Part shown: positions 1 through 50,710 of the stretch, in pieces
Numbering within the stretch: position 1 is the stretch's first letter
Layout: the number at the start of each line of letters is the position of its first letter
Assembly (NCBI GenBank): GCA_025937235.1
Contig: JAICRU010000012.1
Coordinates: 1-50,710, forward strand
Origin: Acidimicrobiia bacterium
GTDB lineage: Bacteria > Actinomycetota > Acidimicrobiia > Spongiisociales > ZC4RG35
Reading direction: 5' to 3'
Length of the DNA: 50,710 nt
Program-made: the position numbers and the translations under genes
Notes under the pieces: generated by a model
The model's input: only the letters and a program-made list of their open reading frames with translations
Told to the model about the DNA's origin: nothing
Database searches by the model: none

Positions 1-243
1 CCGGTCGGCGGTGCTCCAACCGTTCACGTTCTCTCCGTCCATGAGCACGGCTCCCGAAGACGGCTTGAGGTAACCGAGCATCGTCTTCAAAGTGGTGGTC
101 TTGCCCGAGGCGTTGCCGCCGAGCAGACAAACCATCTCCCCGGCGTAGATGTCGATGTCGACGTCTTTCAGGATGTGGGCGGCGCCGTAGTGGGTATTGA
201 CCCCTTTGAGGGACAGGACCGGTGTGGCCCCGTTGCTGGTCAT
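1..243 (-). CDS. livF: Branched-chain amino acid-type ABC transporter ATPase LivF (partial, 3' end outside window)
   Basis: Only the first 80 or so codons are visible; the gene runs off the left edge. It encodes the second ATPase of a Liv-type importer, which hydrolyses ATP on the cytoplasmic face to drive uptake. The N-terminus has the LivF layout: a first strand near VLSLKGVNTHYG, then a Walker A loop read as GGNASGKTT. Most family members have G-P/A-N-G-A-G-K-T; here it is GGNASGKT. The ATG at 243 overlaps the stop of livG (ATGA), so the two are translationally coupled. It is the last visible gene of an operon starting with the binding protein at 5338. Confidence 0.9.
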   Translation of the reverse strand, partial: MTSNGATPVLSLKGVNTHYGAAHILKDVDIDIYAGEMVCLLGGNASGKTTTLKTMLGYLKPSSGAVLMDGENVNGWSTADR

Positions 244-1025
244 GCCCCCATCTCCGCTGGTCTGCCCAGATAAGCCTCGATCACGTTCTCGTTGGTCGAG
301 ATCTCGTCATAGGAGCCCTCGGTCAGCTTCACGCCGTGGTCGAGCACCACTACCCGGTCTGAGACATTGCGCACCACCTGCATGTCGTGCTCGATGAGCA
401 CGATGGTGTAGGCCCGCTCACTGCGAAGCCTTCCGATGAGCTCGGTGAGCTCGATCGTCTCTCTTGGGTTCATCCCCGCCGTCGGTTCGTCCAGGAGGAG
501 GAGCCTCGGGCTGGTGGCCATGGCCCGGGCGATCTCGAGACGGCGCCGGTTGGCATAGGAGAGGACCATGGACAGCTGGTCGTGGCGGTACCCGGCGAGC
601 CGGGTGCCAAAGAAGGACAGCACTTCCTTCGACCGCTCCTCGATCTCCCTCTCCTCGCGACGCTGCGACGGGGTCTTGAAGATGGCGCCGAGCAGCCCGG
701 CCCTGGTTCGGGCGTGCTGGCCCACCATCACATTCTCGAGGACGGTCATGGCGGGGAAGAGGCGGACGTTCTGGAAGGTGCGGGCCATGCCCAGCTGGAG
801 GATCTGGTTGGGGCGCAGCCCGACCAGCTCCTGGCCGTCGAAGACGATCGAGCCTTCGTCGGGGGTCTCCATCCCCGTCACCAGATTGAAGAAGGTGGTC
901 TTGCCCGCGCCGTTGGGGCCGATGACGCTCACCACCTCGCCCTCATCGACGTATATGTCCAGCCCGTTGATGGCGCGCAGGCCACCGAAGGCCTTGCTCA
1001 GCCCCGTGATCTCGAGCAACGCCAT
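240..1025 (-). CDS. livG: Branched-chain amino acid-type ABC transporter ATPase LivG
   Basis: A 261-residue ATPase of the LivG type, the partner of LivF. Walker A is GPNGAGKTT at residues 36-44, followed by the LivG-typical ARTFQNVRLFP stretch and Walker B LLLLDEPTAGM. The signature loop reads LSYANRRRLEIARA, where the family usually has LSYGxQRR, so Gly is Ala here. A switch His follows in LIEHDM. The start ATG at 1025 overlaps the livM stop by one base (TGATG), and its own stop overlaps the livF start. The upstream frame stays open for a long way, but that part is a shadow of livM and livH. Confidence 0.95.
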   Translation of the reverse strand: MALLEITGLSKAFGGLRAINGLDIYVDEGEVVSVIGPNGAGKTTFFNLVTGMETPDEGSIVFDGQELVGLRPNQILQLGMARTFQNVRLFPAMTVLENVMVGQHARTRAGLLGAIFKTPSQRREEREIEERSKEVLSFFGTRLAGYRHDQLSMVLSYANRRRLEIARAMATSPRLLLLDEPTAGMNPRETIELTELIGRLRSERAYTIVLIEHDMQVVRNVSDRVVVLDHGVKLTEGSYDEISTNENVIEAYLGRPAEMGA

Positions 1026-2821
1026 CAGGTGGTTCCCTCGGGTACTTTCTCCTCCAGGCCTTTCTCCCCGTAGATCTCGAGCCAGGCGTCCTGGGACAGC
1101 TCCTCGGCGTGGAGTTCCTGCGCCCTTCTCCGACTCGGGATGAAACCTTCCGGACGTTTGAGCATCATCACGATCAAGAGGACGCCATAGAAGAGGAACT
1201 GGTACTCGGAGAACTCGCGGAGCAGGTTGGGTAGGACGATGAGGACGATGGCGCCGAGGACGACGCCGGGCACGCTGCCCATGCCGCCGACGATGATGAT
1301 CACCAGCACCGTGATCGACACCACGATGTCGAAGGTGTGGGGGAACACCGAGCCGATCTGGGAGGCGAACAAGGTGCCGCCGAAGCTGGCCAGGATGGCC
1401 CCCACCACGAAAGCCGACAACTTGGCGGTGACGATGTTGATACCCATCGCCTCGGCCACCGACTCGTCCTCGCGCATCGCCATCCACGCCCGCCCCCATC
1501 GTGAGTTCTGCACTGCATAGGTGATGTAGGCGGCGAGGACGACGAAGAGGAAAACCGGGTAGAAGTAATCCTGAGGAGTGCTGAAGGTGATCGGCCCGAT
1601 CTGGAGGTCGGGGATGTTGGTTATGCCCTGGGCGCCCCCGAAGTAGGGCGCGAGCCACTCCGAGTTGAGCAGGATCCGGGCGATCTCGCCAAAACCCAAG
1701 GTCACGATGGCCAGATAGTCGCCACGCATTCGAATGACTGGCGTGGCGACCAAGATCCCGGCGATCGCGGCGGCGATCATGACGAAGGGGATCGACGCCA
1801 GCACCGAAATCTCGGGGGAGAACGCTGGTGACTGCGGCGACGTGAGGATGGCGGTGCTGTAGGCACCGACCGCGAAGAAGGCCACATAACCCAGGTCGAG
1901 CAGGCCGGCGTAACCGACCACGATGTTCAAGCCCAGGGCCATGAGCAGATAGATGCCGGCCGTCACCAGGATCTGGCTCACAAACGGTCCCATGATCCTG
2001 GGGACGAAATAGAGGATGACCAGGATGATGACCGCGGCCCCGATCTGCCATCTGGATCGCCGACCGGCGGGCATCGCCTGAACCCTCTGGCGCAGCGTGC
2101 TCTCTCGCCCGCCCAGCCACCAATAGAAGGCGAAGAACACTGCGAACAGGACGAGCGCCCCGGCGATGGTCAGTGCCCCGCCTCGACCCGTGTAGAGGAA
2201 GTCGATCACGAAATCCAGGCTCAGGGCGTCGAACAGTTGGCCGAAGATGTCGGTGAACAGCGAGAAGACGAGCACCCAGGCCAGGGCCGACATCGTTGCC
2301 CGGCGGGGACGTGGCGATAGGAGATGGATGGCGCCTCCCAGCGCCCCGACGACGCCCGCCACCAACGCGATCACGGGGATGGCTGCGGCGACCGGGAGGC
2401 CGAAGCTGATGATCTCGGCCAGTTGGGGGGAGAGATTGATGAAAACGCCACGCAGGTCCCAGGTGGTGATAACGATGAGGAGGAGGCCGACGCACAGACC
2501 GCCGAGCACTCCAGCCAGGGCTCCGGCCAGGATGTTCCTCGCCCCGGTCTTGGCCGGCTCGAAGCCCTCGAGGGTGGGCGGGGGCTGGCTCGCCGTCCAG
2601 CCGAAGATAAGGGGCAGCAGATAGAGGAAGAACGTTCCCATGGGCAGGATCGGGTCGATGAGCATCCGGGGCTGGAACGCGGCCACCATGCCGATGGCGC
2701 AAACCAAGACCATGGCCACCCCGCCGGACAGGCCCAGCCTTACCGCGCGTCTCATGTCCAGGCGCGCGGCGGGCCTCAACTCGACCTCGACCGGGACCGG
2801 GGCATCGACGACCTGGGACAT
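1025..2821 (-). CDS. livM: Branched-chain amino acid-type ABC transporter permease LivM with long N-terminal membrane extension
   Basis: A 598-residue inner-membrane permease. The conserved LivM core starts near residue 270 (GIYLLMALGLNIVVGYAGLLDLG) and includes RGDYLAIVTLGFGEIAR and the coupling-loop stretch GRAWMAMREDESVAEAMGI. LivM proteins are usually 300-420 residues, so about 200-250 residues at the front are extra. They contain about six hydrophobic segments. Translation is tightly coupled: 3 bp separate it from the livH stop, and its stop overlaps the livG start. The role of the extension is not known to me. Confidence 0.92.
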   Translation of the reverse strand: MSQVVDAPVPVEVELRPAARLDMRRAVRLGLSGGVAMVLVCAIGMVAAFQPRMLIDPILPMGTFFLYLLPLIFGWTASQPPPTLEGFEPAKTGARNILAGALAGVLGGLCVGLLLIVITTWDLRGVFINLSPQLAEIISFGLPVAAAIPVIALVAGVVGALGGAIHLLSPRPRRATMSALAWVLVFSLFTDIFGQLFDALSLDFVIDFLYTGRGGALTIAGALVLFAVFFAFYWWLGGRESTLRQRVQAMPAGRRSRWQIGAAVIILVILYFVPRIMGPFVSQILVTAGIYLLMALGLNIVVGYAGLLDLGYVAFFAVGAYSTAILTSPQSPAFSPEISVLASIPFVMIAAAIAGILVATPVIRMRGDYLAIVTLGFGEIARILLNSEWLAPYFGGAQGITNIPDLQIGPITFSTPQDYFYPVFLFVVLAAYITYAVQNSRWGRAWMAMREDESVAEAMGINIVTAKLSAFVVGAILASFGGTLFASQIGSVFPHTFDIVVSITVLVIIIVGGMGSVPGVVLGAIVLIVLPNLLREFSEYQFLFYGVLLIVMMLKRPEGFIPSRRRAQELHAEELSQDAWLEIYGEKGLEEKVPEGTT

Positions 2822-2824
2822 GGG

Positions 2825-3913
2825 CTAGGTCCGCTCCTCGGCGAGTCGCTCGCCAAGGATCCCGGTGGGGCGGAAGATCAGGACCAGGACCAGGGCGGCA
2901 TACGCCACGACGTCTTTGAGCTGGCTGAAGGCCGGGATCTCGTACCCGGCCAGCACCAGGCTGGGGCCGACGGACTCGAAGATGCCCAAGCTGACTCCAC
3001 CGAGCATGGCTCCGACGATGTTGCCGATGCCACCGAGGACGGCGGCGGTGAAAGCCTTGATGCCGGGCAGGAAACCGGAGAAGAAGTTGAGGCTGGGGAA
3101 GACCAATCCCCAGAGGGCGCCGGCGACCCCGGCCATCGCCCCGCCGACGGCGAACACCTTGACGATGGTCCTGTCGACGTCGATTCCCATGAGGGCGGCC
3201 GTCTCCGGATCTTCGGCCACGGCCCGCATCGACTTCCCGGTCCGGGTCTTCTCCACGAACAGGTAGAGACCAGTCATCATCACCAGGGCAGCGGCGATGA
3301 CCACCACCTGGGACTTGAGGATGACGAGGCCGAAGATCTCGGTGGTGCCCCGCAGTGACTCCACCCTGGGGAACGCCTTGGTGCTGGGCCCGACCAGACC
3401 CCTCACCAGGTATTGGATGGTGAAGGAGGCTCCGATGGAGGTGATCAGCGGAATGAGCCTCGGTGCCCCCCGCAGAGGGCGGTAGGCGATCCGCTCCACG
3501 ATCACTGCCACCGAGGTCGAGGTGGCCATGGCGGCGACGAGCACGATGAGGAGGGAGATGACCGGGCTGGAGGTCCAAAGGGTGGTGGCGGCCAGGGCGT
3601 TGGCGACGTAGAAGGCCATCATCGCCCCCACCATGAACACCTCGCCATGGGCGAAGTTGATGAACCGGAGCACCCCGTAGACCATGGTGTAGCCCAATGC
3701 GATCAGGGCATAGACCGAGCCGGTGGAGATTCCGAAGACGAACAGATCGCGCCACTGCGACGCGGTCAGACGGCCGGACGAGATGCTCAGGTAGGACCCG
3801 TAGAGGATGATCGCCAGGGCAGCGATCCGGAGAGCCCAGAGGAAGATGCTGACCGGGGTGATGCGTGTGGCACGTCGGGCCGGGCGGGCGTCGACAGTGG
3901 CTGCTTCTGTCAT
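2825..3913 (-). CDS. livH: Branched-chain amino acid-type ABC transporter permease LivH
   Basis: A 362-residue inner-membrane permease that pairs with LivM to form the substrate channel. The hallmark LivH sequence is present near residue 70 (ALGYTMVYGVLRFINFAHGE), followed by repeated hydrophobic helices and the later AVLGGIGNIVGAMLGG stretch. An N-terminal tail of about 20 polar residues comes before the first helix. It lies 75 bp after the binding-protein gene, a gap that holds a strong hairpin, and 3 bp before livM. Transport of a branched-chain amino acid or similar small molecule is inferred from the family; the substrate cannot be read from the sequence. Confidence 0.94.
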   Translation of the reverse strand: MTEAATVDARPARRATRITPVSIFLWALRIAALAIILYGSYLSISSGRLTASQWRDLFVFGISTGSVYALIALGYTMVYGVLRFINFAHGEVFMVGAMMAFYVANALAATTLWTSSPVISLLIVLVAAMATSTSVAVIVERIAYRPLRGAPRLIPLITSIGASFTIQYLVRGLVGPSTKAFPRVESLRGTTEIFGLVILKSQVVVIAAALVMMTGLYLFVEKTRTGKSMRAVAEDPETAALMGIDVDRTIVKVFAVGGAMAGVAGALWGLVFPSLNFFSGFLPGIKAFTAAVLGGIGNIVGAMLGGVSLGIFESVGPSLVLAGYEIPAFSQLKDVVAYAALVLVLIFRPTGILGERLAEERT

Positions 3914-3941
3914 CTAGCGGCTGGGCCTCCCCGTGGGTTTG

Positions 3942-3973
3942 GTGCCCGGTGCCACACAGGTGACACCGGGCAC
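3942..3973 (-). terminator. Perfect stem-loop between the binding-protein gene and livH
   Basis: The 10-bp arms GTGCCCGGTG and CACCGGGCAC pair perfectly around a 12-nt loop, 15 nt downstream of the binding-protein stop. There is no T-tract. Because the permease genes continue in the same direction just beyond it, it is more likely a partial terminator or an mRNA 3'-end stabiliser than a full stop. A similar hairpin follows the binding-protein gene of the second operon. Confidence 0.65.
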
Positions 3974-3988
3974 TGTCATTTGGTTCGG

Positions 3989-5338
3989 TTAGAAACCGAG
4001 TTGTTCCGCCGAGTAGGTGGCGAGGATATTGGCCCGCACCGCGGCGATGTCGGCCGTCTCTGGAGTGTTCTGCAGGATGTCGATGTTGGGTGCGGCACAG
4101 TCGCCGAACTCGTCACAGCTGAGCGAGCCGGTCAGACCCTCGTGGGTCATGCTGTGCATGGCGTCCCGCAGGGCTTGGAGGTCGATGCTCAGGTTGCCAC
4201 TGCCGTCGTCCGTGGCCGCCTCCTCGATCGCTGCGAACACCATGTTCGTCGCGTCGTAGGCATGGGCGTGGAACGACTGGATCGGCGGCTCACCATATGC
4301 TTCCTGGTACTTGGCCACGAACTCGTCGTAGGCGTCACCCGTGGGCGTCTGCGGACCGGAGAAGTACATGTTCTCGGTCTGCGGGAGCACCACATAGGTG
4401 TCCGACAGGAGCCCGTCGGCGCCCATCAGGACCACTTCTTCCAACCCGGCGACTTCCAGGGCCTGCTCGGCGACGAAGTCACCGGCGGGCTGGAAGATCG
4501 GGAAGAAGATGAGCTCGGCTCCTGCCGCAGCCACTTCGGTGAGGACCGGGCGCATGTCGGTCTGGTCGGCGGTCACCGCGGTGCTGAGGGCGATGGTGCC
4601 TCCGAGCCCCTCGTAAGCCGCCTCGAAGGCGCTGGTCAGACCCTGGGTGTAGGGGTCGCCATCGTTGATGGTGGCCACATTGGTCAGGCCGAGCTCCTCG
4701 AACACGAACGTCGCAGCAGCGGCGCCCTGAATGGCGTCGTTGTGAGCGGTGCGGAAATAGCCCTCATGATGCTCGGGGCCCTCGTTGCCGGCGAGGTCCG
4801 AGGTCAGCACCGGCGACGTGTTCGACCCCGAAACCAGGATCCGGCCCGCCGAGGTGATGACGTTCGACGCCGGTACACCGGCGCCGGAGCAGCTGGTGCC
4901 GATCACGGCGATCACCTGGGGGTCGGCGGTGATCCTCGTCGCCGCGGTCTGGCCGCCCTCTGAGTTGCAGCCCTCGTCCTCGTCGAAGGCCAACTCGATG
5001 GGATGACCCAGTAGCTCACCCTTGTCGGCGATGGCGATCTCTATGGCTCGGACCTGGTCCTCCCCAAGGCTGGCCGTGTCCCCGCTGATGGTCTGGGCCG
5101 AGGCGATCTTGATCGGCTCACCCGCTGCAACTTCGACGGTTCCGAGCTCGCCAGCCGGCACCGTTGTGCCTTCGGCCGCAGAGGTCGTGGTTTCCTCGGC
5201 GGCGGCGGTGGTCGTGGTCTCCTCGTCACCGCCGGCCGTCGTGGTTGTGTCCCCGCCCTCGCCACCGCCACAAGCTGCGATGATGAGGGAAAGGGCGCCC
5301 ACGAGCGCGAGAAGCTTTAGGCCTCTCTTCATTTTCAT
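3989..5338 (-). CDS. ABC transporter substrate-binding lipoprotein (LivK/periplasmic binding protein type 1)
   Basis: A 449-residue exported lipoprotein that captures the substrate for the LivHMGF permease. It has a lipoprotein signal with lipobox IAAC and the acylated Cys at about residue 23. A Thr/Glu-rich low-complexity linker (about 28-70) follows, then a two-lobed binding domain starting near EPIKIASAQTISG. The ATG at 5338 is chosen because GGAGGAAGG precedes it and the signal peptide begins there; a longer upstream reading would bury the signal. It is the first gene of the operon and reads away from the metallo-hydrolase gene. Its lipobox region AACGGGEGGDTTTTA is also found in the second operon's binding protein. 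Confidence 0.93.
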   Translation of the reverse strand: MKMKRGLKLLALVGALSLIIAACGGGEGGDTTTTAGGDEETTTTAAAEETTTSAAEGTTVPAGELGTVEVAAGEPIKIASAQTISGDTASLGEDQVRAIEIAIADKGELLGHPIELAFDEDEGCNSEGGQTAATRITADPQVIAVIGTSCSGAGVPASNVITSAGRILVSGSNTSPVLTSDLAGNEGPEHHEGYFRTAHNDAIQGAAAATFVFEELGLTNVATINDGDPYTQGLTSAFEAAYEGLGGTIALSTAVTADQTDMRPVLTEVAAAGAELIFFPIFQPAGDFVAEQALEVAGLEEVVLMGADGLLSDTYVVLPQTENMYFSGPQTPTGDAYDEFVAKYQEAYGEPPIQSFHAHAYDATNMVFAAIEEAATDDGSGNLSIDLQALRDAMHSMTHEGLTGSLSCDEFGDCAAPNIDILQNTPETADIAAVRANILATYSAEQLGF

Positions 5339-5459
5339 GTTTCCTTCCTCCATTTGGGAATGCGCGGCGAGACAGAAGCCACGCCGCGGGGCGACTTTAG
5401 ACCGGAAATCGGATTCAGGCACCGAGAATGGGACTGACATCTGCACCGCTGGAGGGTCT

Positions 5460-5465
5460 TAACCT
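5460..5465 (+). promoter_or_regulatory. Leaderless-type -10 element (TAACCT)
   Basis: TAACCT fits TANNNT and ends 6 nt before the ATG at 5472. There is no Shine-Dalgarno sequence at a usable distance, so transcription probably starts at or near the start codon. Inference from sequence only. Confidence 0.5.
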
Positions 5466-5471
5466 GATCGC

Positions 5472-6029
5472 ATGCCGACGTTCCATGTCCTCCATGTCGG
5501 ATACGGTGGTGGGCGGGTTGCCTCGACCATCTCTCTGATCGAAGCCGGCTCCTCCTTGATCGTCGTCGATCCCGGGATGGTCGCCTCGACATCTTTGATC
5601 CTCGACCCGATCGCAGACCTGGGCCGGTCGGCGGAGGAGGTGACCGATGTCATCCTCTCGCATCACCACCCCGACCACACCGTGAACGCGGCCCTGTTCC
5701 CTGAGGCGAGGATTCATGACCACTGGGCGATCTATCGCGGGGACGTGTGGGAGTCGCGACCGGCCGAAGGGTTCGTCGTCGCCGACGGGGTGACGCTTTG
5801 GCACACCCCGGGCCATACCGCCGAAGACGTGACCACGATCGTCGCCGCTGAGGAGAGAACCGTTGCCTTCACCCATCTCTGGTGGTATGAGAACGCTCCG
5901 TTTCACGACCCGCTGTGCACCGATCCCGACGGGCTCCACGTCGGTAGGGAGCGGGTGCTCGAGGTGGCGGGGCTGATAGTACCGGGCCACGGTCCGGCGT
6001 TCGTACCGGACGACTCGACTTCTCGGTAA
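5472..6029 (+). CDS. Metallo-beta-lactamase-fold hydrolase (MBLAC1-like)
   Basis: A 185-residue soluble metallohydrolase. The zinc-binding motif HxHxDH is visible as HHHPDH (H64, H66, D68, H69), followed by later metal-ligand candidates in HTPGH near residue 113 and PGHGPAF near the C-terminus. The short single-domain form resembles the MBLAC1/glyoxalase II-like branch. The substrate is unknown; hydrolysis of a thioester, phosphodiester or lactone would fit the fold. It is divergent from the binding-protein operon and begins 6 nt after a TANNNT box, suggesting a leaderless transcript. The next gene follows after 31 bp on the same strand. Confidence 0.85.
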   Translation: MPTFHVLHVGYGGGRVASTISLIEAGSSLIVVDPGMVASTSLILDPIADLGRSAEEVTDVILSHHHPDHTVNAALFPEARIHDHWAIYRGDVWESRPAEGFVVADGVTLWHTPGHTAEDVTTIVAAEERTVAFTHLWWYENAPFHDPLCTDPDGLHVGRERVLEVAGLIVPGHGPAFVPDDSTSR

Positions 6030-6060
6030 CGCATGATCCCTATGATTTGTCCAACTAGAG

Positions 6061-6804
6061 ATGGGAAACCCGGTGGCGCTAGGCAATTTTCAGTGGAAGG
6101 GCCGTCTCGGTCCACTCGACCTGATCCTGGGTGAGAGCACCTTCGCCCCGACCACCATCTCGACCTTGGTTGCCGACGCGATGGACGTGAGCGAGGGCGA
6201 CGTCGTGATCGACGTCGGCACTGGCACCGGCGTGTTGGCGATCATTGCGGCCAAGCTGGGGGCTTCGCGGGTGCTGGCTGTCGACAACAGCCCGGAGGTC
6301 GAGGAAGTAGGCAAGGCCAACGCCGAGGCACACGGCGTCTCCGAACGAATCGAGTTTCACCACGGCGACCTCTTCGATCCGCTCGACGAGGACATCGAGG
6401 CCGACGTGATCATCGGGGATGTCTCCGGCGTCCCCGACTCGCTGGCCGCGGTGAGCGGCTGGTTCCCTACCGGGATCGGTGGCGGCCCGAGAGGCAGTGA
6501 GCTGCCGATCAGGATGCTCCGTGAGGCGGTGCGTCGGTTGAGGCCCGGCGGGCGGGTCTTTCTCCCCACGGGGAGCCTGCAGGACGAGACGGCCATCCTC
6601 GAGGCCGCGCGCGCCGTGTACGGCAAAGTAGCCCGACTCGCCGAGAAGATGATCCCCCTGCCTTCGCTTCTCGCCGAGAGCGAGACCCTCAAGTCTCTGA
6701 TCTCCGAAGGCATCGTCCACCTCGTGCCCAAGGGCTCGAGGTTCCTCTGGGAGACAAGGGTGTGGCGACTCTCCGGTGCCCCGGCACCGAGCGAGACCAG
6801 CTAG
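6061..6804 (+). CDS. Class I SAM-dependent methyltransferase
   Basis: A 247-residue Rossmann-fold methyltransferase. Motif I is clear as VIDVGTGTGVLAI (about residues 49-61), followed by an acidic residue ending the second strand (VLAVDNS) and GDLFDPL. The place where PrmC/HemK enzymes carry NPPY reads GDVSGVPD here, so it is not a standard N5-glutamine methyltransferase. Overall it looks like PrmA/PrmC-type small methyltransferases, but the substrate (protein, RNA or small molecule) cannot be assigned. A TATGAT box lies 14 nt before the ATG. Confidence 0.8.
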   Translation: MGNPVALGNFQWKGRLGPLDLILGESTFAPTTISTLVADAMDVSEGDVVIDVGTGTGVLAIIAAKLGASRVLAVDNSPEVEEVGKANAEAHGVSERIEFHHGDLFDPLDEDIEADVIIGDVSGVPDSLAAVSGWFPTGIGGGPRGSELPIRMLREAVRRLRPGGRVFLPTGSLQDETAILEAARAVYGKVARLAEKMIPLPSLLAESETLKSLISEGIVHLVPKGSRFLWETRVWRLSGAPAPSETS

Positions 6805-6823
6805 CGCTCCTGTGCACGAGGCC

Positions 6824-6829
6824 TAGTCT
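6824..6829 (+). promoter_or_regulatory. Leaderless-type -10 element (TAGTCT)
   Basis: TAGTCT (TANNNT) is followed by exactly 6 nt and then the ATG at 6836, with no ribosome-binding site between. This suggests a leaderless mRNA for the AlaX gene. Confidence 0.5.
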
Positions 6830-6835
6830 CAGCGC

Positions 6836-7570
6836 ATGGCTGGGTCAGGCCCCACCGACGAGCTAGCGGCGAGCGACGCCTACCTCGCGGAGGCGGAGGG
6901 GTCGGTGCTGGAGGTCGCCCCGGACGGTCTTCTTCTCGACCGCACGGTGTTCTACGCCCGTGGCGGGGGTCAACCCGGCGACATGGGCATCATCCGATGG
7001 GATGATGGAGAGGTCGAGGTGGTCGATACGATCCGGCGCCAAGGCATGCCGTTCCACGTGGTGCCCGAAGGTGCCCCACTTCCGGAACCGGGGACCCCGA
7101 TCCACGGTTTGATCGATTGGGACCGCCGCTATCGGACGATGAGGACCCATACCGCCCTTCACGCCCTGTCAGGGGTCATCTTTCGTGACTTCGGGGCGAA
7201 GGTGACCGGGGGCAACATGGAGCCGGGAGTCGCCCGGATGGACTTCGAGCTGGATGGCATCTCGGTCGAGTTCGGCCAAGAGGTGGAGCGCCGGCTCAAT
7301 CAGGAGCTCGTCCGTGGTTATCCGACCGAAGTCATCTACATGGCGAGGGAGGAGGCGCTCGCCGATCCCGACCTGATCCGGACCAAGGTCAACCTGATCC
7401 CCGAGTGGGTGAAAGAGATCCGGGTGATCGACATCGTCGGGCTGGATCGCCAGGCGGACGGCGGCACCCACGTCGCCTCGACACTCGAGGTCGGCGAAGT
7501 CCGGGTGGTCAAGACCGAGTCGAAGGGGAAGGCCAACAAGAGGATGCGCATCGAGCTACCGGCTGGCTAG
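6836..7570 (+). CDS. Alanyl-tRNA editing protein, AlaX family
   Basis: A 244-residue free-standing homologue of the AlaRS editing domain, expected to hydrolyse mischarged Ser- or Gly-tRNA(Ala). The substrate loop FYARGGGQPGD (about 39-49) and the HxxxH metal motif (H105-T-A-L-H109) are clear. The second metal half-site, usually CGGTH, reads DGGTH (D208, H212), so the Cys is Asp. Asp can still bind zinc, and I recall some AlaX proteins with this form, so activity is not ruled out. The length fits the medium AlaX type. Confidence 0.88.
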   Translation: MAGSGPTDELAASDAYLAEAEGSVLEVAPDGLLLDRTVFYARGGGQPGDMGIIRWDDGEVEVVDTIRRQGMPFHVVPEGAPLPEPGTPIHGLIDWDRRYRTMRTHTALHALSGVIFRDFGAKVTGGNMEPGVARMDFELDGISVEFGQEVERRLNQELVRGYPTEVIYMAREEALADPDLIRTKVNLIPEWVKEIRVIDIVGLDRQADGGTHVASTLEVGEVRVVKTESKGKANKRMRIELPAG

Positions 7571-7600
7571 GTTGCCGTCCAACGGCAAGCAGAGGCAGGC

Positions 7601-7996
7601 ATGAGCGTCATCGTGGGATATATGTCGTCGGAACGGGGCCGGGCCGCTCTGGAGCTGGGTCTCGAGGAGGCGAGGCTGCGTGCCACCGAGTTGGTGGTGA
7701 TCCACTCGCTGCATGGGGCGGGCGTCGACGACGACGAAGACGTGGTGGCGAGCGATCGGGAGCTGGAGACGATCGACGAGATGTTGTCCAAGGAGGGCAT
7801 CAACTACTCGATCCACAACTTCGTGCGGGGCAACTCACCAGCGGACGACATCGTCCAGGCCGCCACCGATTATGACGGCCGACTCATCGTCATCGGCCTT
7901 CGCCAGCGCACTTCGGCCGGGAAGTTCCTGCTCGGCTCCAACGCCCATGACATCCTGATGAACGCCCCTTGTCCGGTTCTGACCATCCGGGTCTGA
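7601..7996 (+). CDS. Universal stress protein, UspA family
   Basis: A 131-residue single-domain Usp. It begins with the typical MSVIVGYMSSERGRAAL strand-turn and ends with the nucleotide-binding pattern G-2x-G-9x-S/T, seen as IGLRQRTSAGKFLLGSNAHDIL, then CPVLTIR. Single-domain Usp proteins of this kind bind ATP and dimerise; a specific role in this cell is unknown. It lies 30 bp after the AlaX gene and 52 bp before the CvpA-CAP gene. Confidence 0.88.
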   Translation: MSVIVGYMSSERGRAALELGLEEARLRATELVVIHSLHGAGVDDDEDVVASDRELETIDEMLSKEGINYSIHNFVRGNSPADDIVQAATDYDGRLIVIGLRQRTSAGKFLLGSNAHDILMNAPCPVLTIRV

Positions 7997-8020
7997 CACC
8001 TGGCAATCCCGCGCTACGGA

Positions 8021-8048
8021 GAACGTAGGACGTAGAACGTACGACGTA
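8021..8048 (+). repeat. Two tandem 14-bp repeats abutting a start codon
   Basis: GAACGTAGGACGTA (8021-8034) is followed at once by GAACGTACGACGTA (8035-8048), 13 of 14 bases identical. The second copy ends directly against the GTG start of the next gene, where a ribosome-binding site would be expected. ACGTA half-palindromes recur inside it. Confidence 0.7.
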
Positions 8049-9011
8049 GTGATCGATTTCGTCCTGGGTCTGTTCCTGGCAGGGCTCCTGGTCCGAGGCT
8101 GGGTGCGTGGATTCGTCCGCGAGATCCTCGATCTGGTCGCCCTGGTCGTAGGGCTCTGGGTCGCCCTCGGTCTCAGTGGTCCCCTCGGCGAGTTCATCAC
8201 CGAGCGGTTCTCGGTCTCGCCCGAGGTCGCGACGATCGGGGCGGGGGTGGTGCTCTTCGTGCTGTTCGGTGTGGCGATGAGCATCGCCGCCCATTACCTG
8301 TCCAGGGTGATGTCTCTTCCCGGGTTGAACCTGCTCAACCGTCTCGGGGGTGCCGCGGTGGCGGCCCTGTGGGGAATCGCCATCGTTCTCGTCGTCGCCA
8401 ACCTGGCCCGGGTGGTGCCCGGGGGATGGGACGGGCGGTTCGAGGAGTCGAGTGTCGCCCAGGCCATCGCCGGGCCGGACGCGGTGCCTCAGCAAATCTT
8501 CGAGACCGTGGCACCCGGCGGTGTCCTGGCCTCCCTAGCCGTCATCCAGGACATCTTCGGGAACAGTTCGGTGGTGCCCGAGGGGAGCGAGGCGGTGGCC
8601 ATCCCTCCTGCGGCTCCCGACGAGGTGCGGCAGGTGAGGGACGAGACGGGTCGGGTCCTCCTGCTGGTCAACGAGCATCGGACCGATCTCGGCGTGGCCG
8701 CCCTCGGGCGGAGCACCGCCCTCGATCGGGTGGCAGAGTCCAGGGCGAGCGAGATGTACACCGTCGGCCGGCTCTCCCGGGACCATCCGCCGGGCGCGAA
8801 TGTCGGGGCCGACATCGCCGAGGCGGGTGTCCGGTTGGTGGCGGTCGGGGAGAACCTGGCGTTGGCCAGCAGCACGAGGGCCGCGGTCGATGCGATGCTG
8901 GCCTCTCCTACCGCCCTGACCCAATTCGCGAGCGCTGCCTACGACCGAACCGGCATCGCGGTCGTCGACGGGCCCACCGGCCGCCTCGTCCTCATCGTCT
9001 TTGGCGGGTGA
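8049..9011 (+). CDS. CvpA-like membrane domain fused to a CAP/SCP1 domain
   Basis: A 320-residue protein with two parts. Residues 1-125 resemble CvpA/colicin V production proteins: a start MIDFVLGLFLAGLLVRGWVR, Gly-rich helices and about four membrane segments. After a linker, residues about 195-320 form a small CAP (cysteine-rich secretory/SCP1-like) domain: LLLVNEHRTDLGVAAL, then the conserved His in SRDHP and Glu in GENLA. The CAP part would lie outside the membrane. Start GTG at 8049 gives the CvpA-like N-terminus but has no visible ribosome-binding site. The stop is directly next to the convergent permease stop. Its role is unknown; cell-wall or secretion-linked is plausible. Confidence 0.8.
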   Translation: MIDFVLGLFLAGLLVRGWVRGFVREILDLVALVVGLWVALGLSGPLGEFITERFSVSPEVATIGAGVVLFVLFGVAMSIAAHYLSRVMSLPGLNLLNRLGGAAVAALWGIAIVLVVANLARVVPGGWDGRFEESSVAQAIAGPDAVPQQIFETVAPGGVLASLAVIQDIFGNSSVVPEGSEAVAIPPAAPDEVRQVRDETGRVLLLVNEHRTDLGVAALGRSTALDRVAESRASEMYTVGRLSRDHPPGANVGADIAEAGVRLVAVGENLALASSTRAAVDAMLASPTALTQFASAAYDRTGIAVVDGPTGRLVLIVFGG

Positions 9012-9896
9012 TCAGGCAATGGGTGCCACCGCGACGGCCCGACGTGAGCGAGTCAGGGCGACAAAGCCGACGCCAACGAGGACCAGGGCGGCGCCGATCC
9101 ATTGCATTCTCGATGGCTGCTCGGAGAAGATGAGTACGGCCCAGATCATGGTGAGAACCGGCTGGAGGAGGATGATGGTGGCCGTCTCCACCGCCGGAAG
9201 CCGGGGCAGTGCGTACCCGATGAGCATCCACCCGGCCACCTGTGACGTGAGGGCGAGGGTGAGCAGCCACCCATGCGCCGGCCAGGTGGGGGCGAACTCG
9301 AGCCCGCCGAAGGGGAGGCTGGTGACGAGGATGGCAAGAGCGGCGCCCGCCGTCGACTCGAGGAGAGGGCCGGCGGATGGGGCCTGGATCTCGTTGGACA
9401 CCCTGAAACCGAGTATGAAGCCGGCATAGAGGACGGCCGAGGCGAGGGCGAGGATCGTTCCCAGCACCGGGCTGGATCCGAAGGCGTCGCCGCGGCCGAG
9501 CCCGCTGACCAGGCTGACCCCGAGTAGGACCACGGGCACCGCGATCGCCACCTCCCTGCTTGGCTTCTCGTCGAGCAGGATCCAGGCTGCCAGTGCCACG
9601 ACGACCACCTGCGAGTTGGCTATCAGCGTGGACAGACCGGCTCCGATGTACTCGATCGCTATGTGCCATACCAGGATGTCGAGCCCGAGGAGGATCCCGG
9701 CCACCAGCGCCACCAAGCGCCGCTTCGGGCTGCGCCGATCCTGGTCCCGACGCGACCACCAAAGGATGAACAGGATGGGAAGGGCATAGAAGAGACGGAA
9801 GAAAGCCCCAGTGCTCGGTGATACCTCGGCGAGCGAATAGAGGATCGCCGAGAACGATATGGCCACGGCGCCGGCCACGGCGGCAAGGAGGGTCAC
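9012..9896 (-). CDS. DMT-superfamily permease (two EamA domains)
   Basis: A 294-residue inner-membrane protein with about ten hydrophobic helices in two EamA-like halves. Family landmarks include GAFFRLFYALP in the first half and, in the second, VETATIILLQPVLTMIWAVLIFSEQPS. DMT/EamA proteins export or import small metabolites; no substrate can be deduced. The GTG start overlaps the stop of the small gene upstream (GTGA), making it the third gene of a coupled acyltransferase operon. Confidence 0.88.
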   Translation of the reverse strand: MTLLAAVAGAVAISFSAILYSLAEVSPSTGAFFRLFYALPILFILWWSRRDQDRRSPKRRLVALVAGILLGLDILVWHIAIEYIGAGLSTLIANSQVVVVALAAWILLDEKPSREVAIAVPVVLLGVSLVSGLGRGDAFGSSPVLGTILALASAVLYAGFILGFRVSNEIQAPSAGPLLESTAGAALAILVTSLPFGGLEFAPTWPAHGWLLTLALTSQVAGWMLIGYALPRLPAVETATIILLQPVLTMIWAVLIFSEQPSRMQWIGAALVLVGVGFVALTRSRRAVAVAPIA

Positions 9897-10288
9897 GGAA
9901 AGGGGATCAGGTCCGGTTCGACCCAGGCCGCTCTCGACTGCTCACTGTCGAGGTTCGACCAGTGTCTCGCCGGTAGGGACTGGTCTCCGAGTGCGGGGTG
10001 GACATCGAGCATCTGCTCTACCGAGGTTACGTCGGGGTGAGCGTCCCGCAAATGGTCGAGGAGCCGGACCCAGAAGATGGTGACCGTGGCGTGGTACTTG
10101 TCGGGATTGCCCCCGATGCCGGCCGCGTGACGGATGGTGAGACAGGCGACGCGCTCGGCGTCGGCGCCATCGCTCGCCTCGTCGAGGACCGCCCAGGCGA
10201 ATCGGAGGTGGGCCCGGTGCCCGAAGTGCTGGCCTTCGCCGGCCAGCTGCAGCAGACGCAGCCCGTCGGCGAGGTCGAGCGAGCTCAC
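9893..10288 (-). CDS. Small conserved protein of unknown function (HLxxAW / KYHxT family)
   Basis: A 131-residue soluble protein. It has a HRAHLRFAWAVLDE stretch near residue 22 and NPDKYHATVTIFWVRLL near residue 57, ending in WVEPDLIPFP. I recall unnamed proteins with the same HxxHxRxAW and KYHxTxT pattern, but I know no function. The GTG at 10288 overlaps the acyltransferase stop (GTGA), and its stop overlaps the permease start, so it sits inside a fully coupled three-gene operon. The reading frame extends upstream, but only as a shadow of the acyltransferase. Confidence 0.75.
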   Translation of the reverse strand: MSSLDLADGLRLLQLAGEGQHFGHRAHLRFAWAVLDEASDGADAERVACLTIRHAAGIGGNPDKYHATVTIFWVRLLDHLRDAHPDVTSVEQMLDVHPALGDQSLPARHWSNLDSEQSRAAWVEPDLIPFP

Positions 10289-11700
10289 TCCGAAAGGTCT
10301 TGCAGCTCCCGGAACGACACCTGGATCGCGGCCAGGAAGCGATCGGAATCGGGGAGTGTGTCGTAGTCGGCGTGGATACCCCACAGGAGCCGGCCGTTGT
10401 ACGAGAAGAGGGCTACCCCGATCCCGTGTTGGGACCACAATGGGACCATCGGGTAGTTGGCCAGCATCTCGGATTCCAACAGGTACATGGGGAACTGTGG
10501 CCCGGGGATGTTGGTGACGGTCATGTTGAACGGCCGAATCTTCGATCCGACCACCCGATTGGCCAACGATAGGAGCGTGATCGGTGTGCCGGAGGAGATC
10601 TCGACCAGGGTGGCGGCACCAAGTGCCTGGTTGGTCTTCTTCAGATTGGTGGTCGCCCTCTTCACCGTCTCGAAACGCACGCGTGGATCGGGTTCCTGGA
10701 TGGGGAGCTCGAGCAGCCACATCGCCACCTGGTTGCCCAGTGCGCCCCTTTGATCTGCGCTTCGGGTCGACACCGGGTTCATCACCCTGAACTCGGCCCC
10801 GCTCACGTCGTAGTCCCGCTCCTCGATCAGGAAACGGCGCACCGCTCCGGCGGTGATGGCCAGGACCACGTCGTTCACCGAGCCGCCCAGCTCGTTCTTG
10901 ATCGACTTGATCCCTTCGAGCGGAATATCGGTCCAATCGAATCTCCGATTGGGGCCGATGTCGGGGTTGAGTGGGGTGCGGTCTGCGGCCCGGAGCCATC
11001 CCGAACGCAAAGATGACAGGGCCGCCGTCGACTTGTCACGGGTTCGATCGCTCAGGGTTTTGCCCTCTCGCACTGCCTCGGAGAAATTGGTCAACCTGTC
11101 GATGATGCGTCCTGTGATGCGAGCCGCCTCGGCAACGGCTAGCTGGGTGGGGGTAGGAGCGGGTCGGGCGACCCAGCCATCGGGTCCCTCGACCTCGGCA
11201 GTCGGGGTGATGTTGAGGAGGATCGTGGTCAGGTCGACGCCCGAGATGCCGTCGATCATGCAGTGGTGGATCTTGGCGACCAGGGCGAACCGGTCGTCGT
11301 CGACCCCTTCGATCACCCAGAGCTCCCAGAGCGGCTTGCTGCGGTCGAGTGGGGCCGAGACGATGCGGCCGGCCAGTTGCTTGAGCTGGGTCTCGGTGCC
11401 CGGCCGGGGCAGGGAGCTGTGGCGGAGGTGGTAGTCGATGGAGAAGTGCTCGTCGTCGATCCATACCGGGCGCCGGTCGAACGGGACCCAATCGAGCCGC
11501 TGTCGGTAGCGGGGTATGTAGCGAAGCTTCGACTCCACGTGCGACCTGATCCGGGCGATGTCGATACCCCCGTCATCCCCTTTCAGCGGGGCCGCGTCGA
11601 AGAGCGCCACGCCCGCGACGTGCATGTGGCTGGTCTTGCTCTCCAGGGCGAGGAAGGAGGCGTCGAGATAGCTCAGCGGCTCGTAGTGGAACTCGGTCAT
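10285..11700 (-). CDS. Wax ester synthase / diacylglycerol acyltransferase (WS/DGAT)
   Basis: A 471-residue acyltransferase that joins acyl-CoA to a long-chain alcohol or diacylglycerol, giving storage lipid at the membrane. The active-site motif HHxxxDG is present as HHCMIDGISG near residue 137, and the family C-terminal motif reads MTVTNIPGPQFPMYL. The N-terminal LSYLDASFLALES is also typical. The ATG at 11700 is preferred over one 21 bp upstream because AGGAG lies just before it. It heads an operon with a small unknown protein and a DMT permease. Such enzymes are common in mycobacteria and other actinobacteria. Confidence 0.93.
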   Translation of the reverse strand: MTEFHYEPLSYLDASFLALESKTSHMHVAGVALFDAAPLKGDDGGIDIARIRSHVESKLRYIPRYRQRLDWVPFDRRPVWIDDEHFSIDYHLRHSSLPRPGTETQLKQLAGRIVSAPLDRSKPLWELWVIEGVDDDRFALVAKIHHCMIDGISGVDLTTILLNITPTAEVEGPDGWVARPAPTPTQLAVAEAARITGRIIDRLTNFSEAVREGKTLSDRTRDKSTAALSSLRSGWLRAADRTPLNPDIGPNRRFDWTDIPLEGIKSIKNELGGSVNDVVLAITAGAVRRFLIEERDYDVSGAEFRVMNPVSTRSADQRGALGNQVAMWLLELPIQEPDPRVRFETVKRATTNLKKTNQALGAATLVEISSGTPITLLSLANRVVGSKIRPFNMTVTNIPGPQFPMYLLESEMLANYPMVPLWSQHGIGVALFSYNGRLLWGIHADYDTLPDSDRFLAAIQVSFRELQDLSE

Positions 11701-11763
11701 CAGCTCCTGTCTTGACCCCACAACCTAACGCGGTGGTGATCCTGTGAGCCCGGGTGTGCCGCA

Positions 11764-11769
11764 TAGAGT
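11764..11769 (+). promoter_or_regulatory. Leaderless-type -10 element (TAGAGT)
   Basis: TAGAGT is followed by 6 nt and an ATG at 11776 that opens a 14-codon leader frame rather than the oxidase itself. It lies in the 116-bp gap between the divergent acyltransferase and oxidase starts. Confidence 0.45.
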
Positions 11770-11775
11770 CGACGG

Positions 11776-11820
11776 ATGCCGTGGTGGGCGGAGATCAATT
11801 GTCTGAGGGCGCGAGCGTGA
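11776..11820 (+). other. Possible 14-residue leader peptide overlapping the oxidase start
   Basis: An ATG 6 nt after a TANNNT box opens a short frame reading MPWWAEINCLRARA and stops with TGA at 11818-11820. That stop overlaps the GTG at 11817, the best start for the downstream oxidase (GTGA). Two tandem Trp codons are notable in so short a frame. It could be a translated leader that feeds ribosomes to the oxidase start, or chance. Confidence 0.35.
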
Positions 11821-13100
11821 GCCCCGCCGTCGATCTGGTCGGCGATCTTCGTGAAACGGTCGGCTCGGCGCAGGTGCTCACCGACCCCGACCTGACCATC
11901 GGGTATGTCAGGGATTGGACGGGGAGGTGGACCGGCAACACCACGGCCGTGGTCCGGCCGGGCTCGGTAGAAGAGGTGCAGAGGGTGGTTCGCATCTGCC
12001 AGGAGGCGGGAGCACCTCTGGTGCCTCAGGGCGGCAACACTGGCCTGGTCGGGGGATCGATCCCGCACCGCGGCGAGGTGCTGCTCTCGTTACGCCGGCT
12101 CGATTGGCTGAGGCCGATCGAGCACGACACCGGGTCGGTGATCGCTGGTGCGGGGGTCACTTTGGGGACCCTGCAGGCTCATGCCCGCAAGGAGGGTCTG
12201 GTCTATGCAGTGGACCTGGCCTCACGCGACTCGGCGACCGTCGGCGGGACCATCGCCACCAACGCCGGTGGCGCCTTCGTGGTATCACGTGGTGATACCC
12301 GACGCCAGGTGCGGGGGCTGGAAGTCGTGTTTGCCGATGGGAGTGTCGTGTCCACCATCGAGACATTGCCCAAGGTGAGCACGGGCCCCGATCTGCTTCA
12401 GACGATGATCGGCAGCGAAGGGACCCTCGGGGTGATCACCTCGGCCCGCCTGCATCTTTCGATCCCGAACGGGGCCGAGCACATGGTGATGCTCATCGGG
12501 GCGGACACCCTCGCCGATGGGCTGCGGGTGATGGGACCCGGTTTGCGAGCCATCGAATTCTTCGACCGGGCCTGTCTCGAGGCGGTAATGGAGCACCGAG
12601 GGCTGGTTCGCCCGATCCAAGGTGATTTTCCCTTCTACCTCCTGGTCGAGACAACGGGCAACCTCGATCTCGAAGAAAGCTCCCCTGCGGTGGTGGATCG
12701 ATCCCTTTGGGTCTACCGCGAATCGATCACCGAGACGATCAACGGCCTTGGAGTGCCGCTCAAGCTCGACGTGGCGTTGCCGTTCGATCGGATGGACGAG
12801 TTTGCCGATGCTGTTCGGGCGCTCGACGCGCCTGGTGCGATCTTCCTTTACGGCCACCTGGCAGAGGGCAATTTCCACGTCAACACGGTGGGCAGCCCGG
12901 ACCCGGATCGGGCCTCAGAGGCGATCCTCGGGCTGGTCGTGTCGATGGGCGGCGCCATCGCCAGCGAGCACGGGATCGGGGTAGCCAAGACCGGTTGGTG
13001 GCGACGGACAACCGATCCAGGGTCGATCGAGCTTGCCAGGCGGGTCAAGGAGGCGCTCGACCCGAACCGGATCCTGAATCCGCAGGTCTTCTGGGGTTGA
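11817..13100 (+). CDS. FAD-binding oxidase, D-lactate/glycolate dehydrogenase family (GlcD/D2HGDH-like)
   Basis: A flavoprotein of about 427 residues that oxidises a 2-hydroxyacid such as D-lactate, glycolate or D-2-hydroxyglutarate. The N-terminal FAD-binding (PCMH-type) half shows VVRPGSVEEVQRVV, PQGGNTGLVGGS and SATVGGTIATNAGG. The C-terminal half shows the metal/substrate His region YGHLAEGNFHVN and ends SEHGIGVAK...LDPNRILNPQVFWG, the usual family finish. The start is uncertain: GTG at 11817 gives the family N-terminus and overlaps a short leader frame; TTG at 11799, preceded by GGAG, is the alternative. A degraded copy of its last 103 bp lies at 15069-15171. Confidence 0.9.
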   Translation: MSPAVDLVGDLRETVGSAQVLTDPDLTIGYVRDWTGRWTGNTTAVVRPGSVEEVQRVVRICQEAGAPLVPQGGNTGLVGGSIPHRGEVLLSLRRLDWLRPIEHDTGSVIAGAGVTLGTLQAHARKEGLVYAVDLASRDSATVGGTIATNAGGAFVVSRGDTRRQVRGLEVVFADGSVVSTIETLPKVSTGPDLLQTMIGSEGTLGVITSARLHLSIPNGAEHMVMLIGADTLADGLRVMGPGLRAIEFFDRACLEAVMEHRGLVRPIQGDFPFYLLVETTGNLDLEESSPAVVDRSLWVYRESITETINGLGVPLKLDVALPFDRMDEFADAVRALDAPGAIFLYGHLAEGNFHVNTVGSPDPDRASEAILGLVVSMGGAIASEHGIGVAKTGWWRRTTDPGSIELARRVKEALDPNRILNPQVFWG

Positions 13101-13188
13101 TCCCCGCCCGTGGTCACTGACATGGCTGCACTCGTGGATCGTGGAGCTCAGAGGATGGACGGTTCGCCGTCAGCAGCGCGTCGTCCCC

Positions 13189-13223
13189 AGAGCCCACCCC
13201 CGTGAGTCGGGGGGGTGGGCTCT
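13189..13223. terminator. Strong hairpin between convergent genes
   Basis: Arms AGAGCCCACCCCC and GGGGGTGGGCTCT form 13 perfect base pairs around a 9-nt loop. It lies between the convergent oxidase and M28 peptidase genes, so it can serve both strands. No T-tract follows. Confidence 0.75.
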
Positions 13224-13263
13224 GTCCAATCTGCTTGCCGGAGACCGTGCCGTAATTACGTCT

Positions 13264-14904
13264 TCACCGCCTGAAGTGGGCGCCCAGTCTCTCGCTTCCG
13301 GCAGTCATAGCCTGGTCCGAGGCGGTCCCTGTGCCGCTGACTGAGCCGGTCGACATGGCGTAGAGCAGAACTGCATGGGCCACCGCGTCGGACATCTCCT
13401 CGAGTGCCACGGTGTTGACATTGCTGATCACACCGTTGTACTCCAGAGCGCCTTCGTAGGCTTCGTTGAGGGCTTGGTAGAGCCCCGCCGAGGCACCATC
13501 CGCGATCGGGTCGAGGCTGTCACACGCCTGGTGATAGCAGGGATCGTAGGCCACGGCCCCGTCGTCGAAGGTCGAAAGGCCACCATAGAGGGCCACTTGA
13601 TCGGCGGTCTTGTTGTCCTCTGCCCCGGTGAACAGCCCACCGGCTGGAATCCCGGCGGTGATGAACGCGTCGTAGTCGGACCGTCCATCGAACGCCGTCG
13701 GCTCGGATGCGAGGCCCTGCGAGGCGAAGAAATCCTCGAAAACCTCTTCGATGGAACCACTACCCGTCGGGCCCTTGATCCCGAATGCCGAGCCGTCTCC
13801 GTCGTACACGAAGCGGGCATAGTTCGGTGAGCCGATCATGTCGAAGTTGAGATAGAGCTCGATGTCCTTCGTCTCGGCCTTGGTCAGGCTGTCGACGTAG
13901 AACTGCGACCCGACCAGGCCAGCCTCCTCCGCGCCCCACCAGGCGAAGCGGATCTGGTTACGTGGCTCGATACCGAGGTCCGCGATCTGAAGGGCGATTT
14001 CCAGCAGCGCGGCCGAACCTGAACCATTGTCGTTGATGCCCGGACCAGCCGGCACGGAGTCGAGGTGGGCGCCGGCCATCACGACCCGGTTCTCCCGGCC
14101 AGCCGGCGTCTCGGCGATCAGGTTCTGGGTGGCGACGTCCAGCTCGATCAGCGTTTCGGTCGCGAGGTGAATGATGACTTCGCCCTCGCCGAGCAACGCG
14201 GCGAGGTCGTTACCGATCTCGAAGGAGGTGCCGATGACTGGAAGGGGGTCGGAGAAGGTGTCGCCGAGCGTGGCCGCCAGCGTTTCGGTGCGCCCCTCTT
14301 GACCCTCGTTGAAGATGATGACGCCCACCGCCCCGGCCACGAAGGCATTGTGCGCCTTGACCGAGAAGTCGCAAGTACCGCGCTGAACCAGTGCGATGTT
14401 GCCCGCGACGAAATCGTCGAAGTCCTCTGTTTCGCAGCCGCTGTTCGAGGTGCTCGCCTCCTCACCCGGCGGCAGAATGAGGTCGACGGCCTGCAGCGGA
14501 GCCGTTACATCGCCAGTGCCCGAGTATTCCGCGGTGATGAAGTCCACGTTGGGTTCGTAGATCACCTGGTTCGGCGACACCTGTTCGAAAACCGGCTCGG
14601 ACAGCTCACGGAACGAGTTGAACAGGAAATTCTGTCGGGTCACCTCGTAGCCTGCGGAGACGAGCAGGTCCTCTATGTAGTCGAGCGACGCGTCGTACCC
14701 GGGTGTGCCGCTCGCTCGTGTATCGCCGTTGTTGTCGGCGATCTTCTGCAGTTCAGCGAGATGGTCCATGATCGCGTCGGCAGACACTGCCTCCCGCAAT
14801 CCGCTCGTATCTGTCGGCACAGCTGCGTTCGCGGTGACAACTGTGCCGAGAAGCATGGTTGTCAGGGTTGCGACCGCTACGGCCGTCCTCATTGATTTGC
14901 GCAC
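13264..14904 (-). CDS. Secreted M28-family aminopeptidase with PA domain
   Basis: A 546-residue exported zinc aminopeptidase. It has a signal peptide (residues 1-27, ending VVTANA), a protease-associated domain (about 110-240) and a C-terminal M28 catalytic domain. Zinc ligands and catalytic residues are visible in AGAHLDSVPAGPGINDNGSG, AWWGAEEAGLVGS, LNFDMIGSPN and CYHQACDSLD. This matches the Streptomyces aminopeptidase-like group. The GTG at 14904 is chosen because AAGGAGGG lies just upstream and the Arg/Lys n-region precedes the hydrophobic core. The gene is flanked by a direct repeat of the neighbouring oxidase gene's tail, suggesting that it arrived by insertion or duplication. Confidence 0.92.
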   Translation of the reverse strand: MRKSMRTAVAVATLTTMLLGTVVTANAAVPTDTSGLREAVSADAIMDHLAELQKIADNNGDTRASGTPGYDASLDYIEDLLVSAGYEVTRQNFLFNSFRELSEPVFEQVSPNQVIYEPNVDFITAEYSGTGDVTAPLQAVDLILPPGEEASTSNSGCETEDFDDFVAGNIALVQRGTCDFSVKAHNAFVAGAVGVIIFNEGQEGRTETLAATLGDTFSDPLPVIGTSFEIGNDLAALLGEGEVIIHLATETLIELDVATQNLIAETPAGRENRVVMAGAHLDSVPAGPGINDNGSGSAALLEIALQIADLGIEPRNQIRFAWWGAEEAGLVGSQFYVDSLTKAETKDIELYLNFDMIGSPNYARFVYDGDGSAFGIKGPTGSGSIEEVFEDFFASQGLASEPTAFDGRSDYDAFITAGIPAGGLFTGAEDNKTADQVALYGGLSTFDDGAVAYDPCYHQACDSLDPIADGASAGLYQALNEAYEGALEYNGVISNVNTVALEEMSDAVAHAVLLYAMSTGSVSGTGTASDQAMTAGSERLGAHFRR

Positions 14905-15068
14905 GTTTGCCCTCCTTGCGCTCAGGACGGCCACCGAGCAGGGCGGGCCGTCCAACGGCGTGTCGGGCCATCTTTGCCCCTTCATGACAGAAATCAAACG
15001 CGTGACTTCGATGTCACCGTCCCTTGAGCAGAACCGAGCCCGCCGCCCTGAAGTGAGGAAGACGCATT

Positions 15069-15171
15069 GTGGCGACGGACAACAGATCTTGCTCGATCGA
15101 GCTCGCCCCGGCCGGTCAACGAGGCGCTCGACCCGAACCGGAACCTGAGTCCGCAGGTCTTCTGGGGCTGA
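15069..15171 (+). pseudogene. Remnant of the 3' end of a GlcD-like FAD oxidase gene
   Basis: This stretch matches 12998-13100 base for base at both ends, with equal total length, roughly 80% identity by eye, and one single-base loss and one gain inside. The final codons still read EALDPNRNLSPQVFWG before the TGA, against EALDPNRILNPQVFWG in the intact gene. Weak similarity may start a few bases earlier (AAGAC...GTGG). It has no start and no remaining domain. Confidence 0.85.
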
Positions 15172-15244
15172 ACGGAACCGAATTGGGACGGCGTGCCTTG
15201 AACGGGAGTCGCCGGTCGCGATCGCTACGAGGTCAGGGCTCTGA

Positions 15245-15258
15245 CAGGAGATCTCCTG
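15245..15258. repeat. Perfect 14-bp palindrome CAGGAGATCTCCTG
   Basis: A complete inverted repeat with no spacer, 87 bp upstream of the flavodoxin start. It could be a dimeric repressor site, but no regulator gene is adjacent. Confidence 0.45.
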
Positions 15259-15345
15259 ACGGCGGACCTCGTCGGGCGGTGTGAACTCAGGAGACGTATA
15301 CCTTTGAGTCGGTGACCAGCCGGCTAGGCAGGAGAAGGAGGCCCG

Positions 15346-15861
15346 GTGCGAGCGTTCGTTGTGTACGAGTCCCTGTTTGGAAATACCGCCCGAGTCGCCC
15401 AGGCCGTTGCTGACGGCATGGGGAGACATCTCGATGTCGAGTTGCACACCGTGGTCGACGGGGCACGGCCCGAAGACGTCGATCTGCTCGTGGTGGGAGG
15501 GCCGACGCACGCCTTCTCGATGTCACGGGCCTCGACGCGCGCCGATGCCGTGAGCCAGGGGGCCAGTGCAGATCCAACGATCGGCCTGCGCGAGTGGGTC
15601 GATCAGCTGCCTGAGGGAAACTACACACCGTTCGCAGCGTTCGACACCCGTGTCGACATCGTTCGCCGGTTGCCCGGGTCGGCGGCTAAGTCAGCCGCGA
15701 AGGTCGCTCGAAAGAGCGGCTACCGGCTCGTCACCCGGCCCGAGAGCTTCTATGTCCAAGACACGCCGGGCCCGCTGCTCGAGGGCGAACTGCAGCGCGC
15801 TGAGGTGTGGGGCGCCCAACTCGCCGAGACCCTGACCGGGACGCTGCGGGACTGGAGCTGA
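15346..15861 (+). CDS. Flavodoxin-like protein
   Basis: A 171-residue flavodoxin-fold protein, likely an FMN-binding electron carrier or small flavin reductase. The phosphate-binding loop is ESLFGNTARVA (about residues 8-18; the family form is S/T-x-T-G-N-T), followed by VDLLVVGGPTHAFSMSR, the usual second FMN loop. GTG at 15346 is supported by GGAGAAGGAGG just upstream. No partner enzyme is adjacent. A small hairpin follows directly after the stop. Confidence 0.85.
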   Translation: MRAFVVYESLFGNTARVAQAVADGMGRHLDVELHTVVDGARPEDVDLLVVGGPTHAFSMSRASTRADAVSQGASADPTIGLREWVDQLPEGNYTPFAAFDTRVDIVRRLPGSAAKSAAKVARKSGYRLVTRPESFYVQDTPGPLLEGELQRAEVWGAQLAETLTGTLRDWS

Positions 15862-15879
15862 GCCCGACTCCGTTCGGGC
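15862..15879 (+). terminator. Small hairpin directly after the flavodoxin stop
   Basis: GCCCGA and TCGGGC pair over a 6-nt loop right after the TGA. It is short and lacks a T-tract, so it is a weak terminator candidate. Confidence 0.4.
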
Positions 15880-16144
15880 GAGCGAAGCCGACGATCAGCG
15901 AGAAGGTCGTTGTCAAGGCAGTTTCATCCTGGGCGGTAGATAGCGGTTAGAGGACGCAAACACCGGGCAGGAGCGGCGCCGGAGTAGCGCATCCGCCAAG
16001 GAGCTTGATGGGAACAGGCCTGATACTCGGCGATTTGAAGTGCGAGTCGGCCTCGTGCCCCGCCCATGACCTGGTTGAGGTCTGATCGGGGGGCCAAGAC
16101 TTCTGATTTGTCGATCGACGTCGTCCCTGACTCCAGCGCGTATG

Positions 16145-16217
16145 CGCCCTCGGCAGGATTCGAACCTGCGACACCCGGTTTAGGAAACCGGTGCTCTATC
16201 CCCTGAGCTACGAGGGC
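16145..16217 (-). tRNA. tRNA-Arg (anticodon CCT)
   Basis: A complete cloverleaf reads on the minus strand: acceptor GCCCTCG/CGAGGGC, D-arm GCTC...GAGC, anticodon stem CCGGT/ACCGG around TTCCTAA (anticodon CCT, decoding AGG), and T-arm GCAGG-TTCGAAT-CCTGC. The CCA end is not encoded. No integrase gene or second copy of its 3' end is visible nearby. The flanks (15880-16144 and 16218-16444) contain no gene I can support. Confidence 0.97.
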
Positions 16218-16444
16218 ATGGAGTTGTAAGCACTCTGGTCAAGTGGCCTTTTTCGCCTCTCCCATGTGGAAATACTCCGACCGAATCGCTCTTGGGCCGC
16301 ACCGTAACGAGCATGGATCGAATCTGCGAGGCCCTCGAGGTCATCGTCGTCCGGCACGAGGTCTCCCGGATCGCACTCATAGTGGGGCCGCCACACGTCG
16401 GAGGACGTTGGGTGAGCGGCTGACGGGTATGTCACACTGGCTCG

Positions 16445-17387
16445 ATGCCGGTACATGTGAACGCCGACAACCTCGCCCGAGCCGAGTCGGATCGGATGCT
16501 GGCCGAACTCCAGGAAGACGCCGGCGGCATAAACACGTTGTCTCACAATCGCGAGCCTGCCTCGGTGGACCATCAGACCGTGATACGGATGAACCGAGAC
16601 ACTCTCTACGGCTTCGCCGTCGTGGACCTGACAGACGGCGCCACGACACGATTCCCGAACATGGAGGCGTTACGTGTCCGTGATGGTCGTCGATCAGGAC
16701 CACTACGTGAACGAGATCTTCCACGCTGCTGGGGAGCACCAGCTGGCGAAGGACCGGTTCGACACCCCGTATGTGATGGCTGCTGTCCGGATCCTGGTCG
16801 ACCCGACCGATCCCGCCGACCTGGCAGAGGTGATCTCCCTCCAGGACCAGTTCCAACTCCAAGCAGAATCGGCCCGACCCTTCGCAATGCCTGACTACGA
16901 CGCTGCGAGCTTCAACGAGACCCGTGAGGCGCTCCTCCAACTCGCAAGAGGACTATCTGGGTTCACCCGGATGTTCGGCACGCGGGAAGAAGTCGACCCG
17001 GTGCGACACCTCATCGGCACGGCTGCAGGCTGGGGAGGGCTACCCACCACGGAGGCCGCCTACATCGGCGTCGACCCGAAGTTGCCCGCAGGAAGCTACG
17101 AGATGACCGTCCGCGACGTACCGGTTGGCGCCTTCTGGTCGATTTCGGTGTACAACGCCGACGGATTCTTCGAACCGAACGACGCCGGGTCGTACTCGGT
17201 GAACAGCGTCACCGGTGTCCGGAACGACGACGGATCCTTGACCGTCCGATTCGGTGACCACCCCGACGGGGTACCGAATGTGATTCCTATCACCGAGGGA
17301 TGGAACTATCTGGTCCGTCTGTACCGACCAAGAGAAGAGATCCGCGACGGCTCTTGGCAATTCACCGCCATCGACAACGCTGGGTAG
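16445..17387 (+). pseudogene. DUF1254/DUF1214-family protein, frameshifted
   Basis: Two adjoining frames together give one family protein. Frame one (from 16445) encodes VNADNLARAESDRML through NREPASVDHQTVIRMNRDTLYG and ends its similarity near 16663. The second frame, open from about 16674, continues with SVMVVDQDHYVNEIF, the EEVDPVRHLIGTAAGWGG block, FWSISVYNADGFFEPND and WNYLVRLYRPR. The join at 16664-16673 (GAGGCGTTACGTG) would be repaired by two extra bases or one fewer, restoring G-R-Y-V-S. Either a real pseudogene or a sequencing/assembly error. The family has no agreed function. Confidence 0.85.
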
Positions 17388-17449
17388 CCCCGATTCCGAC
17401 CGGATCGATCGGTAGCGTCGAGTCACCAGACGACGAGACCAGGAGCAGG

Positions 17450-18940
17450 GTGGCCGGCACGATCATCCCGAGATGGGAATGGCGCACCTTCTCGCCCCCT
17501 GGTGAGGTGGTCTCCGCGTTCGCCCGGATTGACCCACACGTGGTGCAGGACAGTGACGAGGTCTACCTGCTCACCGACGGTGACGCCAACCTCAAGGTGC
17601 GCGACGGGCTCCTCGACGTCAAGTCGTTGCGGAGCACGGATCGCCGGGGTCTGGAGCTTTGGGAGCCAGTGGTCAAGGCAGAGCTACCGGTGACTCGCGG
17701 CGAGCTTGCATCCGTCTTCGCCGCCCTGGGAGCCCCCGCCCCTTCTCTCGAGGCGGAGGCCTACACCCTGGAGGGGACAATGGTCGAACTGGCAGAGGCC
17801 GGTGACGAAATAGACGCGGTCGAGGTGCACAAGCGACGAGCCCGCTACCAGGTCCACGACTGCATGGTCGAGCTGACCGACCTGGTCGTAGACGGACGGC
17901 CCGGCAAGACCATTGCGATCGAATCCGAGGATGCGGAGGCCGTGGTCGCGGCGATCGGGTCCTTTGGCCTCACCGGCTATGTCAACACCAATTACACCCG
18001 TGGACTCGAGCAAGTCCTCGGCCGCCGCCCGGTGCGCTACGCCGTGATCGACGTCGGGACCAACTCTGTCAAGTTCCTCATCGCTGAGCGGGCCGACGAC
18101 GGTTGGCACACAGTCCTCGACCGGGCCGAAGTCACCCGTCTCGGTGAAGGACTCGAGGAAAGTGGTGAGATCGGGCAGGGGGCCCTGGGCCGGACCACAG
18201 ACGCGATCGCAGCCATGGTCGAGGAGGCTACGACTCACGGTGTGGTCGCAATTGCATCGGTCGGGACCGCGGGTATGCGGGCGGCCACCAACGCGGACGA
18301 GGCGATCGCCCGTATCCAGGAAGCGACGGGCATCCTGATCGAGACGATTCCGGGCGAGGAGGAGGGGCGGCTTGCCTATCTCGCAGTGCAGTCGAGCCTG
18401 AAGCTGGAGCCAGGGCCACTCGTCGTCTTCGACAGCGGAGGGGGCAGCACCCAATTCACCTTCGGTCACGGAGAGGCCGTTCTCGATCGCTTCAGCCTGC
18501 CTGTCGGCGCGGTTCGGTATGCCGAGGCCTTCGAACTAGACGGAATCGTGCCCCCCAGCGTTCTCGACCAGGCAATGACGGCGCTCGCGGAGGATCTGGG
18601 AGCGATCGACGGCCGCGACCAGCCAGACGTAGTAGTCGGGATGGGCGGGACCGTCACCAATCTCACCGCGGTCGGCCTGGCCATGGCCAGATACGACCCG
18701 GACCGGATCCAGGGATCGGCCCTGACCAGAGAGGAAGTGGAGCGGCAGATCGAGCTCTACGCCGCGACCCCGTTAGAGGAGCGTCGTGTCATCGTTGGTC
18801 TCCAGCCGAAACGAGCCGAGGTCATTCTGGCGGGGGCGTGCATCGTGCGAACAGTGCTCCAGAAATTGGGCCGCGATGCCCTCATCGTCAGCGACCGGGG
18901 TCTCCGCCACGGGCTACTCCAAGACCGATTCGGGAGCTGA
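17450..18940 (+). CDS. Ppx/GppA phosphatase with N-terminal CYTH-like domain
   Basis: A 496-residue two-domain protein. Residues about 200-496 are a Ppx/GppA phosphatase: YAVIDVGTNSVKFLI, IETIPGEEEGRLAYLAV, VFDSGGGSTQFTFG, LPVGAVRYAEAF and VVGMGGTVTNL, so exopolyphosphatase or (p)ppGpp-related activity is expected. The usual GGGSTE reads GGGSTQ. Residues 1-195 resemble a CYTH/triphosphate-tunnel fold: a strand WEWRTF, then LKVRDGLLDVKSL, basic VHKRRARYQV, and TIAIES near its end; the classical ExExK motif is not present. GTG at 17450 follows AGGAG; the frame is open upstream without similarity. A convergent hydrolase gene follows. Confidence 0.82.
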   Translation: MAGTIIPRWEWRTFSPPGEVVSAFARIDPHVVQDSDEVYLLTDGDANLKVRDGLLDVKSLRSTDRRGLELWEPVVKAELPVTRGELASVFAALGAPAPSLEAEAYTLEGTMVELAEAGDEIDAVEVHKRRARYQVHDCMVELTDLVVDGRPGKTIAIESEDAEAVVAAIGSFGLTGYVNTNYTRGLEQVLGRRPVRYAVIDVGTNSVKFLIAERADDGWHTVLDRAEVTRLGEGLEESGEIGQGALGRTTDAIAAMVEEATTHGVVAIASVGTAGMRAATNADEAIARIQEATGILIETIPGEEEGRLAYLAVQSSLKLEPGPLVVFDSGGGSTQFTFGHGEAVLDRFSLPVGAVRYAEAFELDGIVPPSVLDQAMTALAEDLGAIDGRDQPDVVVGMGGTVTNLTAVGLAMARYDPDRIQGSALTREEVERQIELYAATPLEERRVIVGLQPKRAEVILAGACIVRTVLQKLGRDALIVSDRGLRHGLLQDRFGS

Positions 18941-18970
18941 CCGAAGAGGAGCGAGTGTGTCGCCGGATGA

Positions 18971-18991
18971 CCCCCGGTCCGTTACTGGGGG
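18971..18991. terminator. Short hairpin at the convergent Ppx/hydrolase junction
   Basis: CCCCCGGT and ACTGGGGG pair over 5 nt with one G-T wobble. It lies just after the Ppx stop and overlaps the stop codon of the minus-strand hydrolase. Weak candidate. Confidence 0.35.
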
Positions 18992-21228
18992 CAGCCCGGA
19001 ATCGAGGTTCGGACGTGCCCGGTCATCGCTTCTGAGCGGGCGGCGAAGAACTCGTCGGTCAGCTCGTAATGAGAATGCCCGCTACCACCACGGGCCTGGA
19101 TATTGCCCCCGATGCAAGGGATCTCCGCCCCACCGAGGGGGTCGGAGTCCCGCCACAGGTTCACCCAATGGGACACGTCACCCCACCGTCGATCGACCCG
19201 GGCGACCAGGCCTCGCACCCCGGTGAAGGGGAACACCTTGTCGTAGAGGATCCCGAGAGGTGATCCATAGGTGACGAAGGCGCGCGGCAGCGGGGCGCCG
19301 GGTTGGGATAGGGCGACGGTCGAGATCACCGACCCCTGGGAATGGGCGGTGAGGATCTCAGTTCCCTCCACCCGCAGGGCCCTGTTGAGGGTCCGTACCG
19401 CGTGTGGCGAATAAGAGGGAGGAGCGAGGGGATGGAACCATCGGGGCCAGAACGACCCTGTGTCCCAGAGCATGCCAACCTTCCGGCGCTTCTCCGGGTC
19501 GCCGAAGCCGCCGATGATGCTGCGGAGGATGAAGAAGGTGATGCCGAAGATGATCACCACGACCGCAAGATCGAGGAACCGGGCCGGATGCACCGGGAGA
19601 TCGATGATCGGGAGGATCCACGTGATGTCTTCCAGCCACGCGATCTCGAGCCTGACCGCCACGATGACAACGAGCCCAACGACGGCTATGAGGACCGCTA
19701 TCGGAAGGCTGACGCGTCGGACCGCCAAGAACAGGCCGATCACCATCCCGAGGGCGATGACTCCCGCAATCCATGGCACCAAGTCGAAGTTGCCCTCCGC
19801 TGGTTGGAGCTCGGTGGGGACACATGACCAGCCTGCGGGTAGCACGCAGCCGTTGACGATCGCGACGACGGCGAGCCCGGCTGCGACGATCCCGACACCG
19901 GCCAGAATCTGCGAGGCCTTGCTCGTTGCGCATCGAAGCAATGCCCAGCTCTCCCCGCCTTGATCAGACCCGAGGGGGCCCCTGGAAGCCGCCCAGGCGG
20001 CAAAGGCTGCAAACGCCATGACGAAGCAGAGCATCGACTCCACGGTCCACGCTCCACCATTGGTCATGATGCTGGTCAACGAGATGTCGAAGACACCGTC
20101 GCTGTCCGTCGGGAACGGGTTGTCGTTGGCCAGGAAGCGGTAAGAGGCCAGTTCTACGAAGAGAGCGGCGGCCACACCGAGAGCACCACCCACGGTGGCG
20201 GCAAGCGACAGGGCGCTCATCGGAAGGAAGACCTGCTGCCAGTTCCGGACCCCGGACATTCGCTGGCTGACCAGGGCTCCGGTAGTGGCTGCCCCGGCCA
20301 GGATGGCGACGTAGAACACCATCTCATGTATGTGCGGCCAGGGGTCCCTTCCTCCTGGCGGCGAGCCTGCGATCAGTCTTCCGATGGAGACGAAGAGCAG
20401 GAGCCAGGCAAGGTGGACGTTGAGAACCGAGGTTCGGCGAATTGTCTCGCCGAGCCGATTCGAGGCTGCGATCGCGACGGTGTCGGCGACAACGATGGCT
20501 GCGACCAAGGCAGCGGCCGTGATGATTACCCAGCCTCCCTCGAGGCCGAGTTCCAGCGCGATCGGGATCATGAGGATCCCCAGGGCCAGATGGTGGCGAC
20601 GTAGCCGGTCGAGGACCGGCTGGCGACACCACATCGCAGGGTTGTCGAGGGTTGCCCCGGGTGCCGGGTCGCGAACCTGAAGGACTCGCTCCTCGTCCGT
20701 CAACCGAGGCGACACGAGGCTGGCTTCGCCGATCCCGAAAAGGAGCCGGAACTTCTCCTTCGAGGATTGGGGCTCCAACAGAGACTGGGTGGAGAGCCGC
20801 CAGACGATTACGAGGAAAAGCAGCGCGAGAAGGAATGCGCCACCCGCCACGAGGCCGGCCTGATAATCCGTCGTGGCCGCGATCTGGTTCACATGGCTGA
20901 TCAGGACGACCGAGCCCTGAGCGACGAGCACGGCGGTGATGAACAGCCCTGTCACCCTTATGAAAGCCTGCACCGTCGGCCTGGTAGAGGCCATCCACCC
21001 GGCGAGATTGGCCAACATGAATGGGGAGAGGAGGAGCCACAAGGCTGTGATCCTGCTCCCGGACGTCAGGCTGCCCCAGTGGAACGCCTTCACCTCCTTG
21101 CCGTCGCGATTCGATTCGTAGATGCGGGCGAAGGGATCGGAGCGGTCGTAGCTCACCGGGTCCGAGTACAGGAGATCGCGTGGTGGCGTCCCGGACATGC
21201 CGTGGACTCGCAACTCCGAGTGCGCCAT
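18982..21228 (-). CDS. Large polytopic membrane protein with split alpha/beta-hydrolase motifs
   Basis: A 748-residue protein. The N-terminus has LRVHGMSGTPP (H9-G10), which looks like the HG oxyanion loop of lipases, and then FHWGSLTSG and ALWLLLSPFMLANLAGW. More than ten hydrophobic segments fill residues about 70-560. The C-terminal 150 residues are soluble and carry TAHSQGSV, a nucleophile elbow with Ser near 630, then RDSDPLGG (Asp near 696) and GHSHYEL (His near 720). I infer a serine hydrolase whose fold is interrupted by a membrane domain. I recall similar actinobacterial proteins of unknown function. ATG at 21228 is preceded by GGAG. Confidence 0.72.
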   Translation of the reverse strand: MAHSELRVHGMSGTPPRDLLYSDPVSYDRSDPFARIYESNRDGKEVKAFHWGSLTSGSRITALWLLLSPFMLANLAGWMASTRPTVQAFIRVTGLFITAVLVAQGSVVLISHVNQIAATTDYQAGLVAGGAFLLALLFLVIVWRLSTQSLLEPQSSKEKFRLLFGIGEASLVSPRLTDEERVLQVRDPAPGATLDNPAMWCRQPVLDRLRRHHLALGILMIPIALELGLEGGWVIITAAALVAAIVVADTVAIAASNRLGETIRRTSVLNVHLAWLLLFVSIGRLIAGSPPGGRDPWPHIHEMVFYVAILAGAATTGALVSQRMSGVRNWQQVFLPMSALSLAATVGGALGVAAALFVELASYRFLANDNPFPTDSDGVFDISLTSIMTNGGAWTVESMLCFVMAFAAFAAWAASRGPLGSDQGGESWALLRCATSKASQILAGVGIVAAGLAVVAIVNGCVLPAGWSCVPTELQPAEGNFDLVPWIAGVIALGMVIGLFLAVRRVSLPIAVLIAVVGLVVIVAVRLEIAWLEDITWILPIIDLPVHPARFLDLAVVVIIFGITFFILRSIIGGFGDPEKRRKVGMLWDTGSFWPRWFHPLAPPSYSPHAVRTLNRALRVEGTEILTAHSQGSVISTVALSQPGAPLPRAFVTYGSPLGILYDKVFPFTGVRGLVARVDRRWGDVSHWVNLWRDSDPLGGAEIPCIGGNIQARGGSGHSHYELTDEFFAARSEAMTGHVRTSIPGCPQ

Positions 21229-21312
21229 CACGTCTCCCTCGACTCGACCTTCCCAAAAGCTACGCGTCGAAGAGTCCCAGACAGCTGGGGAATCCTCCCC
21301 ACCTCCCTCGCC

Positions 21313-21318
21313 TACCCT
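21313..21318 (+). promoter_or_regulatory. Leaderless-type -10 element (TACCCT)
   Basis: TACCCT ends 7 nt before the ATG of the NYN nuclease gene at 21326; no ribosome-binding site lies between. Confidence 0.5.
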
Positions 21319-21325
21319 TGCTGGC

Positions 21326-22333
21326 ATGGAAGAAGAGCGCATCGCCCTGTTCATCGACTTCGAGAACCTGGCGATCGGAGTGCGCGAGGCACTCGGTGGG
21401 ATGGAGTTCGACTTCGAGCCGATCGGCAACGCCCTGGCCGAGCGGGGACGCGTCGTCGCCCGTAAGGCCTACGCCGACTGGTCGATGTTCTCCGATGCCC
21501 GTCAGAAGCTGACCCGCAGCCACATCGAGCTGATCGAGATCCCCCAACGCATGGGGGCGAGCCGGAAAAACGCCGCGGACATCAAGATGGCAGTCGATGC
21601 CATCGAAGTCGCGTTCGAACGGGACTACATCACTACCTTCGTCGTATGCACTGGCGACTCCGACTTCACCCCGCTGGTCCACAAGTTGCGCGAGCTGAAC
21701 AAGAAGGTGATCGGGGTCGGGGTCAAGGCATCGACCTCCGCTTTGTTGCCACCCGCCTGTGACGAATTCCTCTTCTACGAGAACCTCGACGGAGTAGAGC
21801 CAAGCCGGGTGAGTGAGCCCGCCGAAGAGGGCGAGCGGGTCGACGATGCGACCCCCGAGCTCGCCTCGCTGATCACCACCACCCTGTCCGGATTGCTCCG
21901 CAGCGGTGGCGGTGAGGTCCTCGCTTCTTCCCTGAAGCGGGCCCTGTTGCGCAAGGACTCGACATTCAGCGAGGCCGACTATGGCTTCCGTGCGTTCGGG
22001 GAGCTCCTCACCCATCTCGAGTCCCAGGGTGTGGTTCAGACCTCCGAGGGGCCGGGCCGGGGCGACCCCATCGTCGAGTTTCCCTCCGGCGGCTCGGGAG
22101 AGGGGGCCGCTTTCGACCTGCTGGCCAAGGTGGTGAACGAGAATTCCAAGAAGGGATCACCGGTCTTCCTCTCCGGTCTCAAGAACCAGCTTCGCAAGAA
22201 GGACCCCGGTTTCTCTGAGAAGAAGTTCGGTTACTCGGGCTTCCTCCAATTCTGCAAGGCGGCGGCGACCAGGGGCCAGATCGAACTGACCTGGGATGAT
22301 GAGACGGGTGACTACCGGGTCGAGGCCACGTGA
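21326..22333 (+). CDS. NYN-domain (LabA/PIN-like) ribonuclease with two OST-HTH/LOTUS domains
   Basis: A 335-residue protein. Residues 1-150 are a NYN domain: ALFIDFENLA with D11, NAADIKMAVDAI with D85 and D91, and VVCTGDSDFTPLV with D111 and D113, giving the acidic metal-binding cluster of PIN-like RNases. Two winged-helix OST-HTH (LOTUS) domains follow (about 175-250 and 262-333), each with a GFRAFGELL or GYSGFLQFC core. OST-HTH domains bind RNA, so an RNA-cleaving or RNA-binding role is likely. The ATG at 21326 follows a leaderless-type box. Its stop overlaps the next gene's GTG start. Confidence 0.9.
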   Translation: MEEERIALFIDFENLAIGVREALGGMEFDFEPIGNALAERGRVVARKAYADWSMFSDARQKLTRSHIELIEIPQRMGASRKNAADIKMAVDAIEVAFERDYITTFVVCTGDSDFTPLVHKLRELNKKVIGVGVKASTSALLPPACDEFLFYENLDGVEPSRVSEPAEEGERVDDATPELASLITTTLSGLLRSGGGEVLASSLKRALLRKDSTFSEADYGFRAFGELLTHLESQGVVQTSEGPGRGDPIVEFPSGGSGEGAAFDLLAKVVNENSKKGSPVFLSGLKNQLRKKDPGFSEKKFGYSGFLQFCKAAATRGQIELTWDDETGDYRVEAT

Positions 22334-23568
22334 AGCGAACCGCCGACGTGGTGGTCGTCGGCTCGGGGATCATCGGCGCCTCTATCGCATTCCAGCTCAC
22401 CCGCCATGGGGCGGGGTCGGTGGTGGCGCTCGACAAGGGATTGGGCCCTGCGGAGGGCTCGACCGGGGCCTCTTCGTCGATATGCCGGTGCCGCTACACC
22501 CACCCCGAGGTGGTGAGGCTGGCCTTTCACGGCCAGGAGGCATACGGCAACTGGGCCGAGTTCACCGGTCTCGACCGGCCCCGGTCAGGGCTTCACCGGG
22601 TCGGCGTGCTTTGGATGATGGGGGAGAGCGAGCAAACGGTCGAGGCCGACGCCGGGAAGCTGGCCAGAGAAGGGGTCAAGGCGGAGGCGGTCGGGCCCGA
22701 GCAGGTAATCGACCTGTTTCCTTCGCTTTCCACCTGTGCGGTGCCGTTCGACCTCACCGGTGAGCGGGAACACGAATGCGCTCCCGGCGAGGCCTTTCTC
22801 TACGAGAGCCTCGGGGGATATGTCGATCCCGTGGGGGCCAACCAGGACCTGATCGAGGCCACCAGGAGGGGTGGTGGGAGCGTCGAGTTCAGCTCGCAGG
22901 TTACGGGGGTGATGAAGGCGAACGGGCGAGTCACCGGGGTCACCTTGTCGGACGGGTCTGAGATCTCGGCTGGGCTGGTGGTTAACGCCGCCGGGCCATG
23001 GTGCAACCAGCTCAACGCCATGGCAGGGGCCGAGTTGCGCTGGACCCTGACCCCAACCCGGATCCAGACCGTCTATCGGTCCTGGCCCTCCGAACTCGGC
23101 CCGATCCCGGTCGGTGCCGATGCCACCACCGGCATCTACTTTCGGCCCGAGACCGGCGGCCAGCAGGTGCTGATCGGCTCCGTGTTGGCCGAGGACGAAG
23201 AGGAGATCGTGGACGATCCCGACCACTACAAGCGGGTTCCCGACGCCGGCTTCACCGAGATAAAGCTTGCCGCATTTCATCATCGTGTCCCTGGTCTCGA
23301 AGCCAGGGGAGGGATATCCGGCGTCGCCGGTCTCTACACCATCAACCGGGAGGACGTCCATCCGGTGGTCGGCCCCTCGGGAGTGGACGGGCTATGGGTG
23401 GCCAATGGGTTCTCCGGGCACGGCTTCAAGCTGGCGCCCTCGATCGGCTCCATGATGGCCCAGGCAGTCACCGGGACCTCTTTGGAGTTCGACACCGACG
23501 TCCCGATGAGCTTCCTTTCGGTCGACCGTCAGCCGATCGCCGTCGCCGTAAAGAACGTCCTGGCCTGA
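22330..23568 (+). CDS. FAD-dependent oxidoreductase, DAO/sarcosine oxidase beta-like
   Basis: A 412-residue flavoprotein that probably oxidises an amino acid or N-methylated amine. The dinucleotide-binding loop is VVVVGSGIIGASIAFQL (residues about 7-23), then GSTGASSS, and the C-terminal FAD contact LWVANGFSGHGFKLAPSIG. The middle (VVNAAGPW) is also typical of the DAO fold. GTG at 22330 overlaps the nuclease stop, and its TGA overlaps the next ATG (TGATG), tying it to the ornithine-cyclodeaminase-like gene. Both enzymes handle amino or imino acids, so a shared amino-acid catabolic step is plausible. Confidence 0.88.
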   Translation: MKRTADVVVVGSGIIGASIAFQLTRHGAGSVVALDKGLGPAEGSTGASSSICRCRYTHPEVVRLAFHGQEAYGNWAEFTGLDRPRSGLHRVGVLWMMGESEQTVEADAGKLAREGVKAEAVGPEQVIDLFPSLSTCAVPFDLTGEREHECAPGEAFLYESLGGYVDPVGANQDLIEATRRGGGSVEFSSQVTGVMKANGRVTGVTLSDGSEISAGLVVNAAGPWCNQLNAMAGAELRWTLTPTRIQTVYRSWPSELGPIPVGADATTGIYFRPETGGQQVLIGSVLAEDEEEIVDDPDHYKRVPDAGFTEIKLAAFHHRVPGLEARGGISGVAGLYTINREDVHPVVGPSGVDGLWVANGFSGHGFKLAPSIGSMMAQAVTGTSLEFDTDVPMSFLSVDRQPIAVAVKNVLA

Positions 23569-24440
23569 TGCGCTACCTGAACTCGGCTGAGACCAGGGAG
23601 GCCCTGCCCATGCCCGAGGCGATCCGCGCCATGGAATACGCCTTCGCCGCCGAGGCGGAGACACCCCAGCGCATCCAGGTCGGGAGCTCTCTGGTGATGC
23701 CGGGGAGACTGGACGAGACCATGGCGGTCAAGGTCGTCTCGACCGCACCCGGGAACCCGGCCGGCGTGGTCGTGGTGTTTGGCGCCGACGGCAGCCCGGT
23801 CGGCTTGGTCAATGGCCCAACCCTCACGGCGATAAGGACCGGGGCGGTCTGCGGGCTCGCCACATCGCTGCTGGCACCTGCCGAGGCCAGCACCCTCGCC
23901 ATGTTGGGGGCAGGCGCAATGGCCTTCGACCAGATCGAGGCGGTGCGGGCAGTTCGGCCTATTACCAGGATCCTGGTCTGGTCCCGGAACCCCCTCAATG
24001 CCCGGATGGTTGCGGAGATGGTGGGAGCCGAGCACGTCGACGACGCCGACGATGCCGTAACACAGGCCGATGTCATCTCGTGTGCCACGCCGGCCACAGA
24101 GCCGATCTTTTCGGAACGAAACGTGCGTCCAGGGGCACATGTCAATGCGGTGGGCGCCTTCACCCCGGAGATGGTCGAGCTTCCCGCCGATCTGCTCGAG
24201 AGGGCCTATGTCGTAGTCGATGACTATGCCGCAGCTGCCGAAGAGGCAGGCGACCTGATCCAGGCGGGCAGGCTCCCCAACACTTCGCTGAGGGAGCTGC
24301 TGGCTGGTACCCACCCCGAGATCGGGGAGGACGTGACGGTATTCAAGAGCGTGGGTGTTGCCGCCCAGGACGTCGCGGCCGCCTACACGGCCCTGGTCAA
24401 CGCCGACCGTCTCGGAATCGGGACCCTTCTCCTCGGTTAG
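23568..24440 (+). CDS. Ornithine cyclodeaminase / mu-crystallin family protein
   Basis: A 290-residue NAD(P)-dependent enzyme. The family N-terminus (ETREALPMPEAIRAMEYAF), KVVSTAPGN, the substrate region LTAIRTGAVCGLAT, the Rossmann loop LAMLGAGAMAFDQIEAV and HVNAVGAFTPEMVEL are all visible. Members include ornithine cyclodeaminase, alanine dehydrogenases and ketimine reductases; which one cannot be told. Expressed with the DAO-type oxidase, an imino-acid reductase or dehydrogenase role is plausible. Start at ATG 23568 overlaps the previous stop by one base. The next gene is convergent and abuts the stop. Confidence 0.88.
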   Translation: MRYLNSAETREALPMPEAIRAMEYAFAAEAETPQRIQVGSSLVMPGRLDETMAVKVVSTAPGNPAGVVVVFGADGSPVGLVNGPTLTAIRTGAVCGLATSLLAPAEASTLAMLGAGAMAFDQIEAVRAVRPITRILVWSRNPLNARMVAEMVGAEHVDDADDAVTQADVISCATPATEPIFSERNVRPGAHVNAVGAFTPEMVELPADLLERAYVVVDDYAAAAEEAGDLIQAGRLPNTSLRELLAGTHPEIGEDVTVFKSVGVAAQDVAAAYTALVNADRLGIGTLLLG

Positions 24441-24746
24441 CTACTCGAGACTTTGGCTGAGCCGGCCGAGACGGCGGTCCCAGGTATCCCCGACGTCTTC
24501 GGCCCACCGCACCACGTCGCCGAGCGGTTCGGGGTCGAACGTGTATCGGACCTCACGACCTGCGGCCTGTCTCTCCACCAGGCCTGCGGCGTCCAGCGCG
24601 GCCAGATGCTTGGCCACCGCCTGACGCGATATGGGCATGGCCGCCGATAGCTCCGTCGCTGTGGCCGGGCCCCCGCGGGCGAGACGGTTCAGCACTTCCA
24701 GCCTGGTCGGGTCGGCCAGTGCAGCGAATACCTCGTGGGGGATCAT
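24441..24746 (-). CDS. ArsR-type winged-helix transcriptional regulator
   Basis: A 101-residue DNA-binding protein. It begins [20 protein letters not shown] and continues through [41 protein letters not shown], the classic ArsR helix-turn-helix and wing. No metal-binding Cys motif is present, so the trigger is unlikely to be a thiophilic metal. The start ATG at 24746 overlaps the SRPBCC stop (TGATG), and both are transcribed away from clpP. Two GCAAC-N6-GTTGC sites in the shared upstream region are the likely targets. Confidence 0.92.
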
Positions 24747-25162
24747 CAGGCTGCGACGGACAGGAACGCCTCGGGAAAAGGGGAACCACCCCACTGCGGG
24801 GGGAGCCCGGTGATCGTCCATGGGAGCAGGGTCTCGCGGACGGTCAGAACGGTGCCGTCCTCGGCGGGCTCGAGATCGATCTCGACCTGGGTGGGCAGAC
24901 CGTCGTCGGTTCGCCAGCTCCATTGGAGACGACGTCCGGGCACGATCTCCTCGATGGTGCCCCACACCCGATGACCCTCGTCGGGGGTCATGACGATCGA
25001 GCCGCCGGGCCGCAATTCGATCTCGACGTCTTCGCCCATCCAGTCGGCAACCAGATCTCCTTCGGTCAGGTGCTGCCAGACCAAGTCCGGGTCGGCGAGC
25101 AGGGTCACCTTCCGTTCGACGGAGATGTTCCCCGCCGACTCCTCGAAGAGCTCTTCACGCAT
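24746..25162 (-). CDS. SRPBCC/AHSA1-domain protein
   Basis: A 138-residue START-like ligand-binding protein, first gene of a two-gene unit with the ArsR-type regulator. The pattern [30 protein letters not shown], then [16 protein letters not shown] and TVLTVRET, is typical of AHSA1-type SRPBCC proteins often paired with ArsR regulators. It may bind a hydrophobic ligand or act in stress; no specific role is readable. Operator-like site 1 lies only 4 bp upstream of its ATG. Confidence 0.88.
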
Positions 25163-25166
25163 ACCT

Positions 25167-25182
25167 GCAACTTAGCAGTTGC
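25167..25182. promoter_or_regulatory. Operator-like inverted repeat 1 (GCAAC-N6-GTTGC)
   Basis: GCAAC TTAGCA GTTGC lies just upstream of the SRPBCC start. Arms and spacer length equal those of site 2, which starts 36 bp further right. A dimeric winged-helix repressor could bind both. Confidence 0.65.
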
Positions 25183-25202
25183 GCGTCGTGGTATGGTGAT
25201 GC

Positions 25203-25218
25203 GCAACCAGTTGGTTGC
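25203..25218. promoter_or_regulatory. Operator-like inverted repeat 2 (GCAAC-N6-GTTGC)
   Basis: GCAAC CAGTTG GTTGC lies 16 bp upstream of the clpP start, immediately before its ribosome-binding site. The same 5-bp arms and 6-bp spacer occur in site 1. Confidence 0.65.
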
Positions 25219-25234
25219 ACGAAGGAGGATGGAC

Positions 25235-25864
25235 ATGCTGATACCGACAGTCATCGAACAGACGAGCAGGGGCGAGCGTGCCTACGACATCTACTCGAGG
25301 CTGCTCGGGCATCGTGTTGTCTTCCTCGGCCGCCCGGTCGACGCCGACACCGCCAATCTGATCGTCGCCCAGCTGATACATCTGGAGAGCGAGGACCCGG
25401 AGAAGGACCTTTCCCTCTACATCAACTCACCGGGCGGCGAGATGTCCTCGATGATGGCGATCTACGACACGATGCAGCACATCAGACCGGAGGTGATGAC
25501 TGCGTGCATCGGCATGGCCGCCTCGGCGGCCGCCCTCATCCTGGCCTCGGGGGCGCCGGGCAAGCGATATGTGCTGCCCCACGCCAGAGTGCTGATCCAC
25601 CAGCCGCATCTGATGAATGGCGGCCTGGAAGGCCAGGCTTCGGACATCGAGATCCATGCACGTGAGATCGTCCGGCAGAAGGAAGAGATGAACGCCATCT
25701 TCGCCCGTCACACCGGTCAAAGCGTGGAGGCGATCACCCGCGACACCGACCGCGACCGATGGCTCACCGCCGAGCAGGCCGTGGAGTACGGCCTCGTCGA
25801 CTCGATCATGGCGCCGAACCGGGTGCCGGCCGGTTTGGAGCGCGGCATCGACGCTCAGCCGTAG
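25235..25864 (+). CDS. clpP: ATP-dependent Clp protease proteolytic subunit ClpP
   Basis: A 209-residue serine protease subunit that assembles as a heptamer and works with a Clp ATPase. The catalytic Ser is in GMAASAAAL (S97; GQAAS in most members), His in LIHQP (H122) and Asp in TRDTDRDR (about D170). The N-terminal [22 protein letters not shown] is nearly canonical, so there is no propeptide to speak of. ATG at 25235 is preferred because AAGGAGG ends 6 nt before it; an in-frame ATG at 25229 is too close. No clpX or second clpP is adjacent. It is divergent from the ArsR-type unit and shares its operator region. Confidence 0.95.
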
Positions 25865-25873
25865 CCGGGTCGG

Positions 25874-26089
25874 TCAGGAGGCTTTCGCCCCCCTGATCTC
25901 CAACCCGTCGAGGAGCCGCCTGGAGGCTTCGCTGATCTCGTGGACGGCCTGGTTGAAGACGTCTTCGTTGTGTGAGGCGGGCCGGCTGAACCCGGAGATC
26001 TTGCGCACGAACTGAAGGGCCGCCGCCTCGATCTCATCGGTCGGGGCCGGGGTGGCGCCCTCCCTCAGGACCTTGATCGATCTGCACAT
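25874..26089 (-). CDS. DUF2277 family protein
   Basis: A 71-residue protein that starts MCRSIKVLR and continues with EIEAAALQFVRKISGF and a C-terminal ASRRLLDGL helix, the pattern of DUF2277. These small proteins are widespread in actinobacteria and have no established function. The conserved Cys2 follows the start Met directly. A TAGCGT box sits 6 nt before the ATG, suggesting a leaderless mRNA. It is convergent with clpP. Confidence 0.88.
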   Translation of the reverse strand: MCRSIKVLREGATPAPTDEIEAAALQFVRKISGFSRPASHNEDVFNQAVHEISEASRRLLDGLEIRGAKAS

Positions 26090-26095
26090 GGGCTC

Positions 26096-26101
26096 ACGCT
26101 A
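26096..26101 (-). promoter_or_regulatory. Leaderless-type -10 element (TAGCGT, minus strand)
   Basis: Read on the minus strand, TAGCGT is followed by 6 nt and then the DUF2277 ATG at 26089. Confidence 0.5.
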
Positions 26102-26171
26102 CCGGCACCACGTGATTGCACCCCGCATAATCGGGAGGGTGGGCGTCGCATATCGCATCGCTCGGTCCCAA

Positions 26172-27011
26172 TTACGGGGGAAGCTCGGTGGATCGGGGCC
26201 GTCTCGTCCGTTCTACCTCGCTCGACGCCAGGGCGAAGGCAACCACCAGGGCCATCGGTAGAACCTCGGGGGCGGATTCACCCGAGATCAGGGCTCCCAG
26301 GAAGAGGACGATGGCGCAAATGGCCCGGCCCGCCTGGAGGCGGTCTTTGCGGAGGAACCTCTTGGAACGGCTGTCGACGAACGAGACGGGGTCCAACGGC
26401 TCCCTAACCGTGGCGATGAGGGCCATCAGGCCCAGCGCGGCGATGAGGAGAGGTCGCACAATTGGCGCCGAGCGAGGGAAAGCGCCGCTGAGACTGGCCA
26501 CCAGGGTCGAACCCACCGCCGCCCCGATGGCGGCATAGAGCGCGGCCCGGCTTGGCTCACCCGACAAACGGTCGTCGACGTAGATCGCGACGGCTAGCCC
26601 GAATCCCGCCACCCATCCGAGCGGAGTGAAGGAGATGACGGTGGCGAAAGAGGCGAGCACTGCCAGGTCGGTCGCAAGGGGGCGTCTCCCGGTGGTCTCG
26701 ACCACCAGCCGCGCAGTAACCAGGACGCCGGCGAAAGGCAGCATGACCGTCCCGTAACCGAGCAGGGCCCAAGCGGCGCCCAGGACGGCGAGGACCAGCG
26801 CGGGCACCTGCCGATCCGGATCGAGCTCACGGGCCAGGGCCCAGGCCAGAAAGGCGTAGCCGCCGGCCTCGATGGCGAGAAACGGTTCACGATCGTGGGC
26901 CAGCGTGAGATAGGCCCCGGCCATGGCGGCGGCGGCCGACAGGACGAGCACCGCCCGGTTCCATGGATCGGTCGGATCCAACCGTCGCAGGACATGGGAT
27001 TTGAAGCGCAC
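26172..27011 (-). CDS. Polytopic membrane protein of unknown function
   Basis: A 279-residue protein with about eight hydrophobic segments, starting with a short basic tail (MRFKSHVLRRL). A polar stretch near residue 200 (SFVDSRSKRFLRKDRLQAGR) interrupts the helices. I do not recognise the family. GTG at 27011 is the only plausible start, since further upstream the frame is a shadow of the divergent CLC gene; no good ribosome-binding site is seen. Only 58 bp separate the two divergent starts. Confidence 0.65.
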   Translation of the reverse strand: MRFKSHVLRRLDPTDPWNRAVLVLSAAAAMAGAYLTLAHDREPFLAIEAGGYAFLAWALARELDPDRQVPALVLAVLGAAWALLGYGTVMLPFAGVLVTARLVVETTGRRPLATDLAVLASFATVISFTPLGWVAGFGLAVAIYVDDRLSGEPSRAALYAAIGAAVGSTLVASLSGAFPRSAPIVRPLLIAALGLMALIATVREPLDPVSFVDSRSKRFLRKDRLQAGRAICAIVLFLGALISGESAPEVLPMALVVAFALASSEVERTRRPRSTELPP

Positions 27012-27055
27012 GGGCCCATTTTGCGGTCCGAATCGGGGAAACGAAGGCTTCGGAA

Positions 27056-27061
27056 TACTCT
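27056..27061 (+). promoter_or_regulatory. Leaderless-type -10 element (TACTCT)
   Basis: TACTCT ends 8 nt before the GTG of the CLC gene at 27070. Confidence 0.45.
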
Positions 27062-27069
27062 GACCCGAC

Positions 27070-29172
27070 GTGACCAAGCCGCTGGAGAGCATCCGCCGTC
27101 TCCCCGCCGTGGGCGTGCTCGCCGAGAGGCAGATGGGTGGATTCCTCGCCATCGCGGCGCTAGTCGGGGTGGGAGTGGGTCTCGGGGCGGCAGCCCTGAT
27201 CTTCCTGGTCGACTGGCTCGAGGAGTTCTTTCTCACCGTCGTGGTCACCCAAGGCCGCGCCTGGGTCTTCCTGACTGTGCCCACCGGGTTCCTGGTTGCC
27301 TGGTTCCTGGCGCGTCGCTTCGCCCCCGAGATCGCCGGCGACGGTGTCCCCGAGGCCGTGGCCGCCCTCGAGGTGCACAGTGGCCGGATGCGGGCCCGGA
27401 TAATCCCGCTGAAGACCCTGGCCACGGCCATCACGATCGGCACCGGGGGGTCCGCCGGGCGCGAAGGTCCCATCGTCCAGATCGGCGCGGCGGTCGGGTC
27501 GGTGATCTCCCGCCGGTTCAACCTGGGCGAGGATCAGGTGAGATCCCTGGTCGCCGCCGGAGCGGGGGCCGGGATCGGTGCAGCCTTCAACGCTCCGATC
27601 GCCGGGATGCTCTTCGCCCTCGAGGTGATCCTCTCCTCGTTCGCCGCCCGTCACATGTCAGCGATCGTCATCGCTTCGATCACCGCTGCGGTCACCAGTC
27701 GAACGATCATCGGCGATGAGCTGGCGCTACAGACCGGCGTCTATCGGCTCCAGAGCTTCAACGAGTTGATCCTCTATGCCGGGCTCTCCCTGGTCGTGGT
27801 CGCCATCGGCGTGATCTTCCTGTGGATGGTGGGCCGACTCGATGGATTCGTCCGTCCGCGTGCTCGTGCTCTCGGGTTCGTCCGGCCGCTGTTCGCCGGA
27901 CTGATCGTCGCGGCCCTGATCTTCATCGAGCCGAAGCTGTTCGGCACCGGCCAGTCGGTGATCAATGAGCTGCTCGGCGGGGGTGACGGGTCCTCGGCCT
28001 GGTGGGTGCTCATCGTGCTGGCGCTGGGGAAGGCGATCGCCACCAGCCTGACCACGACGTCGGGTGCCTCAGGTGGCGCCTTCATGCCTTCCCTGTTCAT
28101 GGGCGCAGCTGTGGGGACGGGATTCGCCCTGCTCGTTTCCGAGGTCTGGCCGTCGCCGGTCGCGTCCGGCGCCTTCGCCGTGGTCGGGATGGCAGCGATG
28201 TTCGCGGTGGTGGGAAGGGCGCCCCTCACCGCCATCCTCATGGTGTTCGAGGTGACCGGGGCACGTGACTATCAACTGATCCTCCCGCTGATGCTCACCG
28301 CCACGCTGGGCACCTTCCTCGCCGAGCGTTTTCATGCCGACTCGATCTACTCCTTGGTGCTCCGTCACATGGGGATCAAGGTGAGAAACACCGGAGAAGT
28401 CGACATCCTCGACACCATTCAGGTAGGTACGGTGATGGCGACCTCCCCGATCGTGTGTGTCACATCCGACGCCGTGGCGTCGGTGGAGGAGAGACTGCAT
28501 CGCACCCGATCCCACGGGCTTCCGGTACTCGATGGTGGGCGTCTGGTCGGCGTCATCACGCTCTCCGACATCGCCCGGGCCGATTCCGGCGAGCAGACCG
28601 TGGCCGAGGCCATGACCCCTCGTCCGGCGACCGTGGTTCCGAGCACACCCGTGTCGATCGCCCTCGAACGCATGGCGGTGCTCGGCGTGGGCCGCCTTCC
28701 CGTCGTCGATGAGGAGGATCCTGGCCGGCTCGTGGGTGTGTTTCGGCGTGAGGATGCAGTCCGCGCCTACCACGAGGCGCTCACGTCCAGCACGGACATG
28801 GAGCTGCGTCGGGCCCGGCTCGCCCAGCGCACCGACCCCGGGGCCGGTTACTACGAGTTCAGGATCCCCCCGGGTTCGATGGCCGACGGCAGGACGATAC
28901 GGGAGGTCTCCTGGCCGGAGGGATCGACACTGGTCTCGATCAGAAGGGAAAGAGGGGTGGAGGTGCCGACGGGGGACACTTTGCTGAAGCGGGGAGACGT
29001 CGTCACCGCGTTTGGCACGCTGGTTTCGAAGGAGCGCATGATCCAACGTCTCAATGCGGGCGCAGACGAGCCCACCGCAGAGATCTGGCTGGATGAGATC
29101 GAGGCACAGGGAGACTCGTCCACCACCCTGGGGGCCGGGCCACCCGATCCTGCTCCACCCGACGGCTCGTAG
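27070..29172 (+). CDS. CLC-family chloride channel/transporter with CBS pair and TrkA-C-like domain
   Basis: A 700-residue membrane protein. The CLC core (about 20-430) has GDGVPE (90-95), the gating-glutamate motif GREGP (E132), AAFNAPIAGMLFALEV and a DYQLILP Tyr region. The residue matching the proton glutamate of E. coli ClcA (E203) is Val here (V186), as in CLC channels, which suggests passive chloride flow rather than H+/Cl- exchange. Two CBS domains (about 440-565) and a C-terminal TrkA-C/RCK-C-like domain (about 590-660) follow, probably binding a nucleotide or ion to control gating. The next gene starts 32 bp later. Confidence 0.92.
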   Translation: MTKPLESIRRLPAVGVLAERQMGGFLAIAALVGVGVGLGAAALIFLVDWLEEFFLTVVVTQGRAWVFLTVPTGFLVAWFLARRFAPEIAGDGVPEAVAALEVHSGRMRARIIPLKTLATAITIGTGGSAGREGPIVQIGAAVGSVISRRFNLGEDQVRSLVAAGAGAGIGAAFNAPIAGMLFALEVILSSFAARHMSAIVIASITAAVTSRTIIGDELALQTGVYRLQSFNELILYAGLSLVVVAIGVIFLWMVGRLDGFVRPRARALGFVRPLFAGLIVAALIFIEPKLFGTGQSVINELLGGGDGSSAWWVLIVLALGKAIATSLTTTSGASGGAFMPSLFMGAAVGTGFALLVSEVWPSPVASGAFAVVGMAAMFAVVGRAPLTAILMVFEVTGARDYQLILPLMLTATLGTFLAERFHADSIYSLVLRHMGIKVRNTGEVDILDTIQVGTVMATSPIVCVTSDAVASVEERLHRTRSHGLPVLDGGRLVGVITLSDIARADSGEQTVAEAMTPRPATVVPSTPVSIALERMAVLGVGRLPVVDEEDPGRLVGVFRREDAVRAYHEALTSSTDMELRRARLAQRTDPGAGYYEFRIPPGSMADGRTIREVSWPEGSTLVSIRRERGVEVPTGDTLLKRGDVVTAFGTLVSKERMIQRLNAGADEPTAEIWLDEIEAQGDSSTTLGAGPPDPAPPDGS

Positions 29173-29204
29173 AATCGGCGTTCGTACATAGAGGAGGGAA
29201 ATCG

Positions 29205-30137
29205 ATGGAAGGCGTCGCACTCGCTTTCCTGGCGTTGATCGTGATTGCGGTGCTCGCGGTCAGCCTGTCCAGGCAACGCAAGAGAGCGGCCAAGATGGAT
29301 CTGGAGGACAAGTCGTGGCTCCGGCCCGTCCCGGCCGAAGCAGAGCCTGGCTTCGGCGCCGCCCCTGTGCGCGACTTCCATGTCCATGGCCACCAGGCGC
29401 GGGTCACGTTCGACGTGCCCTTGCCCGATCAGGACGATCGGGTGCTCAACGACCTCCTCGTCGATGAGGCGGTCGAAGTGGTGCGGGAGAAGCGTCACGC
29501 GCTCCCCATCGGCTATGTGACCGAGATCGTCGTCTTCGCCGGGCGGGACGAGGTGAAAGAGGTAGGCCGGTCCAAGCTGCCGGCGCCAGGTGAGCTTCCA
29601 CCCCCGATCGAGAGGGAGGTCTTCAACCTCACTCATATCGCCAGGGATCCGTTCGCCTCGCAATTCGAAGTGGACCACACGGTGACCTACGACACAGCCG
29701 TCAGAGTCCCGGCCGATGAGTTGAGGCCCCTGCTCCAGGACCTCAGGGTGCCACAAGGGCTCGACCGTGGCTTGCGGGCGAAGGGTGTAGATCCGGATGC
29801 CGTGACCGGGCCCGAGTTCATCCTGGCCCTTCTCGAGATGTTCGGGTACAAAGTGACGCCTCAGGGCGAGCCCGACGTCTATCTCGCCGTCAAAGACAAT
29901 CTGCGTACGTTCATCCGCACCGACTCATTCGATCCTGGAGAGCACCCGGAGCTCGAAGAAGGGCTCGTGCGCAAGTTCGTGGCGGAGTTCGCCACCTCTG
30001 GAGCAGATCGAGGCATGTTCATCAGTGACAAGTACGGCCCATTCATTACACACGACATCGAGGCATCCGACCGTCGGATCCGGTTCGTGACCCGGGAGAG
30101 GACTCAGGGATTCATCGACTCCATGGCGCTCGGTTAG
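29205..30137 (+). CDS. Membrane-anchored protein with degenerate Mrr-like nuclease fold
   Basis: A 310-residue protein with one N-terminal membrane helix (residues 3-20) and a basic stop (RQRKRAAK), so the rest faces the cytoplasm. The middle is not recognised. The C-terminal 100 residues (from LLEMFGYKV) resemble an Mrr-type restriction-endonuclease fold: PDVYLAVKDNLRTFIRTD, then VRKFVAEFATSGADRGMFISDK. In active Mrr enzymes the second half-motif is QxK; here it is RTD, so catalysis is doubtful. The assignment is by pattern only. GAGGAGGG precedes the ATG. Confidence 0.6.
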   Translation: MEGVALAFLALIVIAVLAVSLSRQRKRAAKMDLEDKSWLRPVPAEAEPGFGAAPVRDFHVHGHQARVTFDVPLPDQDDRVLNDLLVDEAVEVVREKRHALPIGYVTEIVVFAGRDEVKEVGRSKLPAPGELPPPIEREVFNLTHIARDPFASQFEVDHTVTYDTAVRVPADELRPLLQDLRVPQGLDRGLRAKGVDPDAVTGPEFILALLEMFGYKVTPQGEPDVYLAVKDNLRTFIRTDSFDPGEHPELEEGLVRKFVAEFATSGADRGMFISDKYGPFITHDIEASDRRIRFVTRERTQGFIDSMALG

Positions 30138-30200
30138 CCGGCCCGTCGACAAACCCCGGGCCCGGACTATGCTGAGCGCCAGGAGTCAAGGAGACCACCC

Positions 30201-30452
30201 TTGTTCAGCGGGTTGAGAGCACAAGAGCTTCTAATAGTCCTTCTCATCGTCCTCCTCATCTTCGGGGCGAGGAAGCTGCCCGACCTGGCTCGATCCCTGG
30301 GCGCCTCGGCCAAGGAGTTCCGCAAGGGCGTCACCGAGGGCTCCGAGGACGAGGCCGCGGCCCAATCCTCGAATGCAGCCACATCTGACGCGCCCAGCCC
30401 AGAGGTAGCGACTTCGGAGACCCCTCCCTCCGACACGCAACAACCGGGCTAG
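30201..30452 (+). CDS. tatA: Sec-independent protein translocase TatA/E
   Basis: An 83-residue membrane protein of the twin-arginine export system. It shows the TatA pattern: a short N-terminal tail, one helix (LLIVLLIVLLIFG), the hinge FGARKLPDLARSLG, an amphipathic helix with EFRKG, and an acidic/Ser-Thr-rich tail. TTG at 30201 is the start; AAGGAG lies 7 nt before it. tatB or tatC are not next to it. It lies just before the sigma factor operon, which recalls the sigE/rseA/htrA/tatB neighbourhood of mycobacteria. Confidence 0.92.
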   Translation: MFSGLRAQELLIVLLIVLLIFGARKLPDLARSLGASAKEFRKGVTEGSEDEAAAQSSNAATSDAPSPEVATSETPPSDTQQPG

Positions 30453-30501
30453 AGCCCTGGAACCCAAACACGCCACGCCGGCGTTGTTGAGGTAGGCCTC
30501 C

Positions 30502-31005
30502 GTGACGGAGTCCGTCCCACTCACCTGGGAAGAGGTTGCACGCATCTATGGGCGCAAGATCTACAACTTTGCCTATCGCCTCACCGGCAACAGCGACGAC
30601 GCAGCTGATCTCGTTCAAGAGGTCCTGCTCCGCGTGCGCAAGGGCCTTTCCGCCTACCAGCCCGGCAGCTTCGAGGGCTGGCTCTGGCGTATCACGAGGA
30701 ATGCCTTTCTCGACGAGGTCCGGCGACGCAACCGTCGCCCCACTTTGCCGCTGCCTGACGAGGTCGACCGGTGGGACATCGCCAGCAGCCCTTCTGCCGA
30801 TGTGGAGTATTCGCGTATCTCGCTGGGGGACGATGTGCAGAAGGCCCTCTTGGAGCTTCCGTACGAGTTCAGGGAGGCGGTGGTCTTATGTGACATCGTC
30901 GGGCTCTCCTACGAGGAGATCGCGCGCGCCGTGGCCGTCCCCGTCGGGACGGTCAGGAGCAGGATCCATCGCGGCCGCAGACAGCTCCGGGAGTCGCTGA
31001 CATGA
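30502..31005 (+). CDS. ECF-type RNA polymerase sigma factor (sigma-70 family)
   Basis: A 167-residue alternative sigma factor. Region 2 is seen as IYNFAYRLTGNSDDAADLVQEVLLRV...WLWRITRNAFLDEVRRR, and region 4 as ALLELPYEFREAVVLCDIVGLSYEEIA...VPVGTVRSRIHRGRRQLR. There is no C-terminal extension. Its stop overlaps the ATG of the anti-sigma gene (ATGA), so it is probably held inactive by that protein until an envelope or redox signal arrives. GTG at 30502 is the start. Confidence 0.95.
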   Translation: MTESVPLTWEEVARIYGRKIYNFAYRLTGNSDDAADLVQEVLLRVRKGLSAYQPGSFEGWLWRITRNAFLDEVRRRNRRPTLPLPDEVDRWDIASSPSADVEYSRISLGDDVQKALLELPYEFREAVVLCDIVGLSYEEIARAVAVPVGTVRSRIHRGRRQLRESLT

Positions 31006-31415
31006 AGCACGCCGGAGATCAGATCAGCGCCTATCTGGATGGCGAGTTGACGCGGCTGGAAATCGAGCAGCTCCAGGCTCATCTCTCCTCATGCGGGAAG
31101 TGCGCCGCCGAGATTCAGGAGGTACAGACGGTTCGGGCGGCGGTTCGCTCGCTTCCAATGCTGGAGTTGCCTGCCGGTCTGGTGGCGGAAGCCGACGCCG
31201 AGGTGGTGCCCCTGCGCCGGAACAAGGGCTTCTGGGTCGGCGCTGCGGCGGCAGCGGTGGCCCTGATCATCGCCATCGCCGCACTGGTCACGCCGTCCAG
31301 CCCGTCCATCGCCATCGACGAGCTCAACAGCCGATATGGCGCCCGCGCCTCACTCGACCCCGCCTTCGGGCCGGCCAAGCTGGTGGTGCCCGACCTCGGG
31401 GAGGTCCTCGATTGA
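31002..31415 (+). CDS. Zinc-finger anti-sigma factor (RsrA/RseA-like), membrane bound
   Basis: A 137-residue regulator that binds the sigma factor encoded just before it. The ZAS-type motif HLSSCGKC (H-x3-C-x2-C) lies near residue 28, with further conserved DQISAYLDGEL upstream. A single transmembrane helix (about 76-95, VGAAAAAVALIIAIAALV) follows, and a short external tail. This layout suggests that release of the sigma factor follows a membrane or envelope signal, possibly by proteolysis. Coupled to both neighbours by start/stop overlaps. Confidence 0.92.
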   Translation: MKHAGDQISAYLDGELTRLEIEQLQAHLSSCGKCAAEIQEVQTVRAAVRSLPMLELPAGLVAEADAEVVPLRRNKGFWVGAAAAAVALIIAIAALVTPSSPSIAIDELNSRYGARASLDPAFGPAKLVVPDLGEVLD

Positions 31416-32356
31416 GACGGACCATGGCCTTGGTGGTCGCGCTGGTGGTGATTCCGGCTTCGGCTGCCCTCGCGACCGATCTCGACCAACTCTTGGAGGA
31501 GAGCAAGGATGCCTCCTTCAGCGGCGAGCAGGTGATCACCTGCTCCACGCCGGATGGTGCCCGTAATGCCGTCGTTGAGTTGAGCCAGGCCAGTGGTGAG
31601 CTCCACATCGAGGCCCCGGTGGCACCCGACGTCGAGGTCGCATCCGGCTTCGGCGGATGGTCTCTGGTGCGAGATGGAGATGTCGTCAGCAGTGCCACCG
31701 TCGACGACGCCGGCGAGACGCCGGACCCTTCGTATGAGGTGGCGTACGGCACGCCGACCGACTACCTCGGGCGTGAGGCGACCCTGTATCGGATGACCAC
31801 GGACGGGGTGGTGCGGGCGGAGCTGGTCGTCGACGCCGAATCCGGCGCTCTGCTCCGCGTGGTGACTTTCAATGCCGACGGGAGCGTGTTCTGCGAGCGT
31901 CGCTTCATCACCTTCGACCCAAGCCCAGCCCCAACCCCGCACTCGGAGTCCGCCTCCGACGTCGAGCCGTCCGTGGCGGGGGTGGAGACGGAGCTGCCGG
32001 AGTCCCTGGGCGGTTTCGAGCGTCTCGACGTCTATCGAGACGAGGAGGGCATCCTCTTCGCCTACTACTCGGACGGATTCTTCTCCTTCGCTGTCTTCCA
32101 GACACCGACCCCGGTGACCGTGGACGGTGGGTCGACGGCGACCGTAGGGGACGGCACCTACACCCGCTCCTTCGGGCCGGGGCAGGTCACCTATGCGTGG
32201 GAGACAAGAGGTGGCGCGATGGCGTTGGTCGGAGACATCCCACCGGACATGCACCAGGCCGTCCTCGAGGGGCTTCCTGCTCCCCAGGACCCGGGTCTGT
32301 GGCGCAAGCTGTGGCGCAACCTGTTCGGCGACGCCAGATCTCCTCGACCGATCTAG
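31412..32356 (+). CDS. Secreted RseB/MucB-like regulator of the sigma operon
   Basis: A 314-residue exported protein. A signal peptide (LRRTMALVVALVVIPASAALA) is followed by a region similar to RseB/MucB or LolA-like sensors (FSGEQVITCSTPDG..., YLGREATLYRM, LVVDAESGALLRV) and, after a Pro-rich linker near 170, a second domain with LPESLGGFERLDVYRDEEGI. In gammaproteobacteria RseB binds the anti-sigma factor and senses lipid or envelope signals; a matching role is inferred. TTG at 31412 is favoured: GGGGAGG lies 7 nt before, it overlaps the anti-sigma stop, and it supplies the Arg-Arg n-region. Confidence 0.8.
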   Translation: MRRTMALVVALVVIPASAALATDLDQLLEESKDASFSGEQVITCSTPDGARNAVVELSQASGELHIEAPVAPDVEVASGFGGWSLVRDGDVVSSATVDDAGETPDPSYEVAYGTPTDYLGREATLYRMTTDGVVRAELVVDAESGALLRVVTFNADGSVFCERRFITFDPSPAPTPHSESASDVEPSVAGVETELPESLGGFERLDVYRDEEGILFAYYSDGFFSFAVFQTPTPVTVDGGSTATVGDGTYTRSFGPGQVTYAWETRGGAMALVGDIPPDMHQAVLEGLPAPQDPGLWRKLWRNLFGDARSPRPI

Positions 32357-32372
32357 TTCGTCACCACCCTAT

Positions 32373-33500
32373 TCATCCGGCGTCGGGCACGGCCTTTCGC
32401 CATAAGAAGCCCGCAACGGTCCTGAAGGTGGCGACCACCGGAACGGCGATGATCGCTCCGAGAACCCCCCACACCTGAAGCCCGGCGGTGATGGCGAGGA
32501 GGACGATGATCGGCGGTAGCAACACCGAGCTCCCCATCACCTTCGGGGCGATGATCGAGCTCTCCAGTTGCTGGATCAGGAGATAGGCCGCGATAACGAC
32601 CAGGGCGAAGAGCCCGTTGGGCATGTCGAACCTTGTCGAGCCCTGGAACAGGGCCACGATCACCGCCGGGATGGTGGCGATGATCGGGCCGAAGGTGGGT
32701 ATGCACTCGAGAGCCCCCGCGATCAGCCCCAGCACGAACGACCCGGGCACCCCGAGCAGCCAGGTGACGAGCCAGGTGGTGCTCCCGATGATCAGCGCCA
32801 TGATCACCTGCCCCCGGACGTAGTCGTTCCACACGCGGTTGACCCTCGACCCGAGCACCTTCACCTCGGGACGGGACGACTCCGGGAACAGCCTCAAGGC
32901 GGATCCGACATACCGGGTGGCGCTCCCGCTCAGATATACCGCTATCAGGAGCGTGAAAAAAACGAACGAGACGATCGAGATCACCACTCCGACAGCGCCG
33001 GCCGCAGCGGCCACCGTGCCGAGGATGACCTCGAGCAAGGCACCATCGGGCGAAGGGGACGGCGCCCGGGCGATGGCGTCGATCACGGGGCTCAGATCCA
33101 CCGTCGTCCCCAGGATCGTCACCGTGGAGAGATTCTCGGCAACGTTGGCCAGCCACTGATCGAGGTTGGCAGAGATCGCGGCCAGGTCGATCTGATCCAG
33201 CGAGTCGACCAGGAGGATGGGGCCGATCAGGATGACAAAGTAGGTGGCCCCTGCGATGAGCAGGTAGACGAGGAGGATCCCGAGCCAGCGAGGCCAATTC
33301 AGTCGCTCGTGGAGCCAGTCGATCAAGGGCTGGAGCAAGAAGGCCAGGAGAGAGGCCAGCACGAGTTGGGTGAGCAGGCCACTCAGCACGAAGAGGACGA
33401 CGAGGAAGGTGACCACTGAAACCACGATCACGACGATGCGCCGGGTGGTCAGTGACCACTGCGGGCCGTCCGGGTAGGGCTCGAGCTCGCCTCTGCTCAT
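32373..33500 (-). CDS. AI-2E family transporter (PerM/YdiK-like)
   Basis: A 375-residue membrane protein of the AI-2E family, whose members export small molecules or sodium/protons. About eight helices are visible, with a large loop between the second and third groups and the family C-terminal region LECIPTFGPIIATIPAVIVAL...SSIIAPKVMGSSVLLPPIIVLLAI. The name reflects TqsA, but most members do not move AI-2. It is the last gene of the minus-strand run, 104 bp after the peroxiredoxin, and converges with the RseB-like gene. Confidence 0.9.
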   Translation of the reverse strand: MSRGELEPYPDGPQWSLTTRRIVVIVVSVVTFLVVLFVLSGLLTQLVLASLLAFLLQPLIDWLHERLNWPRWLGILLVYLLIAGATYFVILIGPILLVDSLDQIDLAAISANLDQWLANVAENLSTVTILGTTVDLSPVIDAIARAPSPSPDGALLEVILGTVAAAAGAVGVVISIVSFVFFTLLIAVYLSGSATRYVGSALRLFPESSRPEVKVLGSRVNRVWNDYVRGQVIMALIIGSTTWLVTWLLGVPGSFVLGLIAGALECIPTFGPIIATIPAVIVALFQGSTRFDMPNGLFALVVIAAYLLIQQLESSIIAPKVMGSSVLLPPIIVLLAITAGLQVWGVLGAIIAVPVVATFRTVAGFLWRKAVPDAG

Positions 33501-33604
33501 CGTCGTGATCTTCGCGGACGACCAGGGATCATGGTGGCTACGTTGTTGACCGGGTCGACAAGGAGCCGATGTCTACACGGTTCGTCCTGGTCAGGGCTGG
33601 AGCG

Positions 33605-34084
33605 TCAGCGATTGGGGGCCCAAGCGCCGGCCGATGCCAAGGCGGGCAGGTAGGCGGAGAACGGTCTCGCCTCACGCAGCGCCTCGCTGGCGACGACGTC
33701 CCGGATCACACTCAATGGATCGAGGATGTACGTGGTCCGCTTGGCGTAACCGAACTTCTCGTCGAAGGTGTCGTAGGCCCGTGACACCGCGCCGTGTGGC
33801 CAGTAGTCGGACAGGATGGGGAATCCAACACCAAGCTGCTCGGCCCAGTCACGGTTGGTTGGTATGGCGTGGGTGGTGATCATGATCACGTTGGCATCCA
33901 GACGTTTCAACGAGTCCCAGTTGTCACGGATCTCACAAGTCTCTGATTCGCAGGTGGGGGTATGCGGATAGGGCATGAAGACGATCATCGATGTCTTCCC
34001 CTTCAAGTCCTCCAGCGCGATCTCGTCCCGGGTCTGACTCGTCAGCCTGAAATCGGGCGCCGGGGTGCCGATGGCAAGTGGCAT
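33605..34084 (-). CDS. Peroxiredoxin (AhpC/TSA family, AhpE/Bcp-like)
   Basis: A 159-residue thiol peroxidase that reduces hydrogen peroxide or organic peroxides. It begins LAIGTPAPDFRL and carries the peroxidatic site PHTPTCESETC, with Cys45 after the conserved Thr42; Cys50 five residues later could be the resolving Cys in an atypical two-Cys mechanism. The usual F-T-P-V-C form reads H-T-P-T-C. ATG at 34084 follows AAGGA. It lies 14 bp after the DUF2342-like gene. Confidence 0.9.
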   Translation of the reverse strand: MPLAIGTPAPDFRLTSQTRDEIALEDLKGKTSMIVFMPYPHTPTCESETCEIRDNWDSLKRLDANVIMITTHAIPTNRDWAEQLGVGFPILSDYWPHGAVSRAYDTFDEKFGYAKRTTYILDPLSVIRDVVASEALREARPFSAYLPALASAGAWAPNR

Positions 34085-34098
34085 CACTTGTCCTTCTG

Positions 34099-35169
34099 TC
34101 AGCTCCACCCGTCGAGGAGAACCCGCGCTGCCCAAGCAGTGGGGTCCCGAAGCTCGGCAGCGCTCGGCATCCGGGTGGGATCGGACCAGAGGGTTTCCAG
34201 AGCATCTTCCCCGTAGCGTCGCTCCACCTCCTGATTGAACGCGTCGCCGAGCCGTGTCGCCTCGGGGGGCACCGATCCGACTCCGATGGTTGGCGCCGCC
34301 TCGGTTGCCTCGCGCGACTCATCACGAAGGGCCGACAGCGTATCGAATCCCGGGGCCAGCTCACCGACCGCACGTCTCGCCAGCAGCCGGGCGCACCCGG
34401 TGATTGCGCCTAGGAAAGCCTCGAGCTCGAGGCGCGGGGCTTCGGCCTCCTCTCCGCCGATGAGGCTCTCCAGTCCTCCTGCCTCCTCTATGGCACGCTC
34501 GATGTCAGCCGGGTCCGAGCCCCCGGTCACCAGCCCTCCGAGCAGGGTGGGGTCGATCCGAACCGCGTCCGCATACGCCGTCGACAGGTGATGCACGTGG
34601 TCGTGGATCCACGGGAGCTGGGAAACCGCCCTGAAGGCCACCTCGTTGGCGACGATCCACAGACGTAGCTCCTTGTCATCTACCTCTCCGCCGTGGCCGA
34701 GGGATTCGATGTTGGGCACGACGATGCTGATCGGCCCCGGATGCTCCTGTGGAAGTCCCGCATCGAAGGAGGCGACGACCCAGGTCGACAGGGAACCGAC
34801 CAGCGATCCGACCTGCAGGCCGATGATCGCCGGGGCCAGCTGTGCCATGAACGGGGCGGCCGGCCCTTCTGCGGTGACCGAGGAGGCGAACGGCTCGACG
34901 AGCGATCCATAGGTCTCCAGGTTGCGCTCTGCCCATCCCCGCGCATCGAGAGGGAGCACATCCGGCGCCGGCACGACGCGGAAGGGGGCGATTTGCTCGA
35001 TCCGGTACTCGGCGAGCCGGGCAAGCTCCCGGAACTCCTCGGCGGCCCATGGCTCTACGGGCTCCGTGTCGCCCGAGAGGTGACGGGCCACCTCGGCCGC
35101 CAGCTTCCAGTTGATCGGCCCGGGCTGGTCGAAGAGCTCGAAGAGCTTGGAGAAGAGGTCGTCGCTCAC
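34099..35169 (-). CDS. DUF2342/zinc-dependent metalloprotease-like protein with lost HExxH motif
   Basis: A 356-residue protein of the actinobacterial family annotated as zinc-dependent metalloprotease (DUF2342; also called F420-biosynthesis-associated). Family features: WKLAAEVARHLSG, PFMAQLAPAIIGLQVGSLVGSLS, LRLWIVANEVAFRAV...PWIHDHV and ARRAVGELAP. The expected HExxH helix reads NEVAF at residues 175-179, so both zinc His are replaced (by Asn and Phe). It is therefore probably not an active protease. The stop-start overlap with htrA upstream (ATGA) suggests a linked role. Confidence 0.8.
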   Translation of the reverse strand: MSDDLFSKLFELFDQPGPINWKLAAEVARHLSGDTEPVEPWAAEEFRELARLAEYRIEQIAPFRVVPAPDVLPLDARGWAERNLETYGSLVEPFASSVTAEGPAAPFMAQLAPAIIGLQVGSLVGSLSTWVVASFDAGLPQEHPGPISIVVPNIESLGHGGEVDDKELRLWIVANEVAFRAVSQLPWIHDHVHHLSTAYADAVRIDPTLLGGLVTGGSDPADIERAIEEAGGLESLIGGEEAEAPRLELEAFLGAITGCARLLARRAVGELAPGFDTLSALRDESREATEAAPTIGVGSVPPEATRLGDAFNQEVERRYGEDALETLWSDPTRMPSAAELRDPTAWAARVLLDGWS

Positions 35170-36359
35170 GTTCGCTCATCCAGGACGACGGTCAGGTCGG
35201 CGGGGGCGGAAGACCGGGTAACCGCCATCGAGACTGCCTCTCCGGCTCGCCGCGTCCGCAGCTCCGTGAGCAGCGTCTCCATCGAGTTGATGGGAGCATC
35301 GTCGATGGCGGTTATGACATCGCTCGCTCTGCCCCCGGCCACCTCGAATGCCGATCCCGGGCTCACGCTCGTTACCCTGACCCCGACCGGGTACTCCGCT
35401 CCATCGGCCTCGGCCAATGCCGTTTCCCCCTGGATGCCCAGTTGGGCGTGGTGGACGACGCCGGTTTCGATCAAGTCGTTGGCGACTCCGAGCGCCATGT
35501 CGATCGGGATGGCGAAACCAAGGCCCTCGGCGCCGACATCGGACACCGCGATGGCGGTGGTGATGCCCACCAGACGGGCAGTGCTGTCGAGCAGTGCTCC
35601 CCCGGAGGACCCTCTGGTGATGGGCGCGTCGGTCTGGATCATCCCGTACAACACCTCACCCGACTCGACGCCCAGAGATCGATTCAGGGCACTCACGATT
35701 CCGTAGGTCACCGAGGGCCCGCCCTCCAAGGCGAGTGGGTTGCCCACCGCCACTGCCCGCTCCCCGATGGTGAGGCTGTTCGAGGAGCCGATATCGATAG
35801 GGGTCAGGTCGCCCCGGGACACCCGGATCACGGCGAGATCGGTCAATTCGTCCGACCCGATGAGATCACTCTGCCAGCGGCCCCCGTCGGAGAAGACCAC
35901 GGTGAGATCGTTGGCCCCGCTCACCACGTGATGGTTGGTGATGATGTAGCCGTCGTCGCTGTAGACGACCCCACTCCCTCCGCCGTCTCCAAGAAGTCCT
36001 GTGGTCTCCACGGCGATGATGCTGGGGATCGCCCTGGCCGCCACGTCGGTCACGTTTCCGCTTTCGATCACCACCGGGGCCGGAGTCGAAGTCGGTGGTG
36101 GCACGGTCAGTGTCGGCGGTGGGGGATTGGTCGGCACCGGCGGGGGCTCTGGCTCCTCGAAGACACCTGTGAAGCCGAGGATGGCCAGGGTCAGCCCGGT
36201 CCCGAGCAAGGCGCCCCCGATGATGCCCATGACAACGGTCCACGAGTCGGGACGGGAGCGTCGACGAGATGGTTCCGGCACCGGGACGTCTTCGAACCCC
36301 TCAGCCGGCTCCTCCGGCTCATCGCGGACCTGCGGCCCGGGTGGGCCGATGTCTGTCAT
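35166..36359 (-). CDS. HtrA/DegP-type membrane-anchored serine protease with PDZ domain
   Basis: A 397-residue protease. A cytoplasmic tail of about 38 residues precedes one membrane helix (41-64); a Pro/Thr-rich linker leads to a trypsin-like domain with the triad in TNHHVV (H144), LTDLAVI (D174) and TRGSSGGAL (S252; GNSGG in most members). A C-terminal PDZ domain (about 300-395) begins near HAQLGIQGE. It degrades or refolds damaged envelope proteins and may cut the anti-sigma factor, as HtrA-like proteases can. It heads a run with the DUF2342-like and peroxiredoxin genes. Its ATG is only 14 bp from the divergent moaE ATG. Confidence 0.92.
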   Translation of the reverse strand: MTDIGPPGPQVRDEPEEPAEGFEDVPVPEPSRRRSRPDSWTVVMGIIGGALLGTGLTLAILGFTGVFEEPEPPPVPTNPPPPTLTVPPPTSTPAPVVIESGNVTDVAARAIPSIIAVETTGLLGDGGGSGVVYSDDGYIITNHHVVSGANDLTVVFSDGGRWQSDLIGSDELTDLAVIRVSRGDLTPIDIGSSNSLTIGERAVAVGNPLALEGGPSVTYGIVSALNRSLGVESGEVLYGMIQTDAPITRGSSGGALLDSTARLVGITTAIAVSDVGAEGLGFAIPIDMALGVANDLIETGVVHHAQLGIQGETALAEADGAEYPVGVRVTSVSPGSAFEVAGGRASDVITAIDDAPINSMETLLTELRTRRAGEAVSMAVTRSSAPADLTVVLDERT

Positions 36360-36374
36360 AGGCTTCGGATTCTA
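36359..36374. promoter_or_regulatory. Overlapping divergent -10 elements between htrA and moaE
   Basis: On the plus strand TAGGCT (36359-36364) stands 9 nt before the moaE ATG; on the minus strand TAGAAT (36374-36369) stands 9 nt before the htrA ATG. Each box includes a base of the opposite start codon, and only 14 bp lie between the two starts. Confidence 0.4.
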
Positions 36375-36808
36375 TGGACGCCGCCCGTCAACAGATCAGG
36401 GTCACGGTCGGACACGATCCGATCGATGTCGCACCACTGGTCGGTGAGGTGGCCCGGCCCGACTCGGGGGCCACGGTGGTGTTCCTGGGCACGGTTCGTG
36501 ACCACTCCGCCGCCCACACTCAGGTCAGCCATCTGGAGTACGAAGTCTTCGCCGAGCTGGTCGAGCCCAAGATAACGGAGATCATCGACGACGCTGCCCG
36601 CCGATGGCCGATTCTCGGCGCTGTCGTGGAGCACCGCTCCGGCACGGTGAACCTGGGCGAGACATCGGTAGCAGTCGTGGTGTCGACCGCTCATCGGGAC
36701 GACGCTTTCGCTGCCGCACGTTTCATCATCGACGAGCTCAAGAGCCGGGCCCCGATCTGGAAGAAGGAGCACTGGCCGGGTGGCTCGGAGTGGAGCCCGG
36801 GCTCCTGA
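36374..36808 (+). CDS. moaE: Molybdopterin synthase catalytic subunit MoaE
   Basis: A 144-residue enzyme that, with MoaD, adds sulfur to precursor Z to make molybdopterin. The MoaE pattern is clear: VVFLGTVRDHS, LEYEVFAELVEPKI, VEHRSGTVNLGETSV, VSTAHRDDAFAAARFIIDELKSRAPIWKKEHW, the last holding the catalytic lysines. No moaD or other molybdenum cofactor gene is next to it in this window. It is divergent from htrA, with a 137-bp gap to the next gene. Confidence 0.94.
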   Translation: MDAARQQIRVTVGHDPIDVAPLVGEVARPDSGATVVFLGTVRDHSAAHTQVSHLEYEVFAELVEPKITEIIDDAARRWPILGAVVEHRSGTVNLGETSVAVVVSTAHRDDAFAAARFIIDELKSRAPIWKKEHWPGGSEWSPGS

Positions 36809-36945
36809 GCTTGAGGGCCCGGGTCATCGGTCTTGCTCGGCGGCTCCCGACCCCCCGGGCTTCATCGGTAGGCCAGAATTTGATCGAACCAGCAAAGTTC
36901 GGTGGCAGCCGATATTGTCCGGGCGCGTTCTGAGGAGGACACAGG

Positions 36946-38823
36946 ATGACGACCGTTCTGGAGCGAGCCGACGCGCCGACGGCTGATGTCGGCTTCATGA
37001 CGCCACCGGCCTATGTCAGGCAGTGGGCCGCCAACCACCCCGATCTGGTGGCGATGCGGGAGAAGGACTTCGGGATCTGGCAGGAGATCACCTGGTCGGA
37101 TTACTGGGAGACGGTCCAGGATGCGGCACACGGCCTGCTCGCGCTCGGGGTCTACGAAGGCGACCGGGTATCGATCCATTCCGAGGATCGCCCTGAGTGG
37201 TTGATCCTGGACATGGCGACCGTGGCAGTGCGGGCCATCACCGTGGGCCTCTATCCGACCAACCCCCCGGCAGAGGTCGAGTATCTCCTCTCCGATTCCG
37301 GTGCCGTGGTCCATCTCGCCGAGGACCAGGAGCAGGCGGACAAGGTCATGGCCGTCATCGGGTCTCTGCCCGAGCTCCGCAAGATCATCCACATCGAGCC
37401 TCGAGGTTTCAGGAAGTGGCGGGATGACGACCGATTCATCTCGTGGGATGAATTCCTCGAGCTGGGCCGCGGCCATCGGGATGCCAACCCGGGGCTGGTG
37501 GAGCAGATCATGGCCCAGGCCACGGGCGATGATGTCATCACCCTGGTCTACACGTCGGGGACCACCGGCCCACCGAAGGGGGCGATGCTGACCAACGCCA
37601 ACTTCGCCTTCAACGCCGAGGTCCTGATCGCCAACGAGGATCGAACGCCGGACCGAAAGCCCCTCGGGCCCGACGACATGATCCTCACCTATCTCCCGCT
37701 CTGCCACGTCGCCGAACGGATCTTCTCCACGTGGTCCTCTGTCTCCCGAGGGCCGTGTCTCAACTTCGCCGAGTCGATCGAGACGGTGCAGCAGAACCTG
37801 AGGGAGATACAACCCACCATCTTCTTCGCAGTGCCCCGCATCTGGGAGCGGATCCACGCCTCGATCGCAATCAAGGGCCGTGACGCAACCTGGTTCAAGA
37901 GATTCTGGTTCGGCACTGGCATGAAGATGGCCCGGTACATCGGAGATGTTCGCGTCGCCAACGACGGTGAGCACACGGTCGCTAGCCGGATCGTCTACGC
38001 AATTGGGTACCCGATCATCTTCCGCCCCCTCAAGGAGCGGATCGGTCTGCGCCGGGTGCGTTATGCGACGAGTGGCGCCGCTCCCATCGCCCCTGAGGTC
38101 CTGCGCGACTTCCTGGGCATGGGCATCCCCTTGTTCGAGCTCTACGGGATGACCGAGAACTCGGCCGTGGCCACGACCAACTACCCCGGAGCCAACAAGG
38201 TGGGGACGGTCGGCATGCCGTATCAGGGTACGGAGCTACGCATCGACGAGGCGACTGGTGAGATCCAGACCAGGCACCCGGGGACCTTCAAGGGGTATTG
38301 GAACAAGCCGGACAAGACCGCCGAGGCGTTCACCGAAGACGGCTGGCTCAGGACCGGTGATGTCGGTGTCTGGGTAGATGGCACCCACGTCAAGATCGTC
38401 GACCGGATCAAGGACATCATCATCACGTCGGGCGGGAAGAACGTCTCGCCGTCGGAGATCGAGAACTCGCTGAAGGTCTCCCCCTATATCAAAGAGGCGA
38501 TGGTCATAGGGGACGGCCGCAAGTACCTCACGGCTTTGATCGCCATCGAATCGGACGTCGTGGGTGATTGGGCGACCCGGCGGCAGATCCCTTACACCAC
38601 CTATCGGGATTTGACCACCAAGCCCCAGGTCATCGAGCTGATCCAGGGCGTCGTCGACGAGGTGAACGAAAAGACCTCTCATCTGGAGAACATCAGGAAG
38701 TTCCGCCTCATCCCGAAAGAGCTCGACCACGAGGATGGTGAGCTCACCGCGACCCAGAAGTTGAAGCGCACCTCGATGAGCTCGATGTTCGGTGACCTGA
38801 TCGAGGATATGTATCGGTCGTGA
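36946..38823 (+). CDS. Long-chain acyl-CoA synthetase (AMP-binding enzyme, FadD/ACSL-like)
   Basis: A 625-residue adenylate-forming enzyme that activates a carboxylic acid with ATP and CoA. The ATP loop is LVYTSGTTGPPKGAMLT near residue 203; later come YLPLCHVAERI, the A5-like YGMTENS and WLRTGDVG, and the C-terminal DIIITSGGKNVSPSEIE. The length and HVAERI feature fit the long-chain (FAA1/ACSL) group. GAGGAGG precedes the ATG. Its stop overlaps the livH start (GTGA), so it is the first gene of an ABC import operon, pointing to an imported acid as its substrate. Confidence 0.94.
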   Translation: MTTVLERADAPTADVGFMTPPAYVRQWAANHPDLVAMREKDFGIWQEITWSDYWETVQDAAHGLLALGVYEGDRVSIHSEDRPEWLILDMATVAVRAITVGLYPTNPPAEVEYLLSDSGAVVHLAEDQEQADKVMAVIGSLPELRKIIHIEPRGFRKWRDDDRFISWDEFLELGRGHRDANPGLVEQIMAQATGDDVITLVYTSGTTGPPKGAMLTNANFAFNAEVLIANEDRTPDRKPLGPDDMILTYLPLCHVAERIFSTWSSVSRGPCLNFAESIETVQQNLREIQPTIFFAVPRIWERIHASIAIKGRDATWFKRFWFGTGMKMARYIGDVRVANDGEHTVASRIVYAIGYPIIFRPLKERIGLRRVRYATSGAAPIAPEVLRDFLGMGIPLFELYGMTENSAVATTNYPGANKVGTVGMPYQGTELRIDEATGEIQTRHPGTFKGYWNKPDKTAEAFTEDGWLRTGDVGVWVDGTHVKIVDRIKDIIITSGGKNVSPSEIENSLKVSPYIKEAMVIGDGRKYLTALIAIESDVVGDWATRRQIPYTTYRDLTTKPQVIELIQGVVDEVNEKTSHLENIRKFRLIPKELDHEDGELTATQKLKRTSMSSMFGDLIEDMYRS

Positions 38824-39794
38824 CCAGCGGTCTCGTCGTTCTGGCACAGGCGACCGCGGATGGCAATGCATTTGCCCAGATGATCGTGGACGGGATCAGC
38901 TTCGGGGCGATCTATGCCCTGCTCGCCATGGGTTTCGTCATCATCTTCAAGTCCACATCGGTGATCAACTTCGCCCATGGCGCCCTGACCGGGCTGGGGG
39001 CCTTCCTGATCGCGGCCTTCGCCACCGTTCTCGACTTCCCCGGCCGGTATCTCACGTTTCTTCCCGAATGGGCGCAATGGACCGTGAACGTCCTGACCGC
39101 CCTGGTCGCTGCCGCCCTGTTCGGTATCCTCCTCGAGCGTGTGTTCCTGCGCCCGATGGTGGGCGAGGCACTCTTCGCCGTGGCGATCGTGACTCTCGGC
39201 GTCGACATCGTCGTGCGGACGATCACCAACGACTGGATCGGGACGCAACCGCGGCCGCTGGGTGCCCCTTGGGGGCTTGCGGTCGTCGACCTCGGATGGG
39301 TCCGCATCGCCTGGTCAGAGGTGATCCAGATCCTGGTCACGATCATCCTGCTGGGGGCAATCGCCTTCTTCCTGCGGTCGCGGACCGGCGTGGCGATGCG
39401 CGCCACTGCCTTCGATCAGGAGACGGCGCGCGCCCAGGGGGTGAACGTGGGCCGGATCTTCTCCGTGGCCTGGGCGATCGCCGCATTCCTCGCAGGGGTG
39501 GCCGGCCTCTTCTATTCGATCTTCCCCCGAAGAGCCACCGGGGTCGACCAGGCAACAGCATTCATCGCCTTTCGCGCCTTTCCTGCGGTGATCATCGGCG
39601 GTCTGGATTCCATTCCGGGCGCGGTGGTGGGCGGCTTCGCAGTGGGGATCGCCGAGTCTGCCGCCAACACCTATCTCACCTTCGATTTCCTCGGCAACGG
39701 CTTTCCCGGCATCGTCGGATATCTCCTGATGATGGTGGTGCTGTTGATCCGGCCCTATGGCTTGTTGGGAACGCCGGAGATTCGACGGGTATGA
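38820..39794 (+). CDS. livH: Branched-chain amino acid-type ABC transporter permease LivH (second system)
   Basis: A 324-residue inner-membrane permease. The LivH core SFGAIYALLAMGFVIIFKSTSVINFAHG begins near residue 27; later FRAFPAVIIGGLDSIPGAVVGG matches the family. The start GTG at 38820 overlaps the synthetase stop, and its stop overlaps livM (ATGA). Sequence differs clearly from the first system's LivH, so the two operons are not a recent duplication. Substrate is unknown; operon context favours a carboxylic acid. Confidence 0.93.
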   Translation: MTSGLVVLAQATADGNAFAQMIVDGISFGAIYALLAMGFVIIFKSTSVINFAHGALTGLGAFLIAAFATVLDFPGRYLTFLPEWAQWTVNVLTALVAAALFGILLERVFLRPMVGEALFAVAIVTLGVDIVVRTITNDWIGTQPRPLGAPWGLAVVDLGWVRIAWSEVIQILVTIILLGAIAFFLRSRTGVAMRATAFDQETARAQGVNVGRIFSVAWAIAAFLAGVAGLFYSIFPRRATGVDQATAFIAFRAFPAVIIGGLDSIPGAVVGGFAVGIAESAANTYLTFDFLGNGFPGIVGYLLMMVVLLIRPYGLLGTPEIRRV

Positions 39795-41026
39795 GGGGAC
39801 GACCACTCCTCTACACCAGCTACCAGGCCGACCAGGCCCTCCTCAACACGACCACCAAGAAGGTGATGCTCGGCCTGCTCCTGCTGGTGGTCGCCACCAT
39901 CCCCTTCCAGGTCATCCCGGGGTTGGACTTCCTCGGATCCGACGATTGGCTCCGTCTCCTGTCGACGACCGCGATCTTCGTCGTCGGCGCCCTCGGATTG
40001 AACCTGTTGACCGGTCTGGCCGGCCAGGTCTCGCTCGGACATGCGTTCTTCATGGGGGTGGGGGCCTACACCGCGGTCTGGCTGGGCGGCCCGGAAGATG
40101 CGCCGCTCCTCGGCCTCGGGCTGCCCATCTGGATCTGGCTGCCGGCAGCCGGGATCGTCGCCGCCCTGATCGGGGTTGCGGTGGGGCCCACGGCGGTTCG
40201 CGTTCGTGGTCTCTACCTGGCCATCGTTACCCTCGGCCTGGTCTTCATCGGTGACTATGTGTTCCGCAACTGGGATTCGCTCAGTGGAGGGGCACAAGTC
40301 GGGAGAGACTTCCCGCCGCTCCAGTTCCGGCTCTGGAAGGAGGAGGAGCCACTGATCGACTTCACCACGCCCGGTACATGGTTCGGCGTGGAGGTATCGG
40401 GCCTGGCCAAGTCCTTCTTCCTGTTGGTCACCATCGCAGTCGTGTTCACGCTGCTCGCCAAGAACCTGCAGCGAACGAGGGTGGGACGAGCGTTCATGTC
40501 GATCCGGGACCGGGACATCGCTGCCGAGATAATGGGCGTGGATGAATTCGGCTACAAGCTGCTCGCCTTCGGGATCTCCTCCTTCTTCGCCGGGATCTCG
40601 GGGGCCTTGCTCGCCTCGTTCGTGGTCCGTGTCATCCCGGAGCGATGGGACCTGTTCCTCTCCGTCCAGTTCATCGCCATCATCCTCATCGGCGGGGCCG
40701 GCACGGTTACTGGCGCCATCCTCGGCTCGGCCTTCGTCGTGCTGTTGCCGCGTCTGGTCGGGGACTTCACCCAATGGCTCCAGTCGGTGGCACTGGGAGA
40801 GGGGTTCGGCTCTGCGATCGCGAATGTGTTCGTGGCCACAACGCCCAACGACTTCGGCCTGGTGAACACATTCGCAGGCATCGGGCCGGGGCTGTCCGTG
40901 GCACAACTCAACCTCGTCATATACGGTCTGCTGATCATCGGCTTTCTCATCTTCGAGCCGCTCGGGCTGTACGGGATCTGGCTCCGCATTCGTAACTATT
41001 GGAAGGGTTGGCCGTTCACCTATTGA
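39791..41026 (+). CDS. livM: Branched-chain amino acid-type ABC transporter permease LivM (second system)
   Basis: A 411-residue permease of normal LivM length, unlike the 598-residue LivM of the first system. Key stretches: ALGLNLLTGLAGQVSLGHAFFMGVGAY, RVRGLYLAIVTLGLVF, GRAFMSIRDRDIAAEIMGV and GGAGTVTGAILGSAF. ATG at 39791 overlaps the livH stop. The frame is open further upstream but overlaps livH without similarity. The binding protein gene follows after 53 bp. Confidence 0.93.
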   Translation: MRGRPLLYTSYQADQALLNTTTKKVMLGLLLLVVATIPFQVIPGLDFLGSDDWLRLLSTTAIFVVGALGLNLLTGLAGQVSLGHAFFMGVGAYTAVWLGGPEDAPLLGLGLPIWIWLPAAGIVAALIGVAVGPTAVRVRGLYLAIVTLGLVFIGDYVFRNWDSLSGGAQVGRDFPPLQFRLWKEEEPLIDFTTPGTWFGVEVSGLAKSFFLLVTIAVVFTLLAKNLQRTRVGRAFMSIRDRDIAAEIMGVDEFGYKLLAFGISSFFAGISGALLASFVVRVIPERWDLFLSVQFIAIILIGGAGTVTGAILGSAFVVLLPRLVGDFTQWLQSVALGEGFGSAIANVFVATTPNDFGLVNTFAGIGPGLSVAQLNLVIYGLLIIGFLIFEPLGLYGIWLRIRNYWKGWPFTY

Positions 41027-41079
41027 GCGGTCAGACGAGGGCTTTGCCCTCGAAGCAAAACAGAGGAGGAAGGAACGGA

Positions 41080-42477
41080 ATGAGAAACAAGCCCAAGTGG
41101 CTGGCCCTTTTCCTGGTCCTCGGCCTGGTGCTCGCCGCCTGTGGCGGCGGTGAGGGTGGCGATACGACCACCACCGCTGCCGCGGAGGAGGAGGCGACAA
41201 CCACGGCTGCGGCGGAGGAGGAGCCGACGACCACGGCTGCGGCGGAGGAGGAACCGGCGGCTGAGATCGCCACCGACGTTGGCGTCGACCTGGAGGCGGG
41301 GACGATAACGATCGGGCTCTTGTCCGATCTGAGCGGGCCCTTCTCGCCTTTGGTGCAGGTGATCAACACCGGTCACGATCTCTACTGGGCATCGGTCAAC
41401 GAGGCCGGTGGGATCAATGGCCTGAATGTCCAGCTCGAGGTCCGGGACACCGGTTATGTGGTGGACACCCATGTCCAGCTCTACGAGGAGCTCAAGTCAC
41501 AGGTCGTCGCCTTTGGCCACTCCACAGGGTCGCCACACACGGTCGCGATCAACTCGTCGCTCCAGGCGGACGGGATCCTGGCCATCCCCCTCACCTGGTA
41601 CTCGGGCTGGTCCGACCCGGCGATCAACGCCAACCTCGTGCCGCACGGTGTGCCCTATTGCATCGAGGCGATGAACATGATCGAGTACCTGACCACTCAG
41701 GCTCCCGATGCGACCACCATCGCCATTGCCTCCAGTCCCGGGGACTACGGGCAGGATTCGAATGCGGGTGCGGTCCTGGTCGCCGAGGCTCTCGGTCTCG
41801 AGGTCGTCTACGACGGCACCGGCACCATCGTCGCCACCGACCCGGCCACCCTGGCCGAGGCCGCCAATGGCATCGCCGGCTCGGGTGCTGAGCTGGTCTG
41901 GGTCACGACCGACCCGACCTCGTTCGGCGGCGTCTACGGGCAGGCGCTGGCGGCAGGCTTCTCCGGGGCGCTCTGGTCCGGGGCCGGTCCTTCGTGGAAC
42001 CCCGCCCTGATCGGGCCGGACTCTCCGATCGCCGAGCCACTGGCCAACGACTTCTACATCTCCCAGTACTACGCCCCATGGGCGGCGGATTCGCCAGGAA
42101 ACCAGATGGTTCGCGACCTCGTCGAGGCCGCCGGCGCTCCGCCACTCGACTACTACGCCGAGGGCGTGATCGAGGCCAAGATCATGCACGAGGCGCTGCT
42201 CGCTGCCTACGAGGCGGGCGACATGACCCAGGCGGGCGTGCTCGCTGCGGCGAAGAGCCTGGAGTCGGTGACCTTCGACGGGCTCGCTCCTGACGAGACC
42301 TACGTCGGTGAGGCCAACGACAGGCTGCAGAGGCTGCAGTTCATCTCCCGGCCCGACCTCGAAGGGCTGGCTGGAGGCACGTCGACCGGCGCCACGCTGA
42401 TCGAGTCCGACTACACCTCGCCGACGGCTGAGGCGTACCAGTTCGACGCTGCCTGCTTCGCCCTCGAGGCGGGCTGA
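41080..42477 (+). CDS. ABC transporter substrate-binding lipoprotein (second Liv-type system)
   Basis: A 465-residue exported lipoprotein. Signal and lipobox LAAC put the acylated Cys at residue 21. A linker with three 10-residue AAAEEE(P/A)TTT repeats (about 32-60) follows, then a type 1 periplasmic-binding domain beginning near TITIGLLSDLSGPFS. ATG at 41080 has AGAGGAGGAAGG before it. The Cys-following sequence CGGGEGGDTTTT equals that of the first system's binding protein, while the binding domains differ, suggesting different substrates. A strong hairpin follows the gene. Confidence 0.92.
   Translation: MRNKPKWLALFLVLGLVLAACGGGEGGDTTTTAAAEEEATTTAAAEEEPTTTAAAEEEPAAEIATDVGVDLEAGTITIGLLSDLSGPFSPLVQVINTGHDLYWASVNEAGGINGLNVQLEVRDTGYVVDTHVQLYEELKSQVVAFGHSTGSPHTVAINSSLQADGILAIPLTWYSGWSDPAINANLVPHGVPYCIEAMNMIEYLTTQAPDATTIAIASSPGDYGQDSNAGAVLVAEALGLEVVYDGTGTIVATDPATLAEAANGIAGSGAELVWVTTDPTSFGGVYGQALAAGFSGALWSGAGPSWNPALIGPDSPIAEPLANDFYISQYYAPWAADSPGNQMVRDLVEAAGAPPLDYYAEGVIEAKIMHEALLAAYEAGDMTQAGVLAAAKSLESVTFDGLAPDETYVGEANDRLQRLQFISRPDLEGLAGGTSTGATLIESDYTSPTAEAYQFDAACFALEAG
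41176..41259 (+). repeat. In-frame 30-bp tandem repeats in the lipoprotein linker
   Basis: Units begin at 41176, 41206 and 41236 (third partial), each coding for AAAEEE(P/A)TTT. They make a flexible acidic tether after the lipid anchor. Copy number could vary between strains by slippage. Confidence 0.8.
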
Positions 42478-42487
42478 TTCGATTGAT

Positions 42488-42518
42488 CGTTGTGGGCGGC
42501 CTCGGGCCGCCCACAACG
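42488..42518 (+). terminator. Perfect 13-bp stem-loop between the binding-protein gene and livF
   Basis: CGTTGTGGGCGGC pairs fully with GCCGCCCACAACG over a 5-nt loop, 10 nt after the stop. Genes continue in the same direction 20 nt later, so partial termination or 3'-end protection is more likely than full termination. Confidence 0.7.
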
Positions 42519-42537
42519 CTTCGATGAGAGGATCGGA

Positions 42538-43329
42538 TTGCTAGCAGTCGAGAACCTGGAGGTCGTCTACAACGACGTCGTGCTGGTGCTCCGCGGCGTG
42601 TCGCTCGAGGTGCCCGACGGCAAGATCGTCGCCCTGCTGGGCACCGATGGCGCCGGGAAGACGACCACGTTGCGAGCGATCACCGGGCTGCTCGACATTC
42701 ACGAAGGCGAGGTGACCAAGGGGGAGATCAGTTTCGACGGTGCAACGATCACGGAGGAAGATCCCTCCACCCGGGTGCGGCGTGGGATAAGCCAGGTGAT
42801 GGAGGGCCGCCGGGTATTCGTCGAGATGACGGTGGAGGAAAATCTGCGGGCCGGCGCCCACACCAACCGTGACGGAGAGCGGGTCAAGGAGGCGCGGGAG
42901 CGGGTGATGACGCTGTTTCCCAGGCTGGCCGATCGACGTCAGGCAACCGCCGGTTACTTGTCCGGGGGTGAACAGCAGATGCTGGCCATCGGTCGTGCCC
43001 TCATGCAGGACCCCAAGTTGCTCATCCTCGACGAGCCATCGCTGGGTCTGGCCCCACTCCTCGTGCAGGAGGTGCGGGACATCATCGTCGAGATCAATCA
43101 GCAGGGCACCTCGGTGCTTCTCATCGAGCAGAACGCCAAGATGGCCCTGTCCATCGCCGACTATGGCTACATCATGGAGACCGGGAAGGTGGTGATGGAC
43201 GGTGACCCGGCGAAGTTGCTGAAGGACGAGGACGTGAAGGAGTTCTATCTCGGTCTTCACGCCACCGGTGAACAGAAGTCGTTCCGGGATGTGAAGCACT
43301 ACAAACGACGAAAGCGGTGGTTGTCGTGA
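42538..43329 (+). CDS. livF: Branched-chain amino acid-type ABC transporter ATPase LivF (second system)
   Basis: A 263-residue ATPase. Walker A is GTDGAGKTTT (near residues 36-45), the signature is YLSGGEQQMLAIGRAL, Walker B is LLILDEPSLGLAP, and the family VMEGRRVFVEMTVEENL stretch is present. A C-terminal tail of about 25 residues (HATGEQKSFRDVKHYKRRKRW) is basic and longer than usual. TTG at 42538 is the start, with AGAGGA 5 nt upstream. Walker A has T-D-G-A rather than P-N-G-A. Confidence 0.92.
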   Translation: MLAVENLEVVYNDVVLVLRGVSLEVPDGKIVALLGTDGAGKTTTLRAITGLLDIHEGEVTKGEISFDGATITEEDPSTRVRRGISQVMEGRRVFVEMTVEENLRAGAHTNRDGERVKEARERVMTLFPRLADRRQATAGYLSGGEQQMLAIGRALMQDPKLLILDEPSLGLAPLLVQEVRDIIVEINQQGTSVLLIEQNAKMALSIADYGYIMETGKVVMDGDPAKLLKDEDVKEFYLGLHATGEQKSFRDVKHYKRRKRWLS

Positions 43330-43486
43330 TTCTCGTGTCCGAGCCAGTGTGGGAGCGGCAGCCCCGGCCGACCAGCGTCTGTTTGGCCGATATCGCCGCC
43401 TCGCGTGCGGACCGGTCCAGTGGTCCCCGGCCCCGGTTGGCGTCTGATTCGACGAGCCTGTCGGCCAAGGTCGGCCGGCAATCAAA

Positions 43487-44314
43487 ATGAGCGGCAAGTT
43501 GCTGCAGCGCCGGGCAGAGAGATCGGGCCCGAAGAGCTACGAGCACCTCCTCGAGGTGAAGGACGTCCATCTTGCATTCAAGGGGGTCAAGGCCATCGCC
43601 GGTGTGTCCTTCCACGTCGACGACGGGGAGTTGTTCGCCATCATCGGCCCCAACGGGGCCGGGAAGACCTCTCTCTTCAACGTCGTCAACCAGGTGTACG
43701 AGCCGCAGCAGGGTGACGTGCGCTGGAAGGGGGAGAGCCTCATGGGGCTCAAGCCGAATCAGACCGCCGAACGGGGAATCGCCCGCACCTTCCAGAACAT
43801 CGCCCTGTTCCCCCACATGACGGTGATCGAGAACCTCCTCACCGGGCGCCACGTCCGGATGCGCACCTCATGGCTCGCCGGCAGCGTCTGGCTGGGGAAG
43901 GCGAAGCGCGAGGAGATCGAGAATCGGGAGATCGTCGAGGACATCATCGACTTCCTCGAGATCGAGCAGTGGCGTAAGTACCCGGTCGGTCTCCTGCCGT
44001 ATGGGATCCAGAAGCGGGTCGAGCTGGGCCGGGCGCTGGCGATGGACCCCGAGCTCCTCATGCTCGACGAGCCGGTGGCGGGGATGAACCTGGAGGAGAC
44101 CGAAGACATGGCCAGGTTCATCCTCGACGTCCAGGATGAGCTCGGCATCGCCGTCCTCCTGGTCGAGCACGACATGGGCCTGGTCATGGACATCGCCGAT
44201 CGCATCCTCGTCGTCGACTTCGGCAAGCCCATCGCCGAAGGGACCCCCCAATCGGTTCAACACAACCCCAATGTGGTCAAGGCCTACCTGGGGGAGGAAG
44301 TGGAGACCGTCTGA
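43487..44314 (+). CDS. livG: Branched-chain amino acid-type ABC transporter ATPase LivG (second system)
   Basis: A 275-residue ATPase, final gene of the second operon. Walker A is GPNGAGKTS, followed by IARTFQNIALFPHMTVIENLL, signature LLPYGIQKRVELGRALA (in place of LSGGQ) and Walker B LLMLDEPVAGM, then VLLVEHDMGLVMD. A 157-bp gap separates it from livF, longer than other gaps in the operon; I see only short direct repeats of GTCGGCC there. Gene order LivF before LivG is opposite to the first system. Confidence 0.92.
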   Translation: MSGKLLQRRAERSGPKSYEHLLEVKDVHLAFKGVKAIAGVSFHVDDGELFAIIGPNGAGKTSLFNVVNQVYEPQQGDVRWKGESLMGLKPNQTAERGIARTFQNIALFPHMTVIENLLTGRHVRMRTSWLAGSVWLGKAKREEIENREIVEDIIDFLEIEQWRKYPVGLLPYGIQKRVELGRALAMDPELLMLDEPVAGMNLEETEDMARFILDVQDELGIAVLLVEHDMGLVMDIADRILVVDFGKPIAEGTPQSVQHNPNVVKAYLGEEVETV

Positions 44315-44374
44315 CCCGATTCGAATTCTCCGATTCGCGTAGAGGATTCAGCTGCGGGTCGGGTGAGTGCGTCG

Positions 44375-45570
44375 TCACCCTCGAAACCAGACACTCAGCG
44401 ACGCAGGCTGAAGCGTGCGTGCCAGTGTCTCCCGCAGATCCGACTCGAGCACCGCGGCGTCGGTGATGGCCGTCATCCGGTGCGAGAATGCTTCTACCTC
44501 CCGTTCCACGTCGAAGCTCGTCCGGTTGAATCTGCGATCCATCCACCGCTGCACGCGCATCCGCAACGGAGCGAACACTGCTGCCGAGGCCAAGGTCGCC
44601 GCGGCCACGGCCAGGTCGTCCGAGGCCGGGACCATCAGCTGGATCGCGATGACCCCGATTGTGTAAACGACGGCCAGAGCCCCGATCAACAGGGCATAGG
44701 TGAAGGTACGGCTGACGATGCGGTCGATCGCATACAGCTGATAGCGGTTGATGGCCAAGGCGATGGTGCCGGGAATCGAGGAGAACAACAGAACCGAGAC
44801 AAAGGGAGCCCATTGTGCCGCTTCGTCCCTCCACGTCCCAAGGGCTGCGGCGCCGATGGTAGCGGCCACGATCACGCAGACCAGAGCCAGGGAAAGCGCC
44901 ACCCACTTGATCTGGAGACGCTCCACGATGTCCGCCTTTCGGTATCTGGCCACGGTCGAAGCCAAGGCCCCGGCCGCGCCCAGCACGAGCAAGGAGGTCA
45001 GGCCAAGGTAATAAGGGGAGCCTTCGGCGAACACCTCTTCGAAAGGGCCGGTCAACGCTTCGATGCCGGCTGCGATAAATCCAAAGAGGAGAGCACCGAC
45101 TCCAGTACGAGAACCCAGCCCCATCCCCGTCGGACACGGCCGGTCGGGAAGATGAGAGGCAAGACCACCGTCATGAGGATCAGGGCGGGGAACCAGCTGA
45201 AGCCGAGCCAGACCGAGCCCAGGGTCCTGATAACCCCCGGCTCGCCCGCAACCAGGTCGGGGTGAAGGATCTCTCCGACCCAGGTGAAGGCGAAGCAGGC
45301 GCCGATGGCATGGAGGATCCAGCTCACGGGGTTGGAGCCACTTCTGCGGATGATCCAGCCGGCGAGCGAGAATGAGAGCCCGACCACGCTCGTGGTCAGC
45401 GTGGCGACGGGCCGGTACCCCAACCTGGCCAGGGGTTCGTCCCAGGTCGGATAGGTGAGGAACATGAGGGCGAGGGAGCACGACACCACCAGCAGGGCGG
45501 CAGCCGAAAGCCGCCGGCCCGCCGGATGGTCTATGACGCCCCGTCCCGTTTGGTGCATGGTGCCGATCAT
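44375..45570 (-). pseudogene. Polytopic membrane protein (sensor-like) split by a frameshift
   Basis: Two frames make one protein. The first (from 45570) gives about five hydrophobic segments and ends its similarity at the IFPTGRVRRGWGWVL stretch. The second continues with GVGALLFGFIAAGIEALTGP, helices, and a C-terminal RYQLYAIDRIVSRTFTYALLIG...RRFNRTSFDVEREVEAF...LQPASLSVWFR. I recall intact actinobacterial proteins joining these parts, often next to or fused to sensor kinases. One missing base near 45095-45110 would restore the frame. Pseudogene or sequence error cannot be separated here. Confidence 0.8.
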
Positions 45571-45577
45571 GCCCGCC

Positions 45578-45596
45578 GGCGTTACGGAGGCGTTAC
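45578..45596. repeat. Direct repeat GGCGTTAC with 11-bp period
   Basis: Two exact 8-bp copies start at 45578 and 45589, just upstream of the frameshifted membrane-protein gene (which reads GTAACGCC twice). An 11-bp period puts both on one face of the helix, as for response-regulator sites; no regulator is known. Confidence 0.4.
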
Positions 45597-45609
45597 CGCC
45601 GAAGGCGGC

Positions 45610-46191
45610 TTAGGGCCGCGGATACTCCCCGACCATCTTCCAGGCGGCAGGGAGCAGGAGGCCGGCGGCGGTGGCCTTGATGATGTCGCCGAGGATGAAG
45701 GGGACGACCCCGGCGAGGACCGCCTCGGAAAGGGTCATGTCGAGCAGGATCATCAGCCCGGCGACACCGAAGGCGTAGATGATGAATGAACCAGCGATGA
45801 ACGCGGTGAACATCGTGGGAAACGTGCGATCCTGGCGACGTTCGGCCAGGTGCCCGACGAGCCCTGCAGCCACGATGAAGCCGATCAGGTACCCGCTGGT
45901 GCCTGCTGCGCTTGCAGTGTCCCACCCCGACGCACCTCCGGAATAGACAGGAAGACCCAGGGCACCGGCCGCAACGTATACCCCTTGTCCCGCCGCTCCC
46001 AGGGCAGCGCCGAGGGCGGCGCCGGTGAGAAGGACGGCGAATGTCTGACCGGTGATCGGGACGGGAGTGAAGGGGAGATTGATCTTCCACTGGGCGGCGA
46101 GGGCGGTCAGGGCGGCGGCGCCGATTACGAGCAGGACCGAGCTGGTCCGGGATCTAGGGATCACCCGCTGAGAGAGAACTGCCGATGTCAT
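45610..46191 (-). CDS. bioY: Biotin transporter BioY (ECF-type substrate-binding subunit)
   Basis: A 193-residue membrane protein that binds biotin for import, alone or with ECF ATPases. The BioY pattern includes KINLPFTPVPITGQTFAVLLTGAALG, GLPVYSGGASG and GTSGYLIGFIVAA, with about six helices. GAGGAG stands before the ATG at 46191. No bioM/bioN (ecfA/ecfT) genes are adjacent, so it would need a shared module or act alone. It is divergent from the Lon-like protease gene. Confidence 0.93.
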   Translation of the reverse strand: MTSAVLSQRVIPRSRTSSVLLVIGAAALTALAAQWKINLPFTPVPITGQTFAVLLTGAALGAALGAAGQGVYVAAGALGLPVYSGGASGWDTASAAGTSGYLIGFIVAAGLVGHLAERRQDRTFPTMFTAFIAGSFIIYAFGVAGLMILLDMTLSEAVLAGVVPFILGDIIKATAAGLLLPAAWKMVGEYPRP

Positions 46192-46258
46192 CTTTATCTC
46201 CTCGAAACGCAGCCTCTGCCACCTTAAAGGCCTCAGGCTGTCGCTCGCAGGCCACCGT

Positions 46259-46264
46259 TACCCT
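46259..46264 (+). promoter_or_regulatory. Leaderless-type -10 element (TACCCT)
   Basis: TACCCT is followed by 6 nt and the GTG start of the Lon-like protease gene at 46271. Confidence 0.5.
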
Positions 46265-46270
46265 TTCATC

Positions 46271-47284
46271 GTGGAAGCCCAGGACAAACGCGGAACGCAT
46301 TGGCCCCTGTTCCTGGTGGGGGCACTATTGGTAATGGGCGCCCTGATCCTGGCGGTTTGGAATCTGGAACTGCCCTATCTCGCGTTCTCCTCCGGGCCGG
46401 TCTCCGACGCCGCCGACGCAGTGGATGCCAGTGAGGTCGAGGTGTATCCCCCTGACGGCGAGCTGCTCATGCTCACGGTGGTGAGCCAGGACGTGAACAT
46501 CTTCGAAGCGATGATCGCAGGCGTGGACCCAAGCATCGACCTGGTGCCCAGGGAGGCATATCGCCCGCCGGATGAGAGCGACGAGGACTATCGCAAGCGT
46601 GTGCTCCAGCAGATGGACGACTCGGAGACCCGGGCCATCACCGTCGCCCTCGAGCATCTCGGTTACGACATGATCCCGACCGACGTGTTGGTCACGGATC
46701 TCGTGCCCGACAAGCCTGCCGCCAAAGTCCTCCGAATCGGGGACTCGGTCGACTCCCTGAATGGTGTCGAGATCGTGCGGAGCACCGATCTGACCGACGC
46801 CCTCGAGGGATTCCAGCCGGGAGAGCTGGTCGACCTGGGTGTGACCAGGGACGGGACGGCCCAGACTCTCGAGATCGAGCTAGCCGAGCGGGATGACCCG
46901 GAAGGAGGGGCCATGATCGGTATCACCGTGGGCGAGCTCAGTGAGCCACCTTTCCCGGTCTCCATCGAGGCAGGAGACGTGGGTGGGCCGTCGGCGGGGA
47001 TGATGCACGCCTTGGCGATCATCGACATCCTGACCCCCGGCGAGATGACGAAGGGGCACATCGTGGCCGGCACAGGAACCATCGCCTATGACGGCACGGT
47101 GGGCGCGATTGGGGGCATTCGCCAAAAGGTGGTGGGGGCGGAGGCCGCCGGCGCGGAGTACGTTCTTGTGCCGGAGGGCAACTACGAATCCGCCCTTACC
47201 GCACCGCGCGAATCCATCGAGATCGTGCCTGTGACGACCATCCAGGACGCCATCGACTTCTTGGATCAGCTTGAAGAGGCCTGA
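46271..47284 (+). CDS. YlbL-type PDZ/Lon-like (S16) membrane protease
   Basis: A 337-residue protein with one N-terminal membrane helix (residues about 11-30), a linker region, a PDZ domain (about 135-210) and a C-terminal Lon-like S16 domain. The Ser-Lys dyad is visible: Ser in GDVGGPSAGMMHAL near residue 240 and Lys in GAIGGIRQKVVGAEAAG near 283. There is no AAA ATPase domain. YlbL-type proteases occur in Firmicutes and actinobacteria and in Bacillus take part in recovery from DNA damage by degrading a cell-division inhibitor; the target here is unknown. GTG start at 46271. Confidence 0.92.
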   Translation: MEAQDKRGTHWPLFLVGALLVMGALILAVWNLELPYLAFSSGPVSDAADAVDASEVEVYPPDGELLMLTVVSQDVNIFEAMIAGVDPSIDLVPREAYRPPDESDEDYRKRVLQQMDDSETRAITVALEHLGYDMIPTDVLVTDLVPDKPAAKVLRIGDSVDSLNGVEIVRSTDLTDALEGFQPGELVDLGVTRDGTAQTLEIELAERDDPEGGAMIGITVGELSEPPFPVSIEAGDVGGPSAGMMHALAIIDILTPGEMTKGHIVAGTGTIAYDGTVGAIGGIRQKVVGAEAAGAEYVLVPEGNYESALTAPRESIEIVPVTTIQDAIDFLDQLEEA

Positions 47285-47341
47285 TCGTCGAATGTGCCAA
47301 ACCCGGTCGGAATCCGGCCCGGTCGGTATCTTCTAGGGCCG

Positions 47342-49174
47342 ATGGCTGCTGAGCTCAACCCCGAGCAGATCAGGGCGGTCGGGTTCCGAACCGTTCGACG
47401 TGGGCTGGATCCGGACGAGGTGTCCGCGTTTCTCCAGAGGATCGCAGCCACGATGGAGCAACTCGAGTCGGATCGGCAGCGTCTCGCCGCCAAGGTCGGC
47501 GAGTTCGCCGACAGAGACCTCGAATCGGAGTTCGAGAGCCTCGGCCGCGAAGTGGCGGCCATTCTGACCACTGCCAAGCAAGCCGCAGGCTCGATGAGGG
47601 AGAACGCCGCCCTCGATGCGGCCCGATGGCGATCCGAGGCCATGAGTGAGGTCGAGGTCATGCGGAAATCGGCGCGCAGTGACGCCGAGGCGCTGCGTGG
47701 CGACGCCTGGGCCACTGGGACCGAACTGCTCAACCAGGCGTCGGCCGAGGCACGCCGCATCCGGGGCGAGGCCGAGCAGGATGTCCTGTCCGTGATGGGG
47801 GAGGCGGAGAGAGAGGCGCATCGTCTCACGTCCACGGCACGGCGTGAGGCCGAGGATGTCCTGCGGTCGGCGATGATGGACGCTGAGAAGCTTGCATCGG
47901 AAGCCAAGAAGCGGCACGACGATCTGATCGAACAGGCCTACCGGCAGGCAGAGAGCGCCCAGGAGCGGACAAGGGCCCTCGAAGAGCGCCGCGAGGAGCT
48001 GATGCTGGAGCTGGAGACTGTGCGGTCGACCCTCAGTCGTCTCGAGGGGACCTTGGAAGAGCGCCGGGAGGACCTCGAGCTCTCCCAGGAGACGACGAGT
48101 GTCAGGGTGGTGCCGGCCCGGGTGGATCCGGGCGAGGTGGAATGGGAGCTGGGGGAAACAGTGCGAGTGATCGCTCCCGTCGAGCGAGACCCTGGTGTCC
48201 TTGAGTCTCGGGCCCGCTCCCAGCCCGACATCGACGAGATCGACGAGGCGGCCCCGGTCGATCGGTATCCCCCTCCAATGATCGATGAGCCCCGCCATGT
48301 CCCCGAGCCCGAGCCCGTCGTCGTGCCGGAGCCGGCTCCGGGTGAGCCGGACATGGAGCAGCCAACCGGGACGGAGGAGCAGGACCTGGCCGAGCCGCCG
48401 GTGGTGGAGGAAGAAGAGTCTCAGGCCGACGATGTGGGAGCCCTGTTCGCCTCGTTGCGGGGGTCTTCGCGGCCTGTGATCACCGTCCACCGCACGGCGG
48501 AGCCAGCCGAAGAAGAAGCTGCGACGGCTCCGGCCGCCTCCCTAGGGCCTGCGGCTCAGCCGGTCGCCCGCAGCGAGCATCTGGAGATGCGAGATTCCCG
48601 GCTACTCCCCATCACCAACCGTGCCCTTCGAGGCGTGAAGAAGGCCGTGACCGATGCCCAGAACGTGGCCCTGGACAGTCTCCGAATCGACGACTCCTGG
48701 CAGCCGGAGAGTCAGGTCTTGGCCGAGATGATGCAGGCCGACCTAAAGGGCCTGTGGGCGGAGAGCTACGCCGCGGGGCATTTCGCCGCCGAGGAGATGA
48801 CCGGGGAGAAGTTGGAGCGAGGGGACACTCCAACGTCCAATGCAGCCGATGAGTTCGCAGAGGACCTGGCGGGAGCCGTGTCCCTTGCCTTGGTCGATGC
48901 CGGGGAGGGGCTCCGGGCGAGACAGACAGCCGTCTCCCGCGTGTTCCGTGGATGGCGAACCGATGAGGTCGAGCGTCGCGTGCGCCAACTGGCTATGACC
49001 GGCTACCACCGTGGCCTTGCCGACTCGGTCGGCGAGACCGACGGTTTGGAATGGGTTGCCAGTGGCACACCGTGCAGCGCTTGCCGCAACGCTGCCTCCG
49101 AGCCCGAGACACATCTGCCCCCGATTCATGCGGGCTGTGAGTGCACCCTGGTCCTGGTCGGAGCCCAGACCTAG
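47342..49174 (+). CDS. DivIVA-domain coiled-coil protein with phage head-morphogenesis-like C-terminus
   Basis: A 610-residue protein. Residues 1-40 match the DivIVA membrane-curvature domain (ELNPEQIRAVGFRTVRRGLDP, EVSAFLQRI). A long Ala/Glu/Arg coiled coil fills about 35-245; a Pro/Glu-rich disordered linker covers about 270-420. The last 150 residues look like the SPP1 gp7/Mu gpF minor head family: a helical part with VERRVRQLAMTGYHRGLADS, GLEWVASGTPCSAC (C578, C581), and LPPIHAGCECTLV (H596, C599, C601), a likely zinc-binding cluster. No phage genes are nearby. A role in pole or septum organisation is inferred from the DivIVA part. Confidence 0.82.
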   Translation: MAAELNPEQIRAVGFRTVRRGLDPDEVSAFLQRIAATMEQLESDRQRLAAKVGEFADRDLESEFESLGREVAAILTTAKQAAGSMRENAALDAARWRSEAMSEVEVMRKSARSDAEALRGDAWATGTELLNQASAEARRIRGEAEQDVLSVMGEAEREAHRLTSTARREAEDVLRSAMMDAEKLASEAKKRHDDLIEQAYRQAESAQERTRALEERREELMLELETVRSTLSRLEGTLEERREDLELSQETTSVRVVPARVDPGEVEWELGETVRVIAPVERDPGVLESRARSQPDIDEIDEAAPVDRYPPPMIDEPRHVPEPEPVVVPEPAPGEPDMEQPTGTEEQDLAEPPVVEEEESQADDVGALFASLRGSSRPVITVHRTAEPAEEEAATAPAASLGPAAQPVARSEHLEMRDSRLLPITNRALRGVKKAVTDAQNVALDSLRIDDSWQPESQVLAEMMQADLKGLWAESYAAGHFAAEEMTGEKLERGDTPTSNAADEFAEDLAGAVSLALVDAGEGLRARQTAVSRVFRGWRTDEVERRVRQLAMTGYHRGLADSVGETDGLEWVASGTPCSACRNAASEPETHLPPIHAGCECTLVLVGAQT

Positions 49175-49206
49175 TCGGCCCTCGAAATCAAGAACCTGGC
49201 AGGCAT

Positions 49207-49212
49207 TAGCCT
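49207..49212 (+). promoter_or_regulatory. Leaderless-type -10 element (TAGCCT)
   Basis: TAGCCT ends 8 nt before the ATG of the UPF0182 gene at 49221; no ribosome-binding site is visible. Confidence 0.45.
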
Positions 49213-49220
49213 CATCGCCA

Positions 49221-50710
49221 ATGTTCACAAGGGTCCCGACCGACTATCGGGCGGATCGAAGACGGCCGATCACGCTCATCCTGATCATCGTCGCCGCGAT
49301 ATACCTCTTCTTCACAGCCTTGGGCACGCTGTGGACGGACTATCTATGGCTGGGCTCGATCGGATTCGAGGAAGTATGGCGGCGCCGGTGGGGCATGTCG
49401 CTTGTACTCGGCGCCTTGGGGATCGGCATCGCCTTCCTGGTGATCTGGGTGAGCCTGCGTCTCGTCGATCGAATGTCCCCACGCTGGGCGCCGTTCGATC
49501 TGACCGAAGAGGAGGAGATGATCGAGCGCTTCCGGGAGTGGGTGGAGCCCCGGATCCGCCAGATCCGTGCCTGGATCACCGGTGGCCTCGCGGTTCTGCT
49601 CGGCTTGAGCGTCGCATCCTGGCGAGACGAAGTGTTCCTCTTCATCAACGCCAAGGAATTCGGCACCGTGGACCCGATCTTCGGGCTCGATGTCGGGTTC
49701 TATATCTTCCGGCTTCCGTTGCTGGGCACCATCACAGACTGGGTCTTCAACCTACTGGTCCTGACCACCGTGGTGGTGCTGGTCGGCCACTACTTCAATG
49801 GTGGCTTTCGTCTCAGCGGGCGAAGGCTGACCGCCACCCGGCGGGCCAAGACCCACATCTCGATCATGCTCGCCCTGATCGCGCTGGTGCGAGCGGTGGT
49901 CTACCGCCTCGACATGTACGAGTTGTTGTTGTCCGATCGGGTGGCCGACCAGTTCTTCGGCCCGGGTTTCACCGACGTCACCGCTCGTCTCCCCGCATAT
50001 CGGTTGCTGATCCTTGTCGCGGTGATGGCGGCGATCCTGTTCATCGTCAACATCTTCAGGCCGGGGTGGAGCCTGGCCCTGGTCGCCGCAGCCTCATGGC
50101 TGGTGGTGGCTGTGGCTGCAGCGGCCATCTATCCGGTGATCATCCAACGTCTCCAGGTCAGCCCACAGCCCCTGGCCCGGGAGACCCCCTACATCCAGAA
50201 CAGCCTCACCTTCACCCGGGCGGCCTGGGGGCTCGACCAGGTGGAGGTCCGCGGCTTCCCTGCCTCCGACGACCTCGAGGCGGGCGACATCGAGGCCAAC
50301 CGACTCACCATCGACAACTTGCGTCTCTGGGATCCGTCGGTGCTGCCCCGCACCTACCAGAGCTTCCAGGAGCTGCGCAACTATTACACGCTCTCGGTCG
50401 TCGACACCGATCGCTATCTGAACGAGGGAATCCCGGTCCAGGTCATGCTGTCGGTGCGTGAGCTGGAAGAGGTGAACCTGCCCCGTGAGGACTGGCTCAA
50501 CCAGCGGCTTCTCTACACGCACGGGTTCGGCGCCGTGGTGAACGTCGCCAACCAGGTGGCCGACGACGGCCAGCCCAACTTCCTCCTACGTGACGTGCCG
50601 CCCGAGGCGGCGGTGCCGGCTCTCGAGCTGGAGGAGCCCAGGGTCTACTTCGGCGAGACCTATCAGGAAGGTCGGCCGGTGATCGTCAAGACCGGTGATT
50701 CCCCCCAGGA
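49221..50710 (+). CDS. UPF0182 family membrane protein (partial, 3' end outside window)
   Basis: The first 496 residues of a protein that usually has 850-1000. It begins with a membrane helix (ITLILIIVAAIYLFFTALGTLWTDYLWLGSIGF), continues with several more helices to about residue 300, and then a soluble part starting RETPYIQNSLTFTRAAWGLD, the landmark of UPF0182/COG1615. Function is unknown; these proteins are common in actinobacteria and cyanobacteria. It follows the DivIVA gene by 46 bp on the same strand. Confidence 0.93.
   Translation, partial: MFTRVPTDYRADRRRPITLILIIVAAIYLFFTALGTLWTDYLWLGSIGFEEVWRRRWGMSLVLGALGIGIAFLVIWVSLRLVDRMSPRWAPFDLTEEEEMIERFREWVEPRIRQIRAWITGGLAVLLGLSVASWRDEVFLFINAKEFGTVDPIFGLDVGFYIFRLPLLGTITDWVFNLLVLTTVVVLVGHYFNGGFRLSGRRLTATRRAKTHISIMLALIALVRAVVYRLDMYELLLSDRVADQFFGPGFTDVTARLPAYRLLILVAVMAAILFIVNIFRPGWSLALVAAASWLVVAVAAAAIYPVIIQRLQVSPQPLARETPYIQNSLTFTRAAWGLDQVEVRGFPASDDLEAGDIEANRLTIDNLRLWDPSVLPRTYQSFQELRNYYTLSVVDTDRYLNEGIPVQVMLSVRELEEVNLPREDWLNQRLLYTHGFGAVVNVANQVADDGQPNFLLRDVPPEAAVPALELEEPRVYFGETYQEGRPVIVKTGDSPQ

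Follow-up and report, generated by a model that had tools for sequence, protein, structure and literature searches.

A predicted triphosphate-tunnel domain fused to a Ppx/GppA phosphatase domain in an Acidimicrobiia bacterium, a candidate partner of phosphate-chain hydrolases

The window studied here, a stretch of 50,710 nucleotides from an Acidimicrobiia bacterium (assembly of 171 contigs, 3.08 Mb), contains a gene that raises the question of what a tunnel-like N-terminal domain would do on the same chain as a Ppx/GppA enzyme. The preliminary description of this DNA had placed a fused reading frame at 17450-18940, and this was borne out by a GTG start codon behind an AGGAG sequence and by the same start and length in a close homologue, from an Acidimicrobiia MAG (L008, 86% identical, GTG start shared). 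A survey of other genomes, as proposed there, returned the fusion in 13 distinct sequences, including Pseudomonas isolates and a Cupriavidus plasmid, so the fusion is real and a sequencing or frame artefact, joining two frames by chance, was ruled out. The gene and its two domains are as follows.

17441..17445, + strand: AGGAG ribosome-binding site, read from the sequence, 4 nt ahead of the GTG at 17450
17450..18940, + strand: TTM-Ppx fusion gene, a single open reading frame of 496 aa
17450..18034, + strand: N-terminal tunnel domain (RWEWR family), residues 1-195, from the AlphaFold2 model, fold comparison and alignments
18035..18940, + strand: short-type Ppx/GppA domain, residues 196-496, from the PF02541 match and the fold match to 1t6c

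The AlphaFold2 model of the N-terminal domain, built on an alignment of 22 N-domains, had a mean pLDDT of 93.4 and a pTM of 0.86. CYTH/TTM proteins headed the Foldseek list obtained with this model, with ygiF in complex with tripolyphosphate at an E value of 1.4e-6 and further matches to Bacillus CYTH proteins, Pyrococcus PH1012 and thiamine triphosphatase. In the VIA-align comparison, the best match was human thiamine triphosphatase (Z 13.3, rmsd 3.4, 173 residues aligned); archaeal (Pyrococcus) and Bacillus CYTH proteins reached Z values of 12-13, and RNA triphosphatases and Mediator subunits were lower, at 8-10. Vtc4p was absent among the best 50 matches listed by either program, an absence that excludes nothing. 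By prediction, the N-domain is thus a closed eight-stranded triphosphate tunnel, in agreement with the earlier assignment of residues 1-195, and the different fold that would have refuted this assignment was not obtained.

Sequence searches gave a different result from the fold comparison. Searched as a single sequence, residues 1-192 gave no meaningful match in Pfam or NCBIfam, nor in PDB with phmmer. The Pfam CYTH profile (PF01928) was never significant, with a best E value of 0.052, matches in 2 of the 22 members and no match in the window protein, and the VTC domain PF09359 matched none of the 22. A profile search of PDB with the N-domain returned only Ndc80 and DnaD matches, judged to be due to chance, and hhalign comparisons of the N-domain family with the CYTH family encoded next to it in other genomes gave probabilities of 2% and 0.6%, which are not significant. 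The motif ExExK defines the CYTH family. Since neither this motif nor a PF01928 match was found when both were tested, the N-domain, judged by its sequence, lies outside the CYTH family as defined, despite its TTM fold. The family is uncharacterised, and we name it here RWEWR-TTM; a literature search covering titles and the opening parts of abstracts returned no publication describing either the family or the fusion.

The rest of the chain had been described as a Ppx/GppA enzyme, and the assignment held. Residues 211-492 matched PF02541 with an E value of 1e-48 (166.7 bits against a cut-off of 27), the best solved sequence relative was the Ppx/GppA protein of Aquifex aeolicus, and the Ppx part of the full-length model, with its ASKHA core, fitted that structure (1t6c) with a Z of 39.4 over 301 residues. 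The score against the exopolyphosphatase family TIGR03706 was 208.9 bits, below its cut-off of 307. The motifs DVGTNS, GEEEGR, GMGGT and SDRGLRHG are retained in the window protein, and two stretches of this half deserve to be located.

18353..18370, + strand: GEEEGR motif, residues 302-307, Ppx active site
18431..18454, + strand: DSGGGSTQ, residues 328-335, with Gln335 at the position of a predicted metal-ligand Glu (role from PMC3411833)

The replacement of GGGSTE by GGGSTQ (residues 330-335), also noticed earlier, proved to be typical of the fused proteins: Gln is present in 10 of the 11 readable fused sequences (the exception, L011, has Glu), and Glu in all 16 unfused Ppx partners described below. 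In MTB-PPX1, a short Ppx that favours short chains, metal binding is predicted for Asp135 and Glu142 (PMC3411833). Judged by their spacing, D328 and Q335 would be the counterparts of these two residues. The loss of the metal-ligand Glu is a residue variant that leaves PF02541 membership unaffected, and the Ppx half is a true Ppx/GppA protein whose metal motif is a variant one. The same genome has another Ppx/GppA gene elsewhere (C69:388-1158), of the ordinary kind with GGGSTE. The model of the full-length fusion had a pLDDT of 93.4 and a pTM of 0.85, and the latter value suggests a fixed arrangement of the two domains; among the matches listed for this model, no chain spanned both of them.

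To locate the residues that would line the tunnel, we refer to the following stretches.

17471..17485, + strand: R8-x-E10-x-R12 on strand 1 (model strand 8-14), at the site of the CYTH ExExK, invariant in 28 members
17594..17623, + strand: basic tunnel residues K49, R51 and K58, R51 and K58 being invariant and K49 nearly so
17831..17923, + strand: K128, R130, E141 and E158 on tunnel strands, invariant, the register of E158 being ambiguous

Across 28 diverse aligned members, R8, E10, R12, Y39, R51, K58, W71, K128, R130, E141 and E158 are invariant, and this conservation speaks for a tunnel that still works and against decay. The absence of a clear ExExK noted in the preliminary description holds for the whole alignment, RxExR (R8, E10, R12) standing in its place in 28 of 28 members. 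In the VIA-align ranges, model residue 7 pairs with residue 1 of AtTTM3 and of two archaeal proteins, from which we infer a strand-1 register that sets R8 against AtTTM3 Glu-2, E10 against Glu-4 and R12 against the Lys. When the N-domain and adjacent CYTH families were merged with MAFFT, strand 1 was misplaced in three modes, and for this reason only the middle part of the alignment was used. In this part, all three modes aligned K49, R51, K58, K128, R130 and E141 with R39, R41, K52, K87, R89 and E100 of the CYTH family, and the pairing of K128/R130/E141 with K87/R89/E100 was also seen in the hhalign alignment, whose probability is 2%. MAFFT placed K76 at E62 of the adjacent CYTH, a residue that may or may not correspond to Glu-90 of AtTTM3. 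In strand 8, hhalign pairs T154/A156 with the two CYTH glutamates and MAFFT pairs A156/E158 with them; because of this ambiguous register, metal site 1 may be either kept or lost.

In AtTTM3, metal 1 is held by Glu-169 and metal 2 by an acidic patch of Glu-2, Glu-4, Glu-90 and Glu-171; the four patch positions are basic in Vtc4p, where they lead the polyphosphate chain (PMC4641920). The site 2 acidic patch of TTM hydrolases is not found intact in the N-domain, where the Glu-2 position is R8, the Glu-4 position is E10 and the counterparts of the other two are ambiguous in the MAFFT alignment. According to these alignments, part of the second metal site would have changed to basic, with the basic tunnel kept. 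The earlier suggestion that this part may be a binding rather than a catalytic module is plausible.

The genomic distribution of the N-domain was then considered. A scan of genome contigs with the full fusion protein gave 21 loci. A single-sequence search found the N-domain in 5 of 296 genomes of the organism's own phylum, and whole-genome searches found it in 15 of 296 genomes of its class, 8 of 398 Bacillota, 7 of 398 Pseudomonadota and 51 of 149 genomes of Neomarinimicrobiota/Fidelibacterota (the phylum of G571). In this last phylum there were 53 places, of which 30 were taken as loci, in addition to L115 and L116, and 21 were left out. From another search, a second place in G570 and two fragments, in G574 and G572, were also left out. 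The partner count excludes matches below 30 bits, matches that fit the CYTH profile better, and L126, a repeat of L009. One candidate (L097 in G166, single-sequence E 9.5e-4) was discarded, as the profile found no N-domain in it.

Seventy-eight distinct members were obtained in this way: 13 are fused to Ppx, 16 are followed directly by a Ppx gene and 44 by a CYTH gene, one lies at a contig end and four have neither partner. A partner hydrolase is therefore fused or adjacent in 73 of the 78, with gaps of 107 nt or less in 59 of the 60 unfused pairs. The adjacent CYTH proteins have an intact EIERK and match NE1496/NeuTTM (2fbl, 3typ), a specific tripolyphosphatase (PMC3440374). These data indicate that two unrelated phosphate-chain hydrolases, Ppx and a NeuTTM-like CYTH, replace each other as the partner of one tunnel domain. 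Loci of the same lineage are not independent, yet both partner types recur across phyla, and this exchange is the strongest functional evidence of the analysis. It also gives independent support from gene neighbourhoods to the earlier idea that the tunnel works with a phosphate-chain hydrolase. This predicted tunnel family, missed by the profile libraries used here, has an unusually consistent partner across several phyla. Three of the four partnerless members are the most divergent of the 78; divergent partnerless relatives (L094:8337-8939, L093:8548-9198 and L143) gave E values of about 1e-17 to 1e-20, and in L094 a GlpD-like ORF, recognised by eye, adjoins the N-domain gene.

Altogether, we give about an even chance to the explanation that the RWEWR-TTM tunnel works with a phosphate-chain hydrolase by capturing oligo- or polyphosphate for the Ppx active site; the substrate, its binding, its passage from one domain to the other and the sign of the effect are what we infer. 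The basic tunnel would catch an oligo- or polyphosphate and would present it to the Ppx active site or retain it there. In the window organism the hydrolase would be the short Ppx to which the tunnel is fused, and in other organisms the product of the next gene, either Ppx or a tripolyphosphatase of the NeuTTM-like CYTH type. Long Ppx proteins would owe their grip on the chain to additional C-terminal domains, and ygiF to CHAD; the tunnel would provide the short Ppx with such a grip. The Arg at the AtTTM3 Glu-2 position, if it is likened to the basic patch of Vtc4p, favours the holding of polyphosphate. Also in favour are the partner counts, the invariant residues, the short-chain preference of MTB-PPX1 and the suggested fixed arrangement of the two domains; against it weigh the possible catalytic dyad Y39/K58 discussed below, the non-significant hhalign comparison with CYTH, the ambiguous strand 8 and the four members with neither partner. 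Through RWEWR-TTM, the way in which short polyphosphatases grip their chains would become directly accessible to experiment.

Known systems resemble the fusion in part. With the CYTH/TTM tripolyphosphatases (NeuTTM NE1496, AtTTM3, ygiF) and thiamine triphosphatase, the N-domain would share the predicted eight-stranded tunnel and, by alignment, the basic residues K49, R51, K58, K128 and R130, but it differs by having RxExR instead of ExExK and by remaining below significance in Pfam CYTH and hhalign comparisons. Vtc4p has the tunnel fold and is basic at the Glu-2 position where the N-domain would have its Arg (PMC4641920); the N-domain differs in its lack of a PF09359 match (22 members) and in being joined to or beside a hydrolase. 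In ygiF-type TTM-CHAD and other CHAD proteins, a polyphosphate-handling module, proposed to recruit the substrate, is likewise fused or adjacent to a polyphosphate enzyme (PMC6537752), and in long E. coli-type Ppx proteins the Ppx core is joined by an extra domain that should influence how the chain is bound (PMC11234463). However, CHAD is an all-helical bundle and the module of the window protein a predicted beta tunnel on an ASKHA-fold Ppx, and the extra domains of long Ppx are C-terminal and helical, in contrast with an N-terminal tunnel on a core of the short (A. aeolicus) type. In function, the tunnel might then be comparable to CHAD on ygiF or to the C-terminal domains of long Ppx, as a polyphosphate-handling part that serves a hydrolase.

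The tunnel could instead be an enzyme in itself, using metal in an altered way as a triphosphatase or polyphosphatase to finish the short PPPi/PPi ends left by Ppx or to cleave a nucleotide or thiamine triphosphate, which we consider rather unlikely. The invariant Y39 and K58 may match Tyr-28 and Lys-52, the proposed catalytic dyad of NeuTTM (PMC3440374), so that the tunnel may hydrolyse; K58 aligns with CYTH K52 in MAFFT, and the match of Y39 comes from the motif only. E10, E141 and E158 are also invariant, thiamine triphosphatase is the closest solved fold, and E. coli exopolyphosphatase is said to act poorly on PPPi (PMC3440374). On the other hand, Arg is at the Glu-2 position in every aligned member, and AtTTM3 loses much of its activity when Glu-2, Glu-4 or Glu-169 is mutated (PMC4641920). 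In addition, 44 of the 78 members already have a NeuTTM-like CYTH as partner, and a second tripolyphosphatase in the tunnel would be redundant beside a partner that splits tripolyphosphate.

A tunnel acting as an anion sensor for PPPi, polyphosphate, (p)ppGpp or Pi, switching the hydrolase on or off, with Gln335 as the mark of a Ppx whose altered metal binding is under such control, would agree with the invariance of the predicted anion-binding residues, with the Gln of 10 of 11 fused proteins against the Glu of 16 of 16 unfused Ppx, with the regulators and DUF47/PhoU-like genes in the neighbourhoods, and with the inhibition of MTB-PPX1 by (p)ppGpp (PMC3411833). We hold it to be unlikely, as the same control surface would be needed on two structurally unrelated partner enzymes. 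It is very improbable that the fusion is no longer a polyphosphatase and that the protein chain as a whole stores or carries polyphosphate, the Gln335 Ppx being a binding domain. The loss of the predicted metal-ligand Glu (role from PMC3411833) in the fused clade speaks for such a carrier, but GEEEGR, D328, GGGS, GMGGT and SDRGLRHG are retained, the fused member L011 has Glu, and Gln could still bind a metal ion.

To return to capture for a hydrolase, phosphate genes in the wider neighbourhoods, with gene families assigned by Pfam, speak for it. All 16 unfused Ppx loci have TctC directly behind Ppx; TctA is present in 13 of them, the contigs of the other three ending soon after TctC. The 28 CYTH-type loci include a Na/Pi symporter in 10, TctC in 6 (directly behind CYTH), DUF47, PHO4 and a phosphonate-type binding protein in 5 each, a phosphate-selective porin in 4 and an ApaH-like phosphoesterase in 3. 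None of these families was found in the 11 fused loci, and a polyphosphate operon was looked for by eye around the window gene, where no phosphate genes were recognised next to it, a point against this explanation. All 10 fusion genomes examined have both PPK1 and PPK2, including that of the window, in which PPK1, PPK2, the second Ppx and the CYTH-like gene called CYTH-B below are all on contigs other than that of the fusion. In draft genomes searched for PPK1 and PPK2, both kinases were missing in seven of seven N-domain Bacillota genomes (query genome G567 excluded), which carry the Ppx-TctCBA operon with the N-domain; in seven genomes of Neomarinimicrobiota/Fidelibacterota, PPK1 was found in none and PPK2 in four. 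An operon of this type lacking a known polyphosphate kinase hints at an external or a different substrate, subject to the draft state of the genomes and to a possible VTC-type polymerase.

On the basis of TctC behind Ppx (16/16) and behind CYTH (6/28), of the porin (4/28) and of the PPK-less Bacillota operon genomes (7/7), RWEWR-TTM might be the signature subunit of a system for uptake and digestion of external oligo- or polyphosphate, a reading that we regard as doubtful. A porin of the phosphate/pyrophosphate type would admit the chain, a TctABC-type transporter would carry it across the inner membrane, the tunnel protein would receive it, and Ppx or a tripolyphosphatase would degrade it; the fused form of the window would have arisen later, as an intracellular branch among bacteria that possess PPK. 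OprO and OprP are channels for pyrophosphate and phosphate (PMC9769906). The search of titles and opening parts of abstracts returned neither a polyphosphate link of TctABC nor an importer of condensed phosphates. If this reading were true, TctABC would transport condensed phosphate across the inner membrane, and a real transporter link would give a handle on the bacterial uptake of these compounds.

Several single loci are recorded here for their gene content. L015, in a PPK1-bearing genome, has a VTC-domain gene (12550-13254, - strand) 6.6 kb from the N-domain/Ppx/TctCBA operon. In the Pseudomonadota loci L138, L139 and L140, an ApaH-like metallophosphoesterase gene is beside the N-domain/CYTH pair, and in L138 a CBS-domain gene lies immediately upstream, with a guanylate-kinase-like ORF, recognised by eye, separating the two genes of the pair. 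L022 (Acidobacteriota) contains two N-domain copies (969-1622 and 5983-6585), one of them directly behind a phosphate-selective porin gene. A gene for a phosphonate-type periplasmic binding protein is upstream of the N-domain operon in L023, L106, L107 and L108; behind it in L023 come genes for a histidine kinase and a sigma-54 response regulator, possibly its sensor set.

All 12 fused rows fall into a single clade, with a support of 98, in a tree built from 59 N-domains by a quick search with SH-aLRT values only. This clade comprises Actinomycetota, Pseudomonas and another pseudomonadote, the Cupriavidus plasmid and a Verrucomicrobia MAG. As one fused clade spans Actinomycetota, Pseudomonadota and a Verrucomicrobia MAG, a single fusion event followed by lateral spread is probably the simplest reading of the tree. 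In the sample of the organism's own class, the fused form was present in 6 of 296 genomes.

A second, weakly CYTH-like gene, CYTH-B (PF01928 E 0.0011 in Pseudomonas, below the cut-off), adjoins the fusion in L009, L010, L012, L034, L084, L118 and L141, and was counted in 6 of the 11 fused loci surveyed. It is present in 9 of 10 fusion genomes, including that of the window (C33:10532-11254, locus L136), and in none of 41 same-class genomes without the fusion, the search of the fusion genomes serving as positive control. In the phylum sample (n=296), CYTH-B was found in five genomes, two of them with the fusion; the carriers G013, G165 and G261 showed no N-domain in the single-sequence search, and its role as a strict companion of the fusion was rejected. 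Two settings of the fusion would fit lateral transfer: in L118 it is at 408788-410278 of pMTS1, a 1.6 Mb plasmid of Cupriavidus sp. P-10, and in L010 (Pseudomonas taiwanensis) it is near RND-type efflux genes recognised by eye.

Follow-up and report, generated by a model that had tools for sequence, protein, structure and literature searches.

At the level of the family, DivIVA domains bind curved membranes and self-assemble. MuF domains have been found in phages and prophages, with a function described as unknown; in the MuF polymorphic toxins, whose genes lie in phages and prophages, the domain stands ahead of a C-terminal toxin (Jamet et al., 2017, PMC5576092). In phage SPP1, the minor head protein gp7 binds the portal protein gp6, is dispensable for assembly and aids infection (PMC6316719). 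The YlbL protease of Bacillus subtilis belongs to a division checkpoint, in which it and CtpA counteract YneA, an inhibitor of division (PMC6051672).

The window analysed here, the whole stretch of 50,710 nucleotides from an Acidimicrobiia bacterium, carries a gene that bears on these systems together. Its product shares with DivIVA/Wag31 proteins (PF05103) an N-terminal DivIVA domain and a coiled coil, and with phage MuF and SPP1 gp7 proteins (PF04233, PF25310 VG15, phrog_2662, phrog_115) the order of helices, Trp-containing strand, C-x2-C and PPxH-x2-C-x-C, with significant profile similarity across about 105-165 residues. Unlike canonical DivIVA, the fusion is a paralogue with a long acidic linker and a MuF-like tail. 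Unlike phage MuF genes, it does not adjoin portal or terminase genes, is joined to DivIVA and appears vertically inherited; moreover, its tail lacks the phage iARTE sequence, and the knuckle is gone in some lineages. The polymorphic toxins are also multidomain MuF proteins, but in the fusion the MuF part is C-terminal and no prophage surrounds it, and no toxin domain was found in the fusion protein. The families are known, whereas the architecture, its clade-wide inheritance and the gene cassette appear to be undescribed. The preliminary description of this DNA had already regarded a DivIVA protein with such a tail as new, and literature searches, mainly of open-access papers, likewise gave no account of a DivIVA-MuF protein.

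Results

Architecture of the fusion gene

The open reading frame spans positions 47,294-49,174 of the forward strand. The ATG at 47,342 was preferred to an in-frame GTG at 47,294 because it agrees with where the conserved DivIVA motif begins, giving a fusion gene (47,342..49,174, +; 610 amino acids) that is supported by a domain match and by orthologues. The DivIVA domain occupies residues 6-119 (47,357..47,698, +; PF05103, 1.8e-15; TIGR03544, 5.1e-11) and is followed by a coiled coil up to about residue 250 (48,091), as had been read from the sequence at the outset. Against the Wag31 equivalog NF050102 the protein scored 40.3 bits, below the 260-bit cut-off, and a canonical DivIVA of 262 amino acids is encoded in the same genome by a separate gene beside ileS. 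The fusion gene itself is single copy. In genome G120 two fusion copies were seen (L190 and C23:58956-60659), one of them interrupted by two in-frame stops within the matched region.

Residues 251-412 (48,092..48,577, +) form an acidic, variable linker with a pI of 4.1, an identity of 32-64% and a dN/dS of 0.42-0.46. Within this otherwise fast-evolving region lies a conserved short motif, ADDVGALFASLR (residues 362-373; 48,425..48,460, +), whose full form is [DE][DE][VIL]xxLF[AE]xLR; its core, LFxxL[RK], was present in the linkers of 63 of the 94 orthologues, compared to 0.1 expected from shuffled linkers. This conservation suggests that the motif may provide a further docking site that does not depend on the tail.

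The MuF-like tail, delimited by profile comparisons, comprises the last 198 residues (413-610; 48,578..49,171, +), and the segment matched to phage MuF corresponds approximately to residues 505-610. The pattern described beforehand for this tail was found, although not its start at residue 460, since the conserved tail begins nearer to residue 413. A long helical segment, with the core helix SRVFRGWRTDEVERR (48,935..48,979, +) that persists even in lineages that have lost the knuckle, and W571 precede the zinc knuckle predicted from the sequence pattern, C578-x2-C581 ... PPxH596-x2-C599-x-C601 (49,067..49,144, +). The five putative ligands named earlier, C578, C581, H596, C599 and C601, are all at those positions.

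The locus and its neighbours

The fusion gene lies between two syntenic genes of the same strand, with intergenic gaps of 57 bases upstream and 46 bases downstream. The upstream neighbour encodes a YlbL-like protease with PDZ and Lon-type domains (46,271..47,284, +; PF13180, 1.2e-10; PF05362, 3e-12), and the downstream one a UPF0182 membrane protein that runs off the window end (49,221..50,710, +; PF03699, 6.6e-131). When 38 regions of the class were inspected with their flanks (one of them, L186, read by eye), the fusion gene was found immediately before the UPF0182 gene in 37, and the YlbL-like gene was upstream in 35, in most of them as the direct neighbour; only the relocated g3 group (L204) clearly departed from both arrangements. 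Outside the class, the UPF0182 gene directly follows the fusion gene, and the YlbL gene, where seen, is some kilobases off. The same arrangement was found in two closed single-contig genomes, which excludes an assembly chimera.

No phage genes were detected among the window reading frames scanned, which are metabolic or transport genes, in agreement with the earlier statement that no phage gene is near, and neither a portal gene directly upstream nor the context of a phage head module was present at the fusion loci. Judged from its genomic surroundings, the tail is no prophage scrap. Elsewhere in the window, a membrane protein, sensor-like by eye, seems to be divided on the reverse strand at 44,375-45,570 between two overlapping frames (45,052-45,570 and 44,375-45,481); this apparent split suggests a frameshift, and Pfam gave no match on the second frame (44,375-45,481).

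Similarity of the tail to phage MuF domains

Scans of the window protein alone with Pfam, NCBIfam and PHROG produced no significant MuF match, and the sole relevant PHROG line for its tail was phrog_115, 'minor head protein', with an E-value of 0.56. Taken alone, such a direct scan would resemble a refutation of the proposed kinship; as far as the sequences go, homology emerges only through relatives. In the profile search that the preliminary description had put forward, the window tail stayed below threshold, whereas its orthologues were matched both by PHROG (7.8e-11) and by PF04233 (5.9e-5).

The best PHROG match of an orthologue tail was that of L026 to phrog_2662, a portal family with a MuF end (7.8e-11), over 166 residues, followed by the tails of L018 (1.7e-8) and L019 (2.7e-7); further head families matched were phrog_6577 (1.1e-6), phrog_2468 (1.4e-5), phrog_115 (3.7e-5) and phrog_4728. 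A PF04233 search of 296 genomes of the class gave nine places at E<=0.001, six of which were DivIVA tails (G148, G282, G036, G161, G158 and G268). PF05103 and PF04233 were both found in the same reading frame in L293 (5.9e-5), in which the latter was matched over positions 6-111 of its 112, and also in L202 (5.7e-4), L292 and L181 (both 0.0012), all DivIVA-fused PF04233 matches staying under the Pfam gathering score. In the reverse search, a profile of the tail detected a phage MuF gene (G484/L309; 1.7e-8) that sits behind Terminase_6C and Phage_portal_3 genes.

Comparison of the tail alignment with phage MuF alignments by hhalign gave 97.7%, an E-value of 1.6e-12 and a score of 92.2, compared to a maximum of 18.3 in 100 column shuffles, and a second profile-profile comparison gave 97.0% and 9.7e-11. 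By tblastn of one orthologue tail against phages, mainly minor-head and head-morphogenesis genes were retrieved, at E-values of only 0.02-0.2. No match was obtained when viral contigs were scanned with the tail alignment or with an actinobacterial MuF sequence (L210). From these profile comparisons, the tail is almost certainly homologous to the MuF domain of the SPP1 gp7/Mu gpF minor head proteins.

The AlphaFold model of the tail, obtained from two sequences, was weak (pLDDT 57.6) and shows, at this low confidence, long helices, a short helix, a strand (157-162), a helix over the C-x2-C and a further strand (190-195). In the model of a phage MuF protein, the end region has the order helix, helix, helix, strand, helix, strands, with residues 170-290 mostly at pLDDT 71-88. 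The order of elements is therefore alike in the weak model and in the better one, which is consistent with a predicted MuF fold but not decisive. A BFVD fold search with the weak tail model gave nothing significant (best E-value 0.04); proteins named MuF or head morphogenesis recurred among the top 30, none of them significant, and these names were not taken as proof because Foldseek scores sequence too. Structure searches found no solved structure of any tail relative, and the phage MuF model found no relative in the PDB.

Distribution, selection and origin

The tail is encoded in 106 of the 138 genomes of the window's order, which is not chance. A search with a 27-row alignment detected it in 190 of 296 class genomes, and a 39-row class-wide alignment in every one of the 38 genomes that represent the class in a phylum sample, almost always at a conserved locus; a survey of the fusion across Acidimicrobiia had been suggested earlier. 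Outside the class it was found in 18 genomes of six further families of the phylum, the phylum-sample count excluding a doubtful partial match in G438 as well as two MuF genes of phage type, in G484 and in G671. The lower proportion in the window's own order is attributed to losses. In tail numbering, K21, Q28, G67, P182, C187 and C189 are invariant across the class, and C166, C169 and H184 are conserved in at least 90%.

Relative to the closest relative, dN/dS was 0.06 for the DivIVA part, 0.42 for the linker, 0.08 for the tail helices and 0.13 for the zinc part; for residues 1-250 it was 0.06-0.10 in the two closest comparisons. By these ratios, the tail is under purifying selection. In a tree of short, aligned sequences, which is unrooted, all 55 DivIVA tails fell on one side of a branch from 14 phage MuF domains (SH-aLRT 98), and a single origin of the tail among the compared sequences was thus shown by the phylogeny. 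Vertical domestication of a MuF domain is very probable in view of the synteny, the dN/dS ratios, the tree, the single copy and the separate canonical DivIVA gene. The original proposal that a gp7/MuF-like domain was recruited for a cellular role is supported, and so is vertical inheritance.

Variation and loss of the zinc knuckle

Loss of the Cys/His cluster in orthologues, named beforehand as an observation that would refute the proposal, occurred in several lineages. Of 76 tree rows, 48 had an intact knuckle, 5 a degraded one and 23 none; for absence alone, the tree requires six changes, of which starred branches force three. The lineages lacking it are L010, L011, L012, L016, L021, L204, L205 and L312-L331, the sequence of L316 being cut by a contig end. 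All of them keep the SRVFRxWR[TS]DEAERR helix, the loss being always past the WR[TS]DEAERR-type helix, and no out-of-frame remnant of the knuckle was found just downstream of the gene in the loci checked. Its loss in several lineages indicates that zinc is dispensable to the role of the domain. In genus g29 (L332:5605-6822), the DivIVA gene between YlbL and UPF0182 keeps the linker motif and the MuF tail is gone; together with the knuckle losses, this implies that the tail is not needed everywhere.

Many members of the class that belong to other orders than the window (L170, L178, L180, L183 and L201) have a knuckle that reads C-P-D-C-[DE]-[DE]-[ND]-[AS]-[LI]-A, near the phage MuF form, and in tails of families elsewhere in the phylum C-x4-C replaces C-x2-C.

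Discussion

The above results make it reasonably likely that the protein is a second, specialised DivIVA scaffold with a domesticated MuF C-terminus as a docking module. The MuF domain would have been gained a single time, at an early stage in part of the Actinomycetota, and inherited since within a fixed cassette of YlbL-like PDZ-Lon protease, DivIVA::MuF and UPF0182 genes. The DivIVA half may assemble on curved membrane, at the pole or septum, with the flexible acidic linker and its LFxxLR docking motif extending the MuF domain outward. There, the domain would dock a protein, much like gp7 on the portal ring, the partner being presumably an envelope or division protein; on this analogy, a docking role at DivIVA sites is about an even chance. 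The same cassette would be the most likely source of the partner, although that particular assignment is doubtful. The zinc knuckle would steady the MuF domain and could be dispensed with.

An improbable alternative is that the tail binds DNA and tethers the chromosome, holding the nucleoid at the sites of DivIVA. Such a tether could well be a DivIVA paralogue with an extra domain, and SPP1 gp7 itself is reportedly a DNA-binding protein, from the title of the paper by Stiege and co-workers (2003). However, the tails of the class have an acidic character, with a median pI of 5.3 and a net charge of -7 (pI 4.9 for the window tail), whereas several phage MuF domains are basic, and within the tails only a core hairpin of 45 residues comes close to neutral or is basic. 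Simple DNA binding is therefore disfavoured.

Still less likely is a decoy for phage exclusion, in which the tail would mimic MuF and poison the head assembly or the injected MuF of incoming phages. The tail is homologous to a portal-binding phage protein, and defence by blocking virion assembly is known (PMC10884400). Against this, the gene is single copy, of one origin, in fixed synteny with envelope genes and under strong class-wide purifying selection, and a tail that has lost zinc would be a poor MuF mimic. Defence genes, by comparison, usually turn over and move.

Two further readings are highly improbable. That a helical bundle and a zinc-knuckle motif arose independently, by analogy rather than homology, would suit the recurrence of zinc motifs through convergence, the lack of direct matches for the window protein and the greater signal of the zinc part (hhalign E-value 2.8e-9 alone, compared to 0.0036 for the helical part alone), but it was already disfavoured: with the zinc part cut from both sides, the helical part scored 26.0 in an unchanged register, above the maximum of 15.6 in 100 shuffles, so the match is more than a zinc motif, and PHROG matches cover 166 residues and PF04233 is matched nearly full length. 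That phages instead took a cellular domain from their hosts would be compatible with the unrooted trees, but MuF is reported in phages and prophages of many bacterial taxa, and the DivIVA form was confined, among the genomes sampled, to a portion of a single phylum.

For the DivIVA scaffold with a docking module favoured here, a somewhat bolder extension, for which the odds fall a little short of even, is that a portal-docking domain has become a permanent part of a clade-wide machine of division or polar growth, in which UPF0182 and a checkpoint protease of the PDZ-Lon type also work. A virion part would thus have been recruited into cell architecture across a whole class, and a vertically inherited, cellular MuF would offer a non-phage handle on the binding target of the domain. 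The locus also draws attention to an envelope cassette of three genes, as yet unstudied, in part of the Actinobacteria. If this is true, the MuF fold would have a cellular role beyond any virion.
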